Part shown: in pieces, positions 1 to 64,000 of the stretch
Layout: each line of letters begins with the position of its first letter
Position numbering within the stretch: position 1 is the first letter of the stretch
Origin: Chloroflexota bacterium
GTDB taxonomy: Bacteria; Chloroflexota; Dehalococcoidia; Lucifugimonadales; UBA3495
Assembly: GCA_009840135.1 (NCBI GenBank)
Contig: VXOH01000020.1
Location: 30,202-94,201 of the forward strand
Reading direction: 5' to 3'
DNA: 64,000 nt
The notes under the pieces: generated by a model
What the model was told of the DNA's origin: nothing
Database searches by the model: none
The model's input: only the letters and a program-made list of their open reading frames with translations
Made by a program: the position numbers and the translations under genes

Positions 1-174
1 GTGGATGTAGGTGAGACCGTCATCAGGCTGGAGGGAAGGCAGCTTCATACGCCGGTCATTTTTGCCGGTGAAGGTGAGCCCGCCCTGCTGGGCGTTGTTA
101 CCCTGGAGCAGGCCAGGCTGGCCGTTGACCCATTGGGGCAGAAACTGGTTCCCACCGCGCTGCTCCGCTACTAA
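1..174 (+). CDS. C-terminal fragment of a retropepsin-like (clan AA) aspartyl protease family protein, truncated by window edge
   Basis: Frame 1 reads VDVGETVIRLEGRQLHTPVIFAGEGEPALLGVVTLEQARLAVDPLGQKLVPTALLRY* ; the LLGVVTLEQ...VDPLGQKLVP ending is typical of bacterial clan AA proteases. Confidence 0.6.
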   Translation: MDVGETVIRLEGRQLHTPVIFAGEGEPALLGVVTLEQARLAVDPLGQKLVPTALLRY

Positions 175-284
175 GATACTGTTTCAAAAGTCCCCTCTCC
201 CTCTGGGAGAGGGTTAGGGTGAGGGCGAGCAGGTAGGATGCATGGCCCCGTTGGGACGGCCAGAACCAGTTTTGAGATAGTTTC
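175..284. repeat. MITE-like intergenic repeat, family B copy 1
   Basis: About 110 bp, near-identical layout to 28086-28196; ends gatactgtttcaaaag / ttttgagatagtttc form imperfect terminal inverted repeats. Confidence 0.7.
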
Positions 285-328
285 TAAACCGATGAAACAG
301 GGAGTCTGCAATTCTCTCGTTCTATCCA

Positions 329-360
329 GGCGGCCCCTTGCTGGCCGCCTCTCTTTCTTT
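329..360 (+). terminator. Putative intrinsic terminator
   Basis: GGCGGCC-N7-GGCCGCC hairpin followed by TCTCTTTCTTTGT. Confidence 0.6.
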
Positions 361-468
361 GTATATTTGTCCCAGGAAAACGGGCGGCATGTTTATCCGG
401 TGGGCTTGCCCTCACTATGCTTAACCACTGTGTTTACCCGCCGGGACCGTCCAGGAGCCCTGATTGAG

Positions 469-762
469 GTGCCCCAATTGCTGAAAGACCTGAGCAGAAG
501 TCTCCTGGGCCGGCTGATCAGCCTCGGCATTTTCGCGCTGGGATTCTGGGTGCTCTACCAGGGACTGCTGCGGGACGACAATCCGTTGCTGCTGGGCCTG
601 GGGGTCATAGTGGGCAGCGTCCTCATCCTGGGCGGCCTTTATCTCATGGCCACCACCCGACGACTGGCGGCCCGCCGTGCTTCAGAGCAGGATGCCCAGC
701 GAGACTTGGAACAGGAGGAACCAACCGTTGATTCCCTCGACGGAAGCGGCAAAAGCGATTAG
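469..762 (+). CDS. Small membrane protein (start uncertain, possible GTG at 469)
   Basis: C-terminal part of the 238-762 ORF has two hydrophobic segments; upstream part overlaps the terminator. Confidence 0.45.
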   Translation: MPQLLKDLSRSLLGRLISLGIFALGFWVLYQGLLRDDNPLLLGLGVIVGSVLILGGLYLMATTRRLAARRASEQDAQRDLEQEEPTVDSLDGSGKSD

Positions 763-1297
763 TTTCCACCGGCAGGACGCCCTGGTGGTATCCACCTCCG
801 CGGCCCTGCGGGACTGGAACCAGGTTTCGGACCGGCGAGAACTCGATATTGACCTGACCGACTGCATGGACCGGGCCCCTGCCGTCGGCCTCGGCCTGTC
901 CCTGGCCCAGCCCGACCGCAAAGTCCTGGTCCTGGACTGCGACGCCACCCTGCGCACTGACCTGGGATCGCTGGCCACCATCGGGGAGTCCCGGCCGGAA
1001 AACCTGGTCCACTTCGTTTTTGACGATGCCACCCATGTATCCACCAGCGGGGTTCCGGTGGAAGGTCTGGACAACGTCAACTTTGCCTCCATGGCCCAGG
1101 GCGCCGGTTACACCCGCACCTTCAGCTTTGACAATCCCGAGGAACTGTTCATCGGTCTTGAGGACGTATTGAAGGAGCAGGGCCCGGTTTTCGTGGTGGT
1201 CAAGGTGTATCGGGACGACGAATCGGCTTCGTTTCCCGAACGGCGCATGGCCGAGGGGTGGGCCGAGGTCAGGGAAACCCTGCTGGCGGGAGGCTGA
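677..1297 (+). CDS. Thiamine pyrophosphate-dependent enzyme, C-terminal TPP-binding domain type (sulfopyruvate/phosphonopyruvate decarboxylase beta-like)
   Basis: ORF with AVGLGLSLAQPDRKVLVLDCDATLRTDLGSLATIGE...; start uncertain because of overlap with the upstream ORF. Confidence 0.7.
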   Translation: MLQSRMPSETWNRRNQPLIPSTEAAKAISFHRQDALVVSTSAALRDWNQVSDRRELDIDLTDCMDRAPAVGLGLSLAQPDRKVLVLDCDATLRTDLGSLATIGESRPENLVHFVFDDATHVSTSGVPVEGLDNVNFASMAQGAGYTRTFSFDNPEELFIGLEDVLKEQGPVFVVVKVYRDDESASFPERRMAEGWAEVRETLLAGG

Positions 1298-1428
1298 GGA
1301 ATCAACACCCGCGCCGGGGCCGTTGCCCTCCCCGTGCCAGGGAGACAACATCCCCGGAATTTTCTACCCCAGGGGCATAGACACCGGCTTGCACGTCTCT
1401 ATAGACGAACTCATGAGCGGAGGAAGTC

Positions 1429-1797
1429 ATGGCCGATGCAACTGTCTATCTGCGCATCCTTGGAGAACTGGGCATTGACACGGACCAACTCTGGCCGAAC
1501 CTGGGCCATTCCGGTCGGATACTGAGGAAACGGAGTGGTGAGCGGTTCCCTGGCCTATACTTCAATCGCCAGGGCCAGGTCTGTTACCTTACCCTGAACC
1601 CCCGGGTGGCAACCGTCCAGGTTGACTGGAACCTGTGGCAGGAAGTTCCCGACTCTATTTCGGTGCCCCACTTCGATCAGGACAAGCATAACATCGTGCC
1701 CAATCCGGGGCAGGAACAGAGGGCGCTGCGGAGCCTGTTGGGAGCGCCGTCGGGAGGCGGATTACTGAGTGCTCTCAAGAGAATTTTCGGCAGATAG
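1429..1797 (+). CDS. Hypothetical protein (122 aa)
   Basis: Clean intergenic ORF, no recognised domain. Confidence 0.5.
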   Translation: MADATVYLRILGELGIDTDQLWPNLGHSGRILRKRSGERFPGLYFNRQGQVCYLTLNPRVATVQVDWNLWQEVPDSISVPHFDQDKHNIVPNPGQEQRALRSLLGAPSGGGLLSALKRIFGR

Positions 1798-1818
1798 CCC
1801 CTGAGCAGGCGACTTCGT

Positions 1819-1900
1819 CGCTGCAAATCAACGGTTCTTCCCCACGACGTAGGGGCGATTCGCGAATCGCCCCTACTCGGATGCCGGCCGAAATGCACAT
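1819..1900. repeat. Palindromic intergenic repeat, family C copy 1
   Basis: 28 bp perfect palindrome GTAGGGGCGATTCGCGAATCGCCCCTAC at 1849-1876; flanks match inverted copy at 20672-20753. Confidence 0.8.
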
Positions 1901-1962
1901 ACTACCTTCGCTTCAGTCCAGTCTTCCTCCGTTAACGGGGAGGAAATTCATGCGAATATTCC

Positions 1963-2742
1963 TTAACCCTCTTCCGGCTCTTCCGGCTCTTCCGCCGGGC
2001 GTACCACAATTTGCTGGGCCACGGTAAACCCCATGGATACCTGGTCCTTCGGGGTTGACACTGTCATTACGCCCAGGTAGGGAGTGGACTCGGTGACGCT
2101 TACCGGGCTCTCCGGCACAATCTGCGCGGCGTCCAGGAACTGCAGCAAATTGGAATCTTCCTCGGGAATGCGCTCCACTACGTAGCCCCGGTCCTTGACT
2201 GCGGCATCCAACGTAATGCAGTTGGCAGCCAGCGCGGAGTCGCCGAATCCTGGTATTGGCCGGCCAAAAGGCGACTTCTTCGGATAACCCAGCTTTTCCC
2301 GCAGCCTGGCCTCCAGTTCACCGGAAATGCCGTGTTCCAACCGGTGGGCCTCGATATAAGCGCGATGCAGTTCCATTCCCAGCAGCTCTACCACCAGCCA
2401 CTCAGCCAGGCGGTGACGGCGGGCAATATCCTCGCCGCCCTCGAATCCCTTGCCGGTAAGCCTGATGCGCTTGTCGGTCCCGATATCTACCAGTCCCTGC
2501 TTCTGCATCCGGCGGGTCATTCCTGCCACGGAAGGCACCGAGGAACCCAGGCCCTCGGTGGGCGGCAGCTGCTTGATGGCGTCGGTTAGCTGGGTCACGG
2601 TGGGAGTTACCGAATCTTCCCACAGGCGGTACAGGCACAGCAGGTAGTTTTCGGTTACCGCTGAAAATCTCTCCAGCCCTTCCATTTCCTCGTCTTCGTC
2701 ATGCCTGCTGGCGCGTGGGGCGCTCCTTCTGGCTCTGGGCAT
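1963..2742 (-). CDS. DtxR/MntR family metal-dependent transcriptional regulator
   Basis: ENYLLCLYRLWED...SVAGMTRRMQKQGLV...RRHRLAEWLVVELLGM...EAHRLEHGIS, plus C-terminal FeoA-like region. Confidence 0.9.
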   Translation of the reverse strand: MPRARRSAPRASRHDEDEEMEGLERFSAVTENYLLCLYRLWEDSVTPTVTQLTDAIKQLPPTEGLGSSVPSVAGMTRRMQKQGLVDIGTDKRIRLTGKGFEGGEDIARRHRLAEWLVVELLGMELHRAYIEAHRLEHGISGELEARLREKLGYPKKSPFGRPIPGFGDSALAANCITLDAAVKDRGYVVERIPEEDSNLLQFLDAAQIVPESPVSVTESTPYLGVMTVSTPKDQVSMGFTVAQQIVVRPAEEPEEPEEG

Positions 2743-3183
2743 AGGAATACCTCGTCACGTGATGGCTGGGCGTCGCCCTCATACCGGCAACGGTTGCCAT
2801 TAGTCAGAAAAATGGAAAACTATAGAGGGGATTATACAGGGGCGCCGGCTCTTGTGGTAGGCAGGAGAAAAATAGGCCAGGGTCCTTCGTTTGTACGAAC
2901 CCCCTCACCCTCGACGGGGGCGGGATCCGCCTGAGGCGGACCTGTGGCTGTTAGGGTGGGCTGGGAGCTAATGCGCTAGTAGGCAGTTCAGATGGCCGGA
3001 CCAGGCCCCCTCACCCTCACCCTCTTCCGTAGGGGCGGTTCGCGAACGGCCTTATCCCCCACCTGTTCCCGCTCTTCCTGGGCCTGTCGAAAGATGTCTG
3101 CCCGCGCGGCGCATGGTTCGAAAAATTTCGGAAGACGAGATGGCCCCGCAGAATTGGCAGGGGGAACCGGAGAAGCGGTGAGG

Positions 3184-4302
3184 TTAATCAGCCAGCGCGG
3201 CGCCGTCGATGAATGGGCGCATGGAATGGCCGCAGCGTACCCGGACCATTACCCCGGCTCCAACCTCATATTCGTCGGTGTGGGAAAGGAGGCAGCGCAC
3301 CGAGCCACCCGAGTTCAGCGCAATGCGGTAAAGGTAAAAGGCCCCGCGGAACTCGCGCTCCATAATCACCCCGTTGCCATTCTCCGCAGGTTCACATTCC
3401 ACGCAGTCGGGACGGACCATGATCTCCAGGCTTCCGGCGCTGCTGCGGTCGCCGGTGCTGTCGGTATTGTCGGTGTTGTCGGTGTTGTCCTTCGGATTGT
3501 CGGGACAGGCCGGCCAGTCAGCGTCGCCAATATCCGACAAGATTCGGCCCTTTTCCCACCTGGCGGGTACGAAATCAACCATGCCAATGAACTCGGCGAC
3601 GAACTTGCTGCGGGGGCGATGGAATATATCCTGGGGGGTTCCCTGTTGCTCGATTCTGCCCTGGTTCATAACGGCGATGGTGTCGCCCACGTACATGGCC
3701 TCTTCCTGGTCGTGGGTCACGAACACCGCAGTAACGCCGCCGGCCCGCAGAATGTCCACCACATCCCGGCGGACCTGCTCCCGCAACCCCGGGTCCAGGT
3801 TGGAGAAGGGTTCATCCAGCAGTAGAAGCTCGGGACGGGGAGCCAGGGCCCGGGCCAGGGCTACGCGTTGCTGCTGCCCGCCGGACAACTCGTAAGGCAT
3901 CCGCTGCACCAAGCCGTCCAGCCCGGTCATGCGGACAACAGCGTCAACGCGCTCGGGCTTGTTGTCATTCCTGGACAGGCCATAGGCGATGTTCTGCTCT
4001 ACCGTCAGGTGGGGGAAGAGGGCGCCTTCCTGGAAGACCATGCCTACGCGGCGCTTTTCCGGCGGAACGCTGCGCCTTTCTTCATGCATCGTTTCACCGG
4101 CAATCCTTATGGCTCCCGAGTCGGGTTGAGCGAACCCCGCTATGGACCTCAGGGCCGTGGTCTTTCCGCAGCCGCTGGGACCCAGCAGCGCCACCACCTG
4201 CCCCTGCTGCACCTGGAGGTTGAACCCCCGCAGAACGGCCACATCGTCAAACTGCTTATTGACGTCCACGCACTCCAGCATGCAGTCTGCCAGTGGGCCC
4301 AT
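3184..4302 (-). CDS. ABC transporter ATP-binding protein, Fe3+/spermidine-type (FbpC/PotA-like)
   Basis: Walker A GPSGCGKTT, signature LSGGQQQRVALARAL, Walker B LLLLDEPFSNLD, C-terminal TOBE-like region; start possibly 4302 or 4281. Confidence 0.92.
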   Translation of the reverse strand: MGPLADCMLECVDVNKQFDDVAVLRGFNLQVQQGQVVALLGPSGCGKTTALRSIAGFAQPDSGAIRIAGETMHEERRSVPPEKRRVGMVFQEGALFPHLTVEQNIAYGLSRNDNKPERVDAVVRMTGLDGLVQRMPYELSGGQQQRVALARALAPRPELLLLDEPFSNLDPGLREQVRRDVVDILRAGGVTAVFVTHDQEEAMYVGDTIAVMNQGRIEQQGTPQDIFHRPRSKFVAEFIGMVDFVPARWEKGRILSDIGDADWPACPDNPKDNTDNTDNTDSTGDRSSAGSLEIMVRPDCVECEPAENGNGVIMEREFRGAFYLYRIALNSGGSVRCLLSHTDEYEVGAGVMVRVRCGHSMRPFIDGAALAD

Positions 4303-4464
4303 CTTATCTGCTATTGGATCACCCGATCCCGATTGAATCCCGGGGGCAATGTGGTTTCTTACGCCGGTAGCCAACTGGGTTCCATGCACCTCTTATGGTT
4401 TCCACGTTCGCCTGACCAGCATATATACGGCCAGGATCTCCACTCACACAAGCACAACTTGCTT

Positions 4465-4510
4465 GTCTGCTAAGGCAAGTCAGTTAAGGCCATACAATGT
4501 TAAGGCTTAT
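4465..4510. promoter_or_regulatory. Candidate operator region between divergent iron-transport genes
   Basis: Three TAAGGC direct repeats (4471, 4485, 4501) and ACTTGC-N12-GCAAGT inverted repeat just upstream of the ABC ATPase gene. Confidence 0.3.
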
Positions 4511-5357
4511 GGCGAACAAACGCAATGCTTTCAGCATACATCTTTCTTATTTCGTCCTCTTGCCTCCCAGCGTCACTTGCCGCCACCGGTTAATGCAAAG
4601 TCCTTCCTGCAGGATTGAGCTTACCATGCTGCCCAGGGAGCCGCCTGGCCTTTCCGTCGGCGCCTTCCTCCTCCTTCGTCTACAATCATCTTCTTCAATT
4701 ATTCCGGCCTGGTTCATTACCCACGGGGCAGGCACGACCGTTAGCTCCCCCCGCGCCGGACAGCTTCGGACTGAAGCTATTTGTGCCGATGGCACCTCCG
4801 GCAGCAAGGGAACAGGCGGACCCGCATTAATGCATGTCTGGCGCCGGAGAAAGTTCCCCGGTTTTCCTGGATTGCCACAAGGCCCTCTTCCTGGCGAGGT
4901 AACCGCAATACATACACACACGATGCACAAATAAGTGTTGACACTGTACAAACATTGTGCTACCCTCATATACGATTTATCGTTAACATTAGCATGTAAG
5001 TCATTTACCAGTTAAGATTGACGATATTCGCCGGTGCGTCTCCTCCACTTTTCCGTCCTCCTCCCCGGGCGGCGAAAGGAGACGCACTTCCAGTTTAAGC
5101 TGCGCCGCGCCGCCGGGAAGCCATGAGGAATCGAGGAGTGATCGGAGGCATCCCGAAGTATCGCCGGGATACCGTTTACTGGCCAACTGGGAACAGTCCC
5201 ACAACATCCGCAGTACGGCAGGGGTGAATTACCTGCCGGGCTTGGTAGGTTCTTCAAAACTCCCTTGCTCTCTATATGGAGGAGGTGGGCAGGGGCGATG
5301 AACCATATCCCGCCAGTAGCCGAACAACGTTGCTCTTGACGGTTGGGACTGGAGTCT

Positions 5358-5422
5358 GTTCGTGGTGAGCTTGTCGAATCCGCCTGAGGCGGACGGCCCT
5401 TCGACAAGCTCAGGGTGAGCGG
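5358..5422. repeat. Inverted intergenic repeat, family D, with nested TCCGCCTGAGGCGGA palindrome
   Basis: GTTCGTGGTGAGCTTGTCGAA ... TTCGACAAGCTCAGGGTGAGCGG; also at 20851 and 30881. Confidence 0.75.
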
Positions 5423-5605
5423 AAAACAACCCATCATTTAAAAGCTGTTGACCCGCTTGTGGAGTTTAGGCTCCCTTGCGGCTGTCGGACGTTCTGCCAT
5501 AATGGGTTGGCCTTAATGGGTTGGGCCGGGTTGGGAACAAAAGCAGGCCCGTCACCCGGCACCATACTGAACACATCAAACTAAGAAACCGAAAGAACGC
5601 ACCCG

Positions 5606-7222
5606 TTGAATTCACCCATTTCAAGATTAATTGGCCCGGCCTGGCGTCGGGTTGGCGCGATTGACGCCCCTCCGGCGGTGCTGTGGGCGCCCGCCCTGCT
5701 TATTGGCGCTCTCCTGCTGTTGTCGCCCGTTTATCTGACCATCCGTTCCCTGGGAGCCGGTCAGGAATTCTGGGAAGCCCTGTTGCGATGGCGGGTGCTG
5801 GAAATCCTGCTGCGCACCCTCCTGCTGGTAGGAACGGTCACCGTTGCCTCCCTGGCTATTGCGCTGCCTCTGGCCTGGCTGACGGTCCGCACCGATTTAC
5901 CCTTCGCCAGGGTGTGGGGCGTACTCCTGGCCCTGCCCCTGGTAATACCCAGCTACGTGGCTGGTTTCGCCATGGTGGTGGCGCTGGGTCCCCGGGGAAT
6001 GCTGCAGGGGTTCCTGGAGGGCCCCTTCGGGGTGGAAAGGCTGCCCGACATCAGCGGTTTCCCGGGAGCAATGGTAACCCTGACCCTCCTTAGCTACCCC
6101 TATGCTTTGCTCACCATCCGCGCCTCCCTTCAGCGACTGGACCCCTCGCTGGAGGAGTCATCCCGGGGGCTGGGCTACAGCTGGCCCGCTACCTTCAGGC
6201 GCGTGGTGGTACCCCTTCTCAGGCCTTCCATGGCCGCCGGAGGATTGCTGGTAGCCCTCTATACCCTCAGCGATTTTGGCGCCGTTTCCCTGCTGCGCTA
6301 CGAGACCTTTACTTGGGCCATCTTTATCCAGTACGAGTCGGCCATTGACCGCACCCTGGGAGCGGCCTTCTCCCTGGCCCTGGTGGCGCTGGCCCTGGCT
6401 TTCCTGGTCGGGGAGTATCTCAGCCGCGGCCGGTCCCGGTATTACCGGGTGGACCAGGGGGTTGTCCGACCTGCCCAAAACGTGCCCCTGGGCTCCTGGC
6501 GCTGGCCGTCGGTGGTTCTCTGCGCCGTCATAGCATGCCTTTCCCTGGCCCTTCCCATGGCGGTGCTGTTCTTCTGGGTAGTGCGCGGGGTGAGCGCCGG
6601 CGAACCGTTGCTGCTGCTTTGGCAGGCTGCCGGAAACTCCCTTTACATTTCCGCCCTGGCTGCTCTGGTCGCCGTCCTGGCCGCCTTTCCCATCGCGACC
6701 CTTTCCGTGCGGCACTCCGGGCTGCTTAGTTCCCTGCTGGAACGGATAACTTACGTGGGATTCGCCCTGCCCGGCATTGCGGTAGCCCTGGGGCTCGTTT
6801 TCTTCGGGGCCAATTTCGCCCGGATCCTTTACCAGAACCTGTCCCTGCTCATCCTGGCCTACGTGGTATTGTTCCTGCCCACGGCGGTGGGTTCCACCCG
6901 AACCTCCATACTCCAGGTCAATCCGAGAATGGAGGACGCTGCCCGCAGCCTGGGCCGGGGCCCGGCGCAGGTCTTCATGTCGGTAACCCTTCCCCTGGCA
7001 AGACCCGGCCTTCTGTCTGGCGCCGCCCTGGTCTTCCTTCTTACCATGAAAGAACTGCCCGCAACCCTGATTCTCCGGCCCACGGGATTCCCGACCCTGG
7101 CCACCTCCATTTGGAGCGCGGCCTCCGAGGCCTTCTTTGCCCAGGCCGCTGCCCCGGCCCTGCTGCTGGTGTTGGCATCCTCGGTGCCCCTGTCCTTCCT
7201 CATGCTGCGGGAACGGCGGTAG
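5606..7222 (+). CDS. Iron ABC transporter permease (FbpB-like, two fused permease domains)
   Basis: Two binding-protein-dependent transport inner membrane domains with EAA-type motifs (EESSRGLGYSWPATFRRVVVPLLRPS; EDAARSLGRGPAQVFMSVTLPLARPG). Confidence 0.93.
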   Translation: MNSPISRLIGPAWRRVGAIDAPPAVLWAPALLIGALLLLSPVYLTIRSLGAGQEFWEALLRWRVLEILLRTLLLVGTVTVASLAIALPLAWLTVRTDLPFARVWGVLLALPLVIPSYVAGFAMVVALGPRGMLQGFLEGPFGVERLPDISGFPGAMVTLTLLSYPYALLTIRASLQRLDPSLEESSRGLGYSWPATFRRVVVPLLRPSMAAGGLLVALYTLSDFGAVSLLRYETFTWAIFIQYESAIDRTLGAAFSLALVALALAFLVGEYLSRGRSRYYRVDQGVVRPAQNVPLGSWRWPSVVLCAVIACLSLALPMAVLFFWVVRGVSAGEPLLLLWQAAGNSLYISALAALVAVLAAFPIATLSVRHSGLLSSLLERITYVGFALPGIAVALGLVFFGANFARILYQNLSLLILAYVVLFLPTAVGSTRTSILQVNPRMEDAARSLGRGPAQVFMSVTLPLARPGLLSGAALVFLLTMKELPATLILRPTGFPTLATSIWSAASEAFFAQAAAPALLLVLASSVPLSFLMLRERR

Positions 7223-7417
7223 GGAGAAGCGAGAGGGTAGTTGCCCAACGGGTTGCCTAGAATTAGCTGGCGACAGGATCTAAGGCGGTCCTGTATTTTC
7301 CGTAGCAAGACCTACACACCGGCTTTTGCAAAGTGGTCCCGTATTCGGTTCCACAAAGGAACTCTGCCATAGTCTTTACGCCTCGGAGCTCGGCGAATCG
7401 GTTCAGTCATCGAAAGG

Positions 7418-7636
7418 CTAACATTGGCACCGGGCTCTATTCATCCTTCGAGCCTCCTTGCGGACTGCCATAGCACCCAATTTGAACGCCAATTCACTTA
7501 CAACATGGGCTACCAAAAAGCCGAAAATGCCAGCAACGCTGATTATGGCAGCAAGCCAGAAAACATTCGGAATGCACATCTCGACGATCCCCCAGGCTGT
7601 GACTTCGAACAAAGGCGTGGACTTAGCTCCAAGCAT
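7418..7636 (-). CDS. Possible small membrane protein
   Basis: 72 aa ORF with one hydrophobic helix; no recognised family. Confidence 0.25.
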   Translation of the reverse strand: MLGAKSTPLFEVTAWGIVEMCIPNVFWLAAIISVAGIFGFLVAHVVSELAFKLGAMAVRKEARRMNRARCQC

Positions 7637-7713
7637 AGTATCAGAAAGGATGCCTTTGTAGGCCGCGAAAGTGCTACACTATGGACCCGGGCTATCTCTC
7701 GTCGGGTGTTGCC

Positions 7714-9297
7714 ATGCTTCGGCTGACAGTTCTCCTTCCCTTTACAATCCTGGCGGCAACCTTCCTGTTCCTGGGACCCTTTCCGCCAACAGCGTCCGCC
7801 CATGGATTCGGTGAGCGTTATGACCTGCCTCTCCCCCTCACCTATTTCGCTATAGCCGGAGCCGCCGCCGTTGTCCTCTCCTTTGTCGTGGTGGGCCTGT
7901 TTGTCCGAGGAAACCCCGCCCGCACCGGCTATCCCCGTTTCAACCTCTTCCGGTTCACCCCGGTTAGAATCATCCTGACCGGGCCCGTGGCCTGGGCGCT
8001 GAAGCTCGCTTCCGTGTTCCTGTTTTTCCTGGTAATCGCCACCGGCCTGTTTGGTTCCGAGCGTCCCGTCAGCAACCTGACACCCACCTTTGTCTGGATA
8101 ATATGGTGGGTGGGCATGGGATTCGTGGTGGCCCTGCTGGGCAATCTCTGGGCCCTGGTTAACCCCTGGAAGATACTCTACGGGCTGGCCGAGGCCATTT
8201 ACAACCGGTTCAACCCCGACTGGGAGCTTGGCCTGGGCCTGGACTACCCAGAAAGAGTCGGCGTATGGCCCGCTGTGGTCCTTTTCTTCGCCTTCGTGTG
8301 GGTGGAAAACGCCCTGCCGGACAGCGCCTCTCCGGCCATGCTGGCCTGGCTGATCATTTCCTACAGCGTTCTCACCCTGGGCGGAATGTACCTGTTCGGC
8401 AAGCACCGGTGGCTGCAGCGCGGCGAGGCTTTCACCGTCATATATGGATTCCTCTCCCGTTTTTCCGTAACCGAGGTGCGCTTCACCGATAAGGATGCCT
8501 GCATTGAACGCGATAGGCCGGAAGGGGAACCCGGAGACAAAGCGGCTGGGCAGGGCTGCGTGGACTGCTATGAGGGCTTCGAGTACGCGGAGGAACGAGA
8601 GTTCAACCTGCGGCCGCCGGCCATCGGGCTGCACTCGGAGCGTCCGCTGCCTTCCGGACTCACGGCCTTGGTGCTGTTGGTGCTGGCCACCGTAACTTTC
8701 GACGGCTTCAGCGATACTCCGGAGTGGGCAACGGTACTGGGCTGGGCCCTGGAGCAAACGCCCCAACTGACTTCCCCATACCTGAACGGCCTCGTAATTG
8801 CCAATACGCTGGGCCTTGCCCTCTTCCCCCTGGCCTTCGCCGCAATTTACTGGGGGTTCTCATCCCTGATGCGGTGGGTTGTGCAGCGTGGCGGAGGTTC
8901 AAGTCCCATCACCGTGGAGTTGATGGCGGCCTTCGTCTTCTCGCTGGTGCCAATTGCACTGGCCTACCATTTCGCCCATTACCTGGGTTTCCTGCTCATC
9001 CAGGGCCAGCTCATAATTCCCCTGGCATCGGATCCCTTCGGGGTCGGCGCCGACTTGTTCGGCACTGCCGGCTACAGGGTCAACATCGCCATAACCAACG
9101 CCCGATTCATCTGGTTCTTCGCCATAATTTCCATCGTCGTGGGACACATCATAGCGGTGTACCTGGCCCACCTGCGGGCCGCTTCCCTCTTCAAGAACGG
9201 GCAGTTGGCCCTGAAAAGCCAGCTGCCCATGCTTGTGCTAATGGTGATTTACACGGTGGTGAGCCTCTGGATTATTTCGAGGCCGATTACCGAGTGA
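7714..9297 (+). CDS. Polytopic membrane protein, resembles proteins annotated as fenitrothion hydrolase-like
   Basis: Signal-like N-terminus ending TASAHGFGERYDLPLPLTYF, many TM segments; name by resemblance only. Confidence 0.65.
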   Translation: MLRLTVLLPFTILAATFLFLGPFPPTASAHGFGERYDLPLPLTYFAIAGAAAVVLSFVVVGLFVRGNPARTGYPRFNLFRFTPVRIILTGPVAWALKLASVFLFFLVIATGLFGSERPVSNLTPTFVWIIWWVGMGFVVALLGNLWALVNPWKILYGLAEAIYNRFNPDWELGLGLDYPERVGVWPAVVLFFAFVWVENALPDSASPAMLAWLIISYSVLTLGGMYLFGKHRWLQRGEAFTVIYGFLSRFSVTEVRFTDKDACIERDRPEGEPGDKAAGQGCVDCYEGFEYAEEREFNLRPPAIGLHSERPLPSGLTALVLLVLATVTFDGFSDTPEWATVLGWALEQTPQLTSPYLNGLVIANTLGLALFPLAFAAIYWGFSSLMRWVVQRGGGSSPITVELMAAFVFSLVPIALAYHFAHYLGFLLIQGQLIIPLASDPFGVGADLFGTAGYRVNIAITNARFIWFFAIISIVVGHIIAVYLAHLRAASLFKNGQLALKSQLPMLVLMVIYTVVSLWIISRPITE

Positions 9298-9404
9298 CGG
9301 GCCGATGCAACGGGTTATTCAGCGAATACTCGCCGACGGGCCACCCGCTGCATACGCTTATGGTGCGCAACACCTCACTTATTCAGTCCAAAGCTTCCTA
9401 AAGA

Positions 9405-9437
9405 TACAAAAAAAGGCCGGGCTTTATGGCCCGGCCT
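9405..9437 (-). terminator. Intrinsic terminator of the FAH-family gene
   Basis: On the minus strand AGGCCGGGCCATAAAGCCCGGCC followed by TTTTTTT. Confidence 0.85.
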
Positions 9438-9484
9438 ATTCAGTGTTCTTCGTGAACCTTCGTGTCCTTCGTGGATGGCCTCAC

Positions 9485-10255
9485 CTAGCTTTCCAGCTTC
9501 ACCGGGTTGCGCAGTATGCCAATGCCGTCAATGTCAATCTCGCAGACGGCGCCGTCGTCCATATTGCTGGTGGTGCCGGGAGTTCCGGTGTAGATGCAGT
9601 CTCCGGCGTCCAGGGTCACGTAGCGGGAGATGAACTCGATCATCGTGGGCACGTCGAAGATCAGGTGAGCGGTGGACTCGTTCTGCTCCTCACTGCCATT
9701 GACCCGGGTGCGCAGATGCTGGGCATGGGGGTCCAGGTCCGTCTCAATCCAGGGACCCATGGGCGAGAAGGTGTCGGCCGACTTGGCCCGCCACCAGTCC
9801 GAGTTGTTCTCGTTGCGGTCGCGGCGCTGCCAGTCGCGAGCGCTGACGTCGTTGCCACAGGTGTAGCCCAGGACGTGGTTTAGGGCATCTTCCTTGGACA
9901 CGTTCTTGCAGGTGTCCTTGATTATCAGCACCAGCTCGCCCTCTGCATCCAGGCGCTCCACTTCCTTGGGGCGGATGATGGTGTCTTCCGGGCCAATGAC
10001 ACTGGTGGGAGTCTTGTGGAAGACCATGGGGTAGGGAGGCGCCGGCCGGTCACCGATGTGGCTGGTGTAGTTCAGGCCCATGGCCAGGATTTTGCCGGGA
10101 ACCACCGGGGCCAGCAGCTTGACGTCGCTGAGTTTGTGAATGTGGTCGGTAACGGTGAAGTCGCCGAACATATCGCCGTCAATGGCGGCAACGCTGTCGC
10201 CGTCTATGACGCCGAAGTGAACTCTTCCGTGGGCTTCGTAACGGGCTATCCTCAT
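9485..10255 (-). CDS. Fumarylacetoacetate hydrolase family protein
   Basis: MRIARYEAHGRVHFGVIDGD...ILAMGLNYTSHIGD...VFHKTPTSVIGPEDTI...GELVLIIKDTCKNV...GYTCGNDVSARDWQ; start moved downstream of ORF-track start. Confidence 0.93.
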   Translation of the reverse strand: MRIARYEAHGRVHFGVIDGDSVAAIDGDMFGDFTVTDHIHKLSDVKLLAPVVPGKILAMGLNYTSHIGDRPAPPYPMVFHKTPTSVIGPEDTIIRPKEVERLDAEGELVLIIKDTCKNVSKEDALNHVLGYTCGNDVSARDWQRRDRNENNSDWWRAKSADTFSPMGPWIETDLDPHAQHLRTRVNGSEEQNESTAHLIFDVPTMIEFISRYVTLDAGDCIYTGTPGTTSNMDDGAVCEIDIDGIGILRNPVKLES

Positions 10256-10380
10256 TTGTCGCTCCTTGAAATTCCGAGAGAAATTGGCGCCGCCGTTTCT
10301 TCGATGGCAATCCCGGGCGGCACAGCGCAATAATGTTAGCACCAAGAGTGGGGGTTGGCTACCGGGGAATGGTGAGAGCA

Positions 10381-10406
10381 GGGCAGACACACAGGTCTGC
10401 CCCTAC
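10381..10406. repeat. Palindromic intergenic repeat, family E
   Basis: GGGCAGACACACAGGTCTGCCCCTAC; similar at 23090 and 63895. Confidence 0.6.
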
Positions 10407-10413
10407 CGGTCGT

Positions 10414-11076
10414 TCAGAGGGACGGTTCCCAAATGCGCTGCATTTCCAGCACGAAGCCGGGGAGTTCCGGGTCGCCCGACAGGGTTTCCGGAGCCTCCAC
10501 CACCTCCACCGTAACGCCGGGGCGGTAAATGTAGACGCGATGGCGGGGGTCCAGGGGGTCGATGAGCCAGCCCAGGCGGGCGCCATTGGCCAGGTATTCC
10601 TCCATTTTGGCCTGTATATCGCGTAGCCGGTCGGATTCGGAACGCAGTTCGACTACGAAGTCGGGGCAGATGGGAGAAAACTTGAGACGTTCCGGTTCCG
10701 GTATTTCCACCAGGCGGCTCTTTAGAACCCAAGACGCATCCGGGGAGCGGAGGGCGCCGTTGGGCAGGGTGAACCCTGCATTTGACTCAAAGGCCAGTCC
10801 TGAATCGTCGGTCTCGGCCCAAATTTGCAGCCGTGCAGAAATTCTAATGTTCTTGTTTGACGTATTGTTGAAAGTAGGGGCCATAAGCTCCAGTTCTCCC
10901 CGGGCGTTGATTTCAATGCGGAGCGTGTCGTTCAGTCCGCACAACTCCAGGAACTGGTCCTCAGTCAACTTCCATTCGGGGGGCAACCGGAGCACTATGG
11001 GGCCATTGGGTTCCGGAGTGACTGGATCCGGAACTGCCGGGGTTTCCTGGCGGGGTTTTGCCCGGGGAGTAGTCAT
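10414..11076 (-). CDS. Uma2 family (putative restriction endonuclease-fold) protein
   Basis: MTTPRAKPRQ...; RSPDASWVLKSR...FSPICPDFVVELRSESDRLRDIQAKMEEYLANGARLGWLIDP. Confidence 0.88.
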   Translation of the reverse strand: MTTPRAKPRQETPAVPDPVTPEPNGPIVLRLPPEWKLTEDQFLELCGLNDTLRIEINARGELELMAPTFNNTSNKNIRISARLQIWAETDDSGLAFESNAGFTLPNGALRSPDASWVLKSRLVEIPEPERLKFSPICPDFVVELRSESDRLRDIQAKMEEYLANGARLGWLIDPLDPRHRVYIYRPGVTVEVVEAPETLSGDPELPGFVLEMQRIWEPSL

Positions 11077-11135
11077 TTTGGCACTACCTCTTAACTGGTC
11101 GGGCTTGGTGGTTACCTGGAATGATACCAAAATCG

Positions 11136-11960
11136 CTAACCCGGCCTCCCGTACTGCTGCTGGGCCAGGGTCTGGTACGTTACCGGCGTTACCTGCACCA
11201 GTCCCGCGTCCACCGGCAATACCACTCCGTTTACCCATCGGGCCTCGTCGCTGGCCAGGTATACGGCGGCATAGCCAATGTCCCAGGAATCTCCCTCGGT
11301 GCGCAGCGGCGCGGCGTTCCGGCGGATTTCCCGTAAATCCGAGTCCATGCGCGGCGCCACCATGGGCGAATAGACCAGCCCCGGAGCGATGCAGTTGACC
11401 CGTATGCCGTCCGGGCCGTGGTCGGCCGCCATGGACATGGTCAGGCCCTGTACCGCCGCCTTGGACGTGGTGTAGGGGGTGCTGCTGTGGGCCCTGAGAC
11501 CGGCTATTGATGAGATGTTTATGATGGATCCGCCGCCGCTTTCTATCATTCTTGGGATTGCAAACTTGCTGCATAGGACTATGCTCTTGACGTTGACCGC
11601 CATCACGAAGTCCCAGTCATCTTCGCTGATCTCCAGCACCGAACCCCGGCGGGAGATTCCCACGTTGTTGTCCAGCACGTCCAGCCGACCCCACCGTTCT
11701 ACGGCGGCATCTACCATCCGGCGGCAGTCGTCGGCATTGATGACGTTAGCCTCGAACACGTCGGCCTCGCCGCCCTCTTCCCTGATTAGGCCCAGGGTTT
11801 CCTCCGCCCTTTCCTGCACGTTATCCACCAACAGGACCTTCGCCCCTTCCCGTGCGAACAGCACGGCGGCGGCCTTGCCGTTGCCCACCCCGGGGCCGCT
11901 GGAACCGGCGCCGGTTACGATTGCCACCTTACCTTCAAGTCTGCCGTTGCGTTCGGGCAT
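11136..11960 (-). CDS. SDR family NAD(P)-dependent oxidoreductase
   Basis: GKVAIVTGAGSSGPGVG...NNVGIS...YTTSKAAVQGLT...VNCIAPG. Confidence 0.95.
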   Translation of the reverse strand: MPERNGRLEGKVAIVTGAGSSGPGVGNGKAAAVLFAREGAKVLLVDNVQERAEETLGLIREEGGEADVFEANVINADDCRRMVDAAVERWGRLDVLDNNVGISRRGSVLEISEDDWDFVMAVNVKSIVLCSKFAIPRMIESGGGSIINISSIAGLRAHSSTPYTTSKAAVQGLTMSMAADHGPDGIRVNCIAPGLVYSPMVAPRMDSDLREIRRNAAPLRTEGDSWDIGYAAVYLASDEARWVNGVVLPVDAGLVQVTPVTYQTLAQQQYGRPG

Positions 11961-12004
11961 GATTTGGCTCCTGAGTATTGGATGAGCTAATACTAAAGCA
12001 ATGT

Positions 12005-12316
12005 CTATCTGGCGCTTGTCTGCGCCTGAGTGGCGACTGCGAACTTCTCAACTTCAATGGACTCAGCCAAGTCTTGAGCTTGCCAAAGGTCGTACGCGGC
12101 CTGGATACCTAGCCAGGTTTCGGGGGTTGAACCGAAGGCCATTGACAGCCGGATAGCCATTTCGGCGGATATGCTGGCCCTGCCATTTATGACGTCAGAC
12201 AACTTCTGGCGGCTTATTCCCAAGCCCCTGGCCGCCCTTGTAATAGTTAGACCCAGGGGCTCCAGGCATTCATACCTGACTATCTCGCCAGGATGGCAAG
12301 GATCATGTATGGGCAT
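12005..12316 (-). CDS. higA: HigA family addiction-module antitoxin (XRE/HTH)
   Basis: MPIHDPCHPGEIVRYECLEPLGLTITRAARGLGISRQKLSDVINGRASISAEMAIRLSMAFGSTPETWLGIQAAYDLW. Confidence 0.92.
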   Translation of the reverse strand: MPIHDPCHPGEIVRYECLEPLGLTITRAARGLGISRQKLSDVINGRASISAEMAIRLSMAFGSTPETWLGIQAAYDLWQAQDLAESIEVEKFAVATQAQTSAR

Positions 12317-12328
12317 TGTGAAGCCCTC

Positions 12329-12607
12329 CTAATGGTAATCTGTATAGTCCACATCGACTGCGTGCCCGTCCTCGAACCTGAAAGTGACACGCATGTTGCC
12401 CGACACTGAAACGGCCCAATGCCCGGCCAGTTGGCCGGACAAGGGATGAAGCCTCAATCCCGGTAAGTCCATACCCTGTGGACTGCTGCTTCGGTCCAGT
12501 ATTGTGAGTATGCGCCTCACTTTACCAATATGTTCCGGGGCAATTCGCCGCGAATTCCGCCCGTTGTAGAAGTCCCTTAGGCCACGGTTCCTGAAAGATT
12601 GAATCAA
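12329..12607 (-). CDS. higB: HigB/RelE family toxin
   Basis: MIQSFRNRGLRDFYNGRNSRRIAPEHIGKVRRILTILDRSSSPQGMDLPGLRLHPLSGQLAGHWAVSVSGNMRVTFRFEDGHAVDVDYTDYH. Confidence 0.92.
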   Translation of the reverse strand: MIQSFRNRGLRDFYNGRNSRRIAPEHIGKVRRILTILDRSSSPQGMDLPGLRLHPLSGQLAGHWAVSVSGNMRVTFRFEDGHAVDVDYTDYH

Positions 12608-12689
12608 AGTTCAATCCTGGTTTCCAAGGTCTTTTGTCCTACTTTTCCTAGCATCGAGTTGGCGCAGACTTCGAGGACGCGCTGCCTTG

Positions 12690-13118
12690 CTAACTAATCT
12701 CCACCACTTCAATCTCAAACGTAAGGTCCTTGCCGGCCAGCGGGTGGTTCGCGTCCAGCTTAACCTTGTCGTCGGACAGCTCGAGGACCGTCATTTGCGC
12801 CGGCCTTCCATCGGCCGAGGTGGCCTGCAACTGCATGCCTACCTCCAGGGGTATGGACGCGGGTATCTCGGAGCGGTCCACTTCAAAAACGCCATCGGGC
12901 CGGTGTACGCCATAGGCCTGATCGGCGGCAATAATTATGGTTCGAGTTTCTCCCTGCTCCATTCCAACAACGCCCTGTTCAAAGCCGGGAATCATTTGCT
13001 TTTGGCCAACGGTAAATTCCAGGGGCTGCCCCCCTGCGGAGGAATCGAACACGGTGCCGTCGTCAAGTTTGCCCGTATAATGGACCTTTACCCTGCTACC
13101 CTGCGTTACTTCTGCCAT
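12690..13118 (-). CDS. FKBP-type peptidyl-prolyl cis-trans isomerase, SlyD-like
   Basis: MAEVTQGSRVKVHYTGKLDDGTVFDSS...MIPGFEQGVVGMEQGETRTI...NHPLAGKDLTFEIEVVEI. Confidence 0.93.
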   Translation of the reverse strand: MAEVTQGSRVKVHYTGKLDDGTVFDSSAGGQPLEFTVGQKQMIPGFEQGVVGMEQGETRTIIIAADQAYGVHRPDGVFEVDRSEIPASIPLEVGMQLQATSADGRPAQMTVLELSDDKVKLDANHPLAGKDLTFEIEVVEIS

Positions 13119-13404
13119 ATCTTGCCTCCTCGGCTGATGCCCTACCTTAACACCCTTTGCTGCGGGTAGTCCATTCTGCAAATCAGGACCGTAGCGTTGC
13201 GGTTTAGCTGCTATGACAGTTCGAATCACCGGTGTAGACCTATGCATCTGCCCTGGTTTCGCCCACTTAACCACCCGAATTGGAACACCACTCGACCCAT
13301 GCCCGTTATAGCGTCCATTTCCCGTTTCGTGTAACATGAACCTAATACCCATTTAGGCCCTTATCCCGCAAGTTGGAAAAAGGTCAATATCGGGGGTCAA
13401 ACCA

Positions 13405-14544
13405 ATGAATAAGCGTCGCGTTACCAAGCCGGTTTACGTGGGCGGAGTAAAGGTCGGCGGCGATGCCGAAATTACGGTCCAGTCCATGACCAAGACCGAT
13501 ACCCGAGACGTCAAGGCCACCGTGCGCCAGATTCACGAACTGGAAGAGGTGGGTTGCGACATCATCCGCTCGGCGGTGCCCGACATGGAAGCCGCCAGGG
13601 CCATGGCCGAGATCAAGAAGCAGATTAACATCCCCCTCATCGCCGACATTCACTTCCATTACCAGCTGGCCATCGAGTGCGCCATGGGTGGCGTTGACTG
13701 CCTGCGCCTGAACCCCGGCAACCTGCGCAACGAAGAACAGGTCAAGGAAGTTGTGAAGGTTGCCAAAGAGCGAAACATCCCCATCCGCATCGGCGTGAAC
13801 TTCGGCAGTCTGCCCCCCGTGGGCGGCATCGGTCGCACCCGCGGCTTCTCCCGGCACATGGACCTGGTGAACCGCCTCCCCAAGGCCGGAGAGGCCCAGG
13901 AAGGCCAGTACAGCATCGTGGACCACATGGTAGCCACCGCCCTGTGGGAAATCACCCTGCTGGAGCAGCAGGACTTTGACCAGATCAAGATCTCCCTGAA
14001 GGCCTTCGACGTGCCCACCACGGTGGAGGCCTACCGCCAGTTGGCCGAAATGGTCCCATACCCCTTCCACCTGGGCATTACCGAGGCGGGCACTGCCCAG
14101 TCCGGCTCTATCCGTACCGCCGTGGGTTTGGGTTATCTGCTGTACGAGGGCATCGGTGACACCATCCGCGTTTCCCTGAGCGACGACTCGACTGAGGAAG
14201 TGGTCGTTGGCTATGAAATCCTGAAGTCGCTGAACCTGCGGACCAAGGGCACCACCCTGGTAGCCTGCCCCAGCTGCGGCCGGGCCGATGTGGACGTGCG
14301 CAAGCTGGCCAACGATGTGGACGCCCTGCTGAAGAAGACGGACAAGAACATCAAGGTCGCGGTCATGGGCTGCGAGGTCAACGGCCCCGGCGAGGCCAAG
14401 GATGCCGACGTGGGCATCGCCGCCGGCGCTGGCCGGGCGGTAATCTTCCGCAAGGGAGAGAAGGTGCGGGTGGTCCCCGAGGAGGAAATGTTCACCGCAC
14501 TGATGGAAGAGGTGGAGAACACGCCGGTAGAGGCAGGGGATTAG
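13405..14544 (+). CDS. ispG: 4-hydroxy-3-methylbut-2-en-1-yl diphosphate synthase
   Basis: GGVKVGGDAEITVQSMTKTDTRDV...LIADIHFHY...CPSCGRAD...VAVMGCEVNGPGEAKDADVGIA. Confidence 0.97.
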   Translation: MNKRRVTKPVYVGGVKVGGDAEITVQSMTKTDTRDVKATVRQIHELEEVGCDIIRSAVPDMEAARAMAEIKKQINIPLIADIHFHYQLAIECAMGGVDCLRLNPGNLRNEEQVKEVVKVAKERNIPIRIGVNFGSLPPVGGIGRTRGFSRHMDLVNRLPKAGEAQEGQYSIVDHMVATALWEITLLEQQDFDQIKISLKAFDVPTTVEAYRQLAEMVPYPFHLGITEAGTAQSGSIRTAVGLGYLLYEGIGDTIRVSLSDDSTEEVVVGYEILKSLNLRTKGTTLVACPSCGRADVDVRKLANDVDALLKKTDKNIKVAVMGCEVNGPGEAKDADVGIAAGAGRAVIFRKGEKVRVVPEEEMFTALMEEVENTPVEAGD

Positions 14545-14558
14545 CCGGAGGTGATACC

Positions 14559-14882
14559 GTGGCCAGCATAACAGTTCGCAACTTGGACGAGGGCCTGAAA
14601 CAGCGCCTGAAGGAACAAGCCGCCAGGCACGGCTGCTCCATGGAGGAGGAAGTGCGGCGGATTCTGCAGGCGGCGCTGCCCCTAAAGGTCAAGCCAAATC
14701 CAGCCAAGGCGCAGGAAACGCCAAAGACCGGATTGGACATGGCTATGGGAATACACAATTTGTTCCGTTCGTCCGGCCTGACTGACGAAGACATTGAGAT
14801 GTTCATCAATAATGTCGAGGAACTCCGGCATCCCGAGCGCTCCAGCCGGCGACACGTTGACGATTCTGAATCCAGCCGGTGA
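14559..14882 (+). CDS. FitA/VapB-like antitoxin (Arc-type RHH)
   Basis: MASITVRNLDEGLKQRLKEQAARHGCSMEEEVRRIL. Confidence 0.88.
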   Translation: MASITVRNLDEGLKQRLKEQAARHGCSMEEEVRRILQAALPLKVKPNPAKAQETPKTGLDMAMGIHNLFRSSGLTDEDIEMFINNVEELRHPERSSRRHVDDSESSR

Positions 14883-15316
14883 TAATCCTCGATACGAACG
14901 TAATATCTGAATTGATGTTGGCACTCCCAGTTGCACCCGTCGCAAGTTGGTGGAGTACCCAGCCCCTTGCAGATTTGTACATCACCACTGTAGTGGAAGG
15001 AGAACTGAGATACGGGGCTGCCAGGTTGCCTGTGGGGCGGAGACGTGGCTTGCTGATTCAATCCATTGACCTGGTACTTGCAAACTTCCTGCCTGACCGA
15101 ATCCTGCCGTTCGACCGGGCAGCCGCCAGCGAGTATGCCCAAATAATGGCGCACCGCAGGTCTATTGGCCGCCCTATGGAAGGGCATGAACTGGATTGCC
15201 AGATCGCTGCCATCGCCCGAGTCAACGGGGCGGCCGTTGCTACCCGCAACGTGCGGGACTTCACCGACTGCGGCGTCGAAATAATCAACCCCTGGGAAGC
15301 CGCGGCCACGCCATAA
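14879..15316 (+). CDS. vapC: PIN domain toxin, VapC/FitB-like
   Basis: (V)IILDTNVISELM...TTVVEGELRYGAARLPVGRRR...DRILPFDRAAASEYAQI...GHELDCQIAAIARVNGAAVATRNVRDFTDCGVEIINPW; GTG start overlaps antitoxin stop. Confidence 0.93.
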   Translation: MIILDTNVISELMLALPVAPVASWWSTQPLADLYITTVVEGELRYGAARLPVGRRRGLLIQSIDLVLANFLPDRILPFDRAAASEYAQIMAHRRSIGRPMEGHELDCQIAAIARVNGAAVATRNVRDFTDCGVEIINPWEAAATP

Positions 15317-15331
15317 AAGGGACACGACTAT

Positions 15332-17032
15332 ATGCGTTTCACCCAACTTGTAACGAAAACCCTGCGGGAAGACCCGCCCGAGGCGGAGACCGCCAGCCAT
15401 CGCCTGATGCTGCGGGCCGGCCTCATCTACCAGGTGGCGGCCGGGGTTTACGCCTATCTGCCCCTGGCCTGGCGCTCGCTGCGCAAGATCGAAAGCATCA
15501 TCCGCGAGGAGATGGACGCTGCCGGTGGTCAGGAGTTGATGATGCCTGCCCTGCAGCCCCGGGAACTCTGGGAGCAGACGGGCCGCGCCGAAGCCATGGG
15601 GGAAGTCCTCTTTTCCATGGAAGACCGACGGGGCCGTCCCATGGTGCTGGCCCCCACCCACGAAGAAGTGGTAACCAGCATCGTCCGCGCCAACGTCCAG
15701 AGCTACCGCGACCTGCCGGTAATCCTCTACCAGATCCAGACTAAATTCCGCGACGAACCCCGTCCCCGCGCCGGGCTGGTGCGGGTGCGCGAGTTCGACA
15801 TGAAGGACGCCTACAGCTTCAACGCCGACGACGACAGCCTGGACGACAGCTACCAGGCCATGGCCCAGGCCTATCGCAACATTTACCGCCGCTGCAGCCT
15901 GCCCGTACTCATGGCCGAGGCCGACAGCGGCGCCATCGGGGGCAAGGACTCCCATGAGTTCCTGCTGTCCACCCCCACCGGCGAGGACACGGTAATCACC
16001 TGTCGCAGCTGCGGCTACACCGCCAACGCGGAAAAGGCGGAGGGAATCTACCCAGAACAGTCGGCTGGGCCCCAACTTCCCCTGGAGGAGGTGGACACCC
16101 CCGGCCTCAAGACCATCGCCGGCCTGGCGGACTTCCTGAACGTGCCCACCAGCCAGACCCTGAAGGCCGTCTTCTATTCCGCCGACGGCGAGGTGGTCTT
16201 CGTTACCGTGCGCGGTGACCTGGAGGTCAACGAGGTCAAGCTGAAGAACAATCTCCATTGCAACGAATTGCGTTTAGCCACCGATGAAGAGGTGCGAAAT
16301 GCTGGCCTGGTTGCCGGATCGGCTTCCCCCATTGGCATCACGGGAATGCGGCGGGTGGCCGATAACTCTATAACCCAGGGCAGCAACTTCGTGGTGGGGG
16401 CCAACAAGCCCGATACCCACTTCCGCAACGCCAATTATCCTCGCGATTTTGAGGTGGACCTGCTGACCGACATCGCCCTGGCCCAGCCCGGCCAACTCTG
16501 TCCCCTGTGCCGCACCCCACTGGAAGCCACCCGGGGCGTGGAAGTAGGGCACATTTTCAAGCTCGGCACCTCCTACAGCGAAGCCTTGGGCGCCATGTAC
16601 CTGGACCAGGAAGGGCAGCAGCGCCCCATTACCATGGGTTGCTACGGCATCGGCGTGGGCCGCCTGCTGGCCGCCGCCGTTGAGCAGAACCACGACGAAA
16701 AGGGCATCGTCTTTCCCGCACCCATCGCTCCCTACCAGGTGCATATGGTGGGTCTCAACATGACCGACGACTCCGTAGCCGCTGTGGCAGACAAGCTTTA
16801 CCGGGATCTGTGGGACCAGGGAATTGAAACTCTGTTTGATGACCGGCCCGACCAGGCGGCCGGCGTCAAGCTTAACGATGCCGACTTGATGGGGCTGCCC
16901 ATCAGGTTAGTGGTCAGCCCGCGCAACCTGCGCAATGATGCCGTTGAAATGAGGGGCCGCACGGAAGACGAGGCGACCATGGTAGGCCTGGAAGGAGTAA
17001 CGACGGCGGTGCGGGAAGCGCTCCTGGACTAG
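15332..17032 (+). CDS. proS: Prolyl-tRNA synthetase (bacterial type with YbaK-like insertion)
   Basis: MRFTQLVTKTLREDPPEAETASHRLMLRAGLIYQVAAGVYAYLPLAWRSLRKIE...TNEEVV-type motif PTHEEVV...RPRAGLVRVREFDMKDAYSF. Confidence 0.97.
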   Translation: MRFTQLVTKTLREDPPEAETASHRLMLRAGLIYQVAAGVYAYLPLAWRSLRKIESIIREEMDAAGGQELMMPALQPRELWEQTGRAEAMGEVLFSMEDRRGRPMVLAPTHEEVVTSIVRANVQSYRDLPVILYQIQTKFRDEPRPRAGLVRVREFDMKDAYSFNADDDSLDDSYQAMAQAYRNIYRRCSLPVLMAEADSGAIGGKDSHEFLLSTPTGEDTVITCRSCGYTANAEKAEGIYPEQSAGPQLPLEEVDTPGLKTIAGLADFLNVPTSQTLKAVFYSADGEVVFVTVRGDLEVNEVKLKNNLHCNELRLATDEEVRNAGLVAGSASPIGITGMRRVADNSITQGSNFVVGANKPDTHFRNANYPRDFEVDLLTDIALAQPGQLCPLCRTPLEATRGVEVGHIFKLGTSYSEALGAMYLDQEGQQRPITMGCYGIGVGRLLAAAVEQNHDEKGIVFPAPIAPYQVHMVGLNMTDDSVAAVADKLYRDLWDQGIETLFDDRPDQAAGVKLNDADLMGLPIRLVVSPRNLRNDAVEMRGRTEDEATMVGLEGVTTAVREALLD

Positions 17033-17034
17033 CG

Positions 17035-17613
17035 GTGGGCGGCAATTCTCCCGGGCTGCGGCCCCTCACTTTTGTCGAACGCCACATCACCTGGATGTAC
17101 GGCTTCATGCCGGCGGTGGCAATTTACACCGTACTGCTGGCGGTTTCCTACTTTCTTACTCGCCCCGACATCAACATTTTCCTCTATTTCCTCACCTTCT
17201 CCCAGACCGTGGATCCGGTAACAGGCCGGGAACTTCCCATCAACGTCCAGATGATGTTGGCCCGGGGCTTCTACCTGATTGCCTATTTCACCTGGGGGCG
17301 TTCCACCGGCCACCTGCTCATGGGAGCCCACGTAATTGACCGAAAGACGGGCCGCCGCATGACTACCTGGCAGAAGCTGGTGCGCGGTTCGGCGCAGATG
17401 CTCACCGGTTCCTTGTATATAGTCCTGGACGGAATATCTCTCATCCTGGTCTTGCTGGACCGGCAGGAAAGGCGGTCGGTGTACGACTGGTTATCCGGTA
17501 CGGTGGTGGTTATGGGAGACCTGCCGCCCGAGGAGGAGACGGTCACCTCCCGCAGCTGGGTTGCTCAGCTGATCGGCTCCCTGCGAAGGGGCGCAGCCGA
17601 TGAAAGTCGGTAG
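17035..17613 (+). CDS. RDD family membrane protein
   Basis: RSTGHLLMGAHVIDRKTGRRMTTWQKLVRGSAQMLTG...DRQERRSVYDWLSGTVVV. Confidence 0.75.
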   Translation: MGGNSPGLRPLTFVERHITWMYGFMPAVAIYTVLLAVSYFLTRPDINIFLYFLTFSQTVDPVTGRELPINVQMMLARGFYLIAYFTWGRSTGHLLMGAHVIDRKTGRRMTTWQKLVRGSAQMLTGSLYIVLDGISLILVLLDRQERRSVYDWLSGTVVVMGDLPPEEETVTSRSWVAQLIGSLRRGAADESR

Positions 17614-17678
17614 CTCTACCTGTCTCGATAACAGTCGCTGAGAACAGGGAGAGTTAAGGCGCTTTGGGGTGGTTATCT

Positions 17679-18185
17679 TTACCGGGCCTCCAGTACGGAG
17701 CTCAGGTAAATCAGGTTGGCCTTCAATTCCGGGGCAATGTTGCCCTCCCTGGAAGATGCCAGTAGCAAGAGCAGGCGCAACTGGGCGGCCAGGTCAGAGG
17801 CCAGCTTCTGCTTTGCTTCGGCTTCCGTATCCCCCGCCACGGGCACCCTCAAACCCTGCAGGGGAAGCCTGGTGCGGGACTCTCCCGCCCAGTACTGGTC
17901 CAGTGTGTCTATGATCAGGACCGGTATTTCATTGGTGATTACAAATGGAGCGTCGGAGGGCGAGTCCTCGGGCCGCAGCGCGTCCACTTTCACCTGCGTG
18001 ACATCGCTGTGATTTATGTGGAAGACTGCTGCGTTGGGCTGGCTGGCCCCGATGATCCGCCAGTCCCAGTCCTCGGGAGTTGTTGCGTCCATCTCCGATT
18101 CGATATGCACGGGAATGGTGTCGTGTTCGGCCAGACGAGACTCGTTATCTCGCGGTGTGTCGGGTTGCGATTCGGGGGCGGGCAT
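17679..18185 (-). CDS. Hypothetical protein (last gene of LexA-box-headed gene run)
   Basis: 168 aa ORF, same strand and close spacing as upstream genes; no recognised domain. Confidence 0.65.
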   Translation of the reverse strand: MPAPESQPDTPRDNESRLAEHDTIPVHIESEMDATTPEDWDWRIIGASQPNAAVFHINHSDVTQVKVDALRPEDSPSDAPFVITNEIPVLIIDTLDQYWAGESRTRLPLQGLRVPVAGDTEAEAKQKLASDLAAQLRLLLLLASSREGNIAPELKANLIYLSSVLEAR

Positions 18186-18235
18186 TGATGGCCTCCCAGG
18201 TGGTGAAATTGGTCAATTAACAGGAGTATATTGGG

Positions 18236-18679
18236 CTACAAGGTCAGGATGCCAGGTACGAGCCGCTTGCTACCGGCGTCGGCGGCCAAGGCAGCACCGG
18301 TAAGGGCTATGCTGCCGACGACTATGGTACTACCCTTGGGCTCAAATATAACCTCAACGTGCCAGGGGGTCTCGCCTTCCAGTTCTATTCTGGCCAGTCC
18401 CACTGGGCGGGACTGGATGGAGCCGTCGGGTTGGCGAAAATCCCGGTCCTGCCACTTCTTTACGTCCAATTCATCCAGAACGTCCTCCGGCACATGAGTG
18501 AAAATTGATCTGGTGTCAACCAAACCGGTCAACTCGACGGATGTCGTCCGATCATCGTCCCACAGCCGGAAATCCACGGAAAAGCTGCCTGGCTCGCCAC
18601 CAATAGTGCTTCCAGCCAGGATCATCGGCTCGCCTGGCACCCGCTTCCTTTCTGCATCGGTATCATCATTTGAAACCAT
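18236..18679 (-). CDS. Retropepsin-like aspartyl protease family protein with degenerate active-site motif (VDTRS)
   Basis: VDFRLWDDDRTTSVELTGLVDTRSIFTHVPEDVL...PVGLARIELEGETPWHVEVIFEPKGSTIVVGSIAL; paralogous to 18723-19166. Confidence 0.7.
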   Translation of the reverse strand: MVSNDDTDAERKRVPGEPMILAGSTIGGEPGSFSVDFRLWDDDRTTSVELTGLVDTRSIFTHVPEDVLDELDVKKWQDRDFRQPDGSIQSRPVGLARIELEGETPWHVEVIFEPKGSTIVVGSIALTGAALAADAGSKRLVPGILTL

Positions 18680-18722
18680 ATTGTTCCACTCCAACACCAC
18701 AAGCCTTGCCGGTAGTTTCAAC

Positions 18723-19166
18723 CTACAAAGGCAGGTCTGCCGGTATGAACTTCTCATTTCTGGCATGAATGGCCAAGGCAAAAATCTCCAGGGCCAAGGC
18801 CCCCAGCAACGTGCTGCTTCCCGCCGGCCCAAAAACCGCGTAGACACTGCGCCTCTGTCCTTCCAACTCTATTCTGACCTGCCCAACGTCCAGTTCGAGC
18901 TTGGTACCGTCGGCCAATCTGAAGACCTCGGAGAATTCCCGTTCAATGCCCAGGTCCTCGAGGATGAGTGCAGGAACCTGCGGGTAGAATGCCCCAGTGT
19001 CCACCAGCCCGTTCAAGGTATGGGAGCGGGTCCCATCGTTACTCCAGAGCGTAAAGTCCGCGTAGAAGGTACCCAAATCCCCTCCGACAACGGTGGCAGG
19101 GAGAACAAGCTCCTCCACCGGCAGCCTCTTTACGAAGGCAGCGGCCGCCCGATTTTCTGTGCTCAT
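18723..19166 (-). CDS. Retropepsin-like aspartyl protease family protein (VDTGA)
   Basis: FYADFTLWSNDGTRSHTLNGLVDTGAFYPQVPALILEDLG...DVGQVRIELEGQRRSVYAVFGPAGSSTLLGALALE. Confidence 0.78.
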   Translation of the reverse strand: MSTENRAAAAFVKRLPVEELVLPATVVGGDLGTFYADFTLWSNDGTRSHTLNGLVDTGAFYPQVPALILEDLGIEREFSEVFRLADGTKLELDVGQVRIELEGQRRSVYAVFGPAGSSTLLGALALEIFALAIHARNEKFIPADLPL

Positions 19167-19180
19167 ATTTTCCTGCCCCG

Positions 19181-19534
19181 CTAGGCCTGCCCCACCTCTA
19201 TGTCCCAGGCGTTGTAGACCTGTTCCGGCAAGGAAATGGGGCCGACGGCCTCCTCGTAGTCCTTCACGTGCTTGCTGGCCAGCAGGGCAAAAGCCTTCAG
19301 CATCTGGGGGCTCACCTTTACGCGGGCCCGCAAAATGGGCTCCCTTTCTTCCATCTGCTCTCCGAAAAACATGACCGCAGAGTAGAGGCTGCTGTAAATG
19401 TGGAAAGAATCACAGTAGAAGGTTATCGGCTCCCCCGAAACCTCTGCAGTTTGAGTATCGCCGGGGTTGACGTAGCTGTCTTCCTGGGGTGGCTGGTCTT
19501 CAGGCGGAACGTAAGGACGCTGGATGATTGGCAT
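19181..19534 (-). CDS. DUF3467-like protein
   Basis: ITFYCDSFHIYSS...ARVKVSPQMLKAFALLASKHVKDYE pattern. Confidence 0.55.
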   Translation of the reverse strand: MPIIQRPYVPPEDQPPQEDSYVNPGDTQTAEVSGEPITFYCDSFHIYSSLYSAVMFFGEQMEEREPILRARVKVSPQMLKAFALLASKHVKDYEEAVGPISLPEQVYNAWDIEVGQA

Positions 19535-19671
19535 TTTATTGACCTCCCCGATTCTGGTACGCGGTTCCCATTATACACAGCCGGTGACAGCAGACGGTTA
19601 CCTCGGGTGGGCAAATAGAAACCGAAAAAGAACATGCATCCGTCCGCCTCCAGCCTCTGGCTTTCATCACC

Positions 19672-20166
19672 TTAGCCTTCATCACGTTTGCTTTCTACTT
19701 GCAGCCCGCGTGAGTACCTGCATAGGTGATAATACCCTATAGCCATAGCCTCCCACTCGTGGGTTGACTTCCTTGCACCGATCAGACCCATGCGCCGCAT
19801 AATGGCAAAGGCCAGTTGGTCCTGCGGCACCCGGGCGTGGCTGGACAGGGCCGCCCGGACCTCTTGCGCCGAGTAGGTGAATAGCGGCAGGCGATGCCGC
19901 TCAGACCAGTTAATCAGGGAATTGTCCAGCAGTTCCAGGGAAGGCACCGGCCAACGCATCCCTGACGGTTGCCCGTAAGCCACCGTACCGGGATGCCAGC
20001 GCTCCACCAACAGGTCAAGATTTCGCACCAAATGGTTAACCCGGCCCGCGGCATCCGGGTCCCGGCTCTTGGACATTCTGATTATGCCGGTTTGGATGAT
20101 TCCACCAGGATTGAATACCGCCCATCCCGTCTCTCGGACAGCGGCATCCAGGGCCAAGAGTGTCAT
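19672..20166 (-). CDS. Divergent RuvC-like (RNase H-fold) protein
   Basis: MTLLALDAAVRETGWAVFNPGG...HPGTVAYGQPSGMRW...VRAALSSHARVPQDQLAFAIMRRMGL...STHEWEAMAIGYYH. Confidence 0.65.
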   Translation of the reverse strand: MTLLALDAAVRETGWAVFNPGGIIQTGIIRMSKSRDPDAAGRVNHLVRNLDLLVERWHPGTVAYGQPSGMRWPVPSLELLDNSLINWSERHRLPLFTYSAQEVRAALSSHARVPQDQLAFAIMRRMGLIGARKSTHEWEAMAIGYYHLCRYSRGLQVESKRDEG

Positions 20167-20202
20167 GCTTCCCTCTCCTGTTCCTCATGGTGTGCCTCGT
20201 TG

Positions 20203-20505
20203 TTAACCGGACAGCGCTGCCATGAGCCGGCTGTACCCGCCCACAAGCCGGTTTGGTGAATTGCCGAAGCTGGAGAGTGGTTGACCTGGACTGCCGAAGA
20301 ATTGTGGCGTGCCCCGAGTCTCGTCTCCTTCCGTTTCAAGACTCATTCCGAAGGCCGGCTCCACGCCTGCGTTCAATGGTGTATCCTCCTGAAGGTAAAG
20401 GCCGACGTAGGAATATGCGCCGCACTGTAGGCAAATCCAGTCTCCATCGTCCCTGGCCAGGTCGCCGCCGCACCGTCCGCAGGCTTTCAATCTGAAATAG
20501 TCCAT
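20203..20505 (-). CDS. Small zinc-ribbon protein
   Basis: MDYFRLKACGRCGGDLARDDGDWICLQCGAYSYVG (CxxC...CxxC). Confidence 0.7.
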   Translation of the reverse strand: MDYFRLKACGRCGGDLARDDGDWICLQCGAYSYVGLYLQEDTPLNAGVEPAFGMSLETEGDETRGTPQFFGSPGQPLSSFGNSPNRLVGGYSRLMAALSG

Positions 20506-20528
20506 CTGTACCTCTCTGGAAAGTCCAA

Positions 20529-20548
20529 TATAGAACAATTGTTCTATA
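20529..20548. promoter_or_regulatory. Candidate LexA (Cheo-box-like) operator overlapping promoter
   Basis: Perfect 20 bp palindrome TATAGAACAATTGTTCTATA containing GAAC-N4-GTTC; TTGACA -35-like element just upstream on the minus strand, start codon about 25 bp downstream. Confidence 0.6.
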
Positions 20549-20671
20549 GCAATCGTTGCTTGTCAAGAGGTTTGCTCGTACATGCGATGGCACAGTCTGG
20601 CCAGAAAGTTTAGAATCCCGGCAGCGTTTCACAGTTTCCGCAACAATCCTGAACCAAATCCAAGGTGGGAT

Positions 20672-20753
20672 ATGCATTCAGCCCCGCATGCTAAGTAGGG
20701 GCGATTCGCGAATCGCCCCTATGGTCCGGGGCAGAAGCGTTGATTTGCAGCGG
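20672..20753. repeat. Palindromic intergenic repeat, family C copy 2 (inverted relative to 1819-1900)
   Basis: TAGGGGCGATTCGCGAATCGCCCCTA at 20696-20721 with matching flanks (cgttgatttgcagcg). Confidence 0.8.
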
Positions 20754-20850
20754 CGAGGTACGGTTGGTTCGTTTCCAGTCAAATGTAGTTTTCACTTTGG
20801 CTTTAGTTTAGTAGGCCATCGCTATTGGATTGACGGATTACCCTTGAGTG

Positions 20851-20913
20851 CGTTCGTGGTGAGCCTGTCGAACCATGAATCGGCGGCCCTTCGACAAGCT
20901 CAAGCGAACGGGG
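20851..20913. repeat. Inverted intergenic repeat, family D
   Basis: CGTTCGTGGTGAGCCTGTCGAACC...GGCCCTTCGACAAGCTCAAGCGAACG. Confidence 0.7.
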
Positions 20914-20978
20914 AAATACCCATCAATCCAAAGGCCTCTGTGTACCAGGCCTGCGGTGCTCTCCAAATAGGAGTCAAC

Positions 20979-22223
20979 ATGAACGACTTGCCGGCGGGTT
21001 CGCCTACGGACTCCACTCCATCCCTGGCCCGGCGGCTGGCCGAGGTGGCCTGGGCTTTCCTGCCCCTGGGTTGGATTGCCTTCGGCGGGCCCCAGGCCCA
21101 CATCGCCCTGCTCCAGGAGCGGTTTGTGGCGCGGCGGCGCTGGCTGGACGAGGAACGGTTCGTGGAGCTGCTCGGCCTGGGCCAAGGACTGCCGGGGCCT
21201 ACTTCCACCCAGATAGTTGTGGCCGTCGGCGCCGCCCGGGCCGGTCCCCTGGGTGGATTGGTCGCCCTCTTTCTTTTCCTGCTGCCCGCCGCAACCATCA
21301 TGGCCCTGGCCGGCCTGGGCATGACCCGGTTCCTGTCCGAGGGAGACCGCCCGGCCTGGCTGGACGGGGTGCAGCCGGCCACCGTAGCCCTGGTGGCGGT
21401 GGCGGCCTGGCGCCTGGGGATAGTCGTGGTAAACACCCGCCTCACCATGGGCCTGATGCTCCTGGGCGCGGTGGTTGCCATCCTCGTCCGTCAACCCTGG
21501 GCGTTTCCGGCAGTGCTGGCCGCCGGCGGGATAGTCACCGGCTTCGCGCTGCGGGAGCAAAGACCAGACTCAACTCAGGCCTCCGGCGGTGTGCCTCTCC
21601 GGAACCTGGGCATATCACCACTGGCCGGCTTCCTTCTGTTGGCCCTGTTTTTCATACTGCTGGTCGGTCTGATTCCCGCCCGGCTGATATTCCAGCATCA
21701 GTCTCTGGAGCTGTTCGAGTCCTTCTACCGCACCGGGTCCCTGATTTTTGGAGGAGGGCAGGTGGTGCTGCCCATGCTGCTGACCGAGGTGGTGGAACCC
21801 GGCTGGGTAACCGAGGAGCAATTCCTGGACGGCTTTGCCTTGATGCTCGCTCTCCCAGGGCCGCTGTTCAGCTTCAGCGCCTACCTGGGGGCCGTGGCCG
21901 GCGGCGTGCCTGGGCTGCTCCTGGCCTTCGTTGGCCTCTTCCTGCCTGGAGTGTTGATAATCTACGCGGTTCTGCCCTTTTGGGAACGGGTGCGGCAATA
22001 TCCCTGGGTGCGGATCGCCCTGGTGGGCGTCAACGCCACTGCAATAGGCCTGGTTGTAGGAGTGGTGTTTCTCTTGTGGGAGCGGGCCGACCCCAATGCG
22101 GCCGGCGCCGTCATTGGCTTGCTGGCTTTCGGGTCTGTGATGTTCTTCCGGCTACCGGCCCCCCTGGTCATAGTGGGCGCCGGTATCCTGGGCTGGCTCT
22201 TCGGCCTGTTGGGACTGCTGTAG
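20979..22223 (+). CDS. chrA: Chromate transporter (ChrA/CHR family)
   Basis: AFLPLGWIAFGGPQAHIALLQERFVARRRWLDEERFVELLGLGQGLPGPTSTQ...SLIFGGGQVVLPMLLTEVVEPGWVTEEQFLDGFALMLALPGPLFSFSAYLG. Confidence 0.95.
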   Translation: MNDLPAGSPTDSTPSLARRLAEVAWAFLPLGWIAFGGPQAHIALLQERFVARRRWLDEERFVELLGLGQGLPGPTSTQIVVAVGAARAGPLGGLVALFLFLLPAATIMALAGLGMTRFLSEGDRPAWLDGVQPATVALVAVAAWRLGIVVVNTRLTMGLMLLGAVVAILVRQPWAFPAVLAAGGIVTGFALREQRPDSTQASGGVPLRNLGISPLAGFLLLALFFILLVGLIPARLIFQHQSLELFESFYRTGSLIFGGGQVVLPMLLTEVVEPGWVTEEQFLDGFALMLALPGPLFSFSAYLGAVAGGVPGLLLAFVGLFLPGVLIIYAVLPFWERVRQYPWVRIALVGVNATAIGLVVGVVFLLWERADPNAAGAVIGLLAFGSVMFFRLPAPLVIVGAGILGWLFGLLGLL

Positions 22224-22294
22224 AAGGGGCGGCAACTCCCCTCTTATCTCGGAAGGGGGCAGGGGCTGTCGCATGAAAGGTCTGGGAAAGTACC

Positions 22295-22360
22295 GCCGTT
22301 CCCGCGCAGGCGGGAACCTCGCAGGCAAAAGTCAAGATTCCTGCCTTCGCAGGAATGGCG
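22295..22360. repeat. REPIN-like intergenic repeat, family A copy 1
   Basis: CCGTTCCCGCGCAGGCGGGAACCTCGC ... CCTGCCTTCGCAGGAATGGCG. Confidence 0.75.
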
Positions 22361-22458
22361 AAAGGTGCCGGGGAACCCTCATGCAATCGCCCTGGGTACT
22401 TCTTGGCGGGTACCTGCTGGTTGCTAGTCGTTAGCGGCTGATTGCCAATGGAAAAATG

Positions 22459-22908
22459 TCAGCCGGAAAATTCCACGCCCACGCCGACAATTTCTATCTG
22501 CATGGAACGGGTATCCGGCGAGCCGTCGGCAAAAGTCACGCCAACGGTAACATTGAGGCCCTTCTGGACCTCCGGGGTCCCCGGAATCTCGAACCGAGCG
22601 TCCAGATTGTCCCCCTGCATTCCCAGTTCCATGTGCTCGGCAATCCGCTTCTCTCCGTCGTAAACGATTACCTCGTGTACGGTGGCATGCGGTCGGGTGC
22701 GGAAGCTGACCAGCGCCGCCTCGGCCTTGGTAGCCTTGCCGTTGGCCACCGCCATGGTGGGAATCGGGAAATGGACCCAAGTATTCTGTCCCCCGGCCCC
22801 TTCAATGCGGACAAAGGGCCCGGTGTGCCGCACCGAAGTGATCCGGCCCACATATTCCGCCTGCATGCTGGCCCCGTGTACCCACTCTACGTACTTGCCG
22901 TCTGCCAT
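22459..22908 (-). CDS. Hypothetical protein
   Basis: MADGKYVEWVHGASMQAEYVGRITSVRHTGPFVRIEGAGGQNTWVHFPIP...; 149 aa. Confidence 0.65.
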   Translation of the reverse strand: MADGKYVEWVHGASMQAEYVGRITSVRHTGPFVRIEGAGGQNTWVHFPIPTMAVANGKATKAEAALVSFRTRPHATVHEVIVYDGEKRIAEHMELGMQGDNLDARFEIPGTPEVQKGLNVTVGVTFADGSPDTRSMQIEIVGVGVEFSG

Positions 22909-23240
22909 CTCTTACCGTTCCTCTGTCTCTGCTTGCGATAAAGTTCTTTGGGACAAACCATTGCCCTTCGGTTACAACGGGATTATAGCCGCTAACGCCG
23001 GCCCGGTACAGGGCGGAGCCTCCGTGGGCAGGTTCTTTTCATTCTCCGGATTCCCGCTCATCCTGGGCGGTGTTTGCACCCAGCTTGCAGGGGCAGACCT
23101 GGATGTCTGCCCTGTTCCCAAAAACGAACCCCAGATTTGGACCGCTGCCGCCATCACAACGCCATGGCCGCCGCCTTGCCTTCGGATTGCCTAGGGGCTG
23201 TCGTCAAATTGAAGGTGGAAGTCTCCCGGCCTTTCTTTTC

Positions 23241-23307
23241 GTCGTTCCCGCGCAGGCGGGAACCTCGCTGGCTACAGTCAAGATTCCTGCTTGCACCGTA
23301 ATGATGG
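23241..23307. repeat. REPIN-like intergenic repeat, family A copy 2
   Basis: GTCGTTCCCGCGCAGGCGGGAACCTCGC followed by decayed right half. Confidence 0.7.
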
Positions 23308-23448
23308 AGCGATTTGACGACACTCTCTAGAGGCCATTTCAAAATACCTTCCCGCTTGATGGGGGAAGGTCAGGATGGGGGTGACTGCCCAAAGATTCAT
23401 GCCAATTCCGCAGTGAAATACATCCCTCCCAGATTATTGAAACAGGTT

Positions 23449-24672
23449 CTAGAAGAATCTGCCCCGCTGCCGTCCCCTCTGGTAGGCCAGCCGCAACAGG
23501 TAAAAAGACGCCGCGCCCACCGCGACGGCAACCAAAATAATCAGCACCGGTGTCCAGAATCCCACGCCCGAAGAACCGGCCACGTAGGCCACCTGGATAC
23601 TGGCGTTGGGCGTCCGGCTTTGGGCTGCTTCCAACCCCGCCGCACCGGAAATCTCCAGGAGTTCGCGGGCTGTTACCCTGCCCTGCCCCTCAATGAACCT
23701 GGTGGTCCCGTCGAAGTCCCTGTCCAGCATTCGGAAACTGATTTCAGCCCGCTCCTCATCTCCGGAAGAGGCCAGATAGACCTCGTCAATCTCTCCACCG
23801 CGACCGGCTACGTATTTGCGCAGCTCGCCCACACGCCCCATCACGTCGGAGACCTCCAGGGCGAAGCTGGCCGACGGCCCCGCGACACCAAGGCTGCCCA
23901 TGGGGAACAGGGACACCTGGATCGTGGCCAGCTCCAGCCGCTGTTGCAGCGTATCCAGCTGGTTTTGACTTCGCTCGATATTGCCTCTCACCCGGGCCAG
24001 CTCCCTCTCTACGCTCAGCAGTTCCGATACCGAACTGCTGCGCCCCATCAGGGAAGTCAGGCTTTGCTCCTCCTTGTGGTATATCGCCAGCCGGGCCGTC
24101 AGGTCCTTGTGTTGGTCCGTAAGGTCCTCGCTTCCCAGGCTGCGAAACTGCACGTTGCCCAGTCCCTCAATGAATTCCATGGCAGTGCTGAACCGTTCCT
24201 GCGGGACCTTGACCACAATATCGGTGCGGGGCAAAGTTGAACCGCCCGAACTGGACAGTCGCTCCACGAAACCGCCCAGGTTCTCCGCTATAGTCTGCAC
24301 CCGCAGGGCCGCGCCCTGGATTGAGTCCACCTCAATTGCAACGCTGGCCAGCGACAGGGACCCCACGTTGCCTCCGTATGTATGGCCGCTGCCGCCAAGT
24401 CCTGCCGCCGGCCCGTAGCTGGGCAGGAGCGCCGGAGGCGCAAAAGTTGCCGACGATGCGGCGGCGGCGTCCGCCCCGGGCATCTGTCCGGCGGCGCGCA
24501 GGGACATTTCCTGCCTTGCCGCAGCCCTGTCCCTCAGCCCCGACACCGGGCCGGATCCGGTATCCAGGGTACGCAGAGTCAACGTCCTGCCGCTGTCCTC
24601 GGAAGGGGAGCCGCACGCCATAAACAGAACCAGAAAGGCCGCCAGAAGCAGAAATCCAACTGTCTTATTCAT
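23449..24672 (-). CDS. DUF4349 domain-containing lipoprotein
   Basis: Lipobox VLFMACG; VEIDSIQGAALRVQTIAENLGGFVERLSSSG...DIVVKVPQERF...ARLAIYHKEEQSL...C-terminal TM. Confidence 0.88.
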   Translation of the reverse strand: MNKTVGFLLLAAFLVLFMACGSPSEDSGRTLTLRTLDTGSGPVSGLRDRAAARQEMSLRAAGQMPGADAAAASSATFAPPALLPSYGPAAGLGGSGHTYGGNVGSLSLASVAIEVDSIQGAALRVQTIAENLGGFVERLSSSGGSTLPRTDIVVKVPQERFSTAMEFIEGLGNVQFRSLGSEDLTDQHKDLTARLAIYHKEEQSLTSLMGRSSSVSELLSVERELARVRGNIERSQNQLDTLQQRLELATIQVSLFPMGSLGVAGPSASFALEVSDVMGRVGELRKYVAGRGGEIDEVYLASSGDEERAEISFRMLDRDFDGTTRFIEGQGRVTARELLEISGAAGLEAAQSRTPNASIQVAYVAGSSGVGFWTPVLIILVAVAVGAASFYLLRLAYQRGRQRGRFF

Positions 24673-24942
24673 CTGGTGTACTCTTTTGGGTTAAAATGAT
24701 AATCAGGAACCGATTTTACTATAAAACAGTCCGGGCCCCGTATGACACGAAAACCCGTGTAGAGGGATTTGGCTTAAAATTCTCGGGTGAGCCAGGGACA
24801 GGCCGGCGCTTGCCAGCCGAGGTTGAAATACGGCGGCAATGTCAATCCCCGTTCCCTGGCTCGGGCGTATATCAGAATACCGGGCAGTCGCATTACAACC
24901 ATCGCACCCTGCCCCAGCTTCTCCTGTCAGGAGGTCTTGGAA

Positions 24943-26622
24943 ATGACAAAACTTTCGTCCGCCCTGGGTTTTGGAGCCTTGGCGGGAGCCTTGGTGTCCG
25001 CCCCGCTGGTTGGCCTGATGTACCTGGCCGACAAGTTGCTGGACCTTCCCTTTGTTCCCTTCGCCTTGTTCGACTGGATTGCCCGCGTCACCCCGGGACC
25101 CATGATTACCTTCGGCATCGACATGATGATCGAAGCCTTGCTTCTGTTCAACCTTAGCGTGGCCGCCGCCGCCAAGACCAGTGAGCAGATTGCCGCCATA
25201 CTCCTGGTTTTCGCCATAGGCGTGGTTGCCGCAGTCATCTTCTTCGCAGTCCTGCGAAATAGTCCTGTCCATGGTCCCGGCCTGGATGCCGGATGGATTT
25301 CCAGGCTATTCTCCCAGCCCGTTCCCGGCCTGGTTCTGGGCCTCATAGTTGGCCTTCCGCTTACCCTGGTCAGCCTGCCCATGGGCCAGTCCACCATGAA
25401 CCCCATTGTCACTTCTGTCGTGCTGATGGCCCTCTTCCTGGTATGGGGCCTGACGCTGGGTTACGCGCGGCGCCGCCTCTTCCAGGGCGTTTCCGCGGAA
25501 CAGCTGGTGCTGGGCGGAGAGGTCAGGTACGCTAATGTAATCAACCGGCGCCAGTTCCTGGTGCGCCTGGGCGCCACCACCGCTACCATCACCGTGGCCG
25601 GCGCGGGTCTCGGCGCCGTTCTTGCCCAGGGCGAACAGGCGCGCATCAGCGAGTCTGTAGCCGGCTCCATGCCGGCCGAAGAGATGAAGCCCCGGCGTGC
25701 CCTGCCCAACGACGGCGACCCGGTCACCCCGGCGCCCGGAACTCGCCCGGAGTTCACCCCGGTGGAAGACCACTACCAGGTATTCCTCCGCACCGAACCC
25801 ACTTTTATAGATATTTCCAACTGGGTGCTGCCCATCCACGGCCTGGTAGCCAACCCCAAAGAACTGACCATTGAGAATATTCGGAACAACTATACCTCCC
25901 GTGACCAGTACGTAACCCTGTCCTGCATTTCCGGGCGTATCGGCACCTCGCTGATCAGCACCACCTGGTGGACGGGAGCGGTAATGCAGGAGGTGCTGGC
26001 CGACGTGCAACCGCTGCCCGAAGCCAAGTATTTGGTTATCAAGTCGGGCGACGGCTTCTATGAAACGGTGGCGCTGGACCTGATCGCCTCCGACGAGCGA
26101 ATCATGCTCTGCTACGCCTGGGATGGTGAGCCCTTGCCCTTCGACCATGGCTTCCCCCTCCGCATCTGGCTGCCCGACCGCTACGGCATGAAGCAGCCCA
26201 AGTGGATTATTGATATCGAGGTGGTCAGCGAGTACGAAGAGGGTTATTGGGTGGAACGCGGCTGGGACGAGGTGGCCCGGGTGAGGGCCACGTCGGTTAT
26301 TGACACCGTGGCGGTCAGGGACGTATTCGAAAAGGACGGGCGGCAACTGGTCCCCGTGGGCGGCATTGCCTTCTCCGGCGCCCGGGGAATCTCCCAGGTG
26401 CAGGTAAGGGTGGACGGCGGCCCCTGGCAGGACGCCCAGTTGCGCACTCCGCTATCCGAAACTACCTGGGTAATCTGGCGTTACGACTGGCCCTTCGCCG
26501 CCGGCGACCACACCTTTGAGGTCCGCTGCGCCGAGGCCGACGGCACCCCCCAAATTGAAGAGGACATGGGCAACCGCCCCAGCGGAGCCACCGGCATCCA
26601 CAGCCGCAAGGCTTCGTTGTAA
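24943..26622 (+). CDS. Membrane-anchored sulfite oxidase-family molybdopterin-dependent oxidoreductase
   Basis: N-terminal TM segments, RRQFLVRLG Tat-like motif, then VTLSCISGRIGTSLISTTWWTGAVMQEVL...PFDHGFPLRIWLPDRYGMKQPKWIIDIEVV. Confidence 0.92.
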   Translation: MTKLSSALGFGALAGALVSAPLVGLMYLADKLLDLPFVPFALFDWIARVTPGPMITFGIDMMIEALLLFNLSVAAAAKTSEQIAAILLVFAIGVVAAVIFFAVLRNSPVHGPGLDAGWISRLFSQPVPGLVLGLIVGLPLTLVSLPMGQSTMNPIVTSVVLMALFLVWGLTLGYARRRLFQGVSAEQLVLGGEVRYANVINRRQFLVRLGATTATITVAGAGLGAVLAQGEQARISESVAGSMPAEEMKPRRALPNDGDPVTPAPGTRPEFTPVEDHYQVFLRTEPTFIDISNWVLPIHGLVANPKELTIENIRNNYTSRDQYVTLSCISGRIGTSLISTTWWTGAVMQEVLADVQPLPEAKYLVIKSGDGFYETVALDLIASDERIMLCYAWDGEPLPFDHGFPLRIWLPDRYGMKQPKWIIDIEVVSEYEEGYWVERGWDEVARVRATSVIDTVAVRDVFEKDGRQLVPVGGIAFSGARGISQVQVRVDGGPWQDAQLRTPLSETTWVIWRYDWPFAAGDHTFEVRCAEADGTPQIEEDMGNRPSGATGIHSRKASL

Positions 26623-26678
26623 TGGGCCGGAAGGCGAAGTCTCATTGCCGGCTTCGGTTGTTTCGCCAGGTGTGAGGG

Positions 26679-26684
26679 TATAAT
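26679..26684 (+). promoter_or_regulatory. Consensus -10 TATAAT 8 nt upstream of PIN gene ATG (possible near-leaderless transcript)
   Basis: ggTATAATatgcggccATGG; -35 weak. Confidence 0.45.
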
Positions 26685-26692
26685 ATGCGGCC

Positions 26693-27187
26693 ATGGCCGT
26701 CATCCTGGACGCCAACGCGCTGATAAACCTCTACCGGGCGGAGATTCTATCCCTGATATACCTTGCAACGGAATGTATTGTGCCAGCCGAGGTTTACGCC
26801 GAAGCCGTAACCAACGGCCAGATGGCCGGTTATCCCGACTCGTCAGGCATCGCCGAAATAATAGGGCCATGTACCGAGGAATTTATGGAAATCCAACCGG
26901 ATCTGGGCCGCACAGGGCGGGGCGAAACGGCAGTGCTGAGAGTGTATTTAGAAAGGCGTGGTAACTCGTTCCCTAGCGACGATCAGCGATTCTTGAGGTA
27001 TCTGGAGCGCATGGAGCGCAGCGAAAGAGTCGCAATTAGGCACTTGGGTACGCCTCAGTTTATCGTGCAGTCTACGATTAACGGATTGATAACCAAGTCT
27101 CAAGCCCTGGACGGCATTGCCAGTCTGGGAGGCGGAATTTCCGAAGTGCAGTCTACTGACGCCCTTCAACGCTTGGAGACACTATGA
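26693..27187 (+). CDS. PIN-like domain protein, putative toxin
   Basis: MAVILDANALINLYRA...ECIVPAEVYAEAV...LGRTGRGETAVLRVYLERRGNSFPSDDQRFLRYL. Confidence 0.65.
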   Translation: MAVILDANALINLYRAEILSLIYLATECIVPAEVYAEAVTNGQMAGYPDSSGIAEIIGPCTEEFMEIQPDLGRTGRGETAVLRVYLERRGNSFPSDDQRFLRYLERMERSERVAIRHLGTPQFIVQSTINGLITKSQALDGIASLGGGISEVQSTDALQRLETL

Positions 27188-27549
27188 CACGCAAGTTGAG
27201 CAAAAAGAACCAAATTACCAGTCTGGAAATACCCTTGGAGCTTTCCAGTTGCGCCGAACTGTTTTCTGAAATCACAGGCATTGACAAATCAGACGCGCTG
27301 CTCGATTGGTTACGGTCTGGCGCAGAAAGGGAAATGCTGCGATTAGTTAGCGAAGGAGAATTGAGCGCCGGGAAGTTCGTCGAACTCCTCGGTATTACCT
27401 ACTTTGACGTTCCTCAACTAACTGAAAAGTACAATATAGAAATCGGCCCAACCGAGGAACAAGTGCAATATATGTGGGACAAACACGCAGAAGCAGTAGG
27501 CGCTATTCTAAAGAAATCCGTTAAATCCCATCAGGAGCAGCAAGACTAA
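27184..27549 (+). CDS. Putative cognate antitoxin / small partner protein
   Basis: ATGA overlap with upstream PIN gene; 121 aa, MTRKLSKKNQITSLEIPLELSSCAELFSEITGIDKSDALLDWLRSG. Confidence 0.5.
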   Translation: MTRKLSKKNQITSLEIPLELSSCAELFSEITGIDKSDALLDWLRSGAEREMLRLVSEGELSAGKFVELLGITYFDVPQLTEKYNIEIGPTEEQVQYMWDKHAEAVGAILKKSVKSHQEQQD

Positions 27550-27965
27550 TGTCCGACAAGCCCTTTATTGACTTCGACCAGGCTCAGGCCGCCATGAAGG
27601 CCATCATCGAAGAGGCCACTCAGCCCGGCGGCATGCCCGTGGCCGTCTCCATCGTGGACGATGCCGGCAACATGGTGGCCTACGCGCAAATGGACCACGT
27701 CCGTCTCTACGCCCGACGCCACGCCTTCCGCAAGGCCTACACCGCCGCCATCATGGGCATGGATACCGGGCCCCACGGCGAGCAGCTCAAGGAACGGGGC
27801 CGCACCGTCAGCGACTACGGCGACCCCAACCTGACTCCCGGCATTGGCGGGGTCGTTGTCAAGTCTGGCGACGGTGTAATCATGGGCGGCATCGGCGTAG
27901 GAGGCTACCTGGCCCGGGACGAGGAACTGGCCATGATCGGCCTCAAGGCCATGAACATTTCCTGA
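27549..27965 (+). CDS. GlcG/HbpS family heme-binding-like protein (DUF336)
   Basis: AQAAMKAIIEEATQPGGMPVAVSIVDDAGNMVAYAQMDHVRLYARRHAFRKAYTAA...GGVVVKSGDGVIMGGIGVGGYLARDEELAMIG. Confidence 0.88.
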   Translation: MSDKPFIDFDQAQAAMKAIIEEATQPGGMPVAVSIVDDAGNMVAYAQMDHVRLYARRHAFRKAYTAAIMGMDTGPHGEQLKERGRTVSDYGDPNLTPGIGGVVVKSGDGVIMGGIGVGGYLARDEELAMIGLKAMNIS

Positions 27966-28085
27966 ATCCGCTTCAAATCCCTTGCTCATTGATGGAAAAG
28001 GGTTAGAATTGAGGTGAAGGGTCACCCTTCAGGGGTGGCATTTGGATCAATGTCTCCGAAATACTCGCTCGCCGCGGGAGCCACT

Positions 28086-28196
28086 TGGAAACTTTCTCAA
28101 AAGTCCCCTCTGCCCCTGGGAGAGGGTTAGGGTGAGGGCGAACAGGTATAGTGGAGAACCGGTTGGGACAGCCAGCGCCGGTTTTGAGATAGTTTC
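28086..28196. repeat. MITE-like intergenic repeat, family B copy 2
   Basis: 111 bp; terminal inverted repeats GAAACTTTCTCAAAA / TTTTGAGATAGTTTC; internal GGGAGAGGGTTAGGGTGAGGGCGA. Confidence 0.75.
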
Positions 28197-28238
28197 TTAA
28201 CCAATCTCATCCAGGAACGCTTTTTGGAGGTAATTGAC

Positions 28239-28640
28239 ATGCCGGAACGCAATCCCTACATGCCAACGTTCACCACGGGAAGCATCAAGGTCAGCATGAT
28301 TCAGCATACCAACGTGGAAACCAGCGACGTGGCCCGCAGCCAGGACTGGTACCGCCGGGCCTTCGGGGCCGAGTGGACCGAGGACGGCCCCCGCTACCTG
28401 AAGCTGGGCAACACGGAACTGCATCTGCACGTTGAGGCCAACCCCCAGCCCCATCCCACCAACCACTTCGCCGTTGAGGTCGAGGACTGGGACGCCTGGC
28501 TGGCCAACCTCCAGCAGGAGGGCATTGACTTTGAGCCCGGGCGGGCGCCCAAGCTCAACGACAGCGGCAAGCTGGCCGGCTTCGTGCGCGACCCGGACGG
28601 CAACCTGATCGAGGTCATGTACCACGCCGCCTGGCACTAA
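28239..28640 (+). CDS. VOC (glyoxalase/bleomycin resistance) family protein
   Basis: IKVSMIQHTNVETSDVARSQDWYRRAFGAEW...HLHVEANPQPHPTNHFAVEVEDWDAWLANLQQ...FVRDPDGNLIEVM. Confidence 0.92.
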   Translation: MPERNPYMPTFTTGSIKVSMIQHTNVETSDVARSQDWYRRAFGAEWTEDGPRYLKLGNTELHLHVEANPQPHPTNHFAVEVEDWDAWLANLQQEGIDFEPGRAPKLNDSGKLAGFVRDPDGNLIEVMYHAAWH

Positions 28641-28660
28641 CCCGCCGCAAGGGAAGGTCC

Positions 28661-28738
28661 CGTCGTTCCTGCGAAGGCAGGAACCTCGCTCGGGTCTACC
28701 CAGGTCTAACCCGGGCTTCTGCCTTCGCAGTAATGACC
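28661..28738. repeat. REPIN-like intergenic repeat, family A copy 3
   Basis: CGTCGTTCCTGCGAAGGCAGGAACCTCGC...GCCTTCGCAGTAATGAC. Confidence 0.75.
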
Positions 28739-28852
28739 AAAAGGCAGCGACGCCAGCTCACCAGGGGGCGAAAGTTACCCAACCCCAACCCGTAGGGGCA
28801 GCCCTTGTGGCTGCCCTCTGCCCCGCCGGGCAGCCGCCCTGGGCGTTTTCTC

Positions 28853-29146
28853 TTACCCCTGCATCCCCTCGACAAAAATAGCGTTGGTGGTAGCCGTGTT
28901 GTGCCGCATCGCCTTGGGACCCGCGTACTCTTCCGAGTAGTACCAGGCCTTGGCCTGCTCCACGCTGTCAAACTCCAGGACTACCAGGCGGCTGGGGCTC
29001 CAGTCCCCCTCCACCGTCTCTGTGGCCCCACCCCGCACCACGTACCGGCCGCCATAGGCCTCGATGGTTCCGCTGACCAGCTTGCGGTACTCCTCAAACC
29101 CCTCCGGGTCCGTTACCGTAACGTCTGCAATCATGTACCCAGCCAT
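28853..29146 (-). CDS. DUF1330 domain-containing protein
   Basis: MAGYMIADVTVTDPEGFEEYRKLVSGTIEAYGGRYVVRGGATETVEGDWSPSRLVVLEFDSVEQAKAWYYSEEY. Confidence 0.95.
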   Translation of the reverse strand: MAGYMIADVTVTDPEGFEEYRKLVSGTIEAYGGRYVVRGGATETVEGDWSPSRLVVLEFDSVEQAKAWYYSEEYAGPKAMRHNTATTNAIFVEGMQG

Positions 29147-29193
29147 TCGATGCTCCTTTTTGCTGTCCTCGTAACTTAAGGAAAATTTTGCCC

Positions 29194-29335
29194 GAGCCTC
29201 TCTTCCCCCTTGATGTGTTGACAGGGTATGTACCTGCCGGAGACTCTCTTCTCCCTTGATGTGCTGACAGGGTATGTACCTGCCGCAAACCCTGCCCCGT
29301 TAGTACGTCATCCTGCCCGTTAGTATGTCATTCTG
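29194..29335. repeat. Two adjacent tandem duplications (46 bp x2, 20 bp x2)
   Basis: 29194-29239/29240-29285 (gagcctctcttcccccttgatgtgttgacagggtatgtacctgccg) and 29296-29315/29316-29335 (cccgttagtacgtcatcctg). Confidence 0.85.
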
Positions 29336-29593
29336 AACGGAGTGAAGAATCTATAGTCACCCCCTTATGACGACTTTCGGAATAGCAAGGCAATCTATCT
29401 TCGCGAGCTCGGGTCCTTCGCGTAGTTTATCTTGAGCTATGCCGAAGGGCTAAGGATGTCATATCAGCCGGCAATTCTTCACCGCAAGGTCCGAATACAT
29501 ACCGCTCTCAGCCCTTGGAGAGGGCGTAATCCGCCTCAGGCGGACCTGTGCCGGTAAGGTCAGGACTGGGGCGAAGCCTTCCCATCTCCGGAA

Positions 29594-30769
29594 TTACCCG
29601 TGGGAATGGTCGTGCTGCTCCCGGTGCTGCCGCAGCAGGTCCTTGCCGTAGTCGTTGCCGTTGGGCGTCCGCATCACGGTGTGGATGTGGTTGCGGGTGG
29701 GGTAATCGTTGTCCAGGAAAATGCCGTTCTGGTGATCAAACTCGATGAGTATTACCGGGCTGTGTACCCGGTAGTAGAAAACGCTGTCCTCTCCGGTCCC
29801 GCCCATCCAGGCGAAGTGGGTTTCGCTGAGATGTTGCCTGACTTCGTCCATTCTTAATTGGGCATGGCCGGCCGGCATCCGGTTTACGTAAGTCCCGATC
29901 AGATCGAACATTATGGCCTGCTGGTGGCTGGACAGGTCGTCGAACTTGATGCCCTCATAGTGCATTTCGAAGTTGTCCCGGAACGCCCCGGTAAACACTC
30001 CGGAAGGAACATCCTCCGATACAACTGCCTTCCTGCGCTGGTCGGCGGTGAAAGTCTGGGCCAGGTTGATTGCGGCGCTCTCCTCCGCCTGGAATACCCT
30101 GGTGCCGGCGTACTTACCGATATCCACGGCCACCGGCTCGGAGCCCATGAACATGGGCGTCATTACCACCTGGTCCCCCAGCACGAACCAGTTGACGTTC
30201 AGGTGATGGCCGTCGAACTGCCAGCCCCAAGGCTCGTCCTGGGAGGGCTCGCCCATTATGCTGAGCCAGTAAAGCCATTCCCCCAGTTCTTCATCGCTGC
30301 CGGTAATTTCCCGTATTGCCTCGTTCAGCCTCATAATGTTGCGGGCCAGCTCAAATCCCTGGGGACTGAATCCCTGTCGCAGCAGGCCAAAGACCAGCTC
30401 CCGCTGGTCCTGGCTCATGGGTTCCATCATGGCCCCGTGGCGCATCAGGAAAACGTGGATGTTGCTCCAGCGGCGCCAGGCATCGCTATCCATCGTAAAC
30501 CGGGCAGCGTCGCGCTGGCTGGCGTCCAGCGAAGCCAGCCAGGCTTCTGCGGCCCCTTTCATTACATCGGTCGAGAGCCCCGTCTGTTGCAGCGAGTACA
30601 GCCCCGGCTTTACCTGGCCGTCGGCAGACAGCCCCTTGAAGGGTTCGGCGATTTGAGCCTCGGCGTTGCTGAGGTTCTCCCGCATCTGCTCCGACATGTC
30701 GGGGTCCAGCCTTCGTCCCGAAACAACCGGCCGGTTTCGTATCTTGAAGTCCTTCAAAGTGAGTGTCAT
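29594..30769 (-). CDS. DUF3500 domain-containing protein
   Basis: QTGLSTDVMKGAAEAWLASLDASQRDAARFTMDSDAWRRWSNIH...LYWLSIMGEPSQDEPWGWQFDGHHLNVNWFVLGDQVVMTPMFMGSEP. Confidence 0.9.
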   Translation of the reverse strand: MTLTLKDFKIRNRPVVSGRRLDPDMSEQMRENLSNAEAQIAEPFKGLSADGQVKPGLYSLQQTGLSTDVMKGAAEAWLASLDASQRDAARFTMDSDAWRRWSNIHVFLMRHGAMMEPMSQDQRELVFGLLRQGFSPQGFELARNIMRLNEAIREITGSDEELGEWLYWLSIMGEPSQDEPWGWQFDGHHLNVNWFVLGDQVVMTPMFMGSEPVAVDIGKYAGTRVFQAEESAAINLAQTFTADQRRKAVVSEDVPSGVFTGAFRDNFEMHYEGIKFDDLSSHQQAIMFDLIGTYVNRMPAGHAQLRMDEVRQHLSETHFAWMGGTGEDSVFYYRVHSPVILIEFDHQNGIFLDNDYPTRNHIHTVMRTPNGNDYGKDLLRQHREQHDHSHG

Positions 30770-30880
30770 CAGTATCGTCCTCCCATGGAAGATAGCCAAT
30801 TATACTACGGCGGCCGTTGCCAGGAATTCTTTCCCCAGTGCAAAGCGGAGCGACGGCAAGAACGCAGCAAATGTTCCTAT

Positions 30881-30950
30881 CCGCTCATCCTGAGCTTGTC
30901 GAAGGACGCCCCCGAATCGAGGGATGGCTCGACAAGCTCACCATGGGCGG
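30881..30950. repeat. Inverted intergenic repeat, family D
   Basis: CCGCTCATCCTGAGCTTGTCGAAGG...GGCTCGACAAGCTCACCATGGGCGG. Confidence 0.65.
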
Positions 30951-31081
30951 CTAAGTGAATGCTCGGCAATGGTCCTGAGCAGGGCAGAGGGCAAATTAAA
31001 CGCCCTGGTTTTGCCCCCGCCCGTCAGGGGTCGGGCAGTGGGCGGGTGCGGCGGCCCTGTTTGTCGGCTGGGGCGCTTCCT

Positions 31082-32089
31082 TTACGGCCACTGGTTCCCC
31101 ACGGCCTCAACGTAAAGCGAGTACAGGGACTGGCTGCAGGTCATGAACAGCCGGTTCTTCTTGACTCCGCCGAAACAAAGATTGGAACAGGGCTCCGGCA
31201 GGTGAATCCGGCCAATCAGCTCGCCCTCAGGAGTGAAGCAATGGACTCCGTCTCTGCCGGCCCCGGCCCAGCCCACGCTGGACCACAGGTTCCCGTCCCG
31301 GTCCGTCCTCATTCCGTCGGCAAATCCGGGCGATAGGTCGGCAAACACCTTCCCGCCCCGCAGCTTTCCCCCGTCCTCCACGTCGAATGCTCGAATATGT
31401 CCCAGCGCATGGGGATCGTGGGAAATGCCGCTGTCGGAAATGTACAGCCGTTTCTCGTCCGGCGAAAAGCACAGTCCGTTGGGCTTCACCAGATCATCGG
31501 CAACTACAGCCACGCCGCCGGTACCGGGGTCCAGGCGATAGACTTGAGTGGGCAGTTCCGCCTCGGCTCGCTGACCTTCGTAGCCCACGATTATTCCATA
31601 GCCGGGGTCGGTAAACCAGACCGACCCGTCGGACTTGACCACCACGTCGTTGGGCGCGTTTAATCTCTTCCCCTCAAAGCTGTCCAGCAGCACGGTAAGG
31701 CTGCCATCGTACTCGGTGCGCGTAACCCGACGGGGCAGGTGCTCACAGGTTATCAGGCGCCCCTGCAGGTCCCTGGTATTGCCGTTGCCGTAGTTGGAGG
31801 GTTGCCGGAAAACCGACACCGAATTCGTTATCTCGCAGTAGCGCAGCATCCGGTTGTTGGGAATGTCGCTGAACACCAGGGAGCCGAAGTCGCCGAACCA
31901 TACCGGCCCCTCGGCCCAGCGAGTCCCCGTGTACAGGCATTCCACGGCGGCGTTTCCGTTCCGGTATGCGTTGAACCGCGAATCAACAACCTCCACCGCC
32001 ACGTCCGGGTAACGGACGATTCCCTGGTCCCAGCGCCTGCTCAATTCAGGAGTCCATTCTCCGGGAGTCCGTTCATTGTTTCCTGGCAT
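31082..32089 (-). CDS. SMP-30/gluconolactonase family protein
   Basis: TRWAEGPVWFGDFGSLVFSDIPNNRMLRY...NAPNDVVVKSDGSVWFTDPGYGI...KPNGLCFSPDEKRLYISDSG. Confidence 0.95.
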   Translation of the reverse strand: MPGNNERTPGEWTPELSRRWDQGIVRYPDVAVEVVDSRFNAYRNGNAAVECLYTGTRWAEGPVWFGDFGSLVFSDIPNNRMLRYCEITNSVSVFRQPSNYGNGNTRDLQGRLITCEHLPRRVTRTEYDGSLTVLLDSFEGKRLNAPNDVVVKSDGSVWFTDPGYGIIVGYEGQRAEAELPTQVYRLDPGTGGVAVVADDLVKPNGLCFSPDEKRLYISDSGISHDPHALGHIRAFDVEDGGKLRGGKVFADLSPGFADGMRTDRDGNLWSSVGWAGAGRDGVHCFTPEGELIGRIHLPEPCSNLCFGGVKKNRLFMTCSQSLYSLYVEAVGNQWP

Positions 32090-32142
32090 TGCCTGCTCCT
32101 TCCAGTGGTCCGAGAAGTATGTTTTGATGAGCTGGGGAATAA

Positions 32143-32221
32143 CCGTCGTTCCTGCGAAGGCAGGAACCTCCGCTCATTGGGTGCGATCCGCCTGAGGCGG
32201 ACGCCTTCGCAGGAATGACGG
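32143..32221. repeat. REPIN-like intergenic repeat, family A copy 4, with nested TCCGCCTGAGGCGGA
   Basis: Terminal inverted repeats CCGTCGTTCCTGCGAAGGC / GCCTTCGCAGGAATGACGG. Confidence 0.8.
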
Positions 32222-32410
32222 AATTGCCAAACAGCCTTCATTCCAGTTGCGTTTACCCTGTGATTTCTATCAATTAATTCCTGCCAATCGGAAAAGACCC
32301 AGCTTTGTTCATATCCCTCGCCTTGCCCCATTCCTTCCCGTAATGGTACTTTACTGCATAGCATTCTGACACTGGCGCTCCAGATTCAAACAACTGACGA
32401 GGAATAACTT

Positions 32411-33907
32411 ATGGCAACTGCACCGGCGGCGCCCCATCGCAACTTTATTGGCGGACAGTGGGTTGAGTCCGCGTCCGGCCGCACCTATCCCATCTACAAC
32501 CCGGCCCACAAGGGTACGGCGCTGGGCGAGTTCCAGACCTCGACCCCCGATGATGCCCTGCAGGCGGTGGCCGCGGCCAAGGAGGCCCTGGAAGGCTGGG
32601 CCAATACCCCCGCCCCGGCCCGGGCCCAGGTGCTGTTCCGCGCCCTGGAAATTATGGGCCGCCGCAGCGACGAACTGGCCCGCACCATAACCGAGGAGGA
32701 GGGCAAGCCCCTGCCCGACGCCATGGGCGAGGTCCGGCGCGCCATGAACATTATCGAATACGCCGCCGGCGAGGGACGCCGAATGTTCGGCTATACCACC
32801 CCATCGGAACTGCCCAGCACCGTGGCCTACACCGTGCGCCGTCCCCTGGGCGTGGTCGCCATAATCACCCCCTGGAACTTTCCCATCGCCATACCGGCCT
32901 GGAAGATGGCTCCGGCCCTGATCTGCGGCAATACCCTGGTCTTCAAGCCGGCTTCCATCACTCCCCTCAGCGCCGTAAAACTCACCGAGGTATTCGAGGA
33001 AGCCGGCCTGCCTCCCGGAGTGCTGAACCTGATCACCGGCCCCGGCGGCTCGGTGGGCAACGCCCTGGTGGAGAGCCCGGATGTTAACGGCATCTCCTTC
33101 ACCGGCTCCACCGACATCGGCACCGGCATCTACGCCCAGGGAGCCCAGCGGCTCAAGAAAGTCCAGTGCGAGATGGGCGGCAAGAACGCCGTCATCCTGC
33201 TGGCCGACGCCGACCTGGACAAGGCCCTGGGCGGTATCGTCCAGGGGGCCTTCGGCTCCACCGGGCAGCGCTGCACCGCCACCAGCCGCGTCATCGTGGA
33301 GGAAGGCGTTTACGACACATTCATGGAACAGTTGATTGACCGGACTTCAAAGCTCAAGGTAGGCGACGGCCTGGCCCCGGACACCGACGTCAGTCCCCTG
33401 TCCAGCCAGTCCCAGCTGGACACCGTGCTGGAGTACATCGGCATCGGCGCCGAGGAGGGCGCCCACCTGGCCTTTGGCGGCCACGCCGTAACCGGCGGCG
33501 AGTTCGACGAAGGCTATTACGTTGAACCAACCATCTTTACCGACTGCACGCCCGATATGCGCATCTCCCAGGAGGAGATATTCGGCCCGGTCCTGACCGT
33601 CTTCAAGGCCCGGGACCTGGAAGAGGCGGTGGAAATCTCCAATAGCGTCAAGTTTGGCTTGTCCTCGTCGGTTTACACCCGCGACCTGCCCCGCGCCTAC
33701 CGGTACATCAACACCGTGGATGCCGGCATGGTCCACGTAAATGCTCCCACCCTGGGCGGCGAGGTACATCTCCCCTTTGGCGGTCTCAAGTCCTCCGGCG
33801 TGGGCCAGCGGGAGCAGGGCGTGGAAGCGGTGGACTTCTTCAGCGAAGTCATCACCGTGTACATTGACTACGCCGACGCCCCCCGAACCCAGGCCAGATT
33901 TATCTAG
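32411..33907 (+). CDS. Aldehyde dehydrogenase family protein
   Basis: [22 protein letters not shown]...[24 protein letters not shown]...FTGSTDIG...[10 protein letters not shown]...GQRCTATSR...QEEIFGPV. Confidence 0.96.
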
Positions 33908-34996
33908 ATGGGGAAGGGAGTTCGCAAATGCCGTTCGGGGGTCTTGGCCGCGCTGGTCTTCTTGGGGCTGGCCCTGGCCCTCCCCGCCTGCGGCCCCTCC
34001 GACGAGGAGCTGGACCGGCTCATTGATCAACGGGCGCAGGCCATCGATGACGCCATGCCCACCGTCACGCCCCAGGTCATTCCCGTTCCTACGCCTCAGC
34101 CTACGGCCACGCGCATACCCGACCCTACTCCCCTGCCAACGCCCACGTTGGTATCCACTGCCACGCCCGCGCCGGCTCCCACACCCGTGCCTACCCCCAC
34201 CAGCCTGCCCACCGCAACCCCGCAACCCACGGCTACACCCGTAGCCTTTCCCGCTACGGCCACGCCGGCTCCCACGCCGACTCCTGTAACTTTCCCCCCT
34301 ACGGCTACTCCCGTCGTCATTCCCAACACCCCCACGCCGCAGCCCACCGCTACGCCCCAGCCCTTTGCCGACTTCAGGGCCATTCATCAGCACGCCTGGA
34401 CCTCGGTTTTTATGATCGAAACCCGGTTAAGCCGCGGCTCCGGCTGGCTGATTGAGCCGGACCTGATTATCACCAACGAACACGTCGTGGGGCATTACCG
34501 GTCGGTGACCGTGCGGCAGGGCGAGGACCCGAAGTTCACCGCCAGTGTCCTGGCCGTTGACCGGGATAGAGACCTGGCCCTGATCGAATTTGACCCGGAC
34601 AAGGTGCCCTTGAGCAGCCGCGCCTCTCCCCTTCCCCTGGGCACCGTCCCCTCCGAGGACATCGCCCAGGAGTTGATGGCCCTCGGCTACTCCACCACTT
34701 CTCCTCGCGATGATGGCTCCGTCGGCGCCGCCTCCGCCAACCGGGGCGTATTGTCCCAGGTGGTTTACGTTGACGACGACCGGCAGGTCACCAACCTGCT
34801 TATGGACGTGCCGGTGGACCCCGGGGACAGTGGCGGGCCCGTCTTTAACGGCAAGGGCGAGGTTATTGGGCTGGTGCGCGCCGCCCAGACCCAGGCGGCC
34901 GGCGGCAAACGGGTGGTGGGTACCTTCTTCGCCGTCCATGTGGATGAAATCAGGGAAGCCCTGCCCGACCTGAAGCAGGGCAAATCCAGCCATTGA
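33908..34996 (+). CDS. Trypsin-like serine protease lipoprotein with Pro/Thr-rich linker
   Basis: Lipobox ALPACG; PT-rich 34080-34370; triad motifs TNEHVVGH, RDLALIEFD, DPGDSGGPVF. Confidence 0.9.
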   Translation: MGKGVRKCRSGVLAALVFLGLALALPACGPSDEELDRLIDQRAQAIDDAMPTVTPQVIPVPTPQPTATRIPDPTPLPTPTLVSTATPAPAPTPVPTPTSLPTATPQPTATPVAFPATATPAPTPTPVTFPPTATPVVIPNTPTPQPTATPQPFADFRAIHQHAWTSVFMIETRLSRGSGWLIEPDLIITNEHVVGHYRSVTVRQGEDPKFTASVLAVDRDRDLALIEFDPDKVPLSSRASPLPLGTVPSEDIAQELMALGYSTTSPRDDGSVGAASANRGVLSQVVYVDDDRQVTNLLMDVPVDPGDSGGPVFNGKGEVIGLVRAAQTQAAGGKRVVGTFFAVHVDEIREALPDLKQGKSSH

Positions 34997-35057
34997 GCAA
35001 CGTCCTGGCGGCCTCGATCTGACCGCCCCGACCTGGCAGCGCTTCCCTTGCCTCAAC

Positions 35058-35086
35058 TTGACCCTTGTAGGTACGAATCCTATAAT
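35058..35086 (+). promoter_or_regulatory. Sigma70-type promoter of pheS
   Basis: TTGACC-17 bp-TATAAT. Confidence 0.75.
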
Positions 35087-35142
35087 GGCGTGGCGGGAAC
35101 AATCCCTTTTCCCGCTTATTCTCCCGGTATAGGTGTAAAGGC

Positions 35143-36201
35143 TTGACGCAAAGCACCGTCCAGTCCATCGAAGCCCTGACCCAGACCGCCCTTGATGAGC
35201 TCGACAGCATAGATGATGCCGATTCGCTGGAACAGTGGCGGGTAAGATTCCTGGGAAGACGAGGCGAACTGACCGGCATTCTGCGGGGTCTCTCCCAGTT
35301 GGATTTGGAAGAGCGGCGCCAGGTTGGCGCCCTGGGCAACCAGGCCAAGTCCGGCCTGGAAGAAGCCTTGGACCGCCGCTCACAGGAAATCAGCCAGGCC
35401 AGGCTGGCCCAGGTGGCCGACCTGGAACGTATTGACGTCACCTTGCCCGGCCGTCCCGTGGCCACCGGTCGGCTTCACCCGACCACCCAGGTGGTCAGGG
35501 AAATTACCGACGCCTTCGTGGCCATGGGTTTCAGCATCGTTGAGGGTCCCGAGGTGGAATGGGACCATTACAACTTTGAAATGCTGAACATTCCCCAGGG
35601 ACATCCCGCCCGCGATATGTGGAATACCCTGTGGGTGGATTACGTCAACGAGGAAGGCCAGCGGCCCATGCTGCTGCGTACCCACACTTCGCCCATGCAG
35701 GCCCGGGTTATGGAGCAGGTGCAGCCTCCGGTGCGCGTGGTTGTGCCGGGCAAGTGCTACCGGTACGAGGCCACCGACGCCACCCACGAATGGCACTTCT
35801 ACCAGGTGGAAGGCCTGGCCGTGGATGAAGGCATTACCTTCGCCGACCTGAAGGGCACGCTTTACGAATTTGCCCGAAGGCTGTTCGGCTCGGAACGCAA
35901 GGTGCGGTTCCGCTGCGACTACTTCCCCTTCGTTGAACCCGGCGTGGACATGTCCATTGACTGCTTTGCCTGCGATGGGTCGGACAACTCCTGCCGTATT
36001 TGCCGGGGCAGCGGTTGGATTGAGATTATGGGTGCGGGCATGGTGCATCCCCAGGTATTGGCCGGCGTGGGTTACGACACGGAAAAATACACGGGATTCG
36101 CCTTCGGCCTGGGACCGGAGCGTATTGCCATGCTGAAGTACGGCATTGACGATATCCGGCACTTCTACTCCAACGACCTGCGCTTCCTGAGGCAGTTTTA
36201 G
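35143..36201 (+). CDS. pheS: Phenylalanyl-tRNA synthetase alpha subunit (TTG start)
   Basis: LLRTHTSPMQARVM...YRYEATDATHEWHFYQVEGLAVDEGITFADLKG...FGLGPERIAMLKYGIDDIRHFYSNDLRFLRQF. Confidence 0.97.
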   Translation: MTQSTVQSIEALTQTALDELDSIDDADSLEQWRVRFLGRRGELTGILRGLSQLDLEERRQVGALGNQAKSGLEEALDRRSQEISQARLAQVADLERIDVTLPGRPVATGRLHPTTQVVREITDAFVAMGFSIVEGPEVEWDHYNFEMLNIPQGHPARDMWNTLWVDYVNEEGQRPMLLRTHTSPMQARVMEQVQPPVRVVVPGKCYRYEATDATHEWHFYQVEGLAVDEGITFADLKGTLYEFARRLFGSERKVRFRCDYFPFVEPGVDMSIDCFACDGSDNSCRICRGSGWIEIMGAGMVHPQVLAGVGYDTEKYTGFAFGLGPERIAMLKYGIDDIRHFYSNDLRFLRQF

Positions 36202-36234
36202 CTGCGGAAGCATCCAACTGGCGGAGGGCCAATT

Positions 36235-36657
36235 GTGACCCCGAATAACGGACCAGACCGTTTCGCCGAACTTAGCAACCAGGTAGCAGTGCTTCAAGAG
36301 CACATAAACGCCCTCAGCTCGGGCGTAGCTTCCCTTGAAGCTACTGTAGCCGATCATGGCAGGAAGCTGGAGCACGTTGAGGACCAATTGGAGCGTTTGG
36401 GAGGTAGGGTTGGCAACATTGAGGCCAAGTTGGACCGGGTGGTAAGCGACGTTAGTTCTCTGGAAAGCAGTTTGAATTCCATCCAGGAGAACGTAACCGG
36501 CAATCGTGAGCAGCTCATTCGTGTGAGTACGCAAATTGAAGACCTTGGCAACAGAGTGCAGGGCACGGAACAAAGGGTAACTCTGCTATACATTTCCACG
36601 TTGGGAGCCTTTCTCGCGGCCTTAGCCCTCGTTGTTGTGAACAACATCCTGACCTGA
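36235..36657 (+). CDS. Coiled-coil protein with C-terminal TM helix
   Basis: Heptad-like repeats VAVLQEHINALSSGVASLEATVADHGRKLEHVEDQLERLGGRVGNIEAKL; C-terminal hydrophobic tail. Confidence 0.75.
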   Translation: MTPNNGPDRFAELSNQVAVLQEHINALSSGVASLEATVADHGRKLEHVEDQLERLGGRVGNIEAKLDRVVSDVSSLESSLNSIQENVTGNREQLIRVSTQIEDLGNRVQGTEQRVTLLYISTLGAFLAALALVVVNNILT

Positions 36658-36725
36658 CAACACAATCATTTTGAACCGAATCGCCGAAATGGCGAGTTCG
36701 GAGCCAATTTAGAGATTCAAAACCC

Positions 36726-39143
36726 ATGCAAGTACCTTTAAGCTGGTTGCGGGAATATGTGGACATTGACCTGCCGCCCCACGAGTTGGCCCATCGCCTG
36801 ACCATGGCCGGCGTCGAGGTCGGCGAGGTAACCGAGTTCGGCGGTTGGGAAAACTGTTGCGTTGGCCTGGTTCTGGAGGTCAATCCTCACCCCAATGCAG
36901 ACTCCCTTCAGCTGTGCCGCGTAAGCCCCGGCGACGGTTCCGAAATGGAAGTGGTCTGCGGCGCGCCCAACGTGGCCGCCGGCCAGAAGATATGCTTTGC
37001 CCGGGTCGGAGCCCGCCTCTACAACACCCACAGCGAAAGGCATGAGACCCTCAAGGCCGCCCGAATCCGGGGCGTGGTCTCCGAGGGAATGATCTGCTCC
37101 GAGCTTGAGCTGGGCCTGGGTGAAGCCCATGAGGGCATCGTGGTGCTGCCCGAGGACGCTCCCCTTGGGACTCCGCTGGACGATTATCTCGGCGACACAA
37201 CACTTGACCTGGAAGTCACTCCCAACCGGCTGGACTGCTTCTCCGTACTGGGCGTGGCCCACGAAATCGGGGCTCTGACGGGCAAGCCGGTACGGGTGCC
37301 CGATGTCAGCTACAGTGAAGCGGGCCCTCCCATTGCCGGGGAGGCCAGCGTTTCCGTGGCCGACCCGGACCTGTGCCACCGCTACACCGCCAGCCTCATT
37401 CAAGGAATCAAGATAGGACCGTCGCCCCAGTGGCTGCAGGACCGGTTGACCCGGGCGGGCCTGCGCCCCATCAGCAACGTAGTGGACGTAACCAACTACG
37501 TGATGCTGGAGTTCAACCAACCCCTCCACGCCTTCGACCTGGACAAAGTTCGCGACAAGACCGTTATCGTCCGTCGCGCCGCGCCGGGCGAGACCCTGGA
37601 AACCCTGGACGGAACTCCCCGGGAATTGAATACCGAGGTATTGGTCATCGCCGACTCCCGTGACCCCATTGGTCTGGGCGGGGTCATCGGCGGGGCCAAC
37701 AGCGAAATAGGCCCTGAAACCACCTCCGTGCTCCTGGAGTCCGCCACCTTCAACAGCTTCAATAACCGGCGCACCGCCGATACCTTCCGCCTCCACACCG
37801 ATGCTTCCCAGCGCTTCGAGAAGGGGCTCCGGCCGGAGTTGGCCCCCATTGCCCTGCGCCGGGCCACCCAGCTTATTCAGGAAGTAGCCGGCGGGACCAT
37901 CGCCCAGGGCATTTACGACATATACCCGGACGCCGACAAGCCCAGTCCGGCGGTTCCGCTGACCTTGCGGCGCTTGAAGCAAATCCTGGGCATGGACGTT
38001 ACCCTCGAACAGGTGGAAGAGGTGTTCCGTTCCCTGGAGTTTGCCACTGAACGTACCGGGGAGTCCTCGCTGGAGGTGGCAGTTCCCTACTGGCGCAGCG
38101 ACATCAATATCGAGGAAGACCTGATTGAAGAAGTGGTGCGCATCATCGGGTACGACAACGTGCCCACCACCATGCTGTCCACGCCCATTCCCTACCGGCA
38201 GCCGGCGCCCATGACCGAGCTGCGCGGGCGGGTAAAGGAGGTCCTTGCCTCCGTGGGCTTGCAGGAAACCATCAGCTATCCGCTGATCAGCCTGGAAGAC
38301 CTGGAAAAGGTCAATCACGGCGCCGGGGACCACAGCCCGCTGCGGGTGGCCAATCCCATGAGCTCGGATAGCGACTATCTGCGTCCCACTCTGTTGTCCA
38401 GCCTTTTGAATACCCTTTCGTATAACGAAGGCCACAACGAAGGGCCCTTCCGGTTCTTTGAGCAAGGGCGCGTCTTCCTGCCCCGCTCCAACCAGCTTCC
38501 AAACGAGCGGGAAGTGGCCAGCGGGATTGTTGCGGGCCTCCGTTCCGAACCGTCCTGGCTGGTGGACAATGGGCCGCTGGACTTCTTTGACGTTAAGGGA
38601 ATGTTGACCTCGGCCCTCGTTTTCCTGGGGATTGCCCCCCAATGGGAACCGCTCCCGTCGCCCGAGGCGCCGGCCTTGCATCCGGGGCGTTGCGCCCGCA
38701 TTATGTGTGACGGAAATCAGATTGGAGTCCTTGGGGAAATCCATCCAACCGTTGCGGACAACTTTGACCTGAAACACCGGCCCGCCACGTTGTTCGAGCT
38801 TTACCTGGACGACCTCCTGGCCCTGCCCGAAAAGTCGGGAAGAAACTTCCGCTCATTGACCCGATTCCCGGCGGCGAACCGGGACGTGGCCCTGCTGGTA
38901 GCCGACGACGTGCCCGCGGGACGGGTGCAGGAAATTCTGGCCCGCCACCGGCTGGTGGAAAGAGTGGAGCTATTCGACGTTTACGAGGGCCAGAACCTGG
39001 AAGGGGGGGTCAAGTCCCTGGCCTTTCACGTTTATTTCCAGTCGCCGGACCGCACGCTGACTGCGGAAGAAGTAAACCGTACCCTGGACGGCCTGCTGCG
39101 GACCTTGCAGCGGGATACGGGCGCAACCCTGCGGGACCAGTAA
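36726..39143 (+). CDS. pheT: Phenylalanyl-tRNA synthetase beta subunit
   Basis: MQVPLSWLREYVDIDLPPHELAHRLTMAGVEVGEV...NPHPNADSLQLCRV...VTPNRLDCFSVLGVAHEIGALTG. Confidence 0.97.
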   Translation: MQVPLSWLREYVDIDLPPHELAHRLTMAGVEVGEVTEFGGWENCCVGLVLEVNPHPNADSLQLCRVSPGDGSEMEVVCGAPNVAAGQKICFARVGARLYNTHSERHETLKAARIRGVVSEGMICSELELGLGEAHEGIVVLPEDAPLGTPLDDYLGDTTLDLEVTPNRLDCFSVLGVAHEIGALTGKPVRVPDVSYSEAGPPIAGEASVSVADPDLCHRYTASLIQGIKIGPSPQWLQDRLTRAGLRPISNVVDVTNYVMLEFNQPLHAFDLDKVRDKTVIVRRAAPGETLETLDGTPRELNTEVLVIADSRDPIGLGGVIGGANSEIGPETTSVLLESATFNSFNNRRTADTFRLHTDASQRFEKGLRPELAPIALRRATQLIQEVAGGTIAQGIYDIYPDADKPSPAVPLTLRRLKQILGMDVTLEQVEEVFRSLEFATERTGESSLEVAVPYWRSDINIEEDLIEEVVRIIGYDNVPTTMLSTPIPYRQPAPMTELRGRVKEVLASVGLQETISYPLISLEDLEKVNHGAGDHSPLRVANPMSSDSDYLRPTLLSSLLNTLSYNEGHNEGPFRFFEQGRVFLPRSNQLPNEREVASGIVAGLRSEPSWLVDNGPLDFFDVKGMLTSALVFLGIAPQWEPLPSPEAPALHPGRCARIMCDGNQIGVLGEIHPTVADNFDLKHRPATLFELYLDDLLALPEKSGRNFRSLTRFPAANRDVALLVADDVPAGRVQEILARHRLVERVELFDVYEGQNLEGGVKSLAFHVYFQSPDRTLTAEEVNRTLDGLLRTLQRDTGATLRDQ

Positions 39144-39238
39144 TCGCCAGGCTTGTCAGTGACGGATGGGCAATCCGCCCATCCGTCCACCGGGCCAGGT
39201 TGCCGTCGGAAAGCGGCAAAGGAAGGATCATAAGGATC

Positions 39239-40645
39239 ATGCAGAATCCGCAGCAAGGACATCACGAACGCAATGAACGACACGAGCACAATGACCGGCA
39301 CGGCCACGGCAGCCATGGCCGCCACCACGAGCCGCCCCACGACCACGGTCACCGTCACGTGGATGAGGATATGCTCTCGGTGGAAGAAGCTTACCGGCAG
39401 ATAATGGCGTGTTTCTCTCCCCTGGAAGTGGAGGAGAAACCCATTCTGGATTGCCTCGGCCAGACCCTGGCGGTTGACGTGCATTCCCCCCTGGCGCTGC
39501 CTCCCCTGGCCAATTCGGGTATGGACGGCTACGCGGTCAGGCGGGAAGACATAGCCGGGGCCTCGGAGGCCTCGCCCCGCAACCTGACCGTTATCGGACT
39601 GGTCGCCGCGGGCCAGGTGTCCGACCAGACCGTCACCTCCGGCACGGCCATCCGAATCATGACCGGCGCCCCCGTACCTTCCGGCGCCGATACCGTCGTC
39701 CCCTTTGAGGAGACCGATGAAATCAGCCGCCGCTCGTCCGGGCGGCCCCTGACCGATATTGACATCCAGGCCGACCTGCCCTTTGGCTGCAACGTCCGCC
39801 CTGCCGGCGAGGACGTGCAGACCGGCCAGTTGGTTCTCGACGCGGGCACGCTTATCCGTCCGGCGGAAATGGGTGTCCTGGCTTCTCTGGGGCTGCAGCG
39901 GGTGCGGGTCATCCGGCGCCCACTGGTCTCCGTCCTATCTACGGGCGACGAACTGGCCACGCTGGGAGAAGAACTGGCCGGAGGAAAGATTTACGACAGC
40001 AACAGCTTCGGCGTGGCCGCCTCGGTGGCGGCGGCCGGTGGAGTGCCCCGGGTCCTGGGCATAGCCCGGGACAACCTGGAGGACATGCACCGCAAGCTGG
40101 AAGAGGTCGCCGGCTCCGACCTGCTGGTTACATCGGCCGGCGTATCCAAGGGCGATTACGACGTGGTCAAGGACGTATTGACCGAGCGGGGCGACATCAA
40201 CTTCTGGTCGGTCCGCATGCGGCCCGCCAAGCCCCTGGCCTTTGGAATGTTGCGCGGCGACCCGGTCAACGGCTCCGGCAAGCCGGTCCCCCTGATGGGG
40301 CTGCCCGGCAACCCGGTCAGCGCCATGGTGGCCTTTGAAATGTTCGCCCGCCCGGCCATCCGAACCATGCTGGGACGCAGGCAGCTGGCCCGGCCCACCG
40401 TGGAAGGCGTACTCACCGCGCCCATCTACAACAGCGACGGACGGCGGGTTTACGCCCGCGTTGAAGTGGAGAAGCGCGACGGAACCTACTACGCCAATCC
40501 CACCGGTCCCCAGGGTTCCAACATCCTGACCTCCATGTCCCGGGCCAATGCCCTGGCCATCTGCCCGGAGGACTTGCCCGCCAAACAGGCCGGCGAAACA
40601 GTGCAAATTATCATGCTTGATTGGAACGAAGAGGTAAACATATGA
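39239..40645 (+). CDS. moeA: Molybdopterin molybdotransferase with His-rich N-terminal extension
   Basis: MLSVEEAYRQIM...NSGMDGYAVRREDI...IRIMTGAPVPSGADTVVPFE...VSVLSTGDEL...GLPGNPVSAMVAFEMFARP; start within 39200-39239 uncertain. Confidence 0.95.
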   Translation: MQNPQQGHHERNERHEHNDRHGHGSHGRHHEPPHDHGHRHVDEDMLSVEEAYRQIMACFSPLEVEEKPILDCLGQTLAVDVHSPLALPPLANSGMDGYAVRREDIAGASEASPRNLTVIGLVAAGQVSDQTVTSGTAIRIMTGAPVPSGADTVVPFEETDEISRRSSGRPLTDIDIQADLPFGCNVRPAGEDVQTGQLVLDAGTLIRPAEMGVLASLGLQRVRVIRRPLVSVLSTGDELATLGEELAGGKIYDSNSFGVAASVAAAGGVPRVLGIARDNLEDMHRKLEEVAGSDLLVTSAGVSKGDYDVVKDVLTERGDINFWSVRMRPAKPLAFGMLRGDPVNGSGKPVPLMGLPGNPVSAMVAFEMFARPAIRTMLGRRQLARPTVEGVLTAPIYNSDGRRVYARVEVEKRDGTYYANPTGPQGSNILTSMSRANALAICPEDLPAKQAGETVQIIMLDWNEEVNI

Positions 40646-41073
40646 CGGTCCCGAACCCGGAGGCGCAAACCCAGGAAGAGGAGGACATTCTCCGTTACTA
40701 CCAGGTCAGCTTCGAGCGGCTGGAGGAGCTTAACCGGTCGGCTATTACCCTGCTGGCCGCCCGGCGGGGCGCCATGTCACCCTCCATGGTGCAGGAAGAC
40801 CACGAGCTGAACAACCCGCAGGAATTGCTGGAGGAGATCTCGGACTACTCGGCCGGCGAGGCCGATTTCATCAGCTCGGACATGCCTATCCAGGAGATCG
40901 TGTTCCGGATGCTGCTGGTGCGCCGCAACGAGCCGACGGCGCTGACCGAGCTGCACCACGAACTGACCGAGCGGTGGGCGACCCCGGTGCGACCCATCAA
41001 CGTATCCCTGAAAAGCCTGCAGCGCATCCTGGACAGCGACAACTACTACGGATTTGCGAGCTCGGGAAGCTAG
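40642..41073 (+). CDS. Hypothetical protein
   Basis: ATGA-type overlap with moeA 3' end; MTVPNPEAQTQEEEDILRYYQVSFERLEELNRSAITLL. Confidence 0.75.
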   Translation: MTVPNPEAQTQEEEDILRYYQVSFERLEELNRSAITLLAARRGAMSPSMVQEDHELNNPQELLEEISDYSAGEADFISSDMPIQEIVFRMLLVRRNEPTALTELHHELTERWATPVRPINVSLKSLQRILDSDNYYGFASSGS

Positions 41074-41175
41074 ACCCGGGTCCGGAGCCGGCGGGGGCAA
41101 CCGGCGAGACAACTTTCATGAGCAACGACCCAAAGCAACAACAAAGAGCAACGATCAGAAGCACCAGACGTAAGC

Positions 41176-41214
41176 GACCGGGATGGGCGAATTGCCTTCA
41201 TCCCGGTCTTGCTT
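41176..41214 (+). terminator. Intrinsic terminator
   Basis: GACCGGGATG...CATCCCGGTC followed by TTGCTTT. Confidence 0.75.
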
Positions 41215-41246
41215 TCGGGAACGGTCAGGGCGGCGGGAAGTATTGG

Positions 41247-41456
41247 CTAACCAAGAAGCCGGTCAATCACCAGGGTCAAAGTGCATGCCACCGCCACCGA
41301 TGAAATCATCGTACCTACAATCCACTTGATGATCGTAGTTTCGACCCTGGCAATGTCCGCCTTCAGTTCTGCCCTCAACTCGGCAACGTCCGCTTTGGTC
41401 GCCAGTGATGTATGCGCCCCTTCAAGATAGCTTACTCTTTCTTCCAACGAAGCCAA
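41247..41456 (-). CDS. Small coiled-coil/TM protein (DUF1640-like)
   Basis: TKADVAELRAELKADIARVETTIIKWIVGTMISSVAVACTLTLVIDRLLG. Confidence 0.65.
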   Translation of the reverse strand: MASLEERVSYLEGAHTSLATKADVAELRAELKADIARVETTIIKWIVGTMISSVAVACTLTLVIDRLLG

Positions 41457-41633
41457 TGTTGCCGCTCCAGTTTATGTTCCAACCGGATGATGTCGCCTGT
41501 TTGTCATCTGATTGTGTTATTGAATTTAATTATATGACTTTGGCAATGGAAAGTCACCCTGTTCATCAGATGCAAAAAGGGCGTTTTCAGATCGTGCCAG
41601 CGGCAGCCTGGAGACGGGGCAGGCCGGGCAGAC

Positions 41634-41993
41634 CTAGGCGGCCCGGGCTTCGGCGGATATGCCCAAAAGCTTCTCGAAACCGGCGGGGTCGTTGACGGCC
41701 AGGTCGGCCAGCATCTTGCGGTCCACCTCAACACCGGCCACCTTGAGGCCGTGCATGAACTGGCTGTAGGTGGTGCCGGACTGGCGGCAGGCGGCGCCGA
41801 TGCGGACAATCCACAGTCGACGGAAATCGCCCTTGCGCTCCCGGCGGTGGCGGTAGGAGTAGCTCCAGGCGTGGAGCAGGGCCTCCTTGGCCCACTTGTA
41901 GTTACGGCTGGAGGAGCCCTGGAAGCCCCTGGCCTGGGACAATATTTTCTTATGGCGGTGGCGCTTGGTGACGCCGCGTTTCACTCTGGACAA
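41634..41993 (-). CDS. rplT: Ribosomal protein bL20
   Basis: MSRVKRGVTKRHRHKKILSQARGFQGSSSRNYKWAKEALLHAWSYSYRHRRERKGDFRRLWIVRIGAACR. Confidence 0.98.
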   Translation of the reverse strand: MSRVKRGVTKRHRHKKILSQARGFQGSSSRNYKWAKEALLHAWSYSYRHRRERKGDFRRLWIVRIGAACRQSGTTYSQFMHGLKVAGVEVDRKMLADLAVNDPAGFEKLLGISAEARAA

Positions 41994-42071
41994 CGTAAAA
42001 ACTCCGGGGAAATGTCGAAGATGGCTACCTTTCCGGCAGGGCTAAGGGTTATGCGATGCAATTCCCCTGGC

Positions 42072-42108
42072 GCAAAAGCGAGGTTCCCGCCTTCGCGGGA
42101 ACGACGGG
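42072..42108. repeat. Family A repeat half-element between rplT and rpmI
   Basis: GCGAGGTTCCCGCCTTCGCGGGAACGACGGG hairpin. Confidence 0.65.
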
Positions 42109-42137
42109 TTTTTCCCAAAACTGATATGCGAAAAGCC

Positions 42138-42338
42138 CTAGGCGTCGTAGGGGATCAGCTTGCTCAGCCGCTTGACGTCGGCCTCGGCCACGTTCATCTT
42201 GGCATCGTATTTGCGGGTCACCTTCTTGGGCTTCTTGCGGCGCAGATGGCTGCTCATGCGCTTGCGCCGCATCAACTTGCCCGAACCGGTGACATGGAAG
42301 CGGGCCTTGGCGCCCTTGTGAGTCTTAAGCTTCGGCAT
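42138..42338 (-). CDS. rpmI: Ribosomal protein bL35
   Basis: [44 protein letters not shown]. Confidence 0.98.
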
Positions 42339-42888
42339 TGGCTAGGTCTTCCACCTTTTTGTCGGTCTTTTCGCCCTTGGCCAGGCTGGGAATCAGAATC
42401 ATGGACAAGGCCCGGCCCTCCATGGCCGGGGGCTTTTCCAGCCGCACTTCTTCCTTCAGGTCGTCAGCTACTCGTTTGAGCAAAGAAAGGCCCAACTGCT
42501 GGTGTACCGCCTCGCGGCCCCGGAATCGCACCGTCAACTTGACCTTGGAGCCGTCGTCAATAAACTCCTTCACCTTGCGGAGCTTGGCTTCCAGGTCGTG
42601 GTCGCCGATGTTGGGGCGGAAGCGGACCTCCCTCAGTTCGGTATTCTTCTGGGCTTTCTTGGATTCCCGTTCCTTCTTGGAGTAAAGGTAGCGCAGTTTT
42701 CCGTAATCCAGCAGGCGACAGACCGGCGGGTCTGCGTTGGGGGCTACTTCCACCAGGTCAACACCACTCTGCCGGGCCTGCTGAAGGGCCTGGTCCAGGG
42801 GCATTACGCCAAGCTGCTCTCCGTTCTCTCCGATGACGCGAATGCGGGGTGACCGAATCTGCTCGTTTACTCTATACTGCCTCGCTAT
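42325..42888 (-). CDS. infC: Translation initiation factor IF-3, apparent ATA start codon
   Basis: From ATA at 42888: [73 protein letters not shown] 9 nt upstream; in-frame TAG 3 codons upstream. Confidence 0.93.
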
Positions 42889-43110
42889 GCTCTCCTACCT
42901 CCGAAAGAATTTCGTGCGAGTCCATGCCAGACCAGGCGCCGGATACACCCCCGGAATCACGCCTGACTCTGTGCCCAGGAAGGGTTGAAACAATGTAGCA
43001 CAAGCCCAAAAGGGAGTCAATCAGTCCCGGTGGCGGCAGTTGGCGAGATTACCGACCGGGGTGGCCCTGACCCCGGCACGTACGCTGGTCCCTCTTAATA
43101 TGTAAGGAAC

Positions 43111-43437
43111 CTACATGAGGTATCGCTTAATCATCAACCAGATATTGAAGCCGATTACTGCAGCCATCACGGCAAAGACGAAGCCGATTCCGACCTCCTG
43201 CCCGATGAAGACTGTGTCCATAATCATTTCCAGGAAGAGAAACAAGGCCAAGCACCCTAGTCCGACCAGCAGTCCACGGCGAAAGTTACTCTTGCCGCTC
43301 TGTTCCGCCCGACGCTCAATTCGGGTATAGAATTCAGAGGGCAAGTCCGTTTCGGGACCCATCCGGGGCAGGTATTGGGCGCAGGAGCAATGGGTCTGAC
43401 CGGCAACTACCGCAGCCCCACATCGAGGACAATTCAT
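43111..43437 (-). CDS. Small zinc-ribbon TM protein
   Basis: MNCPRCGAAVVAGQTHCSCAQYLPRMGPETDLPSEFYTRIERRAEQSGKSNFRRGLLVGLGCLALFLFLEMIMDTVFIG... Confidence 0.8.
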   Translation of the reverse strand: MNCPRCGAAVVAGQTHCSCAQYLPRMGPETDLPSEFYTRIERRAEQSGKSNFRRGLLVGLGCLALFLFLEMIMDTVFIGQEVGIGFVFAVMAAVIGFNIWLMIKRYLM

Positions 43438-43453
43438 GCCTTGCCTCCTAATC

Positions 43454-43781
43454 CTATTTGTTACGGCCCCGTATGAGTAGCCAAATATTGAAGCCGCTCA
43501 ACCCTATCATCGCGAGAAAAGCAAGGAAAATGAGCAATGGCCTTGCAAAATCGCTGGTATCAACCGCCGTTTCCAGCACCCAGGAACAGGGCTAGGAAGC
43601 CCAGTCCCAACAGCAGCCCCCGCCGAAAGTTGTCCTTCCCGCTTTTCTCCACTTGGTTCTCCAGCCGGGTGTAGAACTCGCTGGGCATATCTGTGTTCGG
43701 CCGTATCCTTGGCAGGTATTGGCCGCAAGAGCAATGGGTCTGCCCTGATTCTACTTTGGCGCCGCATTGTGGACAGTTCAT
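43454..43781 (-). pseudogene. Frameshifted paralog of 43111-43437 (zinc-ribbon TM protein)
   Basis: MNCPQCGAKVESGQTHCSCGQYLPRIRPNTDMPSEFYTRLENQVEKSGKDNFRRGLLLGLGFLALFL then +1 base near 43579-43581; other frame continues VLETAVDTSDFARPLLIFLAFLAMIGLSGFNIWLLIRGRNK*. Confidence 0.75.
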
Positions 43782-43807
43782 GATCGTCCAAATCCTTAAT
43801 AGCAAGA

Positions 43808-45016
43808 CTAACTGTGATTCTGCAGGCTTCGAATAATCTCGTTGCTGATATCTTCGTTGGTAAACCCTAGTTCAGCTTCTATGTGCAAGTCCGCTTCGCA
43901 TACATCTACGTGAAGGGCAATGCCGGTACTTGGATAGTGGGTCAGTAGAGCGGTTTCCCGGATAACAACATAACCCTTTGTTCCGCATAGTTCATCTGAA
44001 GAGTATCTCTCCTTGAAGTAGGTGCCGACCAGGTTTACGCCCGCCTCTTTAAGGGCTGTAATGTCATACCTGGTAGCCCCTCTGATCGTGTTGGCTTGTA
44101 CCCAGGGCCCCGGTGGTCCTTCGTAATTCCTTCCAAAGAAAGTTACGTGGCCACCAGACCAGTTCGAAGGTACATTTACGGTATAGTGAGCGCCAGCATG
44201 TCTGGCGTGTCGCAAGACCTTGGACACGCGGGTTGGCACCGGCACAGGCGTAATCGTGGGCGTCGGGGTTGGTAAGGCAATTACTTGGAAAATTGTCTGG
44301 GTTTCGACATTGCCAATCCTAACCACAACAGGGTATAACCCACCGACTAGTCTGGGTACGCTAAAGTTCAGGTACAAGTTACCATTGGAATCGGTGAAGG
44401 GTTTGGGCGAGGGAGTTACGTCAATATACCCTATGCCTAATTGTATGTACACCTGGTCCACCTGAACATTGGCCTGGACCCCGCGGCCATATATGGACAC
44501 TTCGGTGTAAGGGTGCCCGGTACTGGGGGACAGCTCAATCCCACGTGGAATGACCGTGGAAGTCGCTGTTGGGCGGGGCGTTGGTGTTGGTATTGGCAAG
44601 GGTGTAGGTGTCGCCGTAGGCATTGGTGTAGATGTATTCGTAGGCCTGGGTACGGCAGTAGGCGTGGGATTGGGAGTAGGAGAGGCAGTGAGAGTCGGGG
44701 TAGCCGTCGGCATGGGTGTAAACGTAGCTTGGGGAGTCGGCGCGGGCCGGGATTCCTCAGGAACTGCGGTAGGAGTTGGACTAGGGTCAGGAATCACGAC
44801 GGGCACGGCCGCAGTCACCTCCTCTTCCTGAACGAAGCTGCCAAATAGCCAGTTTCCTGCTCCCACCAGCAAAATAATCAATGCAATACCCAAGATGATG
44901 CCATTTCTGCGAGACCTCGAGCGGGCAGGGATCTGAGTAGGGAGAACTCGCGCGCCGCAATAGGCGCAGAAGATCGTGGAGCTGGGAATTACGTTCTGGC
45001 AGCGGGGGCAATTCAT
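43808..45016 (-). CDS. Zinc ribbon - TM - Pro/Thr-rich linker - IPT/TIG-like protein
   Basis: MNCPRCQNVIPSSTIFCAYCGARVL; TM GIILGIALIILLVGAGNWLFG; long PTAT linker; GIELSPSTGHPYTEVSIYGRGV...; unknown C-terminal domain. Confidence 0.85.
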   Translation of the reverse strand: MNCPRCQNVIPSSTIFCAYCGARVLPTQIPARSRSRRNGIILGIALIILLVGAGNWLFGSFVQEEEVTAAVPVVIPDPSPTPTAVPEESRPAPTPQATFTPMPTATPTLTASPTPNPTPTAVPRPTNTSTPMPTATPTPLPIPTPTPRPTATSTVIPRGIELSPSTGHPYTEVSIYGRGVQANVQVDQVYIQLGIGYIDVTPSPKPFTDSNGNLYLNFSVPRLVGGLYPVVVRIGNVETQTIFQVIALPTPTPTITPVPVPTRVSKVLRHARHAGAHYTVNVPSNWSGGHVTFFGRNYEGPPGPWVQANTIRGATRYDITALKEAGVNLVGTYFKERYSSDELCGTKGYVVIRETALLTHYPSTGIALHVDVCEADLHIEAELGFTNEDISNEIIRSLQNHS

Positions 45017-45032
45017 GCCTCAGGGCTGACCT

Positions 45033-46418
45033 CTATCTCACGTTGGTGCCACACCGTATGCAGTAAATGACATTGATTGAGTTTTGAGCCCGGCAATTGG
45101 GGCAGGTTATGGTTCCCTGGCGAGCTTGAGGAGAAACCGACGGCCTTCCGCGCACCGCTGCGGGTTGCCCTGTACTGGCGTGGGCCGTGGTGGAGGCAGT
45201 CTGAGAGAGTCCGCACTGGGGGCAATAGCGGGCATTGGCTGGAATGGACGCCTGACAAGGGCATGTCTTCGCCGAGCTTGAAAGCGGAGCCGTGCAAGAA
45301 TGGTCAACACAGTAGATCAGCCCTTGGTCGTTGTTCCGTCCACATTTGGGACACTTAACCAAGTTGTTGGATGATGCACCGGCCGGCACGGGTTGGGGAC
45401 TCGGCTTGGGAACGGGCGCAGCCTGCTTCTGGAGCATTTCACGATATCCACCGGAATCTGGCACCCCTTGCGCGCCGGTGGTTGGCTGGGTCCGTGGCGG
45501 GGATGAAGCGGCCGGTGCGCCGCGCAGGGCAGTCACCAGATTCGGCACCTGCTCCACTGGTAGCGCACAATACTCTTCGAGCCGAGTTGCCAACGTTTTT
45601 ACCTGCGCGTCGGGGCTTTGCTTCAATGCTTGCAAGCATTTTGAATTCCGAGGGTCGCCGTAATCCTTCTGGGTAAGAAGAAGGTTGTCATCATTGTAGA
45701 ATCGGTCCCATAGGCTTCGATCAGCTTTCAGAGCCAGCAAGCTGAGATAAATCACCAGGGCGGGGAAGTTGTCTATCTGGTGATTGTAGTTGCTGGCTGT
45801 ACGCTGGGGATGCTGGTAGTTCTTGTGCCCAGTCTCCGGGCTGGATTGTCCTTGGAAATCGGGGAGGAAAATGCCGTCGTAGTCCACTAAGCGAATCAGG
45901 CCGTCGGGCCGCACCATAACATTGCCGTGCTGCAGGTCATTGTGGGCGATTTCTAGACCCCGCAAGGTGGCGACGGTGGCAAGCCACCGGGCGGCAACCT
46001 TCGCGATGGCCTCTGGATTGTCTAGATTATTCTGAACGAATTTGTTCAGCGGGTCTCCACTAGCCCAGCCCATCCTGACAATGGGGTACCACCGGCCCTT
46101 CACCAGGATGCCCTGCTCTACGTATCGGAAATCTACAAAGGATTCCGGCAGTACTCCCTGTAAGTAAGTGCTTAACTGCTCGTAACGCTGCTGCTGGTCT
46201 TTGACTTCGCTAGTGAAGCAACGAACAGCAACCTCCCTGTTCCCCGTATTTAATTTGTACACACAGGCGAACTGGCCGCTGGCCACTACCGGCATGCCAG
46301 TGAGTCCTCCCCGGTCATAGACAGCAACTTGGCCATTGGCCAACTCCGTGTTCCCTCGGAAGCAGACGCCGGGGTTCTGTATTGCGTCAGTAAATTCGGT
46401 GGTGCCGGGCCACGGCAT
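45033..46418 (-). CDS. Protein kinase-fold protein with C-terminal zinc ribbons
   Basis: REVAVRCF (beta3), HNDLQHGNVMV (catalytic loop), LVDYDGIFLPDF; C-terminal CPKC...CPQC...CPNC...CIRC. Confidence 0.85.
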   Translation of the reverse strand: MPWPGTTEFTDAIQNPGVCFRGNTELANGQVAVYDRGGLTGMPVVASGQFACVYKLNTGNREVAVRCFTSEVKDQQQRYEQLSTYLQGVLPESFVDFRYVEQGILVKGRWYPIVRMGWASGDPLNKFVQNNLDNPEAIAKVAARWLATVATLRGLEIAHNDLQHGNVMVRPDGLIRLVDYDGIFLPDFQGQSSPETGHKNYQHPQRTASNYNHQIDNFPALVIYLSLLALKADRSLWDRFYNDDNLLLTQKDYGDPRNSKCLQALKQSPDAQVKTLATRLEEYCALPVEQVPNLVTALRGAPAASSPPRTQPTTGAQGVPDSGGYREMLQKQAAPVPKPSPQPVPAGASSNNLVKCPKCGRNNDQGLIYCVDHSCTAPLSSSAKTCPCQASIPANARYCPQCGLSQTASTTAHASTGQPAAVRGRPSVSPQARQGTITCPNCRAQNSINVIYCIRCGTNVR

Positions 46419-46440
46419 AAATCTAGCTCGTTCAGTAAGT

Positions 46441-47214
46441 CTACCGGATACGGGTTACGACCAAGGTGGTATCGTCATTGCGCATGGAGCCGGCTTGCCG
46501 CTGGGTATTCACCCAACTCTCCCATTGAGCAGGCTCAAGATTCAAGAGAGTGTGCCAGGGCTTTTCTCCGGCGGAGTGCTGGGTCAGAAACCAACCAGCC
46601 AAAGCATCCGACGCCAACATGATCACATCACCTAGTTCGCAGGTCCCCTTTGCCAGTTGGACCCCTTCAGGAAAGACACCATTGTTGGTCGGATTACTGC
46701 ATAGCAAGGCCGGCGTGTTGCCAAACTGGGCAGCGTCATCCAGAGGAAAAGAGAGGAACAACTCATCTCGGCGGACCATGAAAAGGCAACTGTCTCCGAC
46801 AGCGAGGGCACTCCAGTGGAGGACAGGGGAAGATACCAATTTCCGGCGAATGGTTAGTCCCAGAAGGGTCGCCAAGGCACCAGCCCGTGTCTTGGCCTCT
46901 CCATGCCAAGGTATGCGAGACCACGGGATTAAACGGTCCCAGCTTTCCTGGCTGGGGGCCAGCCAAGCCTTCAAATCGCCCATCTCATCGCTGACTAGAT
47001 CCGGTGTCCGCTCAACAAAGTCCCTAGCCAAAATTTGCGCCCAGTCCCGAGAGAAAGCCGACTCGGTGGCACCGTCAGCTAGAGCGAAGCGGGCAGCTTT
47101 CTTTTCGTCACGACCTAACCGAACGGGATAAACCACGCGGCAATCATCTTCGCACTCATCGGGCCTGTTGCCGAACTTGGGAGTTATCAGCCTAAGAGGA
47201 GGAAACAAGTCCAT
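46441..47214 (-). CDS. PP2C-like serine/threonine phosphatase
   Basis: ARFALADGATESAFS, ALAVGDSCLFMVRRDE, IMLASDALAGW, MRNDDTTLVVTRIR motifs. Confidence 0.8.
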   Translation of the reverse strand: MDLFPPLRLITPKFGNRPDECEDDCRVVYPVRLGRDEKKAARFALADGATESAFSRDWAQILARDFVERTPDLVSDEMGDLKAWLAPSQESWDRLIPWSRIPWHGEAKTRAGALATLLGLTIRRKLVSSPVLHWSALAVGDSCLFMVRRDELFLSFPLDDAAQFGNTPALLCSNPTNNGVFPEGVQLAKGTCELGDVIMLASDALAGWFLTQHSAGEKPWHTLLNLEPAQWESWVNTQRQAGSMRNDDTTLVVTRIR

Positions 47215-47224
47215 GGGCAACCCT

Positions 47225-48085
47225 CTAGTGCAAGTCAGCGCTGGTGACGCCCCTGGTGCCAATTTCCAGAAATCGCACCAGAGCTTCCAAATTTGCGTTA
47301 AAAACAAATCCACGGGCATTTTCTTCTGCTACTACATCCAACGTAGCGGCCAAGTCCCGAAAGGATGGCGGGAATGTGGAGGACATGCGAAAAAGCTTCA
47401 TCGCATGTTCGTCAGCCAATCCCTCTGGCTGAGCGGGAAACTGGACCGGCATCGCAGCTATGTCAGAGAGGTGAGCATTAAACATCAACGTATTTCCGTC
47501 CGAAGTTCCCAGGCTCATTATCTCTGCCGCAAAGTTCTCGGGGTCTCCGTCCGTTGCCATGCCGTCGGAAATGTTTATTACAATTGGTGGAAAAGCATTG
47601 GGGTGCTGAGAAATCCAGTCACGCAGAGCTACTCCGGCCAAGTCTAAGGCCTCGCACATGGGGGTACCGTATTCCGCATCAGGACGCAGCCATACAGGAA
47701 AGTTTCGAGTAACGTTTACGAGTCCGCCGGCTCCATCACTCTCCCTGACCTCCCGCTCTTCGATCTCGGCAATATCTACAACTTGGCTAATCAGCAAGAA
47801 AGGTTGATCAACGCTTGTCCCTGCAAGTAAGGATTGAATTATAGAACCTCCCTGCTGATCTGTCTTATAACCTAGTGCTCCAATATGGAAGTAGTCCCGA
47901 ACATCCATACCTTGCGAACAGCGCTGGGAAATGGCGTTCAAGGTTCGATTCAGAGAATCCGCCGCCTGGTCCATCTTACGCATACCGGGCTGGCCGCCTA
48001 GGGCCTGGGTCATTGATCCGGACTGGTCAATAAGAAAGAGGAAGCAGCCTGGGTTGGTACGGCTAATATCTGCCGAGTAGGGCAT
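47225..48085 (-). CDS. von Willebrand factor type A domain protein (TerY-like)
   Basis: MIDAS FLIDQSGSM; YGTPMCEALDLAGVALRDWI; PPIVINISDGMATDGDP. Confidence 0.9.
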   Translation of the reverse strand: MPYSADISRTNPGCFLFLIDQSGSMTQALGGQPGMRKMDQAADSLNRTLNAISQRCSQGMDVRDYFHIGALGYKTDQQGGSIIQSLLAGTSVDQPFLLISQVVDIAEIEEREVRESDGAGGLVNVTRNFPVWLRPDAEYGTPMCEALDLAGVALRDWISQHPNAFPPIVINISDGMATDGDPENFAAEIMSLGTSDGNTLMFNAHLSDIAAMPVQFPAQPEGLADEHAMKLFRMSSTFPPSFRDLAATLDVVAEENARGFVFNANLEALVRFLEIGTRGVTSADLH

Positions 48086-48243
48086 TTGATGTACCCCCTT
48101 GCAATTGCGTGACGGGTTGTTCTAGTCCCCATGCGGACCGTGCGTTAGCTTAAACCGTCAAGCCTCGTATTGCAAGGTTTCAGTCTTATCTAAAATGACA
48201 TGAACAAGTATGCCCAGGAAAGGGCAGTCAGGTTGGCAGACCC

Positions 48244-49458
48244 CTACCGCAGTGCCAGCATCCTCTCCAACGCTACGTTGGCTTCCTGGCGCATTTGTTC
48301 GGGGACGGTGATCTGGTTGTTGACGTGGCCCTCGGCCAGGCCTTCCAGCACCCAGAGCAGGTAGGCCGGGTGGATGCGGTACATGGTGGAGCAGGGGCAA
48401 CTTACCGGGTCGAGGCAGAAGACGGTCTTGTCCGGATTCTGCAGGGCCAGGCGGTTGACCAGGCTGATCTCGGTGCCCACGGCCCACTGGCTGCCGGCCG
48501 GGGCCTCGTTGATGGTCTTGCGGATGAACTCGGTGGAGCCGTTCATGTCGGCGACCTGTAGGGTTTCCATGGGGCATTCAGGGTGGACCAGCACGTTGAC
48601 GTCGGGATAGCGGTCGCGGGCCGACTGGACCTGGGCCGGGGTGAAACGAGTGTGGACGGAGCAGTGGCCTTGCCAGAGGACCATTTTGGCGTTGCGCAGT
48701 TGCTCCGGGGTGTTGCCGCCCAGCCGCTTGAAGGGATTCCAAACCACCATTTCATCCAGGGGAATGCCCAGCTTGAGGGCGGTGTTGCGTCCCAGGTGCT
48801 GGTCGGGCAGGAACAGGACCCGCTCGGCCCGCTCAAAGGCCCACTCCAGGACGGCGGGCGCGTTGGAGGAGGTGCAGACGGCGCCGTTGTTGCGACCGCA
48901 GAGAGCCTTGATGCCGGCGATGGAGTTCATGTAGGTGACGGGAATGATGCCGCCGTGATCGCCCAGCACGTCCTGCAGGTCGTCCCAGGCATCTTCCACG
49001 TCGTCCATGGGGGCCATATCGGCCATGGAGCAGCCGGCGGTGATGTTGGGGAGAATCACCTGCTGGTGGGGCGCGCAGAGAATACAGGCGGTCTCGGCCA
49101 TGAAGTGAACGCCGCAGAAGACGATGTAGCTGGCCTCCGGACGGGAGGCGGCCTCCTGGGAGAGAAGGAAGGAGTCGCCCTGGAAGTCGGCGTACTTGAT
49201 GATTTCCTCGCGCTGGTAGTGGTGGCCGAGGATGGTAACGTCGGTACCGAGCTTCTGGCGCACGTCGTGGATACGCTGGTCCAGCTCTTCGGGGGAGCAG
49301 CGCAGGTATTCCGGGGGAATTTTCTGCCAGCGAACGTTGATGGCGATTTCCTCGGCCAGGGACTTGGCGGGGAGTTCGTCCTCGGGCCGGCAGAAGGCGG
49401 CGTGCTCGATTTCCGTGAGGGGTATCGTAGGCGTCCTTGGCTTAGTTGCCATTTTCAC
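48244..49458 (-). CDS. nadA: Quinolinate synthase
   Basis: ILGHHYQREEIIKYADFQGDSFLLSQEAA...FCGVHFMAETA...PNITAGCSMADM...VTYMNSIAGIKALCG...VHPECPMETLQVAD. Confidence 0.97.
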   Translation of the reverse strand: MKMATKPRTPTIPLTEIEHAAFCRPEDELPAKSLAEEIAINVRWQKIPPEYLRCSPEELDQRIHDVRQKLGTDVTILGHHYQREEIIKYADFQGDSFLLSQEAASRPEASYIVFCGVHFMAETACILCAPHQQVILPNITAGCSMADMAPMDDVEDAWDDLQDVLGDHGGIIPVTYMNSIAGIKALCGRNNGAVCTSSNAPAVLEWAFERAERVLFLPDQHLGRNTALKLGIPLDEMVVWNPFKRLGGNTPEQLRNAKMVLWQGHCSVHTRFTPAQVQSARDRYPDVNVLVHPECPMETLQVADMNGSTEFIRKTINEAPAGSQWAVGTEISLVNRLALQNPDKTVFCLDPVSCPCSTMYRIHPAYLLWVLEGLAEGHVNNQITVPEQMRQEANVALERMLALR

Positions 49459-49497
49459 TTCCTCGATAAAGGGTGGGCTGGCGGCGGGCCGGGGTAC

Positions 49498-50202
49498 TCA
49501 GGGAGCTTCCCGGCGGCGCAGTTCCGCTTCCAGTTCCTGAACGCGGGCCTCGGCGGAGGCGGCGCGTCCTTCGGCAGCTATTCGGGCTTCGGCTTCTTCC
49601 TCGTGGGTCTCAAGGTAGCGCCCGGATTCAGGGATACGCCACCGAAGTCTTCCGTTTTCCCAGCAAACATCCAGGCCCAGGGCGTCGCTACGGCCCGACA
49701 TGTGGCCCTCGGCGGACTGCTGGACTCCAATGGGCTGATAGGCGCCATCCACCAAGCGGTCGCCGGCCAACGGCGCATCATACCACCGCCCCCCGGTGGG
49801 GTCGAAACGCCAGTATTCGAGAATGCCGAAGGCGGCGTAGTCCTCCCGCTTCTGGGTGTAGTCATTGCGGGTGGTGGTGGGCGAAGCTACCTCCAGCACA
49901 AAGTCCGGAGGCTTGCTGTGTTCCTCGATGGAGTAGCCGTTGCGGGAGATAGCCGCTGCCGGGTCTATATTGAATGCCACGAGCAGGTCCGGTATGCGGG
50001 CGTAGCGGCTGGGATACCAGTAAACGGGAATCTCTCCAAAAACCAGGGTGGTGTCCCGGTGGCCCAGGTGCCGCGCCAGGGCGACCAGATAACTGGGCTG
50101 GTAGAGATACAATATATTCTGCATATCGTCCCTGGGTGGAAAATCGGGAAACTGCTCAAGCCTGTCCGGCCGGTCAGTTTGCATTGTCAGCTTGCTGGTC
50201 AT
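49498..50202 (-). CDS. Uma2 family protein with C-terminal Glu/Arg/Ala-rich coiled coil
   Basis: ARIPDLLVAFNIDPAAAISRNGYSIEEHSKPPDFVLEVASPTTTRNDYTQKREDYAAFGILEYWRFDP. Confidence 0.92.
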   Translation of the reverse strand: MTSKLTMQTDRPDRLEQFPDFPPRDDMQNILYLYQPSYLVALARHLGHRDTTLVFGEIPVYWYPSRYARIPDLLVAFNIDPAAAISRNGYSIEEHSKPPDFVLEVASPTTTRNDYTQKREDYAAFGILEYWRFDPTGGRWYDAPLAGDRLVDGAYQPIGVQQSAEGHMSGRSDALGLDVCWENGRLRWRIPESGRYLETHEEEAEARIAAEGRAASAEARVQELEAELRRREAP

Positions 50203-50269
50203 AGCGTTTCTCTCAGGCCCAGGTGATTGCAAGGGAACCGAGTTCAGAGTGACTCGGGCAAATTCTCCT

Positions 50270-51586
50270 TTAATCAGTCTTAACAGAGGCCGCGCCGTCC
50301 AGGGGCAGTCCCTGCAGGGCCCAGGGGCTGGCCTGGCTTACTTCCACATTTACCAGTTGGCCAGGGCGCACTCTGGCATCCAGTTCTTCGTCGGCGTTGA
50401 TGAAGACCAGCTTATCGGTGCGGGTGCGGCCCTGCCACTTGCCCCGCTTGCGGCCCTCCACCAGTACTTCCATTGTTTCCCCCACCAGGGCGGCGTTGGT
50501 CTCCCGCAGGATGCTCTCCTGCAAGGTGTCCAATTCCTTCATGCGGCGGTCCTTCACGTCCTTGGGAACGTCGTCCTCCATGGTGCGGTGGGCGATAGTG
50601 CCCGGGCGGGTGGAGTAGGCGGCGCAGTGGACCTTGTCGAAACGCAGTTCGGACACAAGATCCATGGTGCGGTCGAACTGCTCCTCGGTCTCACCGGGGA
50701 AGCCCACGATTATGTCGGTGCTCATGGACACGCCGGGGATGGTGTCGCGGATGCGTCCCACCAATTCCCGGTAGTGGTCGCGGGTGTAGGGGCGGCGCAT
50801 CTGCTTCAGGATCTCGTCGTCACCGGCCTGGACGGGCAGGTTTATGTGCTCACAGACCTTGGGCAGGTCGGCCACGGCCTGGATGATACGGTCGTCCATG
50901 TAGGAGGGGTGGGAGGTCAGGAAGCGAATGCGGTCCAGGTCTTCAATGGCATTGAGGCGGGTGAGCAGCAGGGACAGGTCGGGCTTGTCGGGCAGGTCGT
51001 ACCCATAGGCGTCCACCGTCTGGCCCAGCACGGTTACCTCGCGCACGCCCCGGTTCACCAGAAGTTCCACCTCCTGGACCACATCGTCCACCGGGCGGCT
51101 GACCTGGCGTCCCCGGCGATAGGGGATAATGCAAAAGGAGCACATCAGGTCGCAGCCGTGGATGATGGGCACGTAGCAGGTGACTTCGGGGTGGGCGGGA
51201 GCCAGGGAGCCAACGCAGCCCTCCCAGTCCAGGCCCTTGCGCTCGCCAATCAGCTCCAGAAGGGGCTCGAACTGCTGGGGCTGCATGAACAGGTCCACAT
51301 CGGGGAACCGCTTTTCCAGTTCGACAGTGTTGGGGCCGACCATGCAGCCCATGAGGGCCAGCACCCGGTCGGGTTGCTTCTTTTTGAGGGGATTGACCAT
51401 CCAGAGGTTGCCGACGACCTTGTTCTCGGCGCCCTGGCGTACCACGCAGGAGTTGAGGACGATGACGTCGGCGGCCTTGGCGGTATCCACCGGCTGAAGG
51501 CCAAGCTGCTCCAGGGCCGAACCGAGCCTTTCGGAGTCGGCCTTGTTCATCTGGCAGCCTATGGTCCAGATATAAAACGTATCCAT
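50270..51586 (-). CDS. miaB: tRNA-2-methylthio-N6-dimethylallyladenosine synthase
   Basis: FYIWTIGCQMNKADSERL...VPIIHGCDLMCSFCIIPYRRGRQVSRP...VTVLGQTVDAYG...TDIIVGFPGETEEQF. Confidence 0.95.
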   Translation of the reverse strand: MDTFYIWTIGCQMNKADSERLGSALEQLGLQPVDTAKAADVIVLNSCVVRQGAENKVVGNLWMVNPLKKKQPDRVLALMGCMVGPNTVELEKRFPDVDLFMQPQQFEPLLELIGERKGLDWEGCVGSLAPAHPEVTCYVPIIHGCDLMCSFCIIPYRRGRQVSRPVDDVVQEVELLVNRGVREVTVLGQTVDAYGYDLPDKPDLSLLLTRLNAIEDLDRIRFLTSHPSYMDDRIIQAVADLPKVCEHINLPVQAGDDEILKQMRRPYTRDHYRELVGRIRDTIPGVSMSTDIIVGFPGETEEQFDRTMDLVSELRFDKVHCAAYSTRPGTIAHRTMEDDVPKDVKDRRMKELDTLQESILRETNAALVGETMEVLVEGRKRGKWQGRTRTDKLVFINADEELDARVRPGQLVNVEVSQASPWALQGLPLDGAASVKTD

Positions 51587-51662
51587 GATAAATGCTTGCT
51601 ATTCTATCCAGCTAGCCCGGCACCTGAAAATGCCGGGCGGGAAGGGTCAAAAGCCAGGGTGG

Positions 51663-51751
51663 CGGAGGGAGTGGGATTCGAACCCACGATCCCGGTTTCC
51701 CAGGATAAGCGCTTAGCAGGCGCCCGCACTAGACCACTATGCGATCCCTCC
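51663..51751 (-). tRNA. tRNA-Ser (anticodon GCU), long variable arm
   Basis: GGAGGGA acceptor pairs with TCCCTCC; anticodon loop CCTGCTAAG; T loop GTGGGTTCGAATCCCAC; 89 nt. Confidence 0.95.
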
Positions 51752-51963
51752 GGAATTTGGGTATCCAATATAGCAGATTGGGGGTTTGGGGACAACTTTG
51801 GGAGTTGTTGGCTGATGCACCAATTCAGGCACGGTTGGGCGGACTTGCACATTGGCCGTACGCTTCGGGCCCCTTTATTCCGCTGCTACTCAACAAAGAT
51901 AAGATGAGGTACGCCTATTGCCGTTGGCGTACCTCTGACATACCGCCGGGATTTTGGCTTAAT

Positions 51964-53040
51964 TCAGAACATGCACCGCACCGAAAGCTCGGCGCAGGTG
52001 TCGCGGATGAACTGCACCACGTCCGGGTGCAGGGGGATTCCTTCTTCACGGCGCACGGCTTCCATTTCAGCTTCGGGCTGGCCCGCTACCAGGACCCTCT
52101 CGTGGCCCGGGGCCGGTTTGGTGCTCTTCATCATTTGGAGCCAGCCGTCCATTTCATCCTTGAAGTGGTCCGGGTCGTCAAATCCGGCCACGTTGTAGGC
52201 GGCGACGTAGTGGCCAAAATTGGGGCGTCCGGGGACGGCGCCGTAACCGAATCCGGTGAGCACACCGGCCAGGATGTCCACCACACAGGCCAGACCGTAG
52301 CCCTTGTGGGACCCCAGCTCGCGGGTAGCGCCCACGGGCAGCAGGTGGTAGTTCTCCGGTACGGGCACCTCTTCCATGATGGGAGTGCCGTCCTCGGAGG
52401 CCAGCCAGCCCGGCTCCAGGTCAGCGCCCAGGCGGCGGGCAATTTCAATCTTGTTCTGGGCCACGGAGCTGGTGGCAGCGTCGAACACAAAAGGCGCTTC
52501 ATTCCGGGAAGGCACTGCCACCGCAATGGGGTTCGTGCCCAGGCGCGGCTCGGCGCCGAAGGTGGGGACCATGCGGGGCGGCGCGCTGGTCATGCACACG
52601 CCGATCATGTCGTGTTCCAGGGCCAGCATGGCGTGGTAGGAGGCCATACCCAGGTGGCGGGAGTTGCCGATGGTCACCATGCCCACGCCCACTTCGCTGG
52701 CCTTGCGGATGGCGATTTCCATGGCCTTGGGAGTGACGATGGTGCCCAGCCCCCGGTCGGAGTCCACGGCGGCGGTGGCGGCGGTTTCGCGGACAATGCT
52801 GATGTTGGGTTGCGGGTTAATTTCCCCGCGCTGGTAGCCGCCCAGGTAGCTGCGGAGCATGTTGGAGACGCCGTGGCTGTCCACGCCCCTCAGGTCGGCC
52901 AGCACCAGCACGTCGGCGCCCAGTTCAGCATCCTCCGGGGGCACCCCCACCTTTTCGAATATGGAGGCGACGGTGGATTTAAGGTCGTCGCCGGGTACGT
53001 TGATGGCCTCGTCCAGGCTAACTCGGAATCTTGGCAGCAC
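51964..53040 (-). CDS. Ldh family oxidoreductase (malate/L-lactate dehydrogenase type)
   Basis: GVPPEDAELGADVLVLADLRGVDSHGVSNMLRSYLGGYQRGEINPQPNI...SRHLGMASYHAMLAL...GSHKGYGLACVVDILAGVLTG. Confidence 0.96.
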   Translation of the reverse strand: MLPRFRVSLDEAINVPGDDLKSTVASIFEKVGVPPEDAELGADVLVLADLRGVDSHGVSNMLRSYLGGYQRGEINPQPNISIVRETAATAAVDSDRGLGTIVTPKAMEIAIRKASEVGVGMVTIGNSRHLGMASYHAMLALEHDMIGVCMTSAPPRMVPTFGAEPRLGTNPIAVAVPSRNEAPFVFDAATSSVAQNKIEIARRLGADLEPGWLASEDGTPIMEEVPVPENYHLLPVGATRELGSHKGYGLACVVDILAGVLTGFGYGAVPGRPNFGHYVAAYNVAGFDDPDHFKDEMDGWLQMMKSTKPAPGHERVLVAGQPEAEMEAVRREEGIPLHPDVVQFIRDTCAELSVRCMF

Positions 53041-53239
53041 GGTTTTTCTCCTATGTGAAGCGTGTTAGATGAAACATGGGGGGCAGGACTGGCGGGACAG
53101 GGGTCCGGGAGCGCCACTTCACCCCATCCTCACATTTCCCGACCTTCCGAAAAAGGTCCCTACCGATGATTAAGTTGCCAAACTGATGAGAAACTCGGTG
53201 GGGTCTGATTTGCCGAGGGCGGCGGTGGATAACTGCTGG

Positions 53240-53494
53240 CTATCGAAGTTCGCCGGGGTTCCCATCCAGCATACTTTGCAGACCGGAGCTACCGATGTTG
53301 GTCTGCTTGGGGCCAAGGATATTTCCCAGCGTCTTCTGGCCCAGGATTTTGTTCTTGTCAGGCACAACGATTCTCCTGGGCCGCTGTTCCCCGGGGAACT
53401 GGCGGGTCAGGACCAGGCCATGCCTGCTGCGGCGCCTGATTTCCCAACCGTGACGGAGCAGCAGGGCAATCACCGGCAAAGCGTTGATTGCCAT
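53240..53494 (-). CDS. HicA-like toxin (divergent)
   Basis: LPVIALLLRHGWEIRRRSRHGLVLTRQFPGEQRPRRIVVPDKNKILGQKTLGNIL. Confidence 0.55.
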   Translation of the reverse strand: MAINALPVIALLLRHGWEIRRRSRHGLVLTRQFPGEQRPRRIVVPDKNKILGQKTLGNILGPKQTNIGSSGLQSMLDGNPGELR

Positions 53495-53498
53495 CGGG

Positions 53499-53831
53499 TC
53501 AGGCTGTTATGCCTGCCACAGCTAACAGACGCACCGGTTGCTCCTCTTGCTGAGAGGCAGGCGTGTCGTAGCGGATCCCCTGGCCGTTGAGGTAGGCCCG
53601 TAAGTCCTCGTCCTCAGCGATGCTGTTCAGGTAAAGCAGCACCAAGTCCATTAGCTCCTCTCGGGCCTCCTCCAGCGTATCCGCGGTGGTGGCTACACCC
53701 AGCGCCTCGCATTCGCCTTCCCAGCCGTACTCTGTTGACTCGTAGGCCAGGCCCAAGCGGACTACCAGATGTTCGGCATTATCCAAATTAGCGAGGAGTA
53801 CACACTCTTCACGGTAATTTTCAGCCGCCAC
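53499..53831 (-). CDS. HicB-like antitoxin
   Basis: LVVRLGLAYESTEYGWEGECEALGVATTADTLEEAREELMDLVLLYLNSI. Confidence 0.65.
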   Translation of the reverse strand: MAAENYREECVLLANLDNAEHLVVRLGLAYESTEYGWEGECEALGVATTADTLEEAREELMDLVLLYLNSIAEDEDLRAYLNGQGIRYDTPASQQEEQPVRLLAVAGITA

Positions 53832-53997
53832 TACGAGGGCCTCCTTACCTGCACTGGGCTTTCATTATACCAAATATGGCAGCCGGGAAATTTCCCGTCG
53901 AAACGACACAGCTACCGCTGATGCAAAAGTCTGCATTCTGATGAAAAGGCCGACCTTCCTTCGCCCGGGGGCAAAGGACCAGTCCCGAAACCGGCAG

Positions 53998-54780
53998 TTA
54001 CAGGAAGGAGTTGGCCGCCTGCAAAAACTCCTCGGTCTTTTCCATCTGGGGCAGGTGGCCGCAGTTGTCTATGATTACCAGTTCGGAGCCCGGAATGGCC
54101 TGCCGGTACAGGTGGCCGCACTCCACCGGAGCCAGCTTGTCGTCGCGCCCCCACAGGATGCGGGTGGGAATGTTGACGCGGGCCAGCCGGTCGGCGAGGC
54201 TCAGGCTGTGCATGTATGGCTTCCAGCAGATGCGGACCGACATCTCCCGGTTGCGCTCCAGGACGGCCATCATTTCCGGAGAGGGAGCCTGGCCGAATAC
54301 CTCGTCATATTCGGGCGACTGGGAAGGGTCGTGGAACAACAGGTCAATTACCTGGGCGGGGGTGATGATAAAAACGTCCGCGATCTCCCCGTCATTGGGC
54401 TTGATGCCCACGGGGGCCACCAGCATGAGCTTGCTGAAAACGGGACCTGCTGCCGCAACCATTTCCGAGGCCAGCCAGCCGCCCATGGAGAAGCCCATGG
54501 CCCGACAGCCGTGGAGGCCCTGGCTCTCCACGAACCAGTTGTAAAAGCAGGCCAAGTCGTGCATGTTCTCCATCCACTCAGGACGCTCGGATTCGTCGTA
54601 CCCGGGGTGGGAAGGCAGGTACACGGTAAAGCGCTCGGACAGGGCATCGAGGTAGCGGAGCCAGCCGCCGCTGCCGCCGGCGCCGTGGAGCACCAGCAGG
54701 GGATCGCCGGAGCCACCCTTCCGCAGTTGCACCTTTGAGCCGCCAACCTCGACAAATTCCTCGGTAAAGTTTGCGGGCAT
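53998..54780 (-). CDS. Alpha/beta hydrolase
   Basis: GGSGDPLLVLHGAGGSGGWLRY...CRAMGFSMGGWLASEM...PTRILWGRDDKLAP...IIDNCGHLPQMEKTEEFLQA. Confidence 0.96.
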   Translation of the reverse strand: MPANFTEEFVEVGGSKVQLRKGGSGDPLLVLHGAGGSGGWLRYLDALSERFTVYLPSHPGYDESERPEWMENMHDLACFYNWFVESQGLHGCRAMGFSMGGWLASEMVAAAGPVFSKLMLVAPVGIKPNDGEIADVFIITPAQVIDLLFHDPSQSPEYDEVFGQAPSPEMMAVLERNREMSVRICWKPYMHSLSLADRLARVNIPTRILWGRDDKLAPVECGHLYRQAIPGSELVIIDNCGHLPQMEKTEEFLQAANSFL

Positions 54781-55172
54781 AGATTCTTAGCCTCCCAGCT
54801 TGCCATTTTGGTAGCACAATCCTACCCGCAGGCAGGGCGTGGGTCAAGGAAAGCAACTACTGTGGCTGTGCAGAAGCGGAATTAGCAAACTGGCAGAAAA
54901 ACAGGTGGAAGTAATAGAGTAATAACATCCCTGTGTCTGATATAGTCCTAAGGGGCCTCGTCAAATCCTTCCGCCATTCCGTTGGCCCTTCCGCTTTTGA
55001 AAGGGAATCCAGCTAACTGGATGGGCCAAACTCGAAAACGTTCTGAGTCAACACTGAATTCCGGTTTTGGCCGGAAAGACGAGCGAGGCAATTTGACGAC
55101 ACGCCCCGGCCAGCAGGTTGAAAAGTTTGAGGATCACCAAAGCAGATGATAAATAGTTCAAGAGCACTGACC

Positions 55173-55922
55173 ATGTCTTTTCGAGCGTTGATTCCCGTGG
55201 CGCTGCTGTTGCTGATGGCGGCCTGCACCAGCGAGCCCGAGCCCGCCACGGTGGCGAGTCCCGATGTACAGGCTACGGTTCAGGCGGAGGTGGCCGCTGC
55301 CCTGGCCGCCGCGCCCACGGCCACGCCCTGGCCGACGAACACACCATATCCCACCCATACGCCGTATCCCACGGCCACACCCTATCCGCCGCCGGCCGCC
55401 CTGCCGACGAACACGCCCTGGCCGACCCATACGCCGTACCCCACGGCCACACCCTATCCGACCCATACGCCGTATCCGACGCCCACCCAGGCGGCGACCC
55501 AGACGCCGCTGCCTACTTACACGCCCTATCCGACGCCCGTTAGAGCAACGACTGTTACCCAGCAGGTGGCTCCCACGCCCACCGTTCCGGTGCGCCCGCA
55601 CCTGGAATCCGATTCCTACGTGGAGCGGGATACCACCGACCGGTCTAATCAGATACTTAGTACCCATATCCTGGGAGGCACCAATTGCGACCGTGTGGCG
55701 GACTTGAGCCGCGAGTTGAGCCGGGAGCAGGACAACGCCATCCTGAAGGTCTATGACATGAGGATAGTGGTCAGCAATTCTCGGAGGGTTGAGTGCGCCG
55801 GCGAGGCCAAGTGGAGCCGCGGAGACAATACGTCAATAATAATCTTCGTGGAATCCGACGGAGACGGGGACGAGTTCTATGGCTACCGGTTCCAATCCAG
55901 GGGATTTGAGGGCTTTAACTAA
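55173..55922 (+). CDS. Hypothetical lipoprotein with TPYPT-type tandem repeats
   Basis: Lipobox LLMAACTS; repeats TPYPTHTPYPTATPYP...; globular C-terminus. Confidence 0.75.
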   Translation: MSFRALIPVALLLLMAACTSEPEPATVASPDVQATVQAEVAAALAAAPTATPWPTNTPYPTHTPYPTATPYPPPAALPTNTPWPTHTPYPTATPYPTHTPYPTPTQAATQTPLPTYTPYPTPVRATTVTQQVAPTPTVPVRPHLESDSYVERDTTDRSNQILSTHILGGTNCDRVADLSRELSREQDNAILKVYDMRIVVSNSRRVECAGEAKWSRGDNTSIIIFVESDGDGDEFYGYRFQSRGFEGFN

Positions 55923-56004
55923 AGGGTCAGATCATTTGCATTGATGGATGACCCTTCCGCTCGCCCAAGGCTGGTCGAAGGGCCGCCCATTCATGGTTCC
56001 GCCC

Positions 56005-56032
56005 GTAGGGGCGCTTCGTGAAGCGCCCCTAC
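56005..56032. repeat. Palindromic intergenic repeat, family C variant
   Basis: GTAGGGGCGCTTCGTGAAGCGCCCCTAC. Confidence 0.65.
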
Positions 56033-56239
56033 CCCGAACAGACCTGCCGGTTAGCCATCAATTCAACTGCGATAGGCAACCGGAAGCTGTTAGCCAACCC
56101 TTCCCCTTGCGAGGGAGGGTCAGGATAGGGGTGACGCTCCTGCGGAGGTTGTCGTTTCAGGGAACTGACAGGCCGCTTGATTATTCTTGAAACAGATCCT
56201 TGACGCCAGACTCGGTGGCGTTGCCGGTTTAATTCCACA

Positions 56240-56290
56240 AACCGTTCGTGGTGATTTCGTCGAGAGGTTCACCACGAACGGTTTCTTTTG
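56240..56290. terminator. Hairpin, possible terminator derived from a family D-like repeat
   Basis: AACCGTTCGTGGTGA...TCACCACGAACGGTT then TCTTTTGC. Confidence 0.45.
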
Positions 56291-56664
56291 CACTCCTGAT
56301 TCCTCTATACAGACTCTTCCTTCCGGCTGCCATTTGCCCAGGGCAATCGCGTTATAGATTCAGGCTATAGGGGACGCAAATTCGGTTGGCAAAGGTCATG
56401 TGGCCCCGCCAGGGGAGGACGCGGGCGGCTGAGCTTACCGAAGGGCCCGGAGTCCTTCTACTCAGCCCGATTGCGGGTAGTGAAGTTAGTCCCAGGCATA
56501 GATTTTAGATGCTTCGGCGGAGTTTATCCTGAGCTTGGACGAAGGGCTCAGCATGACCGTCAATTAAAGGGCGATTGTCTTGGCCATTTACCTCGTCTTA
56601 ACACCCTGCCAACCCGGATGGTGTATTATTTGGCGAAACCAATAACATGGATGTGATCAAGTTT

Positions 56665-58242
56665 ATGGCAAGAGTTTTGGTATCGGACCCCATTGCTTCC
56701 GAAGGTGTGGAACTGCTTGATTCCAGGACGGACGTCAAGGTAAAGACGGGACTGAAACCCGATGAGCTGGTTGACGCAATCCCCAACTACGATGCCCTGG
56801 TGGTGCGCAGCGAAACCAAGGTGACGCCCCGGGTGATTGAAGCCGGGCAGAACCTGAAAGTAATCGCCCGGGCGGGCATCGGCGTGGACAACATAGACCT
56901 GGCTGCGGCAACCAGCGCGGGCATCGCCGTGGTCAATGCCCCCATTGGCAACACGGTGGCGGCGGCGGAACATTCTCTGGCGTTGATGCTGGCCCTGGCC
57001 CGGAACATCCCCCAGGCCTACCAGTCATTGAAACAGGGGGAGTGGCGGCGCAGCGCCTTCATGGGCATTGAAGTGCGAAACAAGTACCTGGGCGTGGTCG
57101 GCCTGGGCCGGGTGGGTTCCGAGGTGGCCCGGCGCGCCGCCAGTTTCGGTATGCACCTGCTGGCCTACGATCCCTTCGTCGGGGCCGACTACGCCCGTCG
57201 CCTGGGAGCGGAACTGCTGCCTTTGGACGAGTTGCTGGCCCGGGCGGATTTCATCACCCTGCACACTCCCTTAACGCCCTCTACTGCCAACCTGATTGGT
57301 GCGAAGGAACTGGCCCTGATGAAGCCCAGCGCGCGCCTGATTAATGTGGCGCGGGGAGAACTGATAGACGAGGATGCCCTGCTGGAAGCTTTGGAATCGG
57401 AAAAACTGGCCGCCGCCGCTCTGGACGTATTCGTCCAGGAACCGCCGCAAAACCAGGCGCTGGTGAGCCACCCCCGGGTGATGGCTACGCCTCACCTGGG
57501 CGCGTCCACCCAGGAGGCGCAGCGCGAGGTGGCCATAGAGGCGGCGGAGCAGGTGCTGGCGGTCCTGGAGGGCCGTCCGGCGCGCAATACCGTCAACGCT
57601 CCCTTTATGGCATCGGACGCTCACGAGTTGCTGTCGCCCTTCATACCCGTGGGAACCCTGCTGGGCAAGCTGCTGACCCACCTGGCCCAGAACCAGTTTG
57701 TGGGCGTAAACATATCCTACGAAGGGGAGATAGCCCAGCACGACACCATAATGCTCAAGTCGGCGGTGCTGGCAGGGGTGCTGACACCCGTAACCTCGGA
57801 GCAGGTCAACCTGATCAATGCGCCGGTGCTGGCCCAGCAGCGGGGCCTGAGCGTGACCGAGCACAAGTACTCGGAGGCCCACGAATACGCCAGCCTGATC
57901 ACGGTCACGCTGACCACCAGCAGCGGGGACTTTACCCTGGCGGGCACGTCCCTCCGCAACGAACCCCACATCGTCAAGGTCAACGACTACTGGCTGGACC
58001 TGCCGCCTTCCGCTCCCTACATGCTGTTCGTGGACAACCGGGACCAGCCCGGTTCCATCGGCGCGGTGGGCACCATTGCCGGTCGTCACAACATCAACAT
58101 CAGCTTCATGGAAGTTGGCCGCCTGAGCCTGCGGGGCCAGGCCATGATGGTGCTGGGCCTGGACGATCCGGTGCCGAACCATGTGCTGGAGGAGATCAAG
58201 GCCCTGTCCCACATCTCGGATGCGCGGTTGGTGAAGCTGTAG
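56665..58242 (+). CDS. serA: D-3-phosphoglycerate dehydrogenase
   Basis: MARVLVSDPIASEGVELL...VIARAGIGVDNIDLAAAT...LGVVGLGRVGSEVARRA...HLGASTQEAQREVA; C-terminal ASB/ACT. Confidence 0.96.
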   Translation: MARVLVSDPIASEGVELLDSRTDVKVKTGLKPDELVDAIPNYDALVVRSETKVTPRVIEAGQNLKVIARAGIGVDNIDLAAATSAGIAVVNAPIGNTVAAAEHSLALMLALARNIPQAYQSLKQGEWRRSAFMGIEVRNKYLGVVGLGRVGSEVARRAASFGMHLLAYDPFVGADYARRLGAELLPLDELLARADFITLHTPLTPSTANLIGAKELALMKPSARLINVARGELIDEDALLEALESEKLAAAALDVFVQEPPQNQALVSHPRVMATPHLGASTQEAQREVAIEAAEQVLAVLEGRPARNTVNAPFMASDAHELLSPFIPVGTLLGKLLTHLAQNQFVGVNISYEGEIAQHDTIMLKSAVLAGVLTPVTSEQVNLINAPVLAQQRGLSVTEHKYSEAHEYASLITVTLTTSSGDFTLAGTSLRNEPHIVKVNDYWLDLPPSAPYMLFVDNRDQPGSIGAVGTIAGRHNINISFMEVGRLSLRGQAMMVLGLDDPVPNHVLEEIKALSHISDARLVKL

Positions 58243-58315
58243 GAGTGAGATGGGTGTTGGCTTTCTGTAGTTGGTGGTTAGAGAACAGGTAGAAGTTAAG
58301 GAATGGTGAGTAGCC

Positions 58316-58906
58316 ATGCCCCGGTGCGTTGTGCATAATGCCGCTGATATTGAGGCGCTGCAGGATCAGATTGGTAAGGCTGCCAAGAAGGCCCGCGAAA
58401 ATCTGAGTCGTCTGGTTGAAGAACCAATGGAAGCCCTGTACAAACTAAAGCTAAGGAGGAGCGGTTATAAACTGCTGGAAAAGGAACCAGACGATTCAGA
58501 CAACCTGATCGAGCAGCTGAACCAGACCTTCACAATGATGGCAACTCTAGCTGCGGCGCGGCGCTTGCTTGAATGCTTCCCTGAAACCAAATACAAAGGT
58601 TTACAATTGAACTTAGGCCGTGCTCACGGCCCGGACATCAAGAGTATAGGTTGGAATCTGGTGGAAGCCGAGGTGTTCGTGGCAGTCACTCCGCGCAATA
58701 ACCGCAAGCTCAAAGAAGATGTTTATAGAGTTGGCGAATCTAACGCTACCTATCGTTATGTTTTCTTTCATTGCCCTGACGAGAGATCTGGCCGAAGGAT
58801 CAAGTTAGAGGACAATTATAAACAATACTTGGGAAAGCAGCCGGGAATCAAAGTAGTGATTTGGTCGCTTGAGAAGTCCGAAATCTTGTGGAAAGACCAC
58901 AGATAA
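58316..58906 (+). CDS. Hypothetical protein
   Basis: 196 aa; no recognised family. Confidence 0.65.
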   Translation: MPRCVVHNAADIEALQDQIGKAAKKARENLSRLVEEPMEALYKLKLRRSGYKLLEKEPDDSDNLIEQLNQTFTMMATLAAARRLLECFPETKYKGLQLNLGRAHGPDIKSIGWNLVEAEVFVAVTPRNNRKLKEDVYRVGESNATYRYVFFHCPDERSGRRIKLEDNYKQYLGKQPGIKVVIWSLEKSEILWKDHR

Positions 58907-58933
58907 ATGGAATCAAAAAAGGAGTAAATCAGC

Positions 58934-59983
58934 ATGGCAGAAAAAATCGCAGTTATGGGCGCGGGAGCGTTGGGCAGCTACGTCGGCGCCTTTCTGACCC
59001 AGGCCGGCGAGGACGTTACCTTTATTGATATGTGGCCCGAGCACGTGGAAAAGATGCGGGCCGACGGCCTGCGGGCCAGCGGCAGCCAGGGCGACTTCAC
59101 CGTGCCGGTCAAGGCCATGCACCTGACCGACGCCCAGGGCATCACCGAGCCCTTCGACTTTGCCTTCATCGCGATGAAGTCCTACGACACGGAGTGGGCT
59201 ACTCACTTCATCAAGCGTTACGTCAAGCCCGACGGCTATTTCGTTTCCCTGCAGAACTGCTGGAACGACCCCATCATTGGGGAGATAGTCGGGCCGGAGC
59301 GGGAGATGGGCTGCATCGCCTCACACATCGAGGTGGCCCTGTGGGAGCCGGGCCACGTAAATCGGGGCGGCGCTCCGGGTCGCGACCACGGTCACGTGGT
59401 TTTCCGCGTGGGCGAGCAGACGGGGCACATCACTTCCCGCAGCGAAGGTGTCGCCAGCAAGCTGGACAACATTGACGCCGCCTATGCCACCGACAACCTG
59501 TGGGGCGAACGGTGGGCCAAGCTGTGCCAGAACGGCATGGGCAACGCCATCTCCGCCATGACCACCCTGGGCTCCCAGGAGATGGCCCAGGACTCCCGCT
59601 TCCGCACCATCCGCATTCAGCTGGCCAAGGAAGGGGCCCAGGTGGGCCTGGCCCAGGGCCTCAACGTAGTGGCCATCAACGGCATTCCGGCCCAGACCTG
59701 GGCCGACGCCGACAGGGGCGATGTGTTCGAGGAACTGAACGACATCATGAGCAAGGCTGGTGGGCGGGTGAACTGGCTGGCATCCATGGCCCAGGACGTT
59801 CACAAGGGCCGCCACTCCGAAGTGGACTTCATGAACGGCTTGATTTGCAGCAAGGGCCGCGAGACGGGCGTCCCCACCCCCTTCCATGACGCCATCGTGG
59901 ACACCATGCACGGCATAGACGACGGCTCCCTGAAGCCCGACCCGTCCAACGTGGAGTTGATAGTCCGGGCCGTGGGGATGTAG
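58934..59983 (+). CDS. Ketopantoate reductase family (ApbA/PanE) protein
   Basis: KIAVMGAGALGSYVGAFLTQAGEDVTFIDMWPEHVEKMRADGL...FAFIAMKSYDTEWA...WAKLCQNGMGNAISAMTTL. Confidence 0.93.
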   Translation: MAEKIAVMGAGALGSYVGAFLTQAGEDVTFIDMWPEHVEKMRADGLRASGSQGDFTVPVKAMHLTDAQGITEPFDFAFIAMKSYDTEWATHFIKRYVKPDGYFVSLQNCWNDPIIGEIVGPEREMGCIASHIEVALWEPGHVNRGGAPGRDHGHVVFRVGEQTGHITSRSEGVASKLDNIDAAYATDNLWGERWAKLCQNGMGNAISAMTTLGSQEMAQDSRFRTIRIQLAKEGAQVGLAQGLNVVAINGIPAQTWADADRGDVFEELNDIMSKAGGRVNWLASMAQDVHKGRHSEVDFMNGLICSKGRETGVPTPFHDAIVDTMHGIDDGSLKPDPSNVELIVRAVGM

Positions 59984-60175
59984 GCGGCAATTTACGATTG
60001 ATGAGAATTACCAGGACCGGGGCTTGGTGATGGTGCCCTGGGCATCCGACAGTTGGCTTGGGAATTGGCTGGCGCCCAGCGGGCCCCTGCGGATTGGGCG
60101 ATAGAAGTCGGACGCTTGGTACAGCGCCCAACTCTTGGTCCTTTGCGGGTTGAAAACACCGACGGTCATGCCCAA

Positions 60176-60637
60176 CTAGCTTCGTAGAAACTCGATGGGG
60201 GTCTTGAAGTCGGAGTCATTGGACAGCAATACCGCCATTTCGGACTCCCCGCTAAGGGAATCTGCCATCATGTAGGTGGTCAGGTTTACATCCGTACCTT
60301 TTTCCTCCGTCTTCAGTACCAGGGCAGTCTCAGTCTGCGGGCCAGTGGGAGAAGAGTGAGCCAGGGGCATCCTTACCGCATTAGTCAAAAAGTGGCCGTA
60401 ATGTATGGTCAGATTTGGTATGGTCTGCAGTGCCCGGAGATAAGTCTGTTGTCGCTGTCGCTGGTAAGGATTATCGGGTCTGAAATTGAGAGGAGCGGTA
60501 AAGTACCGGATACGGTAGATTTCGTGGGAGGACAGAAGCAGACTGCACAGCTTTGCCACATCCAGCCAGCGGTAGGGAGAATCCTTCAGACAACCATAGT
60601 AGAGATTGAAACCGTCAACGTAAGCGTTGGTCTTCAC
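60176..60637 (-). CDS. NYN domain (LabA/DUF88-type PIN-like) protein
   Basis: MKTNAYVDGFNLYYGCLKDSPYRWLDVAKLC...EEKGTDVNLTTYMMADSLSGESEMAVLLSNDSDFKTPIEFL. Confidence 0.9.
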   Translation of the reverse strand: MKTNAYVDGFNLYYGCLKDSPYRWLDVAKLCSLLLSSHEIYRIRYFTAPLNFRPDNPYQRQRQQTYLRALQTIPNLTIHYGHFLTNAVRMPLAHSSPTGPQTETALVLKTEEKGTDVNLTTYMMADSLSGESEMAVLLSNDSDFKTPIEFLRS

Positions 60638-60794
60638 AAACGGGTCCCTGAAATAGCTGAAGCCGCCCGGAGGCGGCCTCGCGCTCTGCCGCCGAAGAGA
60701 CAGAGGTGGTCCATTGAGTGTACGGATACTTTAGCTGTGTGTCAATACTTCTGTAAACGCTTGGGCACGGCTACCAGGCTAATGAGGAGGTCCC

Positions 60795-61271
60795 ATGTTC
60801 ATTAAGGTTGAACCGGCCGGGTTCTTCATGTACACCGTGCAGTTGATCTTTGACCCGGCCAGTCCTGACTCGGAGGACCAGGAGGTGCGGGACTACCTGG
60901 CCGACCATGAGCTGGAGCCCCGCTACCAGTACCAGATTGAAGAGGACGGCCGCCCCTGCGACGTGTTGCAGTTTGGCGGTTGCTACCTGGGTCGGCACCT
61001 GCAGTCCGTGGGCCAGATACAGCGCCACGCAGTGGAGGTAGAACTGCTGACCGCCGAGGTGGAGGGCCACCTGGCGGCCCTGGCGTTGCCTCAACTGGCC
61101 GCGCCCAATTCTGAGGACGGGGAAGTGCGGCAGGAGACGGTGGCTGCCCTGGTCTCAGAATTGCACGACGAGTCGGCGTTCCAACCCGACGAAAACGGTG
61201 AACTGGCGGTGGTCCTGGACCGGGAAGAAGTCAAGGCGGCGGCGTTGCGGGTGCTGGGGAAAGGCTCATGA
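60795..61271 (+). CDS. Hypothetical protein
   Basis: 158 aa, MFIKVEPAGFFMYTVQLIFDPASPDSEDQEVRDYLADHELEPRYQYQIEEDG. Confidence 0.65.
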   Translation: MFIKVEPAGFFMYTVQLIFDPASPDSEDQEVRDYLADHELEPRYQYQIEEDGRPCDVLQFGGCYLGRHLQSVGQIQRHAVEVELLTAEVEGHLAALALPQLAAPNSEDGEVRQETVAALVSELHDESAFQPDENGELAVVLDREEVKAAALRVLGKGS

Positions 61272-61341
61272 GTAGTGACATTGCCGTGTTAGAATGTGGC
61301 TATGACATGCAACGACCATAACCCGATAACTGGCTGTCCCG

Positions 61342-61818
61342 TTGATTAACGAACTGGGCAGCATTGCCAGCATTGTTGGCTTGCCCCTTTCGCTGATAGC
61401 GCTGGTTTTCGCGATTTACCATTAGTTAAGGCTGAGGGGCGAAACACGGGCGGCCAAGGAAGCGGCAGAAGAGGCGCAACGCCTGTTGCGTCGTGACTTG
61501 TCCATCAGCGACATAGCTCGTTTAAGAGGCAGGATAAGACATCTCATTGACTTGAATCGTAGAGGCGATAAGGGCCTTTCATTAAATCTCTGTCAAGATA
61601 TACAGGATCTGTTTCTGGACGTTCAGCGGCGGCATCCCAATTTGAACAAAGGAAGCCGGCAAGAAATACAGCGTGCGTTGGGTTTCTTGGTTGGCTGGCA
61701 AAGCGAGTTGGAAAACCTAACCGAAGATATGCCTGCGGAAATAGTTTCCCGGTTCAATGGCCAGTTGAACGGGTTTCAAATCGACCTTCTGGTTATGTTG
61801 GAGAATGACCTGTCTTGA
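61342..61818 (+). pseudogene. Membrane-anchored hypothetical protein interrupted by in-frame TAG at 61423-61425
   Basis: LINELGSIASIVGLPLSLIALVFAIYH*LRLRGETRAAKEAAEEAQRLLRRDLSISDIARLRGRI...; same frame on both sides. Confidence 0.6.
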
Positions 61819-62179
61819 GTGTGCAGAGGTGACAGTAATGGGTGAACCGAGAATATTCGAAATAGGCACTGAGCTCTTGCGGCTGTCAAGGGACGGCAAG
61901 TTAGAGTGGAAACAGGGTTACCGCAGCAACGAATACGACGTTTTCGTTCTGGAGTTGCTGGCCACAGTTTCTTGGCACGACGACGCCCGCTATTTTCGTC
62001 TCAAACTGTCTGATGACACAGGCAGAGTTATAGCTTCCATGGAAAGGAGACCCAGCGCCTTTGACCCCATTCCCGACCCGGGCAGGCCTCCGGACCTGGA
62101 GGAACTATATCGGCTGGCTGAAGGTTACGTGGAGAAAGGCAGCTTGGAAAGGACTCTTCAATACCTTAAGCAGTCGTAA
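61805..62179 (+). CDS. Hypothetical protein
   Basis: Overlaps end of upstream ORF; GEPRIFEIGTELLRLSRDGKLEWKQGYRSNEYDVFVLELLATVSWHDDARYFRLKL. Confidence 0.6.
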   Translation: MTCLECAEVTVMGEPRIFEIGTELLRLSRDGKLEWKQGYRSNEYDVFVLELLATVSWHDDARYFRLKLSDDTGRVIASMERRPSAFDPIPDPGRPPDLEELYRLAEGYVEKGSLERTLQYLKQS

Positions 62180-62186
62180 CCCTCCC

Positions 62187-63602
62187 CTACCGCCTGTAGC
62201 TGTAGCCCCTCGGCGTTCTTTCGCAGTTGAGGCGGCGGTTTAGGTGGAGGCCCTCGAGGACGAACTCTACGGCGGAGGCTTGCAGTTCGGGGCGGGGGTC
62301 GTCGGTGAGGCGGGCTACCGCCTCGGTAAGGCCTTCCACCCCGGCAGCCATGGTTGAGTACTCCCCCGCCGGCTTCTCGCTGCCCGTTTCGGCCTGGCTG
62401 CCCAGATCGAAGGCGGTCACCACATCGTCCAGGGAATCCACGTCGAAGTAGCGGCCAAAGACCCGCAGCACGGCCCGCTTGGTCAGGTCCTCCATCACCC
62501 GGTCCTCGCGACCCTCTTCGAAGGTCTCCAGTTCGATTTTGCCGCCGAAAGATGCCTGGATGTAGGGCAGGTCGCTGATGCGGGGGCAGGTCAAGGCGTC
62601 GCCGGAGCGGATGGAGCGGCGGACGGCGTTACTCAACAGGGTCTCGTAGTTGGCGATGGAGACGCGAACGCTGACCCCGGACCGCTGGTTAATCTCGTTG
62701 CTGGCGCGGGCCTGGGCCGTAATCTCGGCGAGGATCTCCTTCATGTACTGGGGCACCACCAGGTTGTCCTCGTCAATGAAGCGGGCCCGCTCCTGGTCCA
62801 TGATGGTTATCTCTTCCTCGATGTGGCGGGGGTAGTGGGTGTGAATCTGGGAGCCGTAACGGTCCTTGAGGGGGGTGACGATGCGGCCCCGGTTGGTGTA
62901 GTCCTCGGGGTTGGCGGTGGCCACCACGTAAACGTCCAGGGGCAGGCGGATGCGGTAGCCCTTAATCTGGACGTCCCGTTCCTCCATCAGGTTGAAGAGG
63001 CCCACCTGGATTCGCTCGGCCAGGTCGGGCAGTTCGTTGATGGAGAAGATGCCCCGGTTGGTACGAGGCACCAGGCCGTAGTGGATGGCCTGCTCGTCGG
63101 ACAGGTGGCGTCCCTCGGCCACCTTGATGGGGTCTATCTCACCGATGAGGTCGGCGATGGAGATGTCGGGGGTGGCCAGCTTTTCGGAATAGCGGTCATC
63201 CCGTCCGATCCAATCGATGCCGGTGTCGTCGCTGGATTCGGAAATCCTGCCGCAGCGGCCCTGGCAGATGGGGTTGAAGGGGTCGCAGTTAATCTCGCAG
63301 CCGGCAACTTTGGGAATGGCCTCGTCCAGCAGGTTGACCAGGCTGCGGATGAGGCGAGACTTGGCCTGCCCCCGCTCGCCCAGGAGGATGATGTCCTGGC
63401 CGGCCAGGATGGCGTTTTCGAGTTGGGGGATGACGGTGTCCTCGAAGCCGATGATGCCGGGGAAGGCGATTTCTTCGGCCCGAATTTTCGCCACCAGGTT
63501 ATTGCGTATCTCCTCGCGGACGGGGGTTACGCGGTAGCCGCTATCGCGCAGTTCGCCGATGGTGTGGGGGCGGTGGTCACCCAGCTGGGTCAAAGAGGTC
63601 AT
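62187..63602 (-). CDS. Magnesium chelatase ChlI/MoxR-type AAA+ ATPase
   Basis: GQDIILLGERGQAKSRLIRSLVNLLDEAIPKVAGCEINCDPFNPICQ...NRGIFSINELPDLAERIQVGLFNLMEERDVQIKGYRIRLPLDVYVVATANPEDYTNRGRIVTPLKDRYGSQI. Confidence 0.93.
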   Translation of the reverse strand: MTSLTQLGDHRPHTIGELRDSGYRVTPVREEIRNNLVAKIRAEEIAFPGIIGFEDTVIPQLENAILAGQDIILLGERGQAKSRLIRSLVNLLDEAIPKVAGCEINCDPFNPICQGRCGRISESSDDTGIDWIGRDDRYSEKLATPDISIADLIGEIDPIKVAEGRHLSDEQAIHYGLVPRTNRGIFSINELPDLAERIQVGLFNLMEERDVQIKGYRIRLPLDVYVVATANPEDYTNRGRIVTPLKDRYGSQIHTHYPRHIEEEITIMDQERARFIDEDNLVVPQYMKEILAEITAQARASNEINQRSGVSVRVSIANYETLLSNAVRRSIRSGDALTCPRISDLPYIQASFGGKIELETFEEGREDRVMEDLTKRAVLRVFGRYFDVDSLDDVVTAFDLGSQAETGSEKPAGEYSTMAAGVEGLTEAVARLTDDPRPELQASAVEFVLEGLHLNRRLNCERTPRGYSYRR

Positions 63603-63794
63603 GGTTCGTCTCCCTCCGCTGCTGAACCAGGATTTGTAGCTACAAGACGGTTCAGCAAGTATAGCACAGGGTGTTTTTGACCGCAGTGTCCCTAGACGGG
63701 CTTAGTATGATCCTTCGACTAGCTCAGGATGAGCGGGGATATTCACCCCCATCCCCGGATGGCGTTGGGTGCAGGCACCAGCATTACCTTCGCT

Positions 63795-63865
63795 GGGAGT
63801 AGGGACGCCCTCACCCTCACCCTCACCCTCTCCCTCCGAGAGAGGGAACTCTTGAGATAGTTTCT
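63795..63865. repeat. MITE-like family B, partial inverted copy
   Basis: CCCTCACCCTCACCCTCTCCCTCCGAGAGAGGGAACTCTTGAGATAGTTTC matches reverse complement of the family B left end. Confidence 0.6.
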
Positions 63866-63894
63866 AAATTTAGTCCTCCCTTCTCCTTCGGTGC

Positions 63895-63921
63895 GGGGCA
63901 GACCTGTGTGTCTGCCCCTAC
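63895..63921. repeat. Palindromic intergenic repeat, family E
   Basis: GGGGCAGACCTGTGTGTCTGCCCCTAC. Confidence 0.65.
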
Positions 63922-63935
63922 GGAACCGGACGGGG

Positions 63936-64000
63936 TCAGGTGGGGATTTCGCCGTAGAGGAGGTCGTCGTAGCGGTGGTTCCAGGCCCAGGGCAGCAGGG
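63936..64000 (-). CDS. C-terminus of an unidentified protein running off the window edge
   Basis: Minus strand reads LLPWAWNHRYDDLLYGEIPT*. Confidence 0.45.
   Translation of the reverse strand, partial: LLPWAWNHRYDDLLYGEIPT

Follow-up and report, generated by a model that had tools for sequence, protein, structure and literature searches.

The LexA motif of Bacillus subtilis is GAAC-N4-GTTC, and this motif was later confirmed in Mycobacterium tuberculosis (PMC3323433). In C. difficile, the LexA box is GAAC....GTTT/GTTC, with lexA, recA and ruvC of this organism being preceded by GAAC....GTTT (PMC4234289). The locus described here lies in a stretch of 64,000 nucleotides, the whole of which is referred to as the window. 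It belongs to a 3.45-Mb MAG, the named public relatives of which are MAGs of the SAR202 cluster, Dehalococcoidia and Chloroflexota. A perfect 20-bp palindrome, TATAGAACAATTGTTCTATA, occurs in the window at 20529–20548, exactly as given in the preliminary description of this DNA (Table 1). With a probability of roughly 0.9, it can be read as a LexA operator situated within the core promoter that serves an SOS unit of two genes, and we infer from sequence that LexA binds at this operator and that DNA damage induces the unit.

The palindrome and the promoter around it

No second copy of TATAGAACAATTGTTCTATA was found in the whole window within three mismatches (0 expected), and among the perfect palindromes of the window it ranks third in length. 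The preliminary description had noticed no other GAAC-N4-GTTC in the window, which needs correction, as one is present at 8593–8604 inside an apparent CDS (7681–9297). With 0.76 occurrences expected per window, the core by itself is not beyond chance. What is beyond chance is the full 20-bp palindrome, its promoter location and its conservation at orthologues.

On the minus strand, TTGACA (20566–20561) ends 12 nt before the palindrome, and GAGAGG followed by an ATG at 20505 occurs downstream of it, so that the TTGACA, Shine–Dalgarno sequence (within GAGAGG) and start codon of the preliminary description were all recovered. The best promoter match of the window is TTGACA-N17-AACAAT, whose −10 element lies within the palindrome, and this differs from the form seen in the family. 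When the family sequences are anchored on the box, the footprint obtained is TGACA-N7-ATTGTATTA-GAACNNNNGTTC-TGATA-NNN-T, with flanks that are close to random and with TGACA kept across the family at the position of the TTGACA of the window. In the promoters of the Zn-ribbon gene, the first gene downstream, a −35 TTG was identified in 18/26 and a −10 TAnnnT in 19/26, with a spacing of 17 nt. This footprint reads as a core promoter enclosing the operator. Under either promoter assignment the predicted promoter is overlapped by the operator; the overlap claimed in the preliminary description is thus borne out both by the predicted −10 inside the palindrome and by the family footprint.

Two other features of the window were observed. 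A longer perfect palindrome, TAGGGGCGATTCGCGAATCGCCCCTA, occurs in two copies and a third diverged one (1849–1876, 20696–20721 and 56008–56029), representing a repeat family, possibly a small mobile element or hairpin repeat. In addition, two adjacent minus-strand ORFs (12005–12607) resemble, by eye, a HigB/HigA toxin–antitoxin pair.

Table 1. Features of the operator locus, in window coordinates.
Feature	Position	Strand	Remarks
LexA operator (predicted)	20529–20548	.	Core GAACAATTGTTC at 20533–20544; conserved before orthologous genes; core as in host lexA box
Sigma-70-like promoter TTGACA-N17-AACAAT (predicted)	20538–20566	−	10/12 consensus positions; −10 inside operator
Gene 1, Zn-ribbon protein (CxxC...CxxC), 100 aa	20203–20505	−	38/50 family genomes
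Gene 2, RuvC-fold protein (predicted), degenerate active site, 164 aa	19672–20166	−	Weak Pfam/NCBIfam RuvC matches, predicted fold
DUF3467-like gene	19181–19534	−	Probably outside SOS unit
Aspartyl-protease-like gene	18723–19166	−	Sub-threshold Pfam match; only some relatives; probably outside SOS unit
Second aspartyl-protease-like copy	18236–18679	−	Cross-matches genes matched by 18723–19166
Unknown conserved gene adjoining proS	17679–18185	−	Probably outside SOS unit

LexA-type boxes in the host and its relatives

A single LexA-domain match is present in the host genome. This protein scores 184 bits against TIGR00498 (cut-off 111), is complete in having both the DNA-binding and S24 peptidase domains by Pfam, and aligns with solved LexA in the AAG cleavage-site region, the Ser region and the Lys region. 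Upstream of its gene there is a box, GAGAACATTAGTTCAA, ending approximately 11 nt before the start codon. Comparison with the host LexA motif had been named beforehand as a means of refuting the LexA reading, and on comparison the host lexA box was found to have a matching core.

LexA-domain matches were identified in 47 of 49 family genomes. A GAAC-N4-GTTC box with at most one mismatch (at least 7/8 positions) is located upstream of 28/30 family lexA genes, against a mean of 2.3 and a maximum of 6 for shuffled sequence (n = 30 upstream regions), these and the following box counts coming from related genomes that are not independent samples. The lexA boxes mostly carry a GTTT right half (GAAC-N4-GTTY type) and are weaker than those of the Zn-ribbon gene. 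Homologs of the latter occur in 38/50 family genomes, 28 of them with enough upstream sequence for analysis, and the box is found at 7/8 or better before 26 of these 28 (shuffle mean 1.66) and in exact form before 16 (shuffle mean 0.07). When every inverted 4-mer with a spacer of 0–16 is ranked, this box takes first place together with its overlapping registers. It is conserved before orthologs in many genera, at varying distances from the start codon, and almost no residual similarity exists in its flanks among related genomes.

These data bear on the suggestion that the palindrome arose by chance or from a repeat and has no regulatory role. Such an origin could appeal to the expected number of cores per window and to the longer repeat-family palindromes nearby (20696–20721), but that repeat differs in sequence from the LexA-type palindrome, and the box is kept at orthologs in many genera while its flanks and its distance to the start codon are not. 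A chance origin was rejected on the basis of the orthologue conservation and the shuffles, and the suggestion as a whole has a negligible probability.

Further boxes in the host genome precede the genes of a Y-family (IMS-family) polymerase, a TIGR03916 rSAM_link_UDG protein and a small HTH protein, with two boxes upstream of the gene of an Rv2578c-family radical-SAM protein and a weaker one, having two mismatches, at a DUF5131–TcmP pair. Another box (C187:13439) lies ahead of an ORF of 82 aa for which Pfam gave no match. Weaker host matches (C110:21032, C105, C88, C91 and C22), which lie inside ORFs or have no clear gene, were left uncounted. A search of 49 family genomes with an extended-box pattern recovered many Zn-ribbon loci and, judging by visual inspection of how the ORFs downstream begin, the same types of gene. 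The small HTH protein possesses a conserved CPLPxCK motif (L069:3455–3787 on C177 of the host genome, with relatives at L185 and L194). In several genomes its gene is preceded by a strong LexA-type box, which makes it a candidate for another undescribed SOS gene.

It could also be proposed that the box is the site of some other palindrome-binding repressor, for example of the XRE or phage type, with the half-site GAAC shared by coincidence. With half-sites of TATYAGAAC, the boxes of the Zn-ribbon gene do exceed the GTTT-ending lexA boxes in length and symmetry, but their GAAC-N4-GTTY core and its spacing are those of the lexA boxes in the respective genomes, repair-type radical-SAM genes and polymerase genes carry the box as well, and the RuvC-like protein of the locus is without a phage match. 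This proposal is therefore considered very improbable. The LexA reading of the preliminary description is favored instead by the host lexA box, the 28/30 family lexA genes, the other SOS-type genes and the conservation at orthologs.

A recA gene under a LexA box is part of the textbook SOS core, and recA of the host and its family departs from this. No LexA box was found upstream of host recA, while among 30 family recA genes the box is present at 7/8 in 11 and in exact form in none, so recA may lie outside the LexA regulon in this family. Upstream of recA in the family (L065, L202–L230), any LexA box is weak or missing, but the promoters have in common a TGAC-N9-TTG-N19-21-TAnnnT architecture that is strongly conserved. 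The TGAC-N9-TTG part, in which TGAC lies upstream of the −35, was also identified in 17/28 Zn-ribbon and 23/30 lexA promoters, compared to 28/30 for recA. In the host genome, TGACA-N8-TTG-N19-21-TAnnnT gave 22 sites (L231–L252) against two for a reversed control, an approximately tenfold excess. These sites include a stretch, TGACACCTCCCCCTTGCCACTCCGCATGACC...TCTAGCAT, that is repeated on several contigs, and MnmA-like and GalE-like ORFs (by eye), which are seemingly unrelated to damage, are among the genes concerned. The pattern was dropped as a second damage-response element since a repeat family and apparently damage-unrelated genes match it; it appears to be a general feature of promoters in the lineage.

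Extent of the unit and its two proteins

The preliminary description placed the palindrome at the head of a six-gene run. The same-strand ORFs of this run are present (the ORF of the second aspartyl-protease-like copy reaches 18847, but translation more likely begins from the ATG at 18679), while its treatment as one operon is not favored by the gene order of relatives, which supports a two-gene unit. The RuvC-like gene follows the Zn-ribbon gene in 20/20 relatives' loci read, and in several relatives their coding regions overlap by a few bases. The DUF3467 gene and the gene at 17679–18185 are likewise conserved as a pair, which lies beside proS. The SOS unit most likely consists of the Zn-ribbon and RuvC-like genes, because a sizeable opposite-strand ORF is often found between the two conserved pairs, separating the RuvC-like from the DUF3467 gene at eight of the 13 loci that were inspected in relatives.

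If the operator instead drove all six same-strand genes (17679–20505) as a single SOS operon, this would fit their common orientation and the gap of just 137 nt between genes 2 and 3, in which no terminator-like site was found on the minus strand. It would fit poorly with the intervening opposite-strand ORFs and with three of the relatives' loci read through, whose stretch contains the Zn-ribbon/RuvC-like pair but no DUF3467 (L113, L117 and L123, that of L117 stopping at a contig end). The single operon is thus an unlikely arrangement, with read-through across the 137-nt gap being possible in the host genome.

For the product of the second gene, matches to RuvC fall below the cut-offs of both Pfam (21.4 vs. 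22.2 bits) and NCBIfam (21.8 vs. 100.65). Its predicted structure (mean pLDDT 86) gave top Foldseek matches that were all RuvC, the best being those of D. radiodurans, T. thermophilus and E. coli with TM values of about 0.7–0.8 and structural-alignment identities to solved RuvC of 15–20%, and its profile reaches RuvC of E. coli and P. aeruginosa at 6.5e-8. The protein is accordingly predicted by modeling to have a RuvC fold. A separate canonical RuvC is encoded elsewhere in the host genome. Together with six further canonical RuvCs from the class, this canonical protein was aligned with 18 homologs of the RuvC-like protein over the active site, which comprises D7, E66, D138 and D141 (E. coli numbering). 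At the position of E66 all 18 homologs have G, S, C or R, never an acidic residue; D7 is lost in 3/18, the third catalytic position is His or another residue, and the fourth is always Glu. The RuvC-like protein thus lacks the complete acidic active site of RuvC. From the absent E66 and the other active-site changes, we infer that it is a DNA-binding protein of the RuvC fold that is either non-cleaving or altered. A class-wide search with the RuvC-like profile matched many genomes; the matches that were aligned were canonical RuvC and showed no wider spread of the pair.

The Zn-ribbon protein has four invariant Cys residues in 20 homologs. Its Pfam Zn-ribbon match is sub-threshold only, and no solved relative was found by sequence. 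A phage or defense origin of the locus was also considered and rejected, given that the RuvC-like protein had no phage match, PADLOC returned no match for four of the locus genes and the PHROG matches were all weak.

Proposed function and comparison with known systems

In the proposed mechanism, a LexA dimer on the palindrome would block RNA polymerase, and upon DNA damage the RecA-stimulated self-cleavage of LexA would free the promoter. The RuvC-like protein, being without E66 and in some cases without D7, would bind branched DNA without cutting of the RuvC type, perhaps with the Zn-ribbon protein as a partner, and would either shield junctions or modulate the host's separate canonical RuvC. 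This role as a non-cleaving binder of branched DNA is conceivable, with the odds somewhat against it. More tentative still is the wider proposal of an undescribed SOS-induced module of SAR202-type bacteria, made up of the Zn-ribbon protein and a catalytically dead RuvC paralogue that would bind Holliday junctions or forks as a protective or regulatory pseudo-resolvase, with recA mostly outside LexA control.

In the open literature searched, we found no description of SAR202 LexA motifs, of a LexA-regulated RuvC paralogue or of this operon. For a marine lineage that is mostly uncultured, the analysis provides a LexA motif tested at the sequence level, as well as a conserved putative SOS gene pair in which a RuvC paralogue minus a catalytic acid has retained its LexA box across genera. 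With this pair, a pseudo-resolvase role in DNA repair becomes directly testable.

The operator resembles the Gram-positive-type LexA box in its core, its spacing, its place in the core promoter and its presence before lexA and repair-type genes. It differs from the Gram-positive-type systems in that the host is a SAR202-type Chloroflexota bacterium, in that recA is without an exact box and in that the predicted regulon includes the Zn-ribbon/RuvC-like pair. The RuvC-like protein is comparable to the Holliday-junction resolvase RuvC (PF02075) in its predicted fold and in a weak but significant profile similarity, and ruvC of C. difficile is likewise LexA-regulated (PMC4234289). Unlike that resolvase, it lacks E66 (18/18 homologs) and in some homologs D7 (3/18), and it remains below the Pfam and NCBIfam cut-offs. 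The operator is therefore of a known kind, while the Zn-ribbon/RuvC-like pair under it is modestly new and seemingly undescribed.
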